Shown piece by piece: positions 1-38,205 of a DNA stretch of 38,205 bases (within the stretch, counting starts at the first letter, position 1; every line of letters begins with the position of its first letter). The notes beneath the pieces were generated by a model. That model was not told where the DNA came from. It saw only the letters and a list, made by a program, of their open reading frames with translations, and made no database searches. Made by a program: the position numbers and the translations under genes. The stretch covers positions 1 to 38,205 of the forward strand of contig CASFCQ010000031.1 of assembly GCA_949293185.1 (NCBI GenBank), given 5' to 3'. This stretch comes from an uncultured bacterium. Lineage in GTDB: Bacteria; Cyanobacteriota; Vampirovibrionia; Gastranaerophilales; Gastranaerophilaceae.

Positions 1-33
1 TGTGTCTTTAAACTCAAATTCTTTCTCTGGCAT
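1..33 (-). CDS. 5' end of an unidentified gene (partial)
   Basis: The minus strand has an ATG at 33-31 that opens a frame beginning MPEKEFEFKDT and runs off the window edge. A GAGG ribosome-binding site (complement of 41-44) sits 7 nt upstream. A second ATG five bases earlier, in another frame, is less well placed. Eleven codons are too few to identify the product. It would be divergently transcribed from asnS. Confidence 0.4.
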   Translation of the reverse strand, partial: MPEKEFEFKDT

Positions 34-141
34 TTCATATCCTCAATTCTTAAATAATTTATAGTAATAATTCTATACAAAAAAGATTTAATAATCAAAA
101 ATCTTTGCTATTAGTTGTACACCCAAATCCCGAGTTAATGA

Positions 142-147
142 TATAAT
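142..147 (+). promoter_or_regulatory. -10 box of the asnS promoter
   Basis: A perfect TATAAT lies 35 nt upstream of the asnS ATG. The best -35-like word, TTGTAC at 115-120, is 21 nt away, which is too far for a canonical sigma-70 spacer, so only the -10 element is claimed. Confidence 0.5.
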
Positions 148-181
148 ATGGAAAAATCCAATAGAATTGAGAGGAAGTTAT

Positions 182-1462
182 ATGAAAATTTACATCGAAG
201 ACATTGCAAAGTATGAAGGACAAACAATAACACTGCAGGCTTGGCTTTACAATAAACGTTCAAGCGGAAAACTCCATTTTCTGCAGCTGCGTGACGGAAC
301 TGGAGAAATTCAGGCAGTCGTTTTTAAAGGCAATGTATCTGATGAAGTTTTTGAACTTTCCGATAAAATTACACAAGAATCCAGTGTTGAAGTAACAGGT
401 ACAGTAAAAAAACATGACCGCTCAAAAATAGGTTATGAAATCGACGCGACAGATGTCAAAGTAATCGGCGAATCCGTTGACTACCCGATTACACCTAAAG
501 AACACGGAACACACTTTTTAATGGAACACAGACACCTGTGGCTGCGTTCTTTAAGACAAAAAGCTATCTTGAGAATCCGCCACAGAATTATTAAATCCGT
601 GCGTGATTTCTTTGATAACAAAGGCTTTACCCTTGTAGACGCACCTATTTTTACTCCTAACGCCTGTGAAGGCACAACAAACCTTTTTAAAGTAGATTAC
701 TTTGATGAAAACGCATACCTTACACAAAGCGGACAACTCTATATGGAAGCAGCCGCTATGGCAGTGGGTAAAGCATACTGCTTTGGCCCTACTTTCCGTG
801 CCGAAAAATCAAAAACCAGACGTCACTTAACAGAATTCTGGATGGTTGAACCGGAAGTTGCGTTCTTTGATATTTATGATGATATGGATTTGGCGGAAGA
901 ATTTGTTGAATATATAGTTCAGGAAGTTGTAAAACACAACAGAGAAGATTTGGAAGTTCTTGAAAGAGATATTTCAAAACTTGAAAATATCAAACGTCCG
1001 TTCCCGAGAATTTCTTATGACGAAGCCATTGAAATCCTCAAGAAAAAAGGCAATGATACAGAGTGGGGAGCTGATTTTGGCGGTGATGAAGAAACTCTTA
1101 TCTCGGAAGAATTTGACAAACCTGTTATGATTCACCACTATCCTATGGCAATTAAAGCTTTCTATATGAAACAAGAAGGCGATAAAGCAGCCTGTGTTGA
1201 TATGATTGCACCCGAAGGATACGGCGAAATCATCGGCGGCGGTCAAAGAGAAGAAGACATTGAAAAACTGAAAGCAAAAATTAAAGAACAGGGATTGCCG
1301 GAAGAAGTATTCAACTGGTATCTCGATGTAAGAAGATACGGCAGCTGCAAACATGCCGGTTTCGGACTCGGTATCGAAAGAACAGTCGCTTGGATTTGCG
1401 GATTGCACCACGTAAGAGAAACCATCCCGTTCCCGAGATTAATGGACAGACTAAAACCATAG
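182..1462 (+). CDS. asnS: Asparaginyl-tRNA synthetase
   Basis: Class II aminoacyl-tRNA synthetase that charges tRNA-Asn in the cytoplasm. The 426 aa product has an N-terminal OB-fold anticodon-binding domain (about residues 12-95, including [20 protein letters not shown]), class II motif 2 near residues 205-215 ([11 protein letters not shown]) and motif 3 near 393-405 ([13 protein letters not shown]). The length is that of the Bacillus-type enzyme. The ATG at 182 is chosen over a TTG at 167 because AGAGGAAG at 170-177 is a good Shine-Dalgarno that the longer frame would translate. The gene probably forms its own transcription unit, with a -10 box at 142 and a hairpin downstream of 1638. AspRS/AsnRS are related, but the motif context and absence of the AspRS insertion domain favour AsnRS. 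Confidence 0.96.
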
Positions 1463-1598
1463 CGGATTTACGGACGGGTGAAGCGCAGCGAACCTGGGGA
1501 GCGAAGAACGAAGCGAGTATTTGCAAAGCATAACGAGCGGCAGTTCTGAGCGTGAAGTAAATCCAAGACAGCGGATTTACGGACGGGTGAAGCGCAGC
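1461..1598. repeat. Intergenic repeat unit with a 29-bp direct repeat
   Basis: The words AGCGGATTTACGG and GGGTGAAGCGCAGC occur together as an identical 29-bp block at 1461-1489 and again at 1570-1598, 109 bp apart. Within the unit, GGATTTAC (1464-1471) is matched by an inverted GTAAATCC (1557-1564). The junction word AATCCAAGACAGCGG (1560-1574) recurs exactly at 24277-24291, where a related unit also starts with AGCGGATTT. The block is richer in G+C than its surroundings and full of GCGAAGC-like words. It overlaps the asnS stop codon by two bases. This looks like a dispersed intergenic repeat, with one unit plus the start of a second. Confidence 0.75.
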
Positions 1599-1637
1599 AA
1601 GGATTGTAAACATATTGTAAAAAACTAACAAAAAAAA

Positions 1638-1678
1638 TAATGCCGGTATGTTATATTTTACATACCGGCGTTACTTTT
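1638..1678 (+). terminator. Hairpin, probable terminator of asnS
   Basis: TAATGCCGGTATG (1638-1650) pairs with CATACCGGCGTTA (1661-1673) over 13 bp with one G-U pair and a 10-nt loop. An A-run precedes it and CTTTTA follows. The short U-tract makes it a modest intrinsic terminator. It could instead be a 5'-leader hairpin of the next gene, whose ribosome-binding site starts at 1681. Confidence 0.55.
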
Positions 1679-1692
1679 ATAAGGAACTAAAA

Positions 1693-2130
1693 ATGAGAAT
1701 TTTAAAGCTTATGCATAAACCCACACAAGTATATATAACTAAACTTGCAAGAAAAAATTGTGTAGAAAAATATGGTGACGAATGGGGAAGCTTAATGCTC
1801 GAATCGGTAAAACATATTGTGCCTCAGGATGTTGAACCTCCTAAAAGAACTTTTATGCAAAAAATAGTTGATAAAATAAGAAATTCTAAAGAACTGACCG
1901 TTCATATTTCCAGTAATGATAAAAGAGATTTTTTTGTAAATTCAAATTTGAGAATCGGAAGCTACAATTTTACAAGCAAAAAACAGCCGTTTGATTTTGC
2001 ACAAACACTATATACCCTAAAAGATTTCAAAAAAACCGTGCAGCAGACTAAAGACGATATTTTGCAGCAGCTTACGGATTTTAATAAACTCAGACGACAA
2101 TTTGACAGAAAATTTTTAAGAAATGATTAA
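1693..2130 (+). CDS. Conserved-looking protein of unknown function, 145 aa
   Basis: A basic soluble protein beginning MRILKLMHKPTQVYITKLARKN. I do not recognise a family. It has no signal peptide or membrane segment. The C-terminal third (about residues 95-140) is charged and probably helical, possibly a short coiled coil. The start at 1693 is chosen because AAGGAAC (1681-1687) sits 6 nt upstream; an earlier in-frame ATG at 1648 falls inside the hairpin and has no ribosome-binding site. It lies alone between asnS and the ROK kinase on the same strand, so context gives no clear clue to its role. Confidence 0.75.
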   Translation: MRILKLMHKPTQVYITKLARKNCVEKYGDEWGSLMLESVKHIVPQDVEPPKRTFMQKIVDKIRNSKELTVHISSNDKRDFFVNSNLRIGSYNFTSKKQPFDFAQTLYTLKDFKKTVQQTKDDILQQLTDFNKLRRQFDRKFLRND

Positions 2131-2145
2131 TATTAATTTATGCTC

Positions 2146-2169
2146 GTGATATTATAATGTCATTATCAC
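2146..2169 (+). promoter_or_regulatory. -10 box inside an inverted repeat before the ROK kinase gene
   Basis: TATAAT at 2153-2158 lies 38 nt before the start codon. It is flanked by inverted arms GTGATA (2146-2151) and TATCAC (2164-2169), so a regulator bound to this palindrome would cover the -10 element. No good -35 is visible. Confidence 0.4.
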
Positions 2170-2196
2170 TAGATTTAGAACGGGGATTAAGAGAAC

Positions 2197-3156
2197 ATGT
2201 TTGAAAAATTCAGAGTTGGTGTAGATATAGGCGGAACAAACGTAAAAATTGCGCTTGTTAACAAAGACGGAGAGATTTCTCACCCAAAAACCGTACCAAC
2301 ACGTGCGGAAATGGGCTATGAGTATACTATAGGCAATATTACTCAATGTATAAAAGATTTGCTTAAAGAGGCAGAAATTACAACAAACGATATCGAAGGT
2401 ATCGGATTTGGTTTCCCTGGGCAAATCGATTGCGATAACGGTATAGTTAGAATATTGCCGAATATTCCCGGATGGATAGATGTTCCTATAGCAGAAATTA
2501 TGCAAAAAGAATTTAACGTTCCGGTAAAAGTTGATAACGACGTACGTTGTATGGCATTAGCAGAACTTAACTACGGAGCAGGAGCAGGTTGCAAAAATCT
2601 TATTTGTATCACTGTCGGTACAGGTATCGGCTCGGGGCTTGTTATCAACGGCAAACTTGTTCGCGGAGCAAGCAATGCAGCCGGTGAAATCGGACACATA
2701 AAAATGGAAATGCATAACGGATTGCTTTGCGGATGCGGTGATACAGGCTGTTTTGAAGCTTACGTATCAGGACCTTCTATTGTTGCAATGGCAAAAGACT
2801 ATGTAAAAGGCGGTAAAAGTGCAAAATTCCGAGAAATCGCAGGCTCTACTTCTGCCATTACTCCGGCAATTGTTTGTCAGGCTGCACAACAGGGCGATGT
2901 GGTAGCTAAAAAGATTTTTGAAAGAATGGGAGAATACCTCGGAATAGGTTTATCCAGCGTTGTTAACCTGCTCAATCCGGAAAGAATCGTTATAGGCGGC
3001 GGTGTTGCAGAAGCAGGCGATATCCTGTTTGAACCTTTGAAAAAAACATTAAAAGACAGAGCTATGCCTATTCAGGGTGCTGCTGTTGAAGTTGTACCTG
3101 CTGAATTGGGTAATTCCGCAGGATTAATCGGCGCCAGCCTTTTGATTGATAATTAA
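2197..3156 (+). CDS. ROK-family sugar kinase, probable glucokinase
   Basis: Phosphorylates a hexose, most likely glucose to glucose-6-phosphate, in the cytoplasm. The 319 aa protein has the ROK ATP-binding signature GVDIGGTNVK (residues 8-17), the catalytic DND segment (113-115), GTGIGSG (141-147), the ROK signature with zinc-ligand candidates His167, Cys178, Cys180 and Cys185 (CGCGDTGC), and the C-terminal adenosine motif VIGGGVAEAGD. It lacks the N-terminal DNA-binding domain of ROK repressors, so it is an enzyme. The start is the ATG at 2197 with a weak GGGGA upstream. A strong terminator follows at 3173. Whether it prefers glucose, mannose or N-acetyl-sugars cannot be read from the sequence. 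Confidence 0.9.
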   Translation: MFEKFRVGVDIGGTNVKIALVNKDGEISHPKTVPTRAEMGYEYTIGNITQCIKDLLKEAEITTNDIEGIGFGFPGQIDCDNGIVRILPNIPGWIDVPIAEIMQKEFNVPVKVDNDVRCMALAELNYGAGAGCKNLICITVGTGIGSGLVINGKLVRGASNAAGEIGHIKMEMHNGLLCGCGDTGCFEAYVSGPSIVAMAKDYVKGGKSAKFREIAGSTSAITPAIVCQAAQQGDVVAKKIFERMGEYLGIGLSSVVNLLNPERIVIGGGVAEAGDILFEPLKKTLKDRAMPIQGAAVEVVPAELGNSAGLIGASLLIDN

Positions 3157-3172
3157 TTTTGCTGATTATACC

Positions 3173-3207
3173 AAAAAAGATACGTGCAATATGTGCGTAT
3201 CTTTTTT
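3173..3207 (+). terminator. Intrinsic terminator after the ROK kinase
   Basis: A perfect 12-bp stem, AAAAAAGATACG (3173-3184) with CGTATCTTTTTT (3196-3207), closes an 11-nt loop and ends in six T. It separates the kinase from holA, so holA needs its own promoter. The A-run on the 5' side means it could also act on the other strand. Confidence 0.85.
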
Positions 3208-3223
3208 GTATATTGTCTATGCG

Positions 3224-3238
3224 TGTTACAATATAATC
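3224..3238 (+). promoter_or_regulatory. Extended -10 promoter abutting holA
   Basis: TGT-TACAAT (TG at 3224-3225, hexamer 3227-3232) is an extended -10 element 6 nt from the holA ATG at 3239. TATAAT at 3232-3237 overlaps it but is too close to be used. With usual spacing, transcription would start at or next to the A of the ATG, giving a leaderless mRNA. Confidence 0.5.
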
Positions 3239-4210
3239 ATGCTGTATTTTTATCACGGACAGGAAGATTTTTTAATAGAAGCAGAACTCAATAAGCTCAA
3301 AGATAAACTCGTGGATAAATCTTTTATTGCCACCAACTACCGTACGTACGATAATCCTAAATTCCCGGAGCTTATGGATATTTTGCGCACCCCGTCTTTG
3401 ATGTTCGGCAGTGTGCTGGCTGTTGTAAACTGCGAAAAATACTTTTTCGATACAAAAGGCAAAATCAGTTTTGATGATAAAGAGCTTAAACAGATTGAAG
3501 ATACTATTCAAATAATTCCCGATACATTGAATATAGTTTTTGTTTGCAAAATCGAGCGCGAATCAACAAAAAAAATTGATACAAGAAGAAAACTGTACAA
3601 AATACTGGCAAAACATGCAACTGTTACGGAATTTCCTGAATGGAAAACATACAGCAAAGAGCTGCCTGTCTGGATTCAAAAGCAGGCAAAACAAAAAGAT
3701 TTAATTATGGCTGCAGATGTTACTCAATTTTTGATTGAAAGACTCGGTACAAACCTGCGTGTAATTAATGCAGAACTCGACAAGCTAAAACTTGCAATTT
3801 ATCCGACAAAAGCAGTAAAAAAAGAAGATATTATAAATATTTGTACATCAACGGAAGATATCTTTGTTTTGACGGATTATATTTTAAAAGGAGACAAAGA
3901 TAAAGCGCTGCTTGAGTTTCAAAAACTATGTACAAACAAACATTATCTGGAAATACTGGCGGTTTTACAAACAAACTTTTCAAAACTCGCAAGCATTAAA
4001 GTTGATTCCGTTGACAAAAGCCCTTTTGAAATTGCATCAAAAAACCATTTGCCGGAATTTATTGTAAAAAAACATCTTGAAAAATTAAAAAAAGTACCTA
4101 TGGACAGGCTTATAAAAATTAGAAAAAATCTGCTTGAAGCTGAATACAGGGTTAAAACTGGCGAAATGGCTTTTTATGAACTGCCTGTAGAACTGGCGTT
4201 ACTGAATTAG
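3239..4210 (+). CDS. holA: DNA polymerase III subunit delta
   Basis: Clamp-loader subunit that opens the beta sliding clamp during replication. The 323 aa protein starts MLYFYHGQEDFLIEAELNKL, the usual HolA opening (short strand, then G-x-(E/D)-D-(F/Y)-L). It continues with the expected middle segment (VFVCKIERESTKKID; WIQKQAKQKDLIMAADVTQFLIERLG) and a C-terminal helical domain ending in the family-like KTGEMAFYELPVELALL. The start at 3239 is preferred over an in-frame start at 3146, because the terminator at 3173-3207 lies in between and the N-terminus then aligns with the family. No Shine-Dalgarno is present. The next gene, encoding delta-prime, begins 7 nt after the stop, so the two clamp-loader subunits are co-transcribed. 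Confidence 0.9.
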   Translation: MLYFYHGQEDFLIEAELNKLKDKLVDKSFIATNYRTYDNPKFPELMDILRTPSLMFGSVLAVVNCEKYFFDTKGKISFDDKELKQIEDTIQIIPDTLNIVFVCKIERESTKKIDTRRKLYKILAKHATVTEFPEWKTYSKELPVWIQKQAKQKDLIMAADVTQFLIERLGTNLRVINAELDKLKLAIYPTKAVKKEDIINICTSTEDIFVLTDYILKGDKDKALLEFQKLCTNKHYLEILAVLQTNFSKLASIKVDSVDKSPFEIASKNHLPEFIVKKHLEKLKKVPMDRLIKIRKNLLEAEYRVKTGEMAFYELPVELALLN

Positions 4211-4217
4211 AGGATTT

Positions 4218-5162
4218 ATGTTCCACCCGATTTTTAAACGAAAATTTGAATATTTTACAAACTACTTTGAAGCGGCATTAAAGAACAAAAACCGCAGCTT
4301 TGCTCAATCGCTGGTTCTCTACGGTCAGGATGTAACCGCTCAATACTACCTTGCAATGGAAATAGCACGACTGCTCAACTGCCAAAAAGACGGGGCTTAT
4401 AACTGTGACTGTATAAACTGCAGCTGGATAAGAAACAATCAGCATCCGGCTGTGCTTACAATAACAAAAAATGATAACAAACCTTCTGATGACACATCCA
4501 GCAAAGTTATTTCCATAAAACAGACTCTTATGGTCAACAATAGTTTGATTAATTCGTCTGATTATTACAGAGTATTTATTTTCTGTGATTCGGAATTAAC
4601 AGAACCGACAGAAATTCAGAAAAAACATCTTAATGAATTTGTTGATTTAAAATTTAAATTTCCGCAGGAAATCTGGCAGCCCAAGCCATTGACCAGAGAT
4701 GTATTAATAGAGGCGTCAGCAAACTCGATGCTAAAATCAATTGAAGAGCCGCCTGAAAGAACCCTGTTTTTGTTTTTAACAGAAGATAAGGAAGATATAA
4801 TCGAAACTATTATCTCTCGTTCACAGTGTTTTTATGTTCCGGCATATAATACACAAAGTTATGATACTGACTTTTTAGCTCCGATTCTGGCGGATTATCC
4901 TAATATTAAGAAGGTTGATGTATTAAATATAGTCAGAAATCTTGAACAAGCTGTAAACGAAAAAGGATATGAGCCTGAATATGTTCTGGATTGTCTTGAA
5001 TATTACTTTGCGCAAATGATAAAATCAAATCTTGAAAACAAAATGCTCATCCAAAAGCTGAAAAAAGATATTTTAAAAGTACAGCATGCAAAAAAACAAA
5101 CCGAAGCATATATCAGACAGAGCTTGATTTTTGAAGATTTGTTCTTTTCGTTTTTGCATTAA
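4218..5162 (+). CDS. holB: DNA polymerase III subunit delta-prime
   Basis: Non-catalytic clamp-loader subunit. The 314 aa protein has the AAA+ fold of the family. The Walker A position is degenerate (LYGQDVTAQ, no GK-T/S), as is usual for delta-prime. The zinc module has Cys55, Cys63, Cys65 and Cys68 (CQKDGAYNCDCINC), and the typical sensor region MLKSIEEPPERTLFLFLTE and ISRSQCF follow. Between residues about 82 and 160 it carries extra sequence around the place where the family has its short V-R-x-L/I region, so this is a slightly inserted version. A GAGG ribosome-binding site lies just before the ATG at 4218. It is co-directional with holA, 7 nt away. Confidence 0.88.
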   Translation: MFHPIFKRKFEYFTNYFEAALKNKNRSFAQSLVLYGQDVTAQYYLAMEIARLLNCQKDGAYNCDCINCSWIRNNQHPAVLTITKNDNKPSDDTSSKVISIKQTLMVNNSLINSSDYYRVFIFCDSELTEPTEIQKKHLNEFVDLKFKFPQEIWQPKPLTRDVLIEASANSMLKSIEEPPERTLFLFLTEDKEDIIETIISRSQCFYVPAYNTQSYDTDFLAPILADYPNIKKVDVLNIVRNLEQAVNEKGYEPEYVLDCLEYYFAQMIKSNLENKMLIQKLKKDILKVQHAKKQTEAYIRQSLIFEDLFFSFLH

Positions 5163-5193
5163 ATATTAAGTATTGTTACAGATATATACTTTT

Positions 5194-5199
5194 TATAAC
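5194..5199 (+). promoter_or_regulatory. -10 box of a small transcription unit
   Basis: TATAAC at 5194-5199 with TTGTTA at 5173-5178 (15-nt spacer) forms a plausible weak promoter. The ATG of a 53-codon frame begins 6 nt after the -10 box, the same spacing seen before three other genes here. Confidence 0.4.
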
Positions 5200-5205
5200 T
5201 TAAAT

Positions 5206-5367
5206 ATGGCAATTTTTTATAAAAAAAATTGTTTATATAAGTACGAGAGATATAAAGAGACAGAAAAACAAACCACATCGGTTAAACCACCACATAAACA
5301 TATTAGAGATATTAATCAAACATTAGAGAAAGAAAACAAAAAAGATTTAAATTTACTACTTACTTAA
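5206..5367 (+). CDS. Possible small basic protein, 53 aa, or part of an sRNA
   Basis: A short frame beginning MAIFYKKNCLYKYERYKE, rich in Lys, Glu and Tyr, with no recognisable domain. It has no Shine-Dalgarno. A -10-like TATAAC ends 6 nt before the ATG, so it could be leaderless. The frame is followed by a C-rich, G-poor stretch (5370-5415) and a strong terminator (5448-5480), giving a self-contained unit of about 280 nt. Whether the peptide or the RNA is the product cannot be told. Confidence 0.3.
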   Translation: MAIFYKKNCLYKYERYKETEKQTTSVKPPHKHIRDINQTLEKENKKDLNLLLT

Positions 5368-5447
5368 TTTACTTCACACTTCACTTCACACTACACACTT
5401 CACAAAATCCACACAATGGCGAGGAATGTAAAAGAAATTTTCATTCC
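5368..5447 (+). other. C-rich, G-poor CACTT-repeat stretch and small hairpin
   Basis: From 5370 to 5415 the plus strand is a low-complexity run of TTCACAC / CACTTC words with almost no G, the composition of an unstructured RNA or a Rho-utilisation site. It is followed by a hairpin, GGAATG (5423-5428) with CATTCC (5442-5447), extended by AAAA/TTTT around a bulged T, immediately before the terminator at 5448. The rest of the gap up to 5566 holds nothing else I can support. Confidence 0.4.
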
Positions 5448-5480
5448 AACGGCTTGATCATTAAGATTAAGCCGTTTTTT
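5448..5480 (+). terminator. Strong intrinsic terminator
   Basis: AACGGCTTGATC (5448-5459) pairs with GATTAAGCCGTT (5465-5476), with one G-U pair and a 5-nt ATTAA loop, followed by a long T-run. It ends the holA-holB/small-ORF transcription on the plus strand. Confidence 0.85.
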
Positions 5481-5566
5481 TTATTGATTTTACGGGAAAA
5501 AAGCGGCAACCACAGTACATATAAAGTTTCATATGCAGTTATAAGAAAACAAATAAATCCAGCAAA

Positions 5567-6499
5567 TTAGTCGTCATTTGGGATTGCAAACACTAACGGA
5601 AAGTCCTCGCATTGTTTTTTAGTCATAACTTCACACTTATAATTCAAGGATTTAAATTTATTTGTAAAATATTCAATATCAATTTTTGAACTATCATTTT
5701 TATGAATTTCTATAACAAATCTCGGTCTGTATTGATTAATAAACTTGTCAATGTTTTCAAACAAAACATACTCGCTGCCTTCAATATCCATTTTTACAGA
5801 GGTTATTTTTTCAAGATTATACTGCTCGCATATATCGTACAAAGAATATGCCTGTACTTTTACTATATCGGTTTTTATCCCTCTGAATTTATCTACACAA
5901 GAACCCAGAGAAGAATCCTGCGAAAAAACAAGCTCCTGTTTTTCTTTCCACACGGCACAATTTAGCGGAATAATATTATTTAACTGCCACTGTGCTATAT
6001 TTTTGCATAACACTTCATAATTTAATTTGTCAGGTTCGACTGCAATAACTACACATTTGTTGTCAGCTTTTTGAGAAAGGTATAGCGCCGACAATCCGCA
6101 ATTAGCCCCCAAATCTAAAATAACATCAGACTCTTCAGGTTTTAAATAATCAACATAAATCTTTACGGAACGCATATCTTCCGGCAAATAAGAACAGTTA
6201 TATACCATATCATTTTTTAAATGATGTTGTTTTGGCTCTGAAAAATCAAAAATTTCTATACCGTTTTCTGTAGCATCCGGTTTAATATGCGATGTATATT
6301 CTTTCCAGTCTTTAATAACATCAAAAGCATATATCTTAGACTTTAGCGGTAAAATAAATTTTTGATTTTTATTTTTTAATATAACTTTTTCTTTTTCTAT
6401 ATGACCATAAATTTTTCCATATAAAAATCCATACAAATTAAGCGTTATATAAAATATAAAAGAATTACTTATAATCAAATTTTTTATAATTTGCAGCAA
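5567..6499 (-). CDS. FkbM-family SAM-dependent methyltransferase
   Basis: Predicted O-methyltransferase acting on a sugar or other secondary product. The 310 aa protein has the SAM-binding motif I DLGANCG (residues 129-135), the acidic loop end VIAVEPDKLNY, and the characteristic FkbM segment VKMDIEGSEYVLFEN (about 227-241) followed by RPRFVIEIH. The first 30 residues are hydrophobic (IISNSFIFYITLNLYGFLYG), so it may be membrane-associated. The start is a TTG at 6499 with GGAG eight bases upstream, overlapping the secA stop; no better ATG is placed. It lies 3 nt downstream of secA in the same direction and is probably co-transcribed, though a functional link is not evident. The substrate is unknown. 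Confidence 0.82.
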   Translation of the reverse strand: MLQIIKNLIISNSFIFYITLNLYGFLYGKIYGHIEKEKVILKNKNQKFILPLKSKIYAFDVIKDWKEYTSHIKPDATENGIEIFDFSEPKQHHLKNDMVYNCSYLPEDMRSVKIYVDYLKPEESDVILDLGANCGLSALYLSQKADNKCVVIAVEPDKLNYEVLCKNIAQWQLNNIIPLNCAVWKEKQELVFSQDSSLGSCVDKFRGIKTDIVKVQAYSLYDICEQYNLEKITSVKMDIEGSEYVLFENIDKFINQYRPRFVIEIHKNDSSKIDIEYFTNKFKSLNYKCEVMTKKQCEDFPLVFAIPNDD

Positions 6500-6502
6500 A
6501 AT

Positions 6503-9304
6503 TTAATCTCCTTTTCCGCAGCAATTTTTATATTTTTTACCGCTTCCGCACGGACAAGGGTCATTTCTTCCTATTTTTTGACCGTGATGAATCGGAGTAT
6601 TTGCAGCGGTTTCTTCTTCCTCAGAAGGAGCCTGGAATGTTTGTGCTGCTTGTGAAAGCTGTGTCTCTATTACATCATCATCGCGTCTGTTTACAATCTG
6701 TACACCAAATCTCGTTCTGTAAAGGTATTTTACTGTTTCGGATTGTATTTCATGCATCATGTTATTAAACAGGTCATAGGCTTCGCGTTTGTATTCGATA
6801 AGCGGGTCTTTTTGACCGTATGCCCTCAATCCTATACCGTCTCGCAGCATATCTATGTTGTGAAGATGGTCAATCCATTTGTTATCAACAACTCTTAATA
6901 GTATATCCTTTTCTATATGACGCATTACATTATTTTCAGAAAACGGCTCTTCGGGTTCAAAAACGGCTTCATATTGTTCCTGAATTTCGTTATAGAATCT
7001 TATTGTATCTTCTTCATGTTCTCTATATGCGTCGATAGCAAGTTTTTTGAGCTTTTCAAAAATAGATTCATAGCTTAACCCCTGAAAATCTTTTACTTCA
7101 AGATAATTAAGCTGCGGTATAAGCGAGTGGATTTCTTTGACCATACCGAGCATATCATCATATATATATTCCTGAGGATTTTGACCTGGAGAGATATAGC
7201 TTTTTATGATTCTGTCGATTTCGCACTCAATCATATAATAAATATCCGCAGTAAGGTCTTCTCCTTTGAGTACGCGTCGTCTTTGCTGATAGAATTTTTC
7301 CCTCTGGATATTCATAACATCGTCGTATTCAAGTACGCTTTTTCTTATATCAAAGTGATAGACCTCAACCTTTCTTTGAGAAGCCTCAATCTGTCTTGTA
7401 ATCAAGCCTGATTCAATTGCCATATCTTCTTCAACTTTGAGCGTATTCATAAGATTAATGATATGCTGACCGCCGAAGATTCTCATCAAATCATCTTCCA
7501 GAGAGAGGAAAAATCTTGTTGAACCAGGGTCGCCCTGTCTTGCTGCACGACCTCTTAACTGGTTATCAATACGTCTTGATTCGTGTCTTTCCGTACCTAT
7601 TACATGCAAACCGCCTGCTTTAACAACTTTTTCGTGCTCTGCTTCTGTGATTGCTTTAGCCTCTTTTAGTGCTTCATCTCTTAAATGTTCATAATCAGGA
7701 TGGTCAGGTGTAATCCCTTTTTTATCAAGTTCTTCTTTTGCAAGATATTCGGGGTTGCCGCCCAGCAGAATATCTGTACCTCTACCGGCCATGTTTGTTG
7801 CAATGGTCACAGCACCGTAACGACCTGCCTGTGCAATAATATAGGCTTCTTTTTCGTGGTGTTTTGCGTTTAAGACATTATGCGGAATATTCTTCGCTTT
7901 TAAAAGTGAAGAAAGATATTCCGATTTATCGATACTGATTGTACCGACTAAAACCGGTCTGCCAAGTTTGTGCATTTGAAGAATTTCTTCTACAACTGCT
8001 ATATACTTTTGCTTTTGGGTTTTATAAACAACATCGGGAAGGTTTATTCTGATGTCAGGTTTGTTTGTTGGAATTGTAGTTACTTCAAGATTATAAATCT
8101 TGCCGAATTCAGCTTCTTCCGTCATTGCTGTACCTGTCATACCGGCAAGTTTTGGGTAAAGTCTAAATAAGTTCTGGAAAGTAATGCTGGCAAGAGTTTG
8201 GGTTTCATCTTGAATTTCCACACCTTCTTTTGCCTCTACCGCCTGATGCAACCCGTCAGACCAGCGTCTGCCTTCCATCAAACGTCCGGTAAACTCGTCA
8301 ACAATAACGACTTCACCGTTTTTAATTACATAGTCGGTATCTTTTTGATACAATTCTTTTGCTTTCAAGGCTTGCAGCAGGTGGTGTGCATACTGTGTAT
8401 GAACATCGAACAAATCTTCAATCCCCAGCAGCTCTTCAGCTTTATCTATACCTTCTTCCGAAAGAATTACGTTTTTGTTTTTTTCATCAACCTCATAATC
8501 AAGGTCTTTTTTAAGCTGAGGTGCTATTTTTGCCATTGTTTGATACAGTTGTGCGGATTGTTCCAAACGACCGGAAATAATAAGAGGTGTTCTTGCTTCG
8601 TCAATCAAGATGGAGTCAACTTCGTCTATGATAGCGTAATTGTAAGGACGCTGTACAAGCATATCCAGGCTGCCTGCCATATTATCTCTCAGGTAGTCAA
8701 AGCCGAATTCGTTATTTGTTCCGTATGTTATATCGCAAGCATATGCAGCTCTTTTGCGTTCGAACTCGTTGGGGTCTCTGCCTTGATTTGAAAGTATAAC
8801 ACCAACGCTCAAACCGAGGAATTTATAAATTTTGCCCATCCATTCGCTGTCACGTTTTGCAAGGTAATCGTTAACGGTTATAACGTGCACACCTTTGCCT
8901 GTAAGTGCATTAAGATATGCCGGAAGTGTTGCCACAAGAGTTTTACCTTCACCTGTTCTCATTTCTGCAATATGACCGTTGTGCAGAAAAATACCGCCGA
9001 TTAATTGGACATCAAAATGGCGCATATTTAACACACGTTTGCCGGCTTCTCTGACTACAGCAAAAGCTTCCGGCAAAATTTCATCGAGGGCTTTTTTTTC
9101 AAGTTCTCTGTCTTTTTTAAAGTCTGTTGAGTATTCTCTGTTTCTTAAGTGTTCTTTAAACTCTTCTGTTTTGGCTCTTAACTCTTCATCCGTAAGCTTT
9201 TCCATTTCAGGCTCAAGCTTATTAATATGTTCAACAACGGGCATCATCTTTTTAACTTTTTTCTGGTTAGGATCGCCCAAAAGCTTTAAAAGTAAATCTA
9301 TCAT
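6503..9304 (-). CDS. secA: Preprotein translocase ATPase SecA
   Basis: Motor ATPase that drives unfolded proteins through SecYEG at the inner membrane. The 933 aa product shows Walker A MRTGEGKT (about residues 115-122), the DEVDSILIDEARTPLIISG Walker B/DEAD region, GMTGTA, and NMAGRGTDILLGGNPE plus GTERHESRRIDNQLRGRAARQGDPG in the second motor domain. The extreme C-terminus has a SEC-C zinc motif (CPCGSGKKYKNCC, about 917-929), which binds SecB or ribosomes in other bacteria. The ATG at 9304 gives the family-like start MIDLLLKLLGDPNQKKV; AGGAA lies 10 nt upstream. An upstream TTG at 9322 would overlap that site. The operon in this window would need this Sec route for its prepilins. Confidence 0.97.
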   Translation of the reverse strand: MIDLLLKLLGDPNQKKVKKMMPVVEHINKLEPEMEKLTDEELRAKTEEFKEHLRNREYSTDFKKDRELEKKALDEILPEAFAVVREAGKRVLNMRHFDVQLIGGIFLHNGHIAEMRTGEGKTLVATLPAYLNALTGKGVHVITVNDYLAKRDSEWMGKIYKFLGLSVGVILSNQGRDPNEFERKRAAYACDITYGTNNEFGFDYLRDNMAGSLDMLVQRPYNYAIIDEVDSILIDEARTPLIISGRLEQSAQLYQTMAKIAPQLKKDLDYEVDEKNKNVILSEEGIDKAEELLGIEDLFDVHTQYAHHLLQALKAKELYQKDTDYVIKNGEVVIVDEFTGRLMEGRRWSDGLHQAVEAKEGVEIQDETQTLASITFQNLFRLYPKLAGMTGTAMTEEAEFGKIYNLEVTTIPTNKPDIRINLPDVVYKTQKQKYIAVVEEILQMHKLGRPVLVGTISIDKSEYLSSLLKAKNIPHNVLNAKHHEKEAYIIAQAGRYGAVTIATNMAGRGTDILLGGNPEYLAKEELDKKGITPDHPDYEHLRDEALKEAKAITEAEHEKVVKAGGLHVIGTERHESRRIDNQLRGRAARQGDPGSTRFFLSLEDDLMRIFGGQHIINLMNTLKVEEDMAIESGLITRQIEASQRKVEVYHFDIRKSVLEYDDVMNIQREKFYQQRRRVLKGEDLTADIYYMIECEIDRIIKSYISPGQNPQEYIYDDMLGMVKEIHSLIPQLNYLEVKDFQGLSYESIFEKLKKLAIDAYREHEEDTIRFYNEIQEQYEAVFEPEEPFSENNVMRHIEKDILLRVVDNKWIDHLHNIDMLRDGIGLRAYGQKDPLIEYKREAYDLFNNMMHEIQSETVKYLYRTRFGVQIVNRRDDDVIETQLSQAAQTFQAPSEEEETAANTPIHHGQKIGRNDPCPCGSGKKYKNCCGKGD

Positions 9305-9333
9305 TATATAAAAATTCCTCAAGTCTAATTAAT

Positions 9334-9342
9334 TTTATACCA
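9334..9342 (-). promoter_or_regulatory. Extended -10 promoter of secA
   Basis: The minus strand reads TGG-TATAAA (complement of 9342-9334), an extended -10 element about 30 nt upstream of the secA ATG. No convincing -35 is visible, as is usual for extended -10 promoters. Confidence 0.45.
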
Positions 9343-9379
9343 ATTTTACCATGCACAAAGAATTTTGCACATAAAATGT

Positions 9380-9640
9380 TCGAGAAAAATTCGTGATAAG
9401 ACTCTGTCGAACAAAAGCAGCCCGTGGCCGGTTTTGAAAGAGAAGAGTGACGTGAACAAATTTTTTGACAAAGCGAACAGTAGAGCGTAAGCGATACTTG
9501 TGAGCCTGTCACCGAAACTTAACGAAGTTAAGTGTAGGCGAGTAACACCTTGAAAAGGTGAGTTTTTGAGCTTCAAAAGCTCGAAGCTCAAAGACGACAC
9601 TAGATTAAAAAACTTATCATAAAGCATTAGAACTTTACGG
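9380..9640. repeat. Structured intergenic stretch with three consecutive hairpins
   Basis: About 260 bp without a credible gene. It is richer in G+C than its surroundings and holds successive perfect inverted repeats: ACTTAAC/GTTAAGT (about 9517-9532), CACCTT/AAGGTG (about 9546-9560) and GAGCTT/AAGCTC (about 9568-9582), the last followed by another GAAGCTC. The word TGTAGGCGAG (about 9532-9541) also occurs in the repeat cluster at 24429-24438. Frames of 81-104 codons cross this region on the minus strand, but they look like chance frames through a repeat. It may be a dispersed repeat or a structured RNA. Confidence 0.45.
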
Positions 9641-9650
9641 CTATTTGAAA

Positions 9651-9680
9651 TTGACAACAATGTTTAAAAATTGTTATAAT
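9651..9680 (+). promoter_or_regulatory. Sigma-70-type promoter
   Basis: TTGACA (9651-9656) and TATAAT (9675-9680), both perfect, are separated by 18 nt. This is the strongest promoter match in the window. It drives the membrane protein gene at 9713. Confidence 0.85.
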
Positions 9681-9712
9681 TTGATATTATGAGCTAAAAA
9701 CGGAGTAAAAAA

Positions 9713-10192
9713 ATGAAAAAAAATATACTTATCGGTTTAGGTGTTTTGCTGGCAGTTGTTATAATTGCTGTTGCCGTCTGCGGACTGTATTTATACCATA
9801 TTAACAACCCCAAAGGCTGTGTAAGTCTTGAATACTCTAACTATCCGCCGGGATTTGAAATTACAGAAGATACTCCTTATGATTTTTCAAGTCCGGAAGT
9901 ACAAAAAATTATAAATGTAAAAAACAGTTGTGTTGCGGTAGTTACCGGTAAAGACTCTTCTGTTGATGAATGCAGTGCTGTAAATAACTTGATGGAGTCA
10001 ATTTATGTACTTGCCCAAAACGCAAGCAATACAAAAAAAGAATCAGATAAACAATATGTTCTTAATGACATAGAAAAAATCAAACAAGATATAAAAGGTG
10101 TTGATAAGGCTTCTTGCCAGGCAGAATATGATGAATTACAAAAAGCATTTTCATCAATAGAACAAACTTTTAAATCAAAAACTACAAAATAG
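9713..10192 (+). CDS. Membrane-anchored protein of unknown function, 159 aa
   Basis: The N-terminus MKKNILIGLGVLLAVVIIA continues as a single hydrophobic segment to about residue 27, then an outward-facing soluble region follows. Cys-containing short segments (GCVSLEY, KNSCVAV, DECSAV, KASCQAEY) suggest two disulfides if the domain is outside the cytoplasm. The C-terminal half is Lys/Glu/Gln-rich and helical. A lipobox is not present: Cys23 is preceded by VAV. GGAG lies 8 nt before the ATG and a near-perfect promoter lies just upstream, so expression may be strong. I recognise no family. The helicase gene downstream has its own -10 box. Confidence 0.75.
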   Translation: MKKNILIGLGVLLAVVIIAVAVCGLYLYHINNPKGCVSLEYSNYPPGFEITEDTPYDFSSPEVQKIINVKNSCVAVVTGKDSSVDECSAVNNLMESIYVLAQNASNTKKESDKQYVLNDIEKIKQDIKGVDKASCQAEYDELQKAFSSIEQTFKSKTTK

Positions 10193-10221
10193 TTCAAAAC
10201 TGTTATTTCTGTGGCATTATA

Positions 10222-10227
10222 TATAAT
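10222..10227 (+). promoter_or_regulatory. -10 box of the helicase gene
   Basis: TATAAT at 10222-10227 lies 25 nt upstream of the ATG at 10253, placing a start site near 10234. A weak GGAAAA lies before the start codon. Confidence 0.5.
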
Positions 10228-10252
10228 AGACAATAAATAAGTTGGAAAATAT

Positions 10253-12559
10253 ATGCCCGAATATAAATTTGATTTTAAGCTTGATGATTTTCAAGAAGAA
10301 GCGTTGTTTCATATAAACAACGGCAAGAGTGTTGTTGTCTGCGCCCCGACAGGAGCAGGGAAGACTTGTATTGCTCAAATGGCAATACATAAGGCTCTTA
10401 ATGAAGGACACAGAATATTTTACACAACACCTCTAAAAGCGCTGTCCAACCAAAAATACAGTGATTTTTCAGAAAAATACGGAACGGATAAAGTCGGGCT
10501 TTTAACCGGCGACACTTCAATAAATCGTAATGCTCAGATTGTCGTTATGACTACCGAAGTATTTAGAAACATGCTCTACGGAACAAACTTCGGCTCGGTA
10601 TCTGACAACCTGAAAGATGTGCGCTATGTCGTACTGGATGAAGTTCATTATATGAACGATGAACAAAGAGGCACGGTCTGGGAAGAAAGTATAATTTATT
10701 GTCCTACAAATGTACAAATTATTGCGCTTTCAGCAACTGTCGCCAATTCCCAACAGCTTACGGACTGGATTAATACGGTGCATTCACGTACTGAACTTGT
10801 TTATACCGACTTCCGTCCTGTTCCTTTAAGGTATTATTATTACGATTCTTCAAAACCAAATGACATCCTGCCTTTGCTTACACCTGACGGGAAGTTAAAC
10901 AAAAAAATCAAACCCGAATCAAAAGCAAAGTATTTCGGCAGACGCGGCAAAATGCCTCAACGACAGGTAGCAAAGGATGTTGTTTCTATATTGCACAAAA
11001 AAAATATGCTTCCGGCTATATATTTCACATTTTCACGTAAAAAATGCGATGAACAGATGGAAAAATGCGCCGGACTCTGTCTGACAACTCCGGACGAACA
11101 AAAAGAAATTAAAAAAATTGTCGATGACTATCTTGCAGAAAATCCATATCTTTACAACAACAAACATCTTGAATACGTACTTTGCGGTGTTGCATCCCAC
11201 CATGCCGGACTTTTGCCGGGGTGGAAAGTGCTTGTTGAAAAATTATTTCAAAAAGGTTTAATAAAAGTTGTCTTCGCAACGGAAACTCTTGCTGCAGGCA
11301 TAAACATGCCTGCCCGCTCTACTGTAATCAGTGCGGTTTCAAAACGTACGGATTCAGGACACAGAATGCTTACCCCGAGCGAATTCTTGCAAATGTCAGG
11401 TCGTGCGGGACGACGCGGAATGGATGAAATCGGCTATGTAACAATCATCGGTACTGCTTTTCAATCCCCTGAGGAAGTAGCGGAACTTGTCACAAGTGAC
11501 GCAAACCCGTTAGAAAGCAGATTCTCACCGACATATTCAATGGTTGTAAACCTTTTGCAACGCTTTACGCTGGATGAAGCAAAAGAGCTTATTTTAAAGA
11601 GTTTCGGATATTATTCATCTACAACAAGGCTTACTCCTTTAATGAAGCAGCAGCAGGAGCTTAATAATGAAATAGAAACCTTCAAAGCTTTTAAATGTCC
11701 TTTTGGAAGAACTTCAAAGGATATGTTTGAATACAACAAATTGCGCAACACATACGTTGAACAGAGAAAAACCGTCAAAGTACTGCGCAAACAAATTAAC
11801 AAGAAAAACCCGGACAATGTAGAATATTTTAAAAATTTCGAAACACAAACAAAAGACCTTTTGCACAAAGTCCAGTCTTATCAATGCGATACCTGCAAAC
11901 TGTATAGAAAGCACATGAAACAGACAGAACTTTTAGACCGTTTTCAAAAACGTGCAGACAAACTGGAAAAAACAATAGAATACGAAAAAGACATTTACTG
12001 GCGTAAATTTTTAAATCACACTTATGCACTTCAAAAAGCAGGATATCTTGAAAATAATTACCCTAACGAAAAAGGGCTAACAATAGGAGCAATCCGTGCG
12101 GAAAACGAACTGTTCCTTGCCGAGATAATATTCAGCGGGGTGCTTGATACGCTTAAAGTTGATGAGCTTGCTTCCGTAATATGTGCAATAACAACAGAAG
12201 ATTTAAGAGCCGATGTTTATCCCGAAATACCCATAAGCAAAGGTACAAGAAAAGCACTGAATAAAATAAAAGATATCAGAAGACGGCTCACAATACTGCA
12301 GCGTGACTGCGATATCGAAACAGAAATGTATATTAATTCATATTACTCACCGCTTATTGAATACTGGGTAAACGGTGGAGAATGGGAAGAATTAGTTGAA
12401 CAAGTACCATCAGGCGAGGGGGATGTTGTACGCTGCTTTAAACGGACAATTGATGTATTAAGGCAGCTCACGGTTATCCCTAACGTATCAGATGAACTTG
12501 TGCAAAACGCACGTGCGGCAATTGATGCAATAAACCGCTCACCGATTGATATTGATTAA
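10253..12559 (+). CDS. Ski2/Mtr4-like DEVH-box RNA helicase
   Basis: Superfamily 2 ATP-dependent helicase expected to unwind RNA, perhaps in RNA decay. The 768 aa protein shows motif I APTGAGKT (residues 31-38), motif Ia TTPLKALSNQKY, motif II DEVH (129-132), motif III SAT (in IALSATVAN), motif V FATETLAAGINMPA and motif VI QMSGRAGRRGMD. The C-terminal third, with long helices (about residues 450-600) then a DSHCT-like domain ending LRQLTVIPNVSD, matches the Ski2/Dob1/HelY type rather than RecQ or DEAD-box proteins. Cys-x-x-Cys at CDTCK may bind metal. It stands alone on the plus strand and converges with ruvA. Related proteins are known from cyanobacteria and actinobacteria. Confidence 0.88.
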   Translation: MPEYKFDFKLDDFQEEALFHINNGKSVVVCAPTGAGKTCIAQMAIHKALNEGHRIFYTTPLKALSNQKYSDFSEKYGTDKVGLLTGDTSINRNAQIVVMTTEVFRNMLYGTNFGSVSDNLKDVRYVVLDEVHYMNDEQRGTVWEESIIYCPTNVQIIALSATVANSQQLTDWINTVHSRTELVYTDFRPVPLRYYYYDSSKPNDILPLLTPDGKLNKKIKPESKAKYFGRRGKMPQRQVAKDVVSILHKKNMLPAIYFTFSRKKCDEQMEKCAGLCLTTPDEQKEIKKIVDDYLAENPYLYNNKHLEYVLCGVASHHAGLLPGWKVLVEKLFQKGLIKVVFATETLAAGINMPARSTVISAVSKRTDSGHRMLTPSEFLQMSGRAGRRGMDEIGYVTIIGTAFQSPEEVAELVTSDANPLESRFSPTYSMVVNLLQRFTLDEAKELILKSFGYYSSTTRLTPLMKQQQELNNEIETFKAFKCPFGRTSKDMFEYNKLRNTYVEQRKTVKVLRKQINKKNPDNVEYFKNFETQTKDLLHKVQSYQCDTCKLYRKHMKQTELLDRFQKRADKLEKTIEYEKDIYWRKFLNHTYALQKAGYLENNYPNEKGLTIGAIRAENELFLAEIIFSGVLDTLKVDELASVICAITTEDLRADVYPEIPISKGTRKALNKIKDIRRRLTILQRDCDIETEMYINSYYSPLIEYWVNGGEWEELVEQVPSGEGDVVRCFKRTIDVLRQLTVIPNVSDELVQNARAAIDAINRSPIDID

Positions 12560-12617
12560 ATTTTGTATTATCACATACAGCAAATACAATCAGGTTATGC
12601 AACTAAGATAAATGTGC

Positions 12618-12662
12618 TGAGCTGTCAACAAATAAAAAATTAATCCTGCGACAGACAGCTCA
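12618..12662. other. Inverted repeat between convergent helicase and ruvA genes
   Basis: TGAGCTGTC (12618-12626) is inverted as GACAGCTCA (12654-12662), a 9-bp stem with a 27-nt loop that includes the ruvA stop. No T-run follows on either strand, so it is not a clear intrinsic terminator, but no other terminator is visible between these two genes. Confidence 0.35.
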
Positions 12663-13281
12663 ATGCTTCTTTTAGAATATCTTCAGAAGAATCTTTTTTA
12701 TCAACAACCTTGCAGGCATGTTTTATGGCAGCTTTGGCTTCCTGAACAGAATATCCCAGCGATAAAAGTACAGCCTGAACTTCATTCAACGCCTCTGATG
12801 AAACATCAGAAACAGCAGAATCATCTGCAACATCAGATATATCAAGCGGTGAATTTTTCTGCCAGTTGATGAGCTTGTCTTTAAGTTCCAGTATAATTTT
12901 TTGGGCAAGTTTTGGTCCAACGCCTTTTGCTCTGGAAAGTTCTTTGTAATCACCCTTTATAACAACGGAAATCAAATCACATCCGGAGAATTCATCAAGC
13001 AGCACAAGAGCAACCTTCATCCCTACGCCGGAAACGGTCATTAAAATATTGAATATATCTCTGTCTTCTTTATTTAAAAATCCGCACAAAGTCATCGCAT
13101 CTTCACGATGAATGAGAGTCGTATAAACCTTTGTATCAGTGCCTTCTGTTCCTGCGGCAGCAACTGTTCTGCCTGTTGTGTTAATTAGATAGCCTATATT
13201 GTTGCATTCAACAACAAACGATGCTGCACCTGCGATATTGTTTTGTTTTGATATAATTTTGCCTTTAATATAATCAAACAT
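12640..13281 (-). CDS. ruvA: Holliday junction branch-migration protein RuvA
   Basis: Binds four-way junctions and recruits the RuvB motor during recombination repair. The 213 aa protein has the N-terminal OB domain starting MFDYIKGKI and including IHREDAMTLCGFLNKEDRDIFN, then helix-hairpin-helix repeats (VSGVGMKVAL and AKGVGPKLAQKIILELKDKL). An acidic linker (about residues 145-160) precedes the C-terminal domain III that contacts RuvB (VLLSLGYSVQEAKAAI). The ATG overlaps the last base of the bioB TGA stop (TGATG), so translation is probably coupled to bioB. RuvB and RuvC are not in the window. Confidence 0.95.
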   Translation of the reverse strand: MFDYIKGKIISKQNNIAGAASFVVECNNIGYLINTTGRTVAAAGTEGTDTKVYTTLIHREDAMTLCGFLNKEDRDIFNILMTVSGVGMKVALVLLDEFSGCDLISVVIKGDYKELSRAKGVGPKLAQKIILELKDKLINWQKNSPLDISDVADDSAVSDVSSEALNEVQAVLLSLGYSVQEAKAAIKHACKVVDKKDSSEDILKEALSCLSQD

Positions 13282-14189
13282 CAGATAATCTTCTTTCCTA
13301 AATTTTGAACCATTTCAATATCTTGTTTTGGGTTTGCTCCTATGGTAGTCAGATAATTTCCCACCATAAGTCCTTCAACTGAAATCGTAAGAGCAATTTC
13401 CTGATATTCTCTGCTCAGGCGCATTCTGCCTCCGCATAATCTGACAACAGATTTTGGATTCGCAATTTTTATAACTGCCATTGTACGCAGGATATTTTCT
13501 TCGTCAATTTTATCAATATAACTTTCAAACGGAGTATGGGCTATCGGCATAAGAATATTTATCGGTATAGAATCAGGCTGTATTTCAGATAAAATCATTG
13601 CCATTTCTACACGCTGTTCCGGTGTTTCTCCCATACCGAGGATTACACCGCAGCATAGTTCCATTCCGTATTTTTTAACGAGCCTGCAGGTGTTTATCCT
13701 TTCTTCAAAAGAATGTGTTGTGCAAACTTCGGGATAATAACTTCTTGATGTATTAATATTGTGATGAAAACGTTTTAAACCGGCTTGGGCAAGTTTTTTT
13801 GCCTGTTCCTCATTTAAAATTCCAATGGACGCACAACTTTGAAGCCCTTCTATTTTATTTATTTCCCCTATCATTTCAAGCATTTTATCAAAATCGCTTT
13901 CATCAGGGGTTTTGCCGGATGTAACTATTGCAAACCTCGTTGCTTTATATGTTAGTGCATCTTTTGCGGCACTTTTTACATCTTCCGTATCAACAAGCGG
14001 AAACGAATCTATCTCTGTATTGTAATGCGAGCTTTGTGCGCAGTATTTGCAGTTCTGGGAACATTTACCGTTCCTTGCGTTTATAAGAGAACAAAACTCC
14101 ACCTCGTCTTTTACATACATTCGGGAGATATTAAAAAGCTCCTGCAAGTCTAAATTATATAGTCTTATTAGTTCCTCTTTATCAAGCAT
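13281..14189 (-). CDS. bioB: Biotin synthase
   Basis: Radical SAM enzyme that inserts sulfur into dethiobiotin, the last step of biotin synthesis. The 302 aa protein carries the Cys43-x3-Cys47-x2-Cys50 cluster motif (CSQNCKYCAQSSHY) that binds the radical SAM [4Fe-4S] cluster. It also has the BioB signatures HHNINTSRSYYPEVCTTH, CCGVILGMGE and ILMPIAHTPFE. The basic RLCGGRMRLSRE contains the Arg ligand region of the [2Fe-2S] sulfur donor. The start at 14189 is chosen because a -10 element ends 8 nt upstream; upstream codons would lie in the promoter and terminator. No other biotin gene is nearby, and the downstream partner is ruvA with a one-base overlap. Confidence 0.94.
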   Translation of the reverse strand: MLDKEELIRLYNLDLQELFNISRMYVKDEVEFCSLINARNGKCSQNCKYCAQSSHYNTEIDSFPLVDTEDVKSAAKDALTYKATRFAIVTSGKTPDESDFDKMLEMIGEINKIEGLQSCASIGILNEEQAKKLAQAGLKRFHHNINTSRSYYPEVCTTHSFEERINTCRLVKKYGMELCCGVILGMGETPEQRVEMAMILSEIQPDSIPINILMPIAHTPFESYIDKIDEENILRTMAVIKIANPKSVVRLCGGRMRLSREYQEIALTISVEGLMVGNYLTTIGANPKQDIEMVQNLGKKII

Positions 14190-14197
14190 AACAACAT

Positions 14198-14206
14198 GAT
14201 ATAACA
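14198..14206 (-). promoter_or_regulatory. Extended -10 promoter of bioB, embedded in a terminator
   Basis: On the minus strand TGT-TATATC (complement of 14206-14198) forms an extended -10 element, with TTAACA 16 nt further upstream inside the terminator loop. The start site would fall within about two bases of the bioB ATG (14189), giving an almost leaderless mRNA. No Shine-Dalgarno is present. Confidence 0.45.
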
Positions 14207-14238
14207 AAAAAGCGGACTTTGTTAAATGTCCGCTTTTT
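14206..14238 (-). terminator. Intrinsic terminator of the LEA-like gene
   Basis: A stem of AAAAAGCGGAC with GTCCGCTTTTT (arms 14207-14217 and 14228-14238, 10-nt loop) is followed on the minus strand by a T-run. It ends transcription of the gene at 14262-14915. The A/T flanks are symmetrical, so it could work in either direction. Confidence 0.85.
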
Positions 14239-14261
14239 CTTCTATATATTTATGTCAGTAT

Positions 14262-14915
14262 TTATTTTACGCTGTCTGCAACCTGTTGCGCAGCTTCTTT
14301 TTTCATATTGGAAAGAAACGTTTTAATTTCGCTAAAAAAGCCGACAACTTTATCTTTTACCCAGTTAAAAGCCTGTTTTGTATAATTCCAGGTTGTTGTA
14401 ACACCTTTTTTTAAGAATTCGCCTGTTTTTTTGAAAAAGCCTGCAGCTTCGTTTTTAATATTTTGTGCTGTTTCGGAGTTTGCAATTTTTTCTTTTACGT
14501 CATCTTTAACCTGTTTAGCTTTGTCTTTTAATGCATCAACACCATCATCCAATTTATCTTTAACATCATCTGCTGCATCTTTAATTTTTTCTTTAAGCGG
14601 TTCAGATTTTTCTTTTAATGTTTCTACCCCTTCAGTAACCGTATTTTTTACTTTATCAGCTGTGTTTTTCGCTTTGTTTCCAACAGTTGCGCCAAAATCA
14701 GCTACATTAGATACTAAAGAAGTTTTCAACGGTGTAAACATATCTTTTAATGTTTTAAAAACACCTGCAATATTTTTTCTGTATACTATAGCACCGGTAA
14801 TAGCTGCCGCAGTGCCTATACCTGCTCCGATATATGCTGCTGTGCGTTTTGTATTAGTTTTTTTAACGGGTTGTTGTCCGAATGCTACATTTGAATTTAC
14901 CGAACCTACTGACAT
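14262..14915 (-). CDS. LEA-like amphipathic repeat protein with FG leader and glycine-zipper helix
   Basis: The 217 aa protein begins MSVGSVNSNVAFGQQPVKK. A hydrophobic glycine-zipper helix follows (about residues 28-45, GAGIGTAAAITGAIVY), and then a long Lys/Asp/Val-rich helical region (about 75-160) built of 11-residue-like units such as KEKIKDAADDVKDKL and KDKAKQVKDDVKEKI, as in LEA group 4 or apolipoprotein-like proteins. The C-terminal part is basic with aromatic patches (TWNYTKQAFNWVKDKV). The ATG at 14915 has AGGAGA 10 nt upstream; an earlier frame start lacks a site. A role in membrane or stress protection is only a guess. The short N-terminal FG motif resembles leaders I associate with Gastranaerophilales proteins. 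It has its own terminator at 14206. Confidence 0.8.
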   Translation of the reverse strand: MSVGSVNSNVAFGQQPVKKTNTKRTAAYIGAGIGTAAAITGAIVYRKNIAGVFKTLKDMFTPLKTSLVSNVADFGATVGNKAKNTADKVKNTVTEGVETLKEKSEPLKEKIKDAADDVKDKLDDGVDALKDKAKQVKDDVKEKIANSETAQNIKNEAAGFFKKTGEFLKKGVTTTWNYTKQAFNWVKDKVVGFFSEIKTFLSNMKKEAAQQVADSVK

Positions 14916-14999
14916 AATAAAAAATCTCCTATTTCTTACACTTCTGTTCATGTAAAGTAATCCGGAAATTCATTTTTGACAAAATAAACCGTTTTATTA

Positions 15000-15014
15000 C
15001 AATTTCGTTACAAA
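15000..15014 (-). promoter_or_regulatory. 15-bp motif shared with the prepilin operon upstream region
   Basis: The minus strand reads TTTGTAACGAAATTG, 84 nt before the LEA-like ATG. The same 15 bases occur on the same strand at 37760-37774, 82 nt before the first prepilin ATG. The matched position relative to the start suggests a shared promoter element or regulator site. Confidence 0.35.
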
Positions 15015-15037
15015 GTTTTAAAAATAAAAAGTACCGG

Positions 15038-16447
15038 CTAAATATCCAGCATATCCGATGTTACTATTTTTTCATTAAGCGACGGATTAATATCTGCTGT
15101 TTTTTTATCTTTGTTGCAGTAATTAAGCTGAACATCCGTAGGATAACATTCATACCAGTTTGTTATGTAAAATTTTCCGTTTACGTCAATAATACCGTCA
15201 GGAAACAACTGTACCGCTTTTTGAGGCTCTTTATAAGTACGCGCCTTTGTCTTTTTGTACGCGTGTATTTTTTTGTCGGTAACAATATTGGCTAACCTGC
15301 CGTTTATCCCCATGGTTTTGTCGACGCTCTTTAACCCTTTATTAAGGTAATCAAGATTTTTATCTATTTGTTCTTTATCTTTTATAACCTTGCGAGCACC
15401 GCTTTCGTAATCCTGTTCATAAAGTTGTAACAGTTTGATAAATACTTCACTGTACAGCATCAATAAGTCATCTTCACGATACCCTGCGGCATTTCTTGTT
15501 TCATTAGGCAATGCTCTGACAAGTAAATTAACTTTTTCTTTCTCTATCAAAGGAGTAAACGTGAACAGTACGTTTGCCATTCTTGTTGTATAAATGTCAC
15601 GAAATTTTTGGTATTGTTCATAATTACCGTTTTTAAGATGCCGCAGGGCAAGATGATTCAGCGCATGGAAGGGGTTTGTTGAAATATTAAATTCCATAAA
15701 ATCATATTCATCGGAACTTGCGGCTTTTTGTACAAGTTTTTCCATTCTTTCCTGCGTTTTTTTGTCTTGTATATTCCAGCCTGCAGTATCAAACAAAACG
15801 ATTTTATCCGTCAATTCATGCACCATTTTGCTAAGGTCTAAATAGTCATAAACTTTACCTTTATCATCCTGCAAAAATATTGTTGACGAGTCAGCATCAT
15901 GGAATAATGTGTTATATTCATTTTTGGAATTTTTAAAAATACTGAACCCGAGTCTTTTGTTTAGCTCTTTAAAGCCGTAATAAAGTTTTTCAAAGTCCTT
16001 AAAATCTATTTTGTTTATCTTATCCGGAGATTTTTGATAAGACGGCGGCATTGCACTTGCATAACAGTGAGCACACATGTTGTGGCAGCCTCTTTGCAGC
16101 ACAAACTCGGTAGAATGCTGTGCCAGAAATTTTATCTGCCGCATGGATAATCCCTTAAAAACATCAATATCTTGTTGAATGCCTTCCAGTTTGTTGAGGT
16201 TGTAAAGATTTATATTTTTATATGAAATATGCTGCCGGTTTAGATTTTTTCTTTTATTTTTTAAATATTTTTTTATTTCTTCTTCTTTGCTGCATCCAAA
16301 AGATATTTGATAATTATAATATTTGTACGATGGCAGTTTATCCCAATCAAAGACATTATTACCGGATTCAGATACTTTATGGGTCTGTTTTGGAGCATCA
16401 AAATTTTTATATGAATATATATAATTTTTTAAAATGGGGGTTATCAT
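15038..16447 (-). CDS. Radical SAM protein of unknown function
   Basis: The 469 aa protein has a canonical Cys121-x3-Cys125-x2-Cys128 motif (CHNMCAHCYASAMPP) for a SAM-bound [4Fe-4S] cluster. It begins with about 110 residues of a non-catalytic, Tyr/Asn-rich region. The C-terminal end has only two close cysteines (NWYECYPTDVQLNYC), so a full SPASM domain is not clear. The start is set at the ATG at 16447; the open frame continues upstream into the opposite-strand gmk gene, but that portion looks like a shadow. Ribosome-binding signal is weak. It is divergent from gmk (82-bp gap). A substrate cannot be assigned and no obvious RiPP precursor or maturase partner lies next to it. Confidence 0.8.
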   Translation of the reverse strand: MITPILKNYIYSYKNFDAPKQTHKVSESGNNVFDWDKLPSYKYYNYQISFGCSKEEEIKKYLKNKRKNLNRQHISYKNINLYNLNKLEGIQQDIDVFKGLSMRQIKFLAQHSTEFVLQRGCHNMCAHCYASAMPPSYQKSPDKINKIDFKDFEKLYYGFKELNKRLGFSIFKNSKNEYNTLFHDADSSTIFLQDDKGKVYDYLDLSKMVHELTDKIVLFDTAGWNIQDKKTQERMEKLVQKAASSDEYDFMEFNISTNPFHALNHLALRHLKNGNYEQYQKFRDIYTTRMANVLFTFTPLIEKEKVNLLVRALPNETRNAAGYREDDLLMLYSEVFIKLLQLYEQDYESGARKVIKDKEQIDKNLDYLNKGLKSVDKTMGINGRLANIVTDKKIHAYKKTKARTYKEPQKAVQLFPDGIIDVNGKFYITNWYECYPTDVQLNYCNKDKKTADINPSLNEKIVTSDMLDI

Positions 16448-16501
16448 ATCCGATACAAAAAAACAAAAAGAAAATTTTTTGCTATATAAAAACAATTTAT
16501 G

Positions 16502-16507
16502 TATAAT
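16502..16507 (+). promoter_or_regulatory. -10 box of gmk
   Basis: TATAAT at 16502-16507 lies 22 nt before the gmk ATG in the divergent gap with the radical SAM gene. AGGAAA (16520-16525) is the ribosome-binding site. Confidence 0.5.
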
Positions 16508-16529
16508 TTGAAACAACACAGGAAACAAT

Positions 16530-17096
16530 ATGGAAACTAAAAAGGGCAAATTATTTGTAATATCAGGTTCATCGGGAGTGGGCAAGGGCACACTTTTAAA
16601 AAAGCTGATTGAAAAAAATCCACAGCTTGAAGTGTCCATATCAGCAACCACCAGACTCCCCCGCCCGGGAGAAGTCGACGGAATTAACTACTTTTTTGTA
16701 AGCAAAGAAGAGTTTTTAAAAGAAGTTGAAAACAGCGAATTTTTGGAATGGGCAGAATTTAACGGCAACTATTACGGAACAAGACAAGCCTGGGTGGAAA
16801 GAAATATCAATAAAGGCAAAAATCTTATTCTCGAAATCGAAACAAAAGGCGCTTTGCAAATAAAAAAGAAACTGCCTGATTCTGTTCTGATTTTTATTTT
16901 ACCCCCGTCTATGGAAGAACTTGAGCACCGCCTTAGAGGCAGAAACACCGAAGACGAAGAAACTATTCAGGGACGTTTGCACGAAGTGCGAAGAGAAATT
17001 GAATGTTCTAAAAATTATGATTACACAGTAGTTAATGATGATTTAGACAGGGCAATAATAGAACTCGAAAAAATTATAAAAGCTGTTATTCGTTAA
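16530..17096 (+). CDS. gmk: Guanylate kinase
   Basis: Converts GMP to GDP with ATP in purine nucleotide metabolism. The 188 aa protein has the P-loop GSSGVGKG (residues 13-20), the GMP-binding segment SATTRLPRPGEVDGINYFFVSKEEF, the EWAEFNGNYYGT lid and the distal RLRGRNTEDEETI. Length and motifs are typical of bacterial Gmk. The last 11 bases overlap the end of the convergent permease gene, so the 3' ends are antisense to each other. No terminator is visible at this junction. Confidence 0.96.
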   Translation: METKKGKLFVISGSSGVGKGTLLKKLIEKNPQLEVSISATTRLPRPGEVDGINYFFVSKEEFLKEVENSEFLEWAEFNGNYYGTRQAWVERNINKGKNLILEIETKGALQIKKKLPDSVLIFILPPSMEELEHRLRGRNTEDEETIQGRLHEVRREIECSKNYDYTVVNDDLDRAIIELEKIIKAVIR

Positions 17097-17961
17097 AGAC
17101 CCATTTTTTACGAGTTTTCCACTGTACAATTGTCAAAAGCAGTATTATTAAAAACAGAATGTACGCTCCGGCGGAGGCTTCGCCTATATTAAAAAATTCG
17201 AATGCATTTTTGTATATCCAATAAACAAGTACATTTGTGGAGTTCATCGGACCGCCCTGCGTCATAAGATAAATCAAATCAAATACCTGAAACGATGAAA
17301 TAGTTGTGATAACCAGTACAAAAAATATCGTCGGACTAAGAAGAGGCATGGTGATATTAAAAAAAGTTTGCACTTCATTAGCGCCGTCAATTTTTGCCGA
17401 TTCATAAAGATTTTGATTTATGGAAGAAAATCCCGACAAAAAGATAACCATATTGTATCCGACAAGCTTCCACGCAGAGACTATTATCATCGCAAGCATT
17501 GCGGTTTTAGTATCATACAGCCAGTTTATATGCGTTCTTAAAATATAGTTTAACAGTCCGTTGTTGGGGTCAAAAATCCATTCCCATGCAATGGCTATAA
17601 CTATCATCGGGGTAATAAACGGAAGAAAATATGCCGTTTTAAAAAATTCATTGCCGCGAATTTTGTTATTTAACACGGCCGCAAGAATTAACGGGAGAAT
17701 TATAGAAATTACTGCAGTGGATACTGCGAAAACAAAAGTGTTTTTTATAATTAAACCAAATTCCGTCGATGTTAAAAGAACACTATAGTTTTTCAACCCA
17801 ATAAAACTTAACTCGGAGAGCAAATCCCATTCACAAAAGCTTAAATAAAAAGAAAAAAATACAGGTATTACAATAAACACAAAAGTGCCTGCCAGAGCCG
17901 GCAGCACGAACAGATTTATTCTCGCATTTTCAGTTAACAAATTTTTTGTAGAATTTTTCAC
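17086..17961 (-). CDS. Sugar-type ABC transporter permease (MalF/UgpA family)
   Basis: Inner-membrane permease of a CUT1-type sugar or glycerol-phosphate importer. The 291 aa protein has six hydrophobic segments and the EAA loop NLYESAKIDGANEVQTFFNITMPLLSP (about residues 184-210), which contacts the ATPase. Its start is a GTG at 17961 immediately after a promoter: TATAAT ends 6 nt upstream and GGAGG is about 20 nt away, too far to serve. It is solitary: no solute-binding protein, second permease or ATPase lies in the window, so the partners must be elsewhere. The substrate is unknown. Confidence 0.88.
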   Translation of the reverse strand: MKNSTKNLLTENARINLFVLPALAGTFVFIVIPVFFSFYLSFCEWDLLSELSFIGLKNYSVLLTSTEFGLIIKNTFVFAVSTAVISIILPLILAAVLNNKIRGNEFFKTAYFLPFITPMIVIAIAWEWIFDPNNGLLNYILRTHINWLYDTKTAMLAMIIVSAWKLVGYNMVIFLSGFSSINQNLYESAKIDGANEVQTFFNITMPLLSPTIFFVLVITTISSFQVFDLIYLMTQGGPMNSTNVLVYWIYKNAFEFFNIGEASAGAYILFLIILLLTIVQWKTRKKWVFNE

Positions 17962-17967
17962 AAATAA

Positions 17968-17976
17968 ATTATAACA
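17968..17976 (-). promoter_or_regulatory. Extended -10 promoter abutting the permease gene
   Basis: The minus strand reads TGT-TATAAT (complement of 17976-17968), a perfect extended -10 element. Six bases separate it from the GTG start at 17961, so the transcript probably begins at the start codon. Confidence 0.6.
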
Positions 17977-18070
17977 AAATTCCTCCCAGACTTGCTACTG
18001 CAAAGATTTCAAAATTTACCTTTAAAGCTTTTTGTGCAATAATATAGAAAAGTTAGAATACGAGGCTATT

Positions 18071-19570
18071 ATGACAAACACACTTGATTTTAGAGCATTT
18101 GGAAAAAACGATATAAGAGGCATATACGGCGAAGATGTAACAGAGGAACTTTTCTATTTCGCAGGTCGCGGTTATGTAAGATTTGTTGTTGAAAATTTAA
18201 ACAAACATCTTCCCGAGGATAAACAAATTACTGCCAAAGATATCTGGGTAAGTATCGCTCGCGACGCAAGAACTCATTCCGAATCTCTGACAAATTCATT
18301 AATCAAAGGTGTAACTTCAACAGGAGCGTGCGTGCTTAACATTGGTATGGTACCTACGCCGCTGGGGTATTATTCAGAATTTGCGCAAATTCCAGAGACT
18401 GTTATCAGCGTCGGAAAAGTTAACGGTGCACTGATTGTTACAGCCAGCCACAACCCGAGTGAATATAACGGTTTAAAAATGACTTTTAACAAGGCTTCTT
18501 TAACCGAAGAACAGATAAAAGAAGTTAAAGCTTTTGCAATGGAAGAAGTAAATATAAGAGATACCTCAAACAGGCATGGTATTGTCAGAAAATACGATAT
18601 AATCGAACAATACAGCGAAAATATAGTTAACAAATTTGCTTCCGTCGGCAGAGGCATAAAAGTCGTAACAGATTGCGGAAACGCCACGGCAGGTGTTGTT
18701 GCACCGCAATTGTACAAAGATTTGGGCTGCGAAGTTGTAGAACTTTTCAGCGAGCCTGACGGAACTTTCCCCAACCACCACCCGAACCCGAGTGATGAAA
18801 AAACACTGGAAACACTCAAAAAGAAAGTTGTGGAAGAAAATGCCGATGTTGGTATTGCTTTTGACGGCGATTCCGACAGAATCGGAGTTATTGATTCCAA
18901 AGGCAATGCTCTTACAGGCGACAAACTTCTGTTAATTTATGCACAGGATATTATAGAACCGCTTGCAAAACGCGGCGAACACCCTGTTGTTGTATCGGAA
19001 GTAAAATGCTCGCAGGTATTGTATGACACAATTGACAAAATAGGCGGCAAAGCAATTATGACAAAAACCGGCCACGGTTATATTAAGTCTAAAATGAAAG
19101 AAACTAATGCAATCCTTGCCGGAGAAATGTCAGGGCACACCTTCTTTAAAGACAGGTACTACGGTTTTGATGATGCGATTTATGCAGGCTGCAGGATTAT
19201 AGAAATCATTGCAAAACAAAAACTGCAAAATCCAAACTTCAAAATCGAAGATATGCTAAAACCTTTTGAAGGTGTTTGCACTTCAAAAGAAGTTCGTTTC
19301 CGTTGCCCGAACGACTTTAAAAAGCCTGTCTTAGAGGATATGAAAAAAGCCGTTGCGGACAATCCGGAGTTGTTCGGAACAAAAATAAAAGATATTATCA
19401 CGCTTGACGGTATGAGAATTATCCTGGAAGACGGTTTTGCAATGATAAGACAAAGCAATACAGAACCTGTCTTTACACTCAGATTCGAAGCAAAATCACA
19501 GGGAAATTGCAAACATTACGAAGACACATTTGTTGATTTACTGGATAAAACCGTTAAAAAATATTGTTAA
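18071..19570 (+). CDS. Phosphoglucomutase/phosphomannomutase family enzyme
   Basis: Interconverts hexose 1- and 6-phosphates, feeding glycan or nucleotide-sugar synthesis. The 499 aa alpha-D-phosphohexomutase has the active phosphoserine loop TASHNP (Ser126), the Mg-binding loop DGDSDR in FDGDSDRIGVID, the sugar-binding loop GEMSGHTFF and the C-terminal phosphate loop RQSNTEPVFTLRFE. GEMSGH is shared by PMM/PGM enzymes, so the hexose preference is not settled. The ATG at 18071 with GAGG at 18061-18064 is chosen over an upstream ATG at 18032. It could act with the ROK kinase in the same window in hexose-phosphate metabolism, but they are not linked. Confidence 0.9.
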   Translation: MTNTLDFRAFGKNDIRGIYGEDVTEELFYFAGRGYVRFVVENLNKHLPEDKQITAKDIWVSIARDARTHSESLTNSLIKGVTSTGACVLNIGMVPTPLGYYSEFAQIPETVISVGKVNGALIVTASHNPSEYNGLKMTFNKASLTEEQIKEVKAFAMEEVNIRDTSNRHGIVRKYDIIEQYSENIVNKFASVGRGIKVVTDCGNATAGVVAPQLYKDLGCEVVELFSEPDGTFPNHHPNPSDEKTLETLKKKVVEENADVGIAFDGDSDRIGVIDSKGNALTGDKLLLIYAQDIIEPLAKRGEHPVVVSEVKCSQVLYDTIDKIGGKAIMTKTGHGYIKSKMKETNAILAGEMSGHTFFKDRYYGFDDAIYAGCRIIEIIAKQKLQNPNFKIEDMLKPFEGVCTSKEVRFRCPNDFKKPVLEDMKKAVADNPELFGTKIKDIITLDGMRIILEDGFAMIRQSNTEPVFTLRFEAKSQGNCKHYEDTFVDLLDKTVKKYC

Positions 19571-19612
19571 AATATTAAAAAGCCTGTTCAAAGTTGATTT
19601 TACGTCGAAAAA

Positions 19613-21982
19613 TCAGGAAATAACCAGTTCCTCGAGCGGCATTGTCAAAAGTTTAGCGCGATAGTCATAAATTTTTTGCAGCTCGCCTTGCAGCTCCTCG
19701 AACATTTCGCTTTCCTGTACTTTTGAATATTCAACAGGATGCAAAAATACTATCTTATAGGTATTAACATTTTTGCTCTCTATTTCGAACATACCGAGCG
19801 ACTCGAGCATATCAAAACAAAGCTCAGTCACCTCATCTGAAATGCCCAGAAAATCAGCTATATCAGAAAGAACAACCTCTCCGTTTTTAGAATTTGAAAC
19901 ATACTTTAACATGCCGGAGATATTTTTTATCAAGTCCTGAGGTTCGATATTTTGGTTGTTGTAATTCATAAAATGCAGAACCTTTGCACCTGTTTTTTTG
20001 ATAATTTCACGCATAACAGACTCGCTTGCGGGGTAATCAAAAAACATAACCTGAGAACAGGACGAAAGATTTTTGCGGCTGCGCACAAGAGAAAATATCT
20101 CGTTATAATGTTTTAAATTGTCACAAACGCTCCTGCTTTGAGCAAACACTTCCGTAGGAACTCTGGTAGTATTAAGATAATCGCAAATCTGCCTGAAAAT
20201 ATCCGTTTTTTTACGGTGGTCATAAAATTTAAAATCAGTTTTTACCTGTTTAACCTCAAACTCTGATTTTATATCCTGAACATCAAGCTGAATTGTCGTA
20301 ATCCCGTTAAAGACATTAAGCTTCGGATAAAAAACAACATCAAAAGTTTTACCCTGCGGAATATTCAATTCGCTGTGATTCCAGTACACGCATTCAAACG
20401 GTTTGTTCTGTTCGTTTTCACAAAATATTTTGAGGTGGTTATTCTTCTGCCCCATTGTTCGTACGTTGTTTAAAATAAGATTTCTTGTAATAAACAAAGG
20501 CGCTTTGTTGCCTTCCCCAAAAGGTTCGAGCTTTGAGAGTGTATCAATCAAATCCACAGAAATAAATGTAGAATCAAGCTCCAAATCAGCTTCAACGGAG
20601 GGGACGAGTTTTCTTCCGTCAAGCTGGATTTTTATGGATTCGTTAAGTGCATGTTTTACCGTTTCAAAAGAAGATTTTTTAGGGTCAAACACAAGCCCCG
20701 CAGCCTGTGAGTGTCCGCCAAAATATTCAAGAAGGTTTTCGTTTTGTGCAATAGCATCACGCAGATGAATTTCCGGTATACTCCTTGATGAACATCTGAT
20801 GAAGCCTGTGTTTTCGTCTTTTGTCATCAAAAATACGGGTTTGTAGAATTTTTCAACAAGTTTTGATGCGACAATACCGATTATGCCTATATGCCAGCCT
20901 TCTTTGTAAAGTATAATGCTCTCCTGCGGCGGTTCGTTTTGCAGCATTTCAAGCGATTCTTCATACATGTTGTCGCACAAATCCTGACGTATTCTGTTTA
21001 AATTATCAAGCTCCTGCGCACAAAAATCTATTTCTGACTTATTGTCTGAAATCAAAAGTTTAACGGCATTGTCTACTGTATCGAGACGACCTGCTGCGTT
21101 GATTCTCGGGGCAACACCAAAAGCAATATTCTCGGAAGTCAAACCGTTTTGCACATCATACCCGCCTACACTCAATAGTTTTGTCAGTCCGTAATGCGCA
21201 CCCTGCTCTATAAGCTTTAAGCCGGCTTCGACAAACGAACGGTTTTCATAAAGCAAAGGCACAACATCAGCAATTGTGCCCACTGCAACCAGCGGCAAAA
21301 GCTCGTTTGCAAAATCATAATCTTCTTTTTTTTCAAGCAAAGCACAGGCAAGTTTGAACGCAACGCCCACTCCGGCAAGCTGATTCAACGCTTCGATTTC
21401 TTCAACCGTCAAATCTTTTTTCAAAGAGTTAAACGCCTTGGGGTTTATGATTGCAAACGCTTCCGGCAAAATTTCAGGGGCTTCGTGGTGGTCTGTAATA
21501 ATCACATCGACCTTAAAACCCTTTGCAAAATTTACCTGTTCAACATCGCTAACCCCGCAATCCACCGTGATTATCAACTTTGCTTTGTGTTTTGCAATAA
21601 GCTTTACCAGAGCTTTTGAATTCAGTCCGTGGTTTTCGTTTTCTCTGTTGGGGATATAAAATTCTACATTGGCGTTTAAGTGACATAGAGTTTTGTAAAG
21701 GAGAGAAGATGATGTAACGCCATCCGCGTCAAAATCGCCATAAACTATAATTTTTTCCTGCTTTTCTATAGCATCAAAAATCCTGTCTACGGATTTTTCC
21801 ATATCCGTAAAAACAAAAGGCGAAGTTATTTTCATCTGCGAGGGCTGCAAAAAATCCCGTATTTTTTTTACGGTGTCCATGCCTCTTTGCACTAACAGCT
21901 GCGCAAGGAGTTTGTTCCCCGCTGCCTGAATCAAATCCTCCGAGGGTTCAACAAGTTCTTTTGTTTTCCAGATTTTTTCCAT
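19613..21982 (-). CDS. recJ: Single-stranded-DNA-specific exonuclease RecJ
   Basis: 5'-3' ssDNA exonuclease in recombination and mismatch repair. The 789 aa protein is the long Bacillus-like form. It has the DHH-domain motifs YGDFDADGVTS (residues 81-91), TVDCGVSD and ITDHHEAP (about 163-167), APRINAAGRLD, and the DHHA1 motif GGHSQAAGL. After the catalytic core there is an OB-like domain and an extra C-terminal region of about 220 residues. There is no clear Shine-Dalgarno; TAGAAT lies 9 nt before the ATG, so an internal promoter or leaderless start is possible. It is the last gene of the fixC-fixX-unknown-recJ run. Confidence 0.94.
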   Translation of the reverse strand: MEKIWKTKELVEPSEDLIQAAGNKLLAQLLVQRGMDTVKKIRDFLQPSQMKITSPFVFTDMEKSVDRIFDAIEKQEKIIVYGDFDADGVTSSSLLYKTLCHLNANVEFYIPNRENENHGLNSKALVKLIAKHKAKLIITVDCGVSDVEQVNFAKGFKVDVIITDHHEAPEILPEAFAIINPKAFNSLKKDLTVEEIEALNQLAGVGVAFKLACALLEKKEDYDFANELLPLVAVGTIADVVPLLYENRSFVEAGLKLIEQGAHYGLTKLLSVGGYDVQNGLTSENIAFGVAPRINAAGRLDTVDNAVKLLISDNKSEIDFCAQELDNLNRIRQDLCDNMYEESLEMLQNEPPQESIILYKEGWHIGIIGIVASKLVEKFYKPVFLMTKDENTGFIRCSSRSIPEIHLRDAIAQNENLLEYFGGHSQAAGLVFDPKKSSFETVKHALNESIKIQLDGRKLVPSVEADLELDSTFISVDLIDTLSKLEPFGEGNKAPLFITRNLILNNVRTMGQKNNHLKIFCENEQNKPFECVYWNHSELNIPQGKTFDVVFYPKLNVFNGITTIQLDVQDIKSEFEVKQVKTDFKFYDHRKKTDIFRQICDYLNTTRVPTEVFAQSRSVCDNLKHYNEIFSLVRSRKNLSSCSQVMFFDYPASESVMREIIKKTGAKVLHFMNYNNQNIEPQDLIKNISGMLKYVSNSKNGEVVLSDIADFLGISDEVTELCFDMLESLGMFEIESKNVNTYKIVFLHPVEYSKVQESEMFEELQGELQKIYDYRAKLLTMPLEELVIS

Positions 21983-22006
21983 TTTGTGTATATTCTAAAA
22001 AACGGT

Positions 22007-22399
22007 TTATTCGTTTTCTTCTGTTTCGTCGTCGTCTTGTTCGTCTTTATCTTCTTTTATTTTATCCACAACCATTTTTGCCATTTCTTTAGCAACAGCT
22101 TTTTGCACAGGCAGAGGGCTGTTTTCAAGCATGTTAATAGCTGTTCTTACGGTTGTATCAAGATCATACCATCTGCTTTTCCCCTTTTCCACAAGACCGT
22201 CTTCTACTGCAGTCATCATATCTTCAACGCCGGTATAGGTATGCTCTGCAATATTGTGTTCAATAATAATTTTGATAACATTCAACGCAACTTTAATCTG
22301 TGTTTCGTCGTCTGATTTTTCCAGAGTGCTCATAGATTTTGATAAAATAGGGTCTTTGTCGTACCATCTGCGGTAGTTGTGACTGTATTCTTCTTTCAT
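22007..22399 (-). CDS. Unknown acidic protein with an internal duplication, 130 aa
   Basis: No family is recognised. Two halves resemble each other: RWYDKDPILSKSMSTLE (about residues 11-27) and RWYDLDTTVRTAINMLE (about 76-92), each followed by a helical segment. This suggests a tandem duplication of a roughly 60-residue helical unit. The tail is strongly acidic (DEQDDDETEENE). AAGGAGAGAGG just upstream of the ATG gives a strong ribosome-binding site. It lies between fixX and recJ, all transcribed together. Confidence 0.8.
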   Translation of the reverse strand: MKEEYSHNYRRWYDKDPILSKSMSTLEKSDDETQIKVALNVIKIIIEHNIAEHTYTGVEDMMTAVEDGLVEKGKSRWYDLDTTVRTAINMLENSPLPVQKAVAKEMAKMVVDKIKEDKDEQDDDETEENE

Positions 22400-22426
22400 A
22401 CCTCTCTCCTTTTAATTTTTACAAAC

Positions 22427-22714
22427 TTATGATTTTTTAAATTGAACACCCTTGCCGCTTTTAGGGTAAGTCCATTCAATATGTTTACAGGCTATTCTGC
22501 ATGCACCGCATTCCAAACATTTTTCATAACTTACGGTGAGTTTTTTTTCTGTTTCATTATAGCAGTAAACATTCGCCGGACATACTATTGTACAGGTTTT
22601 TTCAAGACATTGCAAGCATTTTGATTGGTCAGGCATCAAATGGCACTGAGAGTCTGTTTTGTACTTTACACTAAAGAGTTTGTCTTCTATTTTTTCAGGC
22701 ATTTTTTCATTCAT
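22427..22714 (-). CDS. fixX: FixX-type ferredoxin-like protein
   Basis: Small electron carrier that partners FixC. The 95 aa protein has two cysteine groups, C33-C36-C41-C45 and CLECGACRIAC (C66-C69-C72-C76). The closing segment EWTYPKSGKGVQF is typical of FixX, which usually has EW-x-YP-x-G-G-x-GV-x-F. It would accept electrons from, or pass them to, the FixC flavoprotein. It follows fixC by 16 nt in the same operon. Confidence 0.9.
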   Translation of the reverse strand: MNEKMPEKIEDKLFSVKYKTDSQCHLMPDQSKCLQCLEKTCTIVCPANVYCYNETEKKLTVSYEKCLECGACRIACKHIEWTYPKSGKGVQFKKS

Positions 22715-22730
22715 ATTTGTTATCCGAGCG

Positions 22731-24035
22731 TTATTTTAATATATCAAACATAACTTTTATACCGGCAAAACCGTCTTTAAAAAGTTCAGCAAGGCTGCGT
22801 TTTGTGAAAAAGTGTTTTGTAAATTTCTGGAATTTTCCTTTTTTTTCAACGCCGTCAGCGGTTGTAAATATCTCAAAAAATTCGTTAACCTTTTGAGAAT
22901 AGTATCCGATGGAATTTGACCTTCCGGTAATTGTTTTTACAACATCTTTGTAGGTTCTTAAATCTTTTAAAATAAAACTGTTTTCAAGTTTTTTCTTATA
23001 CAAACACAGCTGATTTTTAGTAAAATCAGATTTTTCAAAAGCCTCAAGAGCTGTTTCGCCGGCAAATTTTCCGCTTATCATAGCGAAATTCGTTCCTTCA
23101 AAATGAACGTTATTAACAAGCATAGCGGCATCGCCCGTAACCATTGCACCATCAGTGTATAACTGGGGCATTTTGTTATATCCGCCTTCCGGAATCAAAT
23201 GAGCTGAATATTCCAAAAGCTCCCCGCCATCGATAATATCAGCAACAAACGGGTGTTTTTTCATATTTTCCAAAAGTTCATACGGTTTAACTTTATGATT
23301 TTTTAAATCTTCAAGCCCAACCCCCAGCCCGAGCGCAACGGAATCCTTGTTTGTGTAAATAATCCCCATTGCAAACATGTTTTTAAAAGGTTCACCGACT
23401 AGCTCCATGGCGCATCCTGTATGATTTACCAGCCCAAAACGCTGTTCAATAACTTCCGGCGGAAGTTTAATAACCTCTTTTACACCGAGAAAAACATCTT
23501 TAGGTCTCATGTCTTTTCTAAGACCAATTTGTCTTGCCAGCAATGAGTTTACGCCGTCAGCAATAATCACTACATCAGCATAATACTCTTCCACATCGGT
23601 TCTTATGCCGATAACTTTGCCGTCTTTTAAAATCAACTCTTTAACAAGCGTATTGGGTGCATAATAAACACCTTCTTTTACAGCCTGTTCAACACACCAC
23701 TTATCCCAGTTTGCCCGTGTTATAACAAAAGCATTTTCGTTATGCGACGGATTTTTATAAGATATTGTAGTGGAATCGTTTTCCGACAAAAGTACGTAAC
23801 TGTGTTTTGAAACAAATCTTTCTATAGGAGCGTCTTTGTAGTTTGGAAAAATTTTCGCAGCAGCGTGAGAATAAATAACCCCGCCGTACATATTTTTTGC
23901 GCCGGCATAATTACCTCTTTCAACCAGCACAACTTTCTTGCCGCCACGAGCAACTGTAACCGCGGCACTAACCCCCGCCGGTCCTGCGCCTACAACTATA
24001 ACGTCTGTTTTCTTCTGTTGATTTTCCTCGGTCAT
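22731..24035 (-). CDS. fixC: FixC-type electron transfer flavoprotein-quinone oxidoreductase
   Basis: FAD-dependent oxidoreductase of the ETF-QO/FixC family, which moves electrons between an electron transfer flavoprotein and quinone, or takes part in flavin-based electron bifurcation. The 434 aa protein starts with the dinucleotide-binding motif VGAGPAGVSAA (residues 15-25), then RGNYAGAKNMYGG, the mid-protein ITRANWDKWCVEQA and ADGVNSLLARQ, and the C-terminal FAD-contact region GDAAMLVNNVHFEGTNFAM. It lies first in the fixC-fixX-unknown-recJ run. FixA and FixB, the ETF subunits that usually accompany it, are not in this window. A minus-strand TATAAT (24072-24067) is the likely -10 box. Confidence 0.9.
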   Translation of the reverse strand: MTEENQQKKTDVIVVGAGPAGVSAAVTVARGGKKVVLVERGNYAGAKNMYGGVIYSHAAAKIFPNYKDAPIERFVSKHSYVLLSENDSTTISYKNPSHNENAFVITRANWDKWCVEQAVKEGVYYAPNTLVKELILKDGKVIGIRTDVEEYYADVVIIADGVNSLLARQIGLRKDMRPKDVFLGVKEVIKLPPEVIEQRFGLVNHTGCAMELVGEPFKNMFAMGIIYTNKDSVALGLGVGLEDLKNHKVKPYELLENMKKHPFVADIIDGGELLEYSAHLIPEGGYNKMPQLYTDGAMVTGDAAMLVNNVHFEGTNFAMISGKFAGETALEAFEKSDFTKNQLCLYKKKLENSFILKDLRTYKDVVKTITGRSNSIGYYSQKVNEFFEIFTTADGVEKKGKFQKFTKHFFTKRSLAELFKDGFAGIKVMFDILK

Positions 24036-24066
24036 ATTTCTTATAAAGCCCCCTGAGTCCTAATCA

Positions 24067-24072
24067 ATTATA
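24067..24072 (-). promoter_or_regulatory. -10 box of the fixC operon
   Basis: The minus strand reads TATAAT at 24072-24067, about 31 nt before the fixC ATG. No good -35 was found. Confidence 0.45.
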
Positions 24073-24144
24073 CTATTAATCTTTGCTTTACCGCAATAAA
24101 CCGTTTGTCGTAAAACCTATAGTTAATTATAATAATAAATTAAA

Positions 24145-24295
24145 ACTGCGTTAGCAGTAAAAGCGGATTTTGCGGAGAGTGAGTACGGAGTCCGAAACTC
24201 GAAATAACGCCGAAAAAGTGAGCGTAAGTTTTGTATTTAGCAAAACGAAGCGAACGGCTTGAAGGTGTGAAGCAATAATCCAAGACAGCGGCTCT
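24145..24295. repeat. Dispersed repeat unit related to that after asnS
   Basis: The unit opens with ACTGCGTTAGCAGTAAAAGCGG (24145-24166), closely matched at 38011-38032 with three differences. It continues with AGCGGATTT and closes with AATCCAAGACAGCGG (24277-24291), identical to 1560-1574. The interior differs from the copy at 1461 but keeps GTGAGCGTAAG / ACGAAGCGAAC-type words. This is consistent with a mosaic intergenic repeat family. Confidence 0.65.
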
Positions 24296-24312
24296 GCCGC
24301 AGTGGTTGGTTA

Positions 24313-24392
24313 CAGACTCTTTGTATTTACACACAAAATTTTCGTTAAGCGAAGCGGTTAGAAAATTTTGAAGATAAATACAATAGAGTCTG
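24313..24392. repeat. Long imperfect hairpin
   Basis: CAGACTCT, GTATTTA and AAAATTTTC (24313-24343) are inverted in order as GAAAATTTT, TAAATAC and AGAGTCTG (24361-24392). That gives about 24 paired bases with two small internal loops and a 17-nt apical loop. The structure is clear in the DNA. Whether it is a transposon remnant, a MITE or an RNA hairpin is not known. Confidence 0.6.
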
Positions 24393-24415
24393 TTTGGATA
24401 GCGTCCTTTTCTCTT

Positions 24416-24960
24416 TTCTTGCTTGAGATGTAGGCGAGGTACGAGCCGTACATATCAGGATGCCCTTTAGGGTATGGTTCGTTTCTTAAATTTTTATACT
24501 GTACGCAAAAGCTACGCTTTTGACTTAGCATACCTCCATTTGAAATGTGCCACCGGCACTTTTCAAACGGAGTCCTAGCAAAAAAAGAAAAGAAATGAAC
24601 AAATAAAAAACTATGTTTTCTAAACAATTGCTTTCTATTCACAAACATTTTTTCTTTACGTTCATTTTCTTTCTTTGTGTTGCGCAGGCATACTCAAGAG
24701 CATCCTGATTTGTATGGCTCGCCTTCGGCTTGCCAACAACTCAAGCAAGAAAGAAAACGAACCAAAAGAAAGAAACCGGCGCTTATCAAAAGAGATTTTA
24801 AAATTCAGAAACGAAAATTTCCGTCCACTCTTAAAATGATAAAATCGGTACGGTAAATTTTCATTCCTTCATTTAAAAATCTCTAATCGTATTCCATCAG
24901 GGCTTCGCCCCGAACCCCAACCCCTACGGCTTACTATGTAAGCCGTGTATATGAGGAATT
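24416..24960. repeat. Repeat cluster with inverted copies and small palindromes
   Basis: TTCTTGCTTGAG (24416-24427) is inverted as CTCAAGCAAGAA (24740-24751). Inside these, a 21-bp word starting GAGCCGTACATATCAGG (24443-24463) is inverted at 24700-24720 with two differences. Small perfect palindromes lie between: CCCTTTAGGG, CAAAAGC/GCTTTTG, and a 28-bp imperfect one around GTGCC/GGCAC. Further on are GGGCTTCGCCC and ACGGCTTAC/GTAAGCCGT (about 24931-24951). No credible gene is present; a 96-codon minus frame (24358-24648) looks like a shadow. The region reads as two diverged inverted copies of a repeat. Confidence 0.6.
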
Positions 24961-25058
24961 AAAATGTTAAAATTTTAGTAACCAAATTACGTAACATATA
25001 CATTGCTTTTAAATCCAATAGCTATAAATAACCCATTTTTTATACTTCAAACAAATCA

Positions 25059-25090
25059 TTGACCTTATTTTAAAAAAGTTCTATTATAAT
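25059..25090 (+). promoter_or_regulatory. Promoter of nrdDG
   Basis: TTGACC (25059-25064) and TATTAT (25082-25087) are 17 nt apart; TATAAT (25085-25090) overlaps the second. The transcript would begin near 25094, right before the riboswitch-like leader. Confidence 0.65.
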
Positions 25091-25093
25091 ATT

Positions 25094-25190
25094 TACCATT
25101 TAAGGAAAGAAGGGAGCATGTCCCTCACTGGTCCGCAGCCGTTATAGTCGGAATGCTTATCTGGTATGTATTACTTCGAGACAAGGAGAT
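25094..25190 (+). promoter_or_regulatory. Short cobalamin-type riboswitch before nrdD
   Basis: The leader contains, in order, GGAAAGAA, a GGGAGCATGTCCC stem-loop, then CACTGGTCCGCAGCCGTTATAGTCGGAATGC, which resembles the B12 core (GGGAA ... GGTG-A-TCC ... CTG-CCCGC-A-C-GT ... AGTC-GGA), here shown as separate parts: CACTGGTCCGCAGCC (25125-25139) and AGTCGGAATGC (25145-25155). A 5' ACCA (about 25095) can pair with TGGT (25162-25165). The ACAAGGAG ribosome-binding site (25181-25188) follows within a further TTCGAGACAAGG segment, suitable for translational control. At about 95 nt it is shorter than the classic cobalamin riboswitch and fits the compact variants. The match was made by eye. Confidence 0.65.
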
Positions 25191-25195
25191 TTTTT

Positions 25196-27139
25196 ATGGA
25201 ATTAAAAAAATTTGATGCTGACCGTGAAAACGGTACATTGAGGCTTGCAAAAAAATTAGAAAACTCTAAAGCCTCAAACCCTTATACTGCCAAAACTGCA
25301 GAAATCAAAGACTTTGTAACAGATAAAAATATTAAACTTGTTGATGATTATTTAAAGAAACTCGACTGGCAGGTTAAAGAAAACTCTAATATGACTTATT
25401 CCATCCAAGGGCTTAACAATTACATTTCATCAGCAATAAGCAAAAACTATTGGCTGAATAAAATCTATACTCCGGAAATTAAACAGGCACACGAAAACGG
25501 GGATATTCATATCCACGATTTAAATATAATTTCGACATACTGTGTCGGATGGGATTTAAAAGACCTTTTAACGGAAGGTTTTACGGGTGTAGACGGAAAA
25601 GTGAAATGCGCACCGCCCAAACATTTCCGCACCGCACTCGGGCAGATAGTCAACTTTTTATACACAATGCAAGGTGAAGCTGCCGGTGCTCAGGCTTTTT
25701 CCAACTTTGACACATTGCTTGCGCCTTTTGTCAGGTATGACAACCTTGACTATGCACAGGTAAAACAGGCAATGCAGGAATTTGTGTTTAACCTTAACGT
25801 ACCGACACGCACAGGATTCCAGACCCCGTTTACGAATATTACAATGGACATGACTGTTCCGTCTTATTATGCAGAAGCTCCAGTGATTATTGGCGGTGAG
25901 CTTATGGAAGAAACTTATAAGGATTTTCAGAAGGAAATGAACCTTATTAATAGAGCATATTTTGAGGTAATGATGCAGGGCGACTACACCGGCAAAGTCT
26001 TTACTTTTCCTATCCCCACTTATAACATCACAAAAGATTTTGACTGGGATAATCCTGAGCTTGAAGGTTTGTGGGAAATGACCGCAAAATACGGAATCCC
26101 TTATTTTTCTAACTTTGTAAATTCCGATATGAAACCCGAAGACGCCCGCTCAATGTGCTGCCGTTTGAGAATAGACAACAGAGAACTGGAATACAGAGGC
26201 GGCGGGTTGTTCGGCTCAAATCCTTTAACAGGTTCTGTCGGGGTTGTAACTGTTAATCTGCCAAGAATAGGATATCTTGCCAACAATGAAGCAGAGTTTT
26301 TCAGGATGTTGTGCCGTAATATGGAACTGGCAAGAGAAAGTCTCGAAATTAAAAGAGAAGTTATAGAAGAGTATACGGATAAAAACCTCTACCCTTATAC
26401 CAAATTTTACCTTAGAGATATCAAAGCCCGCTTTGGAGTTTATTGGAAAAATCATTTTTCCACAATCGGACTTGTCGGTATGAATGAGGCTTGTGAAAAC
26501 TTTTTGGGCAAAAATATAGCCTCCAAAGAGGGTAAAGAGTTTGCTCTAAAGGTAATGGATTATATGAGAAACATGATATCAAAATTCCAAAAAGAAACCG
26601 GTCACAACTATAATCTTGAGGCAACTCCGGCAGAAGGAACAACATATCGTCTTGCAAAATTGGACAAACAAAAGTTTGGCACAATAAAATGTGCAAACGA
26701 AAAAGAATACCAATCAGGTGCAAAGCCTTTCTATACAAACTCTACCCAGCTGCCCGTAAATTATACTAATGACATATTCGAGCTTTTGGACAATCAAGAC
26801 GAACTGCAAACCAAATACACAGGCGGCACTGTTGTACACATCTTTGCAGGAGAGAGGGTTTATGACACTAATGTGGTTAAAAATCTTGTGAAAAAAGTTT
26901 GTGAAAACTACAAGCTCCCGTATTTTACATTCTCTCCGACATTCAGTGTATGCCCGACCCATGGATATGTTGCAGGCGAACACTTTAACTGTCCGGAATG
27001 CGGCGCTGATTGCGAGGTCTTTTCACGTGTTGTTGGATACATAAGTCCTGTTAACCAGTGGAATGAAGGCAAGTCAGAAGAGTTTAAGCTCAGAAAAACA
27101 TTCAATATAAAAGCGACAGCCTGCACCTGCGGAGAATAA
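25196..27139 (+). CDS. nrdD: Anaerobic (class III) ribonucleoside-triphosphate reductase
   Basis: Glycyl-radical enzyme that makes dNTPs from NTPs without oxygen. The 647 aa protein begins MELKKFDADRENG, which lacks the long N-terminal ATP-cone of E. coli NrdD. The C-terminus carries the zinc cysteines CPTHG and CPECGADC (from residue 586) and the radical loop FSRVVGYI with Gly614 as the likely radical site, followed by WNEGKSEEFKLRKTF. The start at 25196 is set by ACAAGGAG 7 nt upstream; an in-frame ATG at 25166 lies inside the leader RNA. The activase nrdG follows after one base. Control by a cobalamin-type riboswitch would turn it off when B12 is plentiful. Confidence 0.94.
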   Translation: MELKKFDADRENGTLRLAKKLENSKASNPYTAKTAEIKDFVTDKNIKLVDDYLKKLDWQVKENSNMTYSIQGLNNYISSAISKNYWLNKIYTPEIKQAHENGDIHIHDLNIISTYCVGWDLKDLLTEGFTGVDGKVKCAPPKHFRTALGQIVNFLYTMQGEAAGAQAFSNFDTLLAPFVRYDNLDYAQVKQAMQEFVFNLNVPTRTGFQTPFTNITMDMTVPSYYAEAPVIIGGELMEETYKDFQKEMNLINRAYFEVMMQGDYTGKVFTFPIPTYNITKDFDWDNPELEGLWEMTAKYGIPYFSNFVNSDMKPEDARSMCCRLRIDNRELEYRGGGLFGSNPLTGSVGVVTVNLPRIGYLANNEAEFFRMLCRNMELARESLEIKREVIEEYTDKNLYPYTKFYLRDIKARFGVYWKNHFSTIGLVGMNEACENFLGKNIASKEGKEFALKVMDYMRNMISKFQKETGHNYNLEATPAEGTTYRLAKLDKQKFGTIKCANEKEYQSGAKPFYTNSTQLPVNYTNDIFELLDNQDELQTKYTGGTVVHIFAGERVYDTNVVKNLVKKVCENYKLPYFTFSPTFSVCPTHGYVAGEHFNCPECGADCEVFSRVVGYISPVNQWNEGKSEEFKLRKTFNIKATACTCGE

Positions 27140-27140
27140 A

Positions 27141-27830
27141 ATGCAGATAGCCGGACTACAAAAATCTTCATTAGTGGATTATCCGTCTAAAATTGCTGCC
27201 GTAGTATTTACGCTTGGCTGCAATTTCAGATGTCCGTATTGCCACAATCCGAACATCTTAGCAGCGGTTTCATCAAACAAATTGTTTGATGAAGCTGCTG
27301 TTTTTGATTTTTTAAATACAAGAGTGAACAAACTCGATGCCGTAGTCGTCTCGGGAGGAGAACCAACTTTACAAAAAGACCTTCCCGCTTTTTTTAAAAA
27401 GCTGAAAGAACTCGATTTTCTCACAAAATTGGATACAAACGGTTCTTCTCCCAAAATGCTTGAATATCTGATAAATAACAATTTGCTGGATTACGCGGCA
27501 ATGGACATAAAAGCTCCGCTTGAGAAATACAAAGAGGTTGCTTGTTCCAATATTGATACAAACGACATCGTTAAAAGTATAGAAATTTTAAAAAGTTCAC
27601 AAATAGATTATGAATTCAGAACAACAACTGTAAAATCTCAGTTGAGTTTTGATGATTTTGAAAAAATAGGAATAATACTTAAGGGAGCAAAAAGATACTA
27701 TTTGCAAAAGTTTAAGCCCGATGTTACCCTAAACCCACAATTTGCAAATGAGCACACCTATACGGACGAAGAGTTTTTTAAAATAAAAACAATGCTTTTA
27801 AAACACATAGAAAATGTGTATGTCCGATAA
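27141..27830 (+). CDS. nrdG: Anaerobic ribonucleotide reductase activating protein
   Basis: Radical SAM activase that installs the glycyl radical on NrdD. The 229 aa protein has the Cys27-x3-Cys31-x2-Cys34 motif (CNFRCPYCHNP), VVSGGEPTLQKDL and the DTNGSSPKM segment typical of the family. It starts one base after the nrdD stop, with GGAG inside the nrdD end, so the two are translationally linked. No terminator is visible between it and the convergent hydrolase gene. Confidence 0.93.
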   Translation: MQIAGLQKSSLVDYPSKIAAVVFTLGCNFRCPYCHNPNILAAVSSNKLFDEAAVFDFLNTRVNKLDAVVVSGGEPTLQKDLPAFFKKLKELDFLTKLDTNGSSPKMLEYLINNNLLDYAAMDIKAPLEKYKEVACSNIDTNDIVKSIEILKSSQIDYEFRTTTVKSQLSFDDFEKIGIILKGAKRYYLQKFKPDVTLNPQFANEHTYTDEEFFKIKTMLLKHIENVYVR

Positions 27831-27910
27831 TTTTTCAAAATTTTAAGGTCACAATACACAATGTGATTCATTGTAATAGGGCTTATTTTGAGGATATCTC
27901 AGTAACAACA

Positions 27911-28882
27911 TTATTTGTGCAATGCTTTTTTCAGCATTTTGCAAGCAAGCATCAACGCACCTTTTGCCGGTTCTGTATCCGCTAGTGCATTAAGCATTAA
28001 AAAATCATGGATTGTTCCGTTAATCCTGACATTCAGCACATCAACGCCGGCAGAATCAAGCTTTCGGGCATAAGCTTCCCCCTCATCTCTTAAAACATCA
28101 TTTTCAGCAGTAATAACAAGCGTTGGCGGAAGTCCTGCCAGTTGTATTTCTTCTGCCTGCAGAGGGGAAATATACAAATCATCACGTATCGATTTATCCG
28201 GAACATAAGCATCCCAAAACCATTCCATAGCTCTTTTACTCAACCACGGTCCGTCTCTAAACTGGTCGTAAGAATGTGTATCCATATCCGCATTTGTTAC
28301 CGGATAAAAAAGACACTCGAATACAAGATTAATATCCCCGTCATTTTTGGCTTTTATTGCCGTTGCAGTTGCCATATTTCCGCCGGCACTGTCACCTGCT
28401 ACAGCAATACGGTTTTTGTCTATATTGAATTCTTTGTGTTCTTCATAAACATATTTGAGCACAGCATAAATTTCTTCCAGTGCTCTCGGAAATTTTGCCT
28501 CTGGAGAGAGTGAATATTCAGGGAAAATTACAACAGAGTTAGTTAATATTGCGATTTTTCGAATAAGCATGTCAAAACTTTTTTTACTGCCGATAACCCA
28601 GCCGCCTCCGTGAATATAAATAATTGCAGGCAAAACATCATTGCTGCCGGTCGGTCTTACTGTGCGTATTTTAATATTACCGGCAATGTCTGTATAGATG
28701 TTTAAATCTTTAACTTCTGCAGGAATTTCTTCATAGGTTTGTGCCTGCAAATCTTCTAAAAAATCACGAGCCTCTTTAGGCGTCAATTTATAAAGCGGCT
28801 TTCCGTCCTGCTCTTCCAGTTTTAGTACAAATTCTTCTGTTTTTGTTGTCAAATTAGGTAACTTTGAGTTAGGTTCAGCCAT
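27911..28882 (-). CDS. Alpha/beta hydrolase (hormone-sensitive lipase family)
   Basis: Carboxylesterase-like enzyme of unknown substrate. The 323 aa protein has the oxyanion-hole motif HGGGW (residues 91-95), the nucleophile elbow GDSAGG (Ser165), an Asp in ITAENDVLRDEG and a catalytic His in GTIHDFLML. These form the full Ser-Asp-His triad of the HSL group. The start is ATG 28882 because AAGGAG lies 6 nt upstream; a longer frame to 28933 has no site. No signal peptide is seen, so it is probably cytoplasmic. It is divergent from the DUF4145-like gene. Confidence 0.9.
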   Translation of the reverse strand: MAEPNSKLPNLTTKTEEFVLKLEEQDGKPLYKLTPKEARDFLEDLQAQTYEEIPAEVKDLNIYTDIAGNIKIRTVRPTGSNDVLPAIIYIHGGGWVIGSKKSFDMLIRKIAILTNSVVIFPEYSLSPEAKFPRALEEIYAVLKYVYEEHKEFNIDKNRIAVAGDSAGGNMATATAIKAKNDGDINLVFECLFYPVTNADMDTHSYDQFRDGPWLSKRAMEWFWDAYVPDKSIRDDLYISPLQAEEIQLAGLPPTLVITAENDVLRDEGEAYARKLDSAGVDVLNVRINGTIHDFLMLNALADTEPAKGALMLACKMLKKALHK

Positions 28883-28957
28883 ATTTTTCTCCTTATTTTT
28901 TTTGAAATTATCAAAGTTCACAAAAATTTTCATTAGGAGAAAGTATACGTTATGTAA

Positions 28958-28963
28958 TATAAT
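28958..28963 (+). promoter_or_regulatory. -10 box abutting the DUF4145-like gene
   Basis: TATAAT at 28958-28963 ends 6 nt before the ATG at 28970, with no Shine-Dalgarno in place, so a leaderless mRNA is likely. The 16 bases just upstream (28943-28958, GTATACGTTATGTAAT) are close to a word found at 24986-25001 and 37962-37977. Confidence 0.55.
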
Positions 28964-28969
28964 TGTTTT

Positions 28970-29683
28970 ATGAGTAACTTTGAATTTTTAAAAAGCATAA
29001 ACGAAAATCTGTATATCATAGCTGCTGATGCTGAAAATCTGTTTCGTGACAAGTATTTTGAACAATGTATGGCGCAGACAAGACGTCTTGGTGAACATCT
29101 TTGCCGTCTTGTTATGGGTGAAAGAGCCCAAGCCGGAGATTCTTTTGATGAAATGCTTGCAACACTAAAAGATACACCTTCACCGAGCGAAATAGAAAAA
29201 GAGTTTATTGATGACCTGTATTTTTTGAAAAAAGCAGGTAATAAAGCCGTGCATTCCCTAAATGTTTCCGGCGACGGAAAAGAGGCTCTTGAGTGTCTGG
29301 AAAGGGCTTTTGAGGCGTCTATAAATTTTGCCGTGTATAAAGGCGGTGCTTCCGAGGATTTGTTGAACAAAGTTTTTGACGAGGAACTGCTTATTACCGG
29401 CAAAAAAAGTAAAAAGATATCTCTGCAGGAAGAATATATAGCCAAGAAAAAACAATGGATAGAAGAAGAAAAAAAATTGTCACAGGGTGAATGCGAAGAA
29501 CCCGGAGGAAAATCAAAACAAAAAAAATCCAAAAAGAAAAAAACAAAGGTTAACGATACTCTTGATGACAATTTTTCAGCCCGACCCGCCGAAAATAAAA
29601 AACCATTGTGGCGGGAGATTTTGGAGACAATTCTTGCAGGGGTTGTTATCTATGTTTGTTATTTGCTATTTTTTACAAAATAA
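28970..29683 (+). CDS. DUF4145/HEPN-like protein with a C-terminal membrane anchor
   Basis: The 237 aa protein has an N-terminal helical domain (about residues 1-125) like DUF4145/HEPN modules: NLYIIAADAENLFRDKYFEQC, an R-x(4)-E-like QTRRLGEHLCRLV, and the GN-x-AVH segment FLKKAGNKAVHSLN. In other proteins this region precedes restriction or helicase domains. Here it is followed by a Lys/Glu-rich linker (about 160-195) with KKSKKKKTK, and one hydrophobic helix at the C-terminus (ILAGVVIYVCYLLFF). The helix suggests a tail anchor with the domain in the cytoplasm. The precise function is unknown. The flavoprotein gene follows after 30 nt on the same strand. Confidence 0.75.
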   Translation: MSNFEFLKSINENLYIIAADAENLFRDKYFEQCMAQTRRLGEHLCRLVMGERAQAGDSFDEMLATLKDTPSPSEIEKEFIDDLYFLKKAGNKAVHSLNVSGDGKEALECLERAFEASINFAVYKGGASEDLLNKVFDEELLITGKKSKKISLQEEYIAKKKQWIEEEKKLSQGECEEPGGKSKQKKSKKKKTKVNDTLDDNFSARPAENKKPLWREILETILAGVVIYVCYLLFFTK

Positions 29684-29713
29684 GAAGCTCTTATAGTTAT
29701 AAAGGAGAAAATT

Positions 29714-30340
29714 ATGAAAGTTATCTTGGTAAACGGAAGTCCTCACAAAAACGGCTGTACCTATACAGCACTTTGCGAAGTAGAAAAATCTCTTCAGGCA
29801 AACGGAATTGAAACAGAAATTTTTCACGTGGGATTAACGGCAATACAAGACTGTATCGGATGCGCTTCGTGCCGTGACCACAGGGGCAAATGCGTATATG
29901 ATAAAGACAGCGTAAACATCTTTTTGGAAAAAGCCAAAGAAGCAGACGGATTTGTGTTTGGTTCTCCGGTTTATTATGCACACCCGAGCGGAAGAATTTT
30001 ATCCTTTATGGACAGAGCATTTTTAGCAGGCAAAGAATTTATGGAAAACAAACCCTCAGCTGTGGTTGTGTCAGGCAGACGAGCAGGAACAACAGCATCT
30101 TTGGATGCAATGACAAAACACCTGACCATAAACAACATGCCGGTAGTTTCTTCCAACTATTGGAACATGGTTCACGGAAACTCTCCTGATGAAGTAAAAC
30201 AGGATTTAGAGGGCATGCAGATAATGAGAACCCTCGGACAAAATATGGCCTGGCTCATAAAATGTATTGAAGCAGGCAAACAAGCAGGGATAGAAGCTCC
30301 GCAGAGAGAAGAAAAGATAATGACAAACTTTATCAGATAA
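29714..30340 (+). CDS. NAD(P)H-dependent iron-sulfur flavoprotein (Isf/FMN reductase-like)
   Basis: Flavodoxin-fold redox protein. The 208 aa protein has the FMN phosphate loop NGSPHKNGCTYTAL (residues 7-20), a Cys cluster C47-x2-C50-x2-C53-x6-C60 (CIGCASCRDHRGKC) expected to bind [4Fe-4S], and the second FMN region GSPVYYAHPSGRILSFMDR. Such proteins transfer electrons in anaerobes, sometimes to oxygen or peroxide. AAAGGAG lies 7 nt before the ATG. It is followed by a terminator shared with the convergent prepilin operon. Confidence 0.9.
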   Translation: MKVILVNGSPHKNGCTYTALCEVEKSLQANGIETEIFHVGLTAIQDCIGCASCRDHRGKCVYDKDSVNIFLEKAKEADGFVFGSPVYYAHPSGRILSFMDRAFLAGKEFMENKPSAVVVSGRRAGTTASLDAMTKHLTINNMPVVSSNYWNMVHGNSPDEVKQDLEGMQIMRTLGQNMAWLIKCIEAGKQAGIEAPQREEKIMTNFIR

Positions 30341-30356
30341 ATAATAATTTGTATCT

Positions 30357-30391
30357 AAAAAGCCTCCGGAAGTTAATCAGGAGGCTTTTTT
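30357..30391. terminator. Bidirectional terminator between the flavoprotein and prepilin operon
   Basis: AAAAAGCCTCC (30357-30367) pairs with GGAGGCTTTTT (30380-30390), a 12-nt loop, T-run after it on the plus strand and A-run before it. It can end both the flavoprotein unit (+) and the prepilin operon (-). Confidence 0.85.
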
Positions 30392-30409
30392 GTTTTATAA
30401 ATTTATTTG

Positions 30410-31354
30410 CTATTTTCTTGTAAAAGTCGATACCTCAACCGTGCAGGGCGGGAAGTCTCTGCGTGTATCATATTCACTAAGCTTATTACATCTTAAACCG
30501 TTCTCACCATCACCGGCAATACTGGCGTCGTAACCGGTAGGTTTTTTATAGTCGGAATAAGTACTTTTGAAAGAACTCTTTGTTGTCACACTCATTTTAT
30601 CAAGTTCCCATTCCTGATCACTAAAAGCAATATGTTGGGCTTCGCCAAATGTCATAGGAATAGAATAATCCTTGTCTAAATCAGGATTACCGGAAACTAC
30701 TCTTGCTGTCATATATGTTGAATCATCCACAGGCAACCCCTGCGGAACAACTACGCCATTATCCTTGCTAATGATAAACGGAATAACATCAGGTTTCTTT
30801 TTGCCTGCAATATATTTAGTTCTGTTAGGCAGCCTGTCGCCGTTAATATCTACCCAAAGATAAAAATACTGAAAATCATTATAATTCAAAATATAATATT
30901 TCATCCCGTCTGTTGTTACAAAAGACGGCTCTACTTCTATCTCTTTATCAGTAGTAAAATTGCTCATGTCAGAAATCTTGCAGCTGCTATTCGTAACATT
31001 TATATAACCTTTGTCATCGGCTGTTAAAGCTGAACAAAGCTGTTCCGGTGTCGGGTTAGTTCCGTCACAACTAGCCCCGCAGTCTATGTTTGGAAAGCGT
31101 TTTTTCTCACTGTCTTCAGCCCCTGATTTACCGCTTTCCTGTGCTTCAAGATTTTTTTCTTCATTATAATTATCAACATCCTCTTGAATGTTGTATGTGG
31201 CAGTGTTAAGAGTTTTATATGCTTTTGCATACAAATTAGCATAGGTTTTTTCGTCGGCGTTTCTGAATATTTTTAACGACAAAATAACAAGAAGAGCCGT
31301 TATTGCCATAACTATAAGAGTTTCAAATACTGTAAAAGCAAGTTTTTTTTGCAT
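30410..31354 (-). CDS. Prepilin-like protein with a D-x-N-G motif, 314 aa
   Basis: The leader is MQKKLA followed by FTVFETLIVMAITALLVIL, a class III prepilin signal with Glu at +5 and an Ala at -1, cut by a PilD-type peptidase. After the membrane helix is a soluble head with Cys clusters. The segment WVDINGDRLPNRTKYIAGKKKPDVIPF (about residues 165-190) has the D-x-N-G-x-x-x-P-N pattern seen in several major pseudopilins. Unlike its three upstream neighbours it has no polyglycine body. AAAGGT lies ahead of the ATG, 30 nt after the previous stop. It is the last gene of the prepilin run and may supply the ordinary subunit or a minor one. Confidence 0.85.
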   Translation of the reverse strand: MQKKLAFTVFETLIVMAITALLVILSLKIFRNADEKTYANLYAKAYKTLNTATYNIQEDVDNYNEEKNLEAQESGKSGAEDSEKKRFPNIDCGASCDGTNPTPEQLCSALTADDKGYINVTNSSCKISDMSNFTTDKEIEVEPSFVTTDGMKYYILNYNDFQYFYLWVDINGDRLPNRTKYIAGKKKPDVIPFIISKDNGVVVPQGLPVDDSTYMTARVVSGNPDLDKDYSIPMTFGEAQHIAFSDQEWELDKMSVTTKSSFKSTYSDYKKPTGYDASIAGDGENGLRCNKLSEYDTRRDFPPCTVEVSTFTRK

Positions 31355-31384
31355 TTTTATATATTACCTTTCATCTCGAACAAA

Positions 31385-32818
31385 TTAGTTCCATTCAACA
31401 CGGACATATCCCGGCATGCCTCTGCCGCCTTTGCCCCAGCGATCTTTACTTGAGCCGGTTGCACCGCTTCTTGGCAGCGAACTGCCACCACCGCCGCCGG
31501 CGCCGTATTCATCTTCGGATGCTGCAACTATGCCTCTTTTTTCTATATCAACAGAATCATTGTTGCCCATATCATTTTGACCGTTAAGATTTCCCATAGC
31601 TGTTCCGGCGACTGGGAGTACACCGCCATAAGGAGACATTGCACCTTCTTTACCTCTGGCTGCTGCTGTCTTAGAAGTAGAAGATTCTGCTCTTGCTTTA
31701 CCGCCTTCACCGCCTTTAGCTATAGCATAATAACCGAACGAAGAGTTTTCACCCTGCTCACCGTTAGTATCCTCTGTTACTGCACCAGCACCGCCTTGAC
31801 CAACATATACTTTTACTTCATCAGTAATTTTTTCTAATGTAGTATAAGCTGTAGTGCCTCTTTTTCCGCCGCCTCCGGCGTGGTGACTGTTAGAAACAAG
31901 CATTGCTACACCCGGAAAACCCTGTCCACCTGCAGCACTTTTTATACCAGCACCGCCAAAACCAAAAGCCACTGCGGATTTGTCAGTGGAATTGATAAAA
32001 TCAGACAAATCAGCGTTATTATAATCTATTTTTCCGCCTTTTTCACCGGAAGCAGCAGTCTGTGCAGAAGTATGACCTGGAGCAGCACCCGGTTGTCCTA
32101 CAGTTGTACCACCGCCTTTACCGCCTTCTGCTTCAATTGTATTATTGTTGCTATATACATATAATTTACTTGGGTGACCATCGCCGCCTTTGCAGGCATC
32201 ATTCCAACTTGCATTCGGATCTCCGGAACATACCTCACTGGAACCGGTTTCACTTTCCGGGTCACCGGCAGCACCGCCTTTATCACCGCCCATACCGGCT
32301 TCAAGAACTATATAATCATTTTTATTTAAATACTGCGTTACTATCTGTATACCGCCGGCACCACCGCCTTTTGCTCCATAATTACCTTGATAAGCACTGC
32401 CGCCGCCGCCGCCGCCGACTAACAATATAAGATAATCACCGGAAGCTGTAGCCTGATAGCCCTGGGGTCGCCCGTAAGAAGCAACATCCATAGAAAATGC
32501 AGTACCGGAAGCACCGCCGCCACCGCCGCCAATAGTAACAACTGTGTATGATTTAGCATTCTGTTGAGGTTTAAAAACACAATACTCACCGCCGCCGTCT
32601 ACTTGTGTTTTAGAGGCTTGACCATCAATGGTAAGTTTACTTTCATGTTTACCTTCTGCTGTAAGGTAACATTCCCACACACCGTGAGGGGCTTTATTCT
32701 TAACGTTTTTTCTAGTAATCATCGGGGCTGATGCAATAATCAAAAGCATGATAACAAACATAGTGACCAGTACTTCTGTTAAAGAAAACGCATTTAAGAT
32801 TTTTGTGTTTTTAATCAT
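31385..32818 (-). CDS. Glycine-rich minor prepilin-like protein, 477 aa
   Basis: Leader MIKNTKILNA, then FSLTEVLVTMFVIMLLIIAS (Glu +5, Ala -1), then the shared neck module with WECYLTAEGKH and GEYCVFKPQQ (Cys50 and Cys80) and the strand SYTVVTIGGGGGGASG. A long polyglycine-rich body follows, with repeated GGxGG patches, for example GGGGGGSAYQ and GAGGGGGSSLPRSG. The end is GRGMPGYVRVEWN, the common final strand. The homologous C-terminal unit VKVYVGQGG ... SSFGYYAIAKGGEGGKARA aligns with the 593 aa paralog. AAGGAC lies before the ATG. Function inferred as a surface adhesin-like pilin subunit. Confidence 0.85.
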   Translation of the reverse strand: MIKNTKILNAFSLTEVLVTMFVIMLLIIASAPMITRKNVKNKAPHGVWECYLTAEGKHESKLTIDGQASKTQVDGGGEYCVFKPQQNAKSYTVVTIGGGGGGASGTAFSMDVASYGRPQGYQATASGDYLILLVGGGGGGSAYQGNYGAKGGGAGGIQIVTQYLNKNDYIVLEAGMGGDKGGAAGDPESETGSSEVCSGDPNASWNDACKGGDGHPSKLYVYSNNNTIEAEGGKGGGTTVGQPGAAPGHTSAQTAASGEKGGKIDYNNADLSDFINSTDKSAVAFGFGGAGIKSAAGGQGFPGVAMLVSNSHHAGGGGKRGTTAYTTLEKITDEVKVYVGQGGAGAVTEDTNGEQGENSSFGYYAIAKGGEGGKARAESSTSKTAAARGKEGAMSPYGGVLPVAGTAMGNLNGQNDMGNNDSVDIEKRGIVAASEDEYGAGGGGGSSLPRSGATGSSKDRWGKGGRGMPGYVRVEWN

Positions 32819-32846
32819 TCTTTGTCCTTTATTTTTTATTCTTGTC

Positions 32847-32901
32847 CGTCATGCTGAGGCGGTTTGTTGGTCTTAGATTCTTCGCTTCGCTCAGAATGAC
32901 G
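32847..32901. repeat. Short inverted-repeat element A, between prepilin genes
   Basis: CGTCATGCTGAG (32847-32858) is inverted as CTCAGAATGACG (32890-32901) with one mismatch, spanning 55 bp. The inner part AGATTCTTCGCTTCGCTC is a word very common between genes in many bacteria. A diverged copy of the inner word occurs at about 37939-37958. Confidence 0.7.
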
Positions 32902-32910
32902 TCTTGTTTT

Positions 32911-32951
32911 CTGCTCCCTCTCCAATGGGAGAGGGCTGGGGTGAGGGTTGA
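32911..32951. repeat. CCCTCTCC palindrome motif
   Basis: CCCTCTCC (32916-32923) pairs with GGAGAGGG (32928-32935) across a 4-nt loop, followed by CTGGGGTGAGGG. This is a widespread intergenic motif of unknown role in bacterial genomes. Confidence 0.6.
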
Positions 32952-33013
32952 CCTCTTACCCTGCCATACTGAATTTATTTCATTTATACCAGCCTTGTTG
33001 GCTTTTCTTTCAC

Positions 33014-33162
33014 CGTCATACTGAGGCGTTAGCCGAAGTATCTGTTGACTTAAATATCTATACGCCACGGAGATACTTTGTATCTCACTTAGGCTGACTC
33101 CATTCAAAACTTGACATTTAGTCAACTTTTGCACGGAGTCCTTGCTTTCGCTCAGAATGACG
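33014..33162. repeat. Longer inverted-repeat element B, between prepilin genes
   Basis: CGTCATACTGAG (33014-33025) is inverted as CTCAGAATGACG (33151-33162), so the ends match element A, with 149 bp in total. Inside are nested inverted repeats: GTTGACT/AGTCAAC (about 33044-33125) and GAGATAC-TTT-GTATCTC (33070-33086). The layout looks like a small non-autonomous element or a palindromic intergenic repeat. Confidence 0.65.
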
Positions 33163-33190
33163 ATTATTATTTATTCAATTGTCAAAGTCA

Positions 33191-35800
33191 TTACCATTTG
33201 ATAATAACTACACCGGGTGTACCGGCAGCACCGCCGCCTGCCGTACTAGTACCACCGGCACCGCCGCCGCCGCCGGCGCCATATGTCATATCAAGCGGAT
33301 GTCCGCCTATAGTATTAAAGGAATACGCAGCACCATTAAGTATTGTACCAGACTGTCCCCATACGCTTGTAATTGCAGTTTTACCGGCGTAGTTGGTATT
33401 AGCACCATCTCCGGAATAACCGCCATATGGTATAATCTTGGCTCTGTTGGCTTCATTTTCAACAGGAGAAGGTGCACCGTCACCGCCTTTAACAACCTCA
33501 GCTGTTGCCATTGCTGTCAGCTTTTTAGCCTGTCCTGCAATACCACCTTGCAATACAAACATATCTTTGTAAGAATTTGACTCAGTATCAAATTCCTGAA
33601 TAATTGTTGGATAGCCAGGATGACCGTCAGTTTGTATAATTGACGGAGCACCGGGAGCACCAATAGTAATCTTCAGTTTTGCAAGTTTTTTGACCATAGT
33701 GCTGACATATTGACCAGCCTGTCCTCCTGTACCGCCGTAAGCGTCTGATCTGACTATGGCTATATATCCTTCTGTACCTTCATTACCGATGAAGTTTGCA
33801 AAAGCCTCGCCTGTTTGGTCATTAAAAGCGATATATGTACGTGATGTTTCACCTGCACCATAACCGCCTGATCCGGCTTGTCCCATATAACGCTGTCTGC
33901 CGCCTTCCAGATAATATTGATCTTCTTCGTCAGCTTCCGGCGTGTATGGTTTTATTTCCGGATTCAGATACGGAAAATCAATATCAGCGATGGTGTTGCC
34001 AAAAAGAGGAGCAGGATTTTTTCTATCGCCATCCGGAAGTTTAGGATTTTCACCTTCCAGTACAGCAGAACTGTATATACATACATTTATACCTAATTTT
34101 TTGTGAGTAGCGTCAAAATATTTAGGTCGTACTCTTTGGACACAGTTTCTCAATCCGTAAGATGATATACCTGTATGTTTAGAACAACTACATTTATAAT
34201 GTTGGACAGTATCTGCACAATAAGAACAATCATAACTAGAACCAGGTATTGTATTACCATCTTCATCAGTAGTATCAGGATGTTTACAAGTTTTGGAGAC
34301 CCAATCTACACAATAAGTCGGAGCACTACAAGTGGAATGAGGAGTATTTGTACAAAAACTCGGACTTGTTGTTACTGTACCATCCTTACCTGCTGCAGCA
34401 GTTGGTTCATCTAAAAATCCAGAACTTTCAATCGGATATACTTCGCATTCATAAACAGGAATATTTTTATACGCGGGAATTTCTTTCAAAAATCTGGAAG
34501 CACCACCTTCACCGCCTTCTGCAGTATATTTTCTACCGCCAAGCTGAAGTATGGTTTCTTCGCCTTTTGTACCTACATCGCCATCACTACTCATACGGGT
34601 AGTAAGAGTCAACACTCCGCTTGAATTTGGCAAAAATGCGCTTACGGTACGTTTATTACCTGTTTGTTTCCCATATCCGGGATTTCCAACCATTGCATAG
34701 ATACTTTCACCAGCCATGAGTTCTTCACTATCAATAGCGCTTTCTGCCTGTCCCTGATGACCGCCTTGACCGGGCAGATTCCAGCATTTTATACTTGGTT
34801 TGCTTGCATCTTTGTCAGTAAGATAAAGACCTTTGTCACCGTTAATTTCTTTTGACATTGGCCAATCATTTTCAGCAAAGCACATTACTCTGTCTTTTAA
34901 TTGTTGTTCATCTAAACCGATTTCATCATAAGCTAAATATTTATACTTAAAATCATAAACAGAAATGTTGCCAGCCCATTCACCATTTTCATTTGTATAT
35001 CGTGTATCAGGTTTGTTCTGTCCATAGTTATATTCATCTGTATATTTTTGATCATTTTGAAATAACAGATTATATTTAAATCCGGGTAACATATGGTCTA
35101 CGTAACCGTACTGATAATATTTTGGATGGTTCGGATCTTCGCTTTTGCTGTTTTCGGAGCTGCGACAATCTACATCATAGCCTATTGAAGAAGTTTTTGG
35201 ACACCACGAGACCGGTGAAGCTTTGTCATGTTGCTGGGTCGACTCATTCCAGGACCAGTCATTTCCTTGCCCGTACATACCATGATGTTTTTCTGATTGT
35301 GTTTCAAATACAGAATCTTGTTCAAGATCAAGGTCATTAGTAATCTGATCTTTAGCTTCGCCGCAAGCCATACCGCCGCCGCCGCCGCCGCCGCCGGCAA
35401 TAATTACATTATATGTACTATCCACATCTACAGTACCTGCATATGTAGGACCATCAACTCTGGAATCATATATACTGCTCACATTTCCCATTGTACCGCC
35501 GGCACCGCCGCCGCCGCCGCCAACTGCTTTAATAGTAAAGTTTTTTGCCGCAGCCGGAGGAGAAAAAACACAATATTCACCATTTCCTTGAGCAAGTTCA
35601 AATTCTGTTACCTTGCCACGGTATGTAGTTTTTACAACATGTTTACCGTCTTTATTCAAAGTACATGTCCACTCACCGTGTTCGCCCACATCTTTATGTT
35701 TTCTTGTAATTACAGGCACAAGTGCTGCAGCCAAAAGTGCAGCAATTAAAAGCAAGATAAGAGCTTCTGCCAGTGTGAATGCTTGTGTTTTCTTTTTCAT
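33191..35800 (-). CDS. Large glycine-rich prepilin-like protein with Cys-rich insert, 869 aa
   Basis: Leader MKKKTQA, then FTLAEALILLLIAALLAAAL (Glu +5, Ala -1), then the neck module EWTCTLNKDGKH and GEYCVFSPP (Cys46, Cys77). The strand FTIKAVGGGGGGAGG starts the polyglycine body, with a second unit STYNVIIAGGGGGGGG near residues 128-142. In the middle there is a Cys-dense insert of about 130 residues (near residues 455-580) with 11 cysteines, between glycine patches. The C-terminus is GTPGVVIIKW. It is the largest of the run and may be the main adhesive tip. GGAG lies upstream of the ATG. Confidence 0.87.
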   Translation of the reverse strand: MKKKTQAFTLAEALILLLIAALLAAALVPVITRKHKDVGEHGEWTCTLNKDGKHVVKTTYRGKVTEFELAQGNGEYCVFSPPAAAKNFTIKAVGGGGGGAGGTMGNVSSIYDSRVDGPTYAGTVDVDSTYNVIIAGGGGGGGGMACGEAKDQITNDLDLEQDSVFETQSEKHHGMYGQGNDWSWNESTQQHDKASPVSWCPKTSSIGYDVDCRSSENSKSEDPNHPKYYQYGYVDHMLPGFKYNLLFQNDQKYTDEYNYGQNKPDTRYTNENGEWAGNISVYDFKYKYLAYDEIGLDEQQLKDRVMCFAENDWPMSKEINGDKGLYLTDKDASKPSIKCWNLPGQGGHQGQAESAIDSEELMAGESIYAMVGNPGYGKQTGNKRTVSAFLPNSSGVLTLTTRMSSDGDVGTKGEETILQLGGRKYTAEGGEGGASRFLKEIPAYKNIPVYECEVYPIESSGFLDEPTAAAGKDGTVTTSPSFCTNTPHSTCSAPTYCVDWVSKTCKHPDTTDEDGNTIPGSSYDCSYCADTVQHYKCSCSKHTGISSYGLRNCVQRVRPKYFDATHKKLGINVCIYSSAVLEGENPKLPDGDRKNPAPLFGNTIADIDFPYLNPEIKPYTPEADEEDQYYLEGGRQRYMGQAGSGGYGAGETSRTYIAFNDQTGEAFANFIGNEGTEGYIAIVRSDAYGGTGGQAGQYVSTMVKKLAKLKITIGAPGAPSIIQTDGHPGYPTIIQEFDTESNSYKDMFVLQGGIAGQAKKLTAMATAEVVKGGDGAPSPVENEANRAKIIPYGGYSGDGANTNYAGKTAITSVWGQSGTILNGAAYSFNTIGGHPLDMTYGAGGGGGAGGTSTAGGGAAGTPGVVIIKW
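35373..35396. repeat. (CCG)8 microsatellite in a polyglycine-coding run
   Basis: Eight tandem CCG (GGC Gly codons on the coding strand) encode part of an 8-residue glycine stretch. Repeats of this kind also occur at 37361-37378 (six units) in the first gene and at about 35505-35519. Slippage would change the glycine count in steps of one residue without shifting the frame. Confidence 0.75.
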
Positions 35801-35848
35801 ATATGATTTTGCTCCAGTTATTCTAAGTTTTATTTTTATTTATATAAT

Positions 35849-35882
35849 CGTCAATTCCCTTTATAAATAAAGGGAATTGACG
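35849..35882. other. Perfect 34-bp palindrome between the first two prepilin genes
   Basis: CGTCAATTCCCTTT (35849-35862) is perfectly inverted as AAAGGGAATTGACG (35869-35882) around a 6-nt loop. In the direction of transcription (minus) no T-run follows, so it is not a clear intrinsic terminator. It could set the stoichiometry of the two neighbouring mRNAs through processing or attenuation, or be a protein-binding site. Confidence 0.75.
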
Positions 35883-35895
35883 AAATATTGTTTTA

Positions 35896-37677
35896 TTACC
35901 AGGTTACGATTACAATACCCGAGGCACCTTTACCGCCTTTACCCCATTTAGGAGTACCGGTAAAATCTTTTGAACCTTGAGCACCGCCGCCTGCACCGCT
36001 GCTGCCGGGTGAGGTAATATCACTGTTTGTACAACTGCCGACACCTTTACCGTCAAAATTGCCGTTGCTGCCACAGCTGCCATCGTAATTTAAGCCGCCT
36101 AAAATTTCTGTAATCAAGTTAGAACCTGACGGATATTGGACTTTATCCAATAAATCTTTAGTCATCGGACCAACTATGCCGTCTTTGCCGACTGCCTGCA
36201 GGTCATTTTTTTCATTTTCAGCCGGGTTAGTTGCACGTGCTCTTCCGCCTGCACCGCCATCAGCGATAATTCTGTTACCGAATCTTGAGAACATGCCGTC
36301 TTCACCTTCGGCACCGCTTTCTTGACCGCCTTTACCGCCTTTGCCCGGATATACTTTAACAAATTCTTCACCCTCAGCAAGAGGAGATTTTGTATAAGAG
36401 TAGAAAGAGATTGACCCCGGAGTACCTGCACCACCACCAAATACAGGGAGTTCCTTTACTTGAACCATACCGGCAGAACCGTCTTTTCCGCTGTGGCGTT
36501 TACCACCGCCTTCACCGCCTTTGCCAAATGAAGATAACTCCATACCACCTGCCATGGTGTTCAGGTCTTTACAGCTGATATTGCTGCCGAAGTCACATAT
36601 TTTACCGCCTGTCTGACCGCTATGATCTGTAATGCCTTGATAAACAACAGAATCACCATACTTAGCATCACCATTAGCCTGTGTTTCATACAAATCTGTA
36701 CCGAATTTAGTTTTAGGACCGGCAAACGGTGTTGTATTACTACAGTTGTTGTTCGCATTTTCTTTACCACAGCCGCCGGCAGTTCTGCATTTTGGCCAGA
36801 AGCCTGCTTTACGTCTGTGTTCGCCGCCGCCGCCGCCTCCGGCAGTAACTACTATATCATCACCATAAAAATATGATCCGGCACCATTACCACCGCCATC
36901 TTTACGATCGTTTGATTTACCTGACTCCAAAAGATCTCCAACCATTGCAGCAGTGAAACCACCGTAAAGAATCCCTGCACCAAGTGTAGTAAGAGTTACG
37001 GCAAATCCCGCAATTGTAAGACCACCGGTAAGAACAGACACCGCAGCAAACGCTGCCCAGCCTATAGGTTTCAAAATTTGACCAAAAGTTTCACCAAATT
37101 TCTTTCTGGCTCCGCCGTTACCCGAGAAACCAACCTGAATTTTATATGCTTTTGTCTTTTTTAAGTTTGCACGTTGTACAACAAGACCACCGCTGCGCCC
37201 GCCGTAGCCTTCGCATAAACCGGCGCCGCCTCCGCCGCCGCCTCCGCCGCCGATAGCAATGATTTGATATATACCATCACTGGCAGGAACAAAGGTTTGT
37301 TCAAATTGGTCTGTATAGAAGAAGTTTTTTACCTGTCCTTCTCCGGCTTCACCAGCAGCACCGCCGCCGCCGCCGCCGACTACAGTTACATTAAATCTTG
37401 TTACGCCTTCCGGCGGTTCAAAGATAGCATATTCTTCACCGCCTTCATGACCTATAAGACTGGAATCTTCTGTACCGTCTTTATACACATGAAGTTGGTC
37501 ATTCTGGTCATAGAATGCCATCCAGGTGTTTTTATCTTTTGCTGCCGCTCTGTATTCTTTTGATTTTTTGATTACAGGGACACTTGCAAGAGTCATTAGA
37601 GCAATGACTATCATGGTTATCAGCACTTCTGCCAGAGTAAAACCAAGGAATTTTTCAATTTTGTCTTTGGATATCAT
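35896..37677 (-). CDS. Glycine-rich prepilin-like protein, first of the run, 593 aa
   Basis: Leader MISKDKIEKFLG, then FTLAEVLITMIVIALMTLAS (Gly -1, Glu +5), the best prepilin site of the run. The neck module TWMAFYDQNDQ and EEYAIFEPPEG lacks the cysteine pair of its paralogs. Two glycine strands follow, FNVTVVGGGGGGAAG and YQIIAIGGGGGGGGG. A hydrophobic segment (about residues 203-250) then interrupts the body. The body resumes with GG-rich patches, the unit VKVYPGKGG ... SRFGNRIIADGGAGGRARA, and ends KGASGIVIVTW. GGAG lies 6 nt before the ATG at 37677. It probably leads the operon. Confidence 0.87.
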   Translation of the reverse strand: MISKDKIEKFLGFTLAEVLITMIVIALMTLASVPVIKKSKEYRAAAKDKNTWMAFYDQNDQLHVYKDGTEDSSLIGHEGGEEYAIFEPPEGVTRFNVTVVGGGGGGAAGEAGEGQVKNFFYTDQFEQTFVPASDGIYQIIAIGGGGGGGGGAGLCEGYGGRSGGLVVQRANLKKTKAYKIQVGFSGNGGARKKFGETFGQILKPIGWAAFAAVSVLTGGLTIAGFAVTLTTLGAGILYGGFTAAMVGDLLESGKSNDRKDGGGNGAGSYFYGDDIVVTAGGGGGGEHRRKAGFWPKCRTAGGCGKENANNNCSNTTPFAGPKTKFGTDLYETQANGDAKYGDSVVYQGITDHSGQTGGKICDFGSNISCKDLNTMAGGMELSSFGKGGEGGGKRHSGKDGSAGMVQVKELPVFGGGAGTPGSISFYSYTKSPLAEGEEFVKVYPGKGGKGGQESGAEGEDGMFSRFGNRIIADGGAGGRARATNPAENEKNDLQAVGKDGIVGPMTKDLLDKVQYPSGSNLITEILGGLNYDGSCGSNGNFDGKGVGSCTNSDITSPGSSGAGGGAQGSKDFTGTPKWGKGGKGASGIVIVTW

Positions 37678-38205
37678 GCAATGCTCCTCATTTTAGCTAA
37701 AAAACATTATGATTATCGGCATTTTATAAAAATACTTTAATTTTTTTCGGGTAATGTGTCAATTTCGTTACAAAAAAATCAGTATAATGTATGAGATGCC
37801 ATATATTATATAAATACCCATTTTTGTGATTTTATAACATGATTGTTAAGTTTAGTTAATTTGAATTTTTAAATTATTGACAAAATCAGCTTGCAGCAAG
37901 TGTTATGACGGACAAGAAAATAACTTGTTCGTTTAAGAGATTCTTCGCTTTCCTTAGAATTGTATATGTTACGTAATTCAGTGACAGAAATAATTCTTAC
38001 TTAACATAAGAAACTGCGTCAGCAGTGTAAGCGGTTATACAAATAACGGCATATTCACAAAAAATCCGACCTTTGTGAAGTGAATTACAGAAAGTTGCAC
38101 AAACAACAACAAGCGAGGTTTGTTTGAGGGCTATGTAATTATAACAATCATTTTAATATATCAAAAGAAAGCAATTTATATAGCCCGAGTTGCCGAGCAC
38201 AGGTT
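37678..38205. other. Non-coding region upstream of the prepilin operon, with repeat fragments
   Basis: No gene is supported in these 528 bp. The minus strand carries the probable promoter: TTGACA (complement of 37762-37757) and TAAAGT (37739-37734) 17 nt apart. The 15-bp motif TTTGTAACGAAATTG (37760-37774) is shared with the LEA-like gene. Further out are a diverged copy of the TTCTTCGCTT repeat (about 37939-37958), the word TGTATATGTTACGTAATT (37961-37978), and a 22-bp ACTGCGTCAGCAGTGTAAGCGG (38011-38032) matching 24145-24166. Near the end GGGCTAT (about 38128) is inverted as ATAGCCC (38179-38185). Confidence 0.5.
37734..37762 (-). promoter_or_regulatory. Probable promoter of the prepilin operon
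   Basis: On the minus strand TTGACA (37762-37757) is followed after 17 nt by TAAAGT (37739-37734). The -35 is perfect and the -10 is weak. It gives a leader of about 50 nt before the ATG at 37677. Confidence 0.45.

Follow-up and report, generated by a model that had tools for sequence, protein, structure and literature searches.

A gene cluster for prepilins with nested glycine-rich domains in an uncultured Gastranaerophilales bacterium: candidate adhesins of a type IV filament

Described systems and the four-gene cluster

Modular pilins that carry adhesive modules at the filament tip are an established mechanism, according to two reports (PMC8179133, PMC9934059), the first of which counts hundreds of modular pilin architectures. 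PilB and PilC of Streptococcus sanguinis combine a class III pilin part with a large C-terminal binding module (vWA and lectin modules), and several such minor pilins act together, it is thought at the tip (PMC8179133, PMC9934059). CofB of E. coli type IVb pili is a large multi-domain pilin for which a trimer at the tip has been proposed (PMC8179133), and the sets around GspK (GspH-I-J-K) and at the tips of T4aP consist of about four co-encoded minor pilins, some of them large, that are thought to cap the filament (PMC9934059). It has also been reported that gp24 of cyanophage Pam3 is a receptor-binding fibre in which a TNF-like domain continues as a glycine lattice of four layers; the stems are conserved, the distal end, thought to be the receptor-binding part, is variable, and this protein was likened to gp38 of phage S16 and to ALK (PMC9608196).

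The cluster described here has features of each of these systems. Its genes run on the minus strand at one end of a contig of 38,205 bases, the whole of which was analysed and is referred to as the window, in a genome of 2.2 Mb (99% complete). The host is Candidatus Gastranaerophilales, a record name that close relatives of the cluster carry among the matches listed in a contig scan. As in S. sanguinis PilB and PilC, several proteins join a class III pilin part to a large C-terminal module; the cluster differs in its nested Gly_rich_2 heads, in its diderm gut host, in encoding three heads of one family side by side, and in that adhesion is putative here. The predicted inner heads resemble Pam3 gp24 (7ypx) and S16 gp38 in combining a TNF-like part with stacked glycine motifs and in having stems that are conserved and ends that vary, whereas the phage proteins are fibre trimers with their own chaperone and without a pilin helix. 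ALK/LTK, which are animal receptors, share the TNF-like fold and a glycine-rich part as a resemblance of fold only. CofB has another fold, and the cluster genes, unlike those of GspH-I-J-K sets, are not assignable to H, I, J or K by sequence. Modular pilins and the TNF-like/glycine fold are thus already known, while the fusion with nested glycine heads and the three-gene cassette were not found described: the literature searched contained no report of glycine-rich or polyglycine pilins, of a nested-head fusion or of such a cassette, and no homolog with another described role. An earlier sequence-only reading had taken the three-paralog fusion operon for a candidate new system.

Four co-directional genes encode class III prepilins of 593, 869, 477 and 314 aa; all four prepilin genes that had been proposed from the sequence coincide exactly with open reading frames. 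The features, all on the minus strand, are as follows.

37734 to 37762 (-): promoter-like TTGACA-17-TAAAGT upstream of gene 1, a consensus match only, which does not stand out clearly from the chance matches of the scan
35896 to 37677 (-): gene 1, modular prepilin of 593 aa, whose leader, pilin helix and neck take up about the first 100 residues, followed by an outer Gly_rich_2 domain split around an inner Gly_rich_2 domain and by the final strand GIVIVTW
36454 to 37323 (-): predicted inner glycine-lattice head of gene 1, residues 119-408, matching the Pam3 fibre, the Bxb1 tail tip and the ALK/LTK glycine-rich folds
36919 to 37053 (-): hydrophobic, small-residue-rich stretch of gene 1, residues about 209-253, inside the inner head, where model confidence is low
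35848 to 35883 (-): RNA hairpin between genes 1 and 2, with a stem of 16 bp (z -5.49)
33191 to 35800 (-): gene 2, modular prepilin of 869 aa, with pilin part, neck and an outer Gly_rich_2 domain holding a cysteine-rich insert of 562 residues
33779 to 35464 (-): insert of gene 2, residues 113-674, without a family match in the profile search
32819 to 33190 (-): gap of 372 bp between genes 2 and 3, with a dispersed repeat
31385 to 32818 (-): gene 3, modular prepilin of 477 aa (open reading frame, PF21722 match, AlphaFold2 model)
31892 to 32479 (-): predicted inner glycine-lattice head of gene 3, residues 114-309 (structure match to 7ypx; PF21722 positions 18-221 of 226)
30410 to 31354 (-): gene 4, prepilin of 314 aa without a glycine domain (open reading frame, prepilin motif)

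The four genes are likely to form one operon, and only likely because a strong hairpin separates genes 1 and 2 and the gap between genes 2 and 3 bears a repeat and measures 372 bp, compared with 18-28 bp in two relatives. A hairpin is found in this gap in all seven of the species compared (the window and L033-L038), with stem sequences that are mostly unrelated, and it may determine how much of gene 1 is expressed relative to genes 2-4. The repeat in the widened gap, GTCATTCTGAGCGAAGCGAAGAATC at 32876-32900, has four further sites in the genome. An open reading frame of 101 aa in the same gap (32829-33134) was rejected as coding and is probably spurious.

All four proteins begin with a short basic leader, followed by G or A, the motif F-x-x-x-E and a hydrophobic helix, as class III prepilins do. 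The motifs of genes 1 to 4 are G/FTLAE, A/FTLAE, A/FSLTE and A/FTVFE (the slash precedes position +1), so that the F-x-L-x-E proposed for the prepilins fits genes 1-3, and gene 4 has V at +3. Gene 4 had been called a small prepilin; it is a prepilin, but at 314 aa not a very small one. Models of the N-methylation site match weakly and mostly below their cut-off, TIGR02532 exceeding it for gene 1 alone, and the NCBIfam matches fall on the N-terminal part, below cut-off. The prepilin assignment therefore rests on the motif, its N-terminal place, the predicted helix (residues 15-45 of the modelled gene 1 product and 13-29 of that of gene 3) and conservation. Gene 4 also bears V-D-[VIL]-[NT]-G-x-x-x-P-N, a motif of many small cassette pilins in other genera.

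Nested Gly_rich_2 domains and predicted heads

Genes 1-3 share a neck (W-M-A..EEYAIFEPP, W-T-C..GEYCVFSPP and W-E-C..GEYCVFKPQ, respectively), a glycine-rich body and a C-terminal end of the form G-x-V-x-[VI]-x-W. This end, slightly broader than the G-x-V-x-V-x-W read earlier, is followed by one further residue in gene 3 (GYVRVEWN) and reads GVVIIKW in gene 2. The repeated unit of the bodies (VKVY-x-G / FG / GG-x-GG-x-AR-A), which had been described for all three genes, is clear in genes 1 and 3 and strongly diverged in gene 2 (LKITIG...LQGGIAGQAKK), where glycine makes up only 14% of residues versus 20-21% in the other two. The two cysteines of the neck are both present in 96 of 110 rows of the family alignment and both absent in the seven gene-1 orthologs; this co-occurrence suggests a disulfide.

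The neck and W-ending domain recognised in the sequence are real, but the domain is not a new one, as it corresponds largely to the start (F-x-P-P...GGGGGG) and the end of PF21722 (Gly_rich_2), and it is nested. PF21722 exceeds its cut-off in the intact products of genes 1-3 (E 4.8e-9, 7.1e-6 and 1.6e-11), and the glycine bodies also match phage tail families, weakly. In the intact proteins the PF21722 match is broken, and in all three it becomes one nearly full-length match once the middle is removed: the spliced outer parts cover positions 4-219, 7-225 and 4-225 of 226 (E 4.1e-11, 3.4e-10 and 2.4e-10), scoring 40.8-43.7 bits versus a cut-off of 24.3 over about 215 of the 226 positions, and the score of gene 2 rises from 26.6 to 41.2 bits. 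The removed middle parts of genes 3 and 1 match the same family again, over positions 18-221 and 10-223, at 23.1 and 18.4 bits, which is below the cut-off. Since the flanks join and the middle matches again, the heads of genes 1 and 3 are nested. Each of genes 1-3 therefore encodes a pilin helix and a neck, followed by an outer glycine domain whose first glycine loop carries an insert. In genes 1 and 3 this insert belongs to the PF21722 family as well; the middle of gene 2 has no family match in the profile search. As in modular pilins, a pilin part is thus fused to a module that is not confined to pilus proteins.

Two further observations concern these domains. A 267-aa protein encoded elsewhere in the same genome (contig C1, L081 6013-6816) contains Gly_rich_2, has a membrane anchor in place of the prepilin start and ends in GAVIIQW. 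The hydrophobic stretch of gene 1, about 45 residues, is present in the orthologs, most weakly in L038, and could touch or enter the membrane.

Structures were predicted for genes 1 and 3, two paralogs about 32% identical, by AlphaFold2 with 11-sequence alignments. Mean pLDDT was 71.1 for gene 1 and 69.6 for gene 3; the core lies mostly between 75 and 92, and the gene 3 model shows no order at residues 378-433. Both models contain an ordered core with a glycine-lattice fold, as the suggestion of a polyglycine core had anticipated. The inner domain of gene 1 superimposes on the Pam3 fibre (7ypx) with Z 15.6 and rmsd 2.5 over 166 residues, and that of gene 3 with Z 15.1 and rmsd 2.8 over 162 residues. 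The Bxb1 tail tip (9d93) follows at Z 13.6 and 13.3, and the ALK/LTK glycine-rich region at Z up to 12.1 and 9.5, for genes 1 and 3, respectively, while the next unrelated chains reach 4.0 and 4.6. Foldseek alone gives modest E-values (1.6e-3 for gene 1, 4.7e-5 for gene 3), many of the best predicted viral structure matches are named glycine-rich domain proteins, and a sequence profile search of the PDB returned neither phage fibre nor ALK, and nothing convincing beyond weak pilin N-termini. The inner heads of genes 1 and 3 are thus predicted to have a TNF-like plus glycine-lattice fold, and the TNF-like fold suggests that the modelled heads may trimerise.

Conservation within the family

Six other species of the genus contain orthologs of the cluster with the gene order preserved, at identities of 53-72% for gene 3 (E down to 8.7e-197) and 57-79% for gene 4; together with the PF21722 matches above cut-off, this argues that the cluster is not a chance arrangement. 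Over the seven species, mean pairwise identity of genes 1-3 is 67-75% in the helix and neck, 55-61% in the outer C-terminal part and 43-49% in the inner part. The inner head is the least conserved segment of gene 1 (43%), and the insert of gene 2 has 44% versus 75% for its helix and neck. This gradient fits a fixed base with a fast-changing head; relaxed constraint would also produce it.

A helix-plus-neck model, searched against a sample of the phylum and counted from the match table, found matches at E up to 1e-18 in about 50 genomes of ten genera, all in the family of the window, and outside the family the best match in the sample was 9.9e-8, a value that any ordinary prepilin N-terminus would reach. 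Three adjacent W-ending modular pilins occur in seven other genera (g2, g7, g10, g13, g33, g36 and g45); the middle one is the shortest, in g36 only about 160-170 aa, and often one small prepilin lies behind them and another, divergent one in front. The search in other genomes that had been proposed thus recovered the three-gene set in other genera of the family. For most of these seven genera, the neck tree puts the first genes and the third genes into supported groups of their own; a one-by-one pairing of genes 1-3 of the present genus with the three types of the other genera was set aside, as the tree has too few columns to decide it. Within the genus of the window, some species have the four-gene cluster and others several scattered single genes. 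Every one of the 23 genomes of the genus has relatives of gene 4, and in some further genera such a relative adjoins the cassette.

Two further small pilin types accompany the cassette in other genera (L115-L117, L122, L125, L127 and L132), many of them with the motif V-D-[VIL]-[NT]-G-x-x-x-P-N. In G011, a genome of the genus of the window (L096, L129-L131), a three-gene set groups with genus g45 in the neck tree, and it may have been transferred between genera. A recent capture of the cluster from phage is not supported, as viral contigs contained no relative of gene 3; phage records likewise gave no gene 3 match, in a search that low-complexity filtering weakens.

The filament machine and the role of the heads

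The genome encodes one secretin, followed by PilB- and PilC-type genes, as well as PilT and one prepilin peptidase, the last of which the sequence-only reading had called for. A PilP/GspC-like protein, recognised by eye, precedes the secretin, and no machine gene lies near the four-gene cluster. The scores of the components are mixed: the secretin matches GspD (198.5 bits) better than PilQ (180.2) and the platform protein GspF (313.8) better than PilC (271.1), whereas the extension ATPase matches PilB (525.8) better than GspE (490.3) and PilT reaches 504 bits versus a cut-off of 319. PilM (PF11104) was found in none of 25 genomes of the family searched and is present in 9 of the 15 other genomes searched, these nine being of related families, so the machine is reduced. 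The PilY1-type adhesin PF05567 was found in none of 40 genomes, though the control genomes gave no match either. The PilB protein (L077 11176-13446) has a cyclic di-GMP-binding motif (NF053729, 60.8 bits versus 38), and the filament may thus be controlled by this signal.

We propose, with a probability of roughly 0.68, that the four products are minor pilins belonging to the cell's only type IV filament machine and that they form a tip complex with adhesive heads. The prepilin peptidase, whose gene is present, would cut the leader, and the hydrophobic helix would then dock into the filament; the most likely site is the tip, which gene 4 would share. The short pilin and neck portion of genes 1-3, with a cysteine pair kept in most family members, would bear a TNF-like beta-sandwich. 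The first glycine loop of this sandwich would hold the insert, which in genes 1 and 3 is itself such a domain. According to the predicted structures, this inner domain would be the distal, TNF-like plus stacked-glycine head resembling the tips of phage tail fibres. Through its loops, the head might bind a ligand on a surface, for example a glycan or protein belonging to the host, to gut content or to a neighbouring cell, and three different heads on one tip complex might provide several specificities or a composite site. The heads of genes 1-3 are therefore best described as probable adhesins displayed on a pilus, with surface location, ligand and adhesion all putative.

With its ambiguous secretin (GspD/PilQ) and platform (GspF/PilC) scores and without PilM, the machine might instead serve a type II secretion-like role. 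The proteins would then be pseudopilins, and the heads, instead of being surface adhesins, would serve as a substrate receptor or piston tip, located periplasmically or at the secretin. GspK, a large modular pseudopilin that has been proposed to stand at the pseudopilus tip (PMC8179133), would be a precedent. We consider this role unlikely, although it deserves more weight than the other alternatives, in view of the PilT score far above cut-off and the preference of the extension ATPase for PilB; moreover, three large paralogous heads that vary distally suit diversity of ligands better than a conserved secretion task. PilT thus favours a type IV pilus, and one that retracts, over type II secretion, a preference that the missing PilM weakens.

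The heads might also be structural or protective, forming a stiff glycine-lattice spacer or cap required for pilus assembly, without a specific ligand, which would agree with a conserved base and varying distal parts and with the view that tip pilins start assembly in other systems (PMC9934059). This seems improbable to us, as the inner domains are nested upon the outer ones and vary most where phage heads bind their receptors, and heads of very different size are found in the cassettes of other genera. Least probable of all is that the fold match is an artefact in which AlphaFold drew glycine-rich, low-complexity chains into a remembered glycine lattice. The modest confidence, shallow alignments and biased composition, as well as the result of the PDB profile search, would point in that direction; against it, the two paralogs agree on domain limits and ranked matches, the non-glycine TNF-like strands included, and the whole-length PF21722 matches are independent of the models and give domain limits that agree with theirs.

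A more specific arrangement can be envisaged, which we offer as speculative and on balance doubtful: the modular pilins would form a heterotrimer via their TNF-like domains, in which three different phage-fibre-like heads make up a 'lattice on lattice' torch and gene 4 forms the base of the torch.

Gastranaerophilales live in the gut, are related to cyanobacteria and are for the most part uncultured; the literature searched contained no described adhesin for them. The cluster is a concrete candidate, a conserved cassette of putative pilus-tip adhesins, in which the receptor-binding fold of phage fibres and of the animal receptors ALK/LTK is predicted to be placed, nested, on a pilus. The heterotrimer, if true, would mean that this gut family keeps, as a cassette, a pilus tip that follows the design of the tip of a phage tail fibre, with diversified distal heads.
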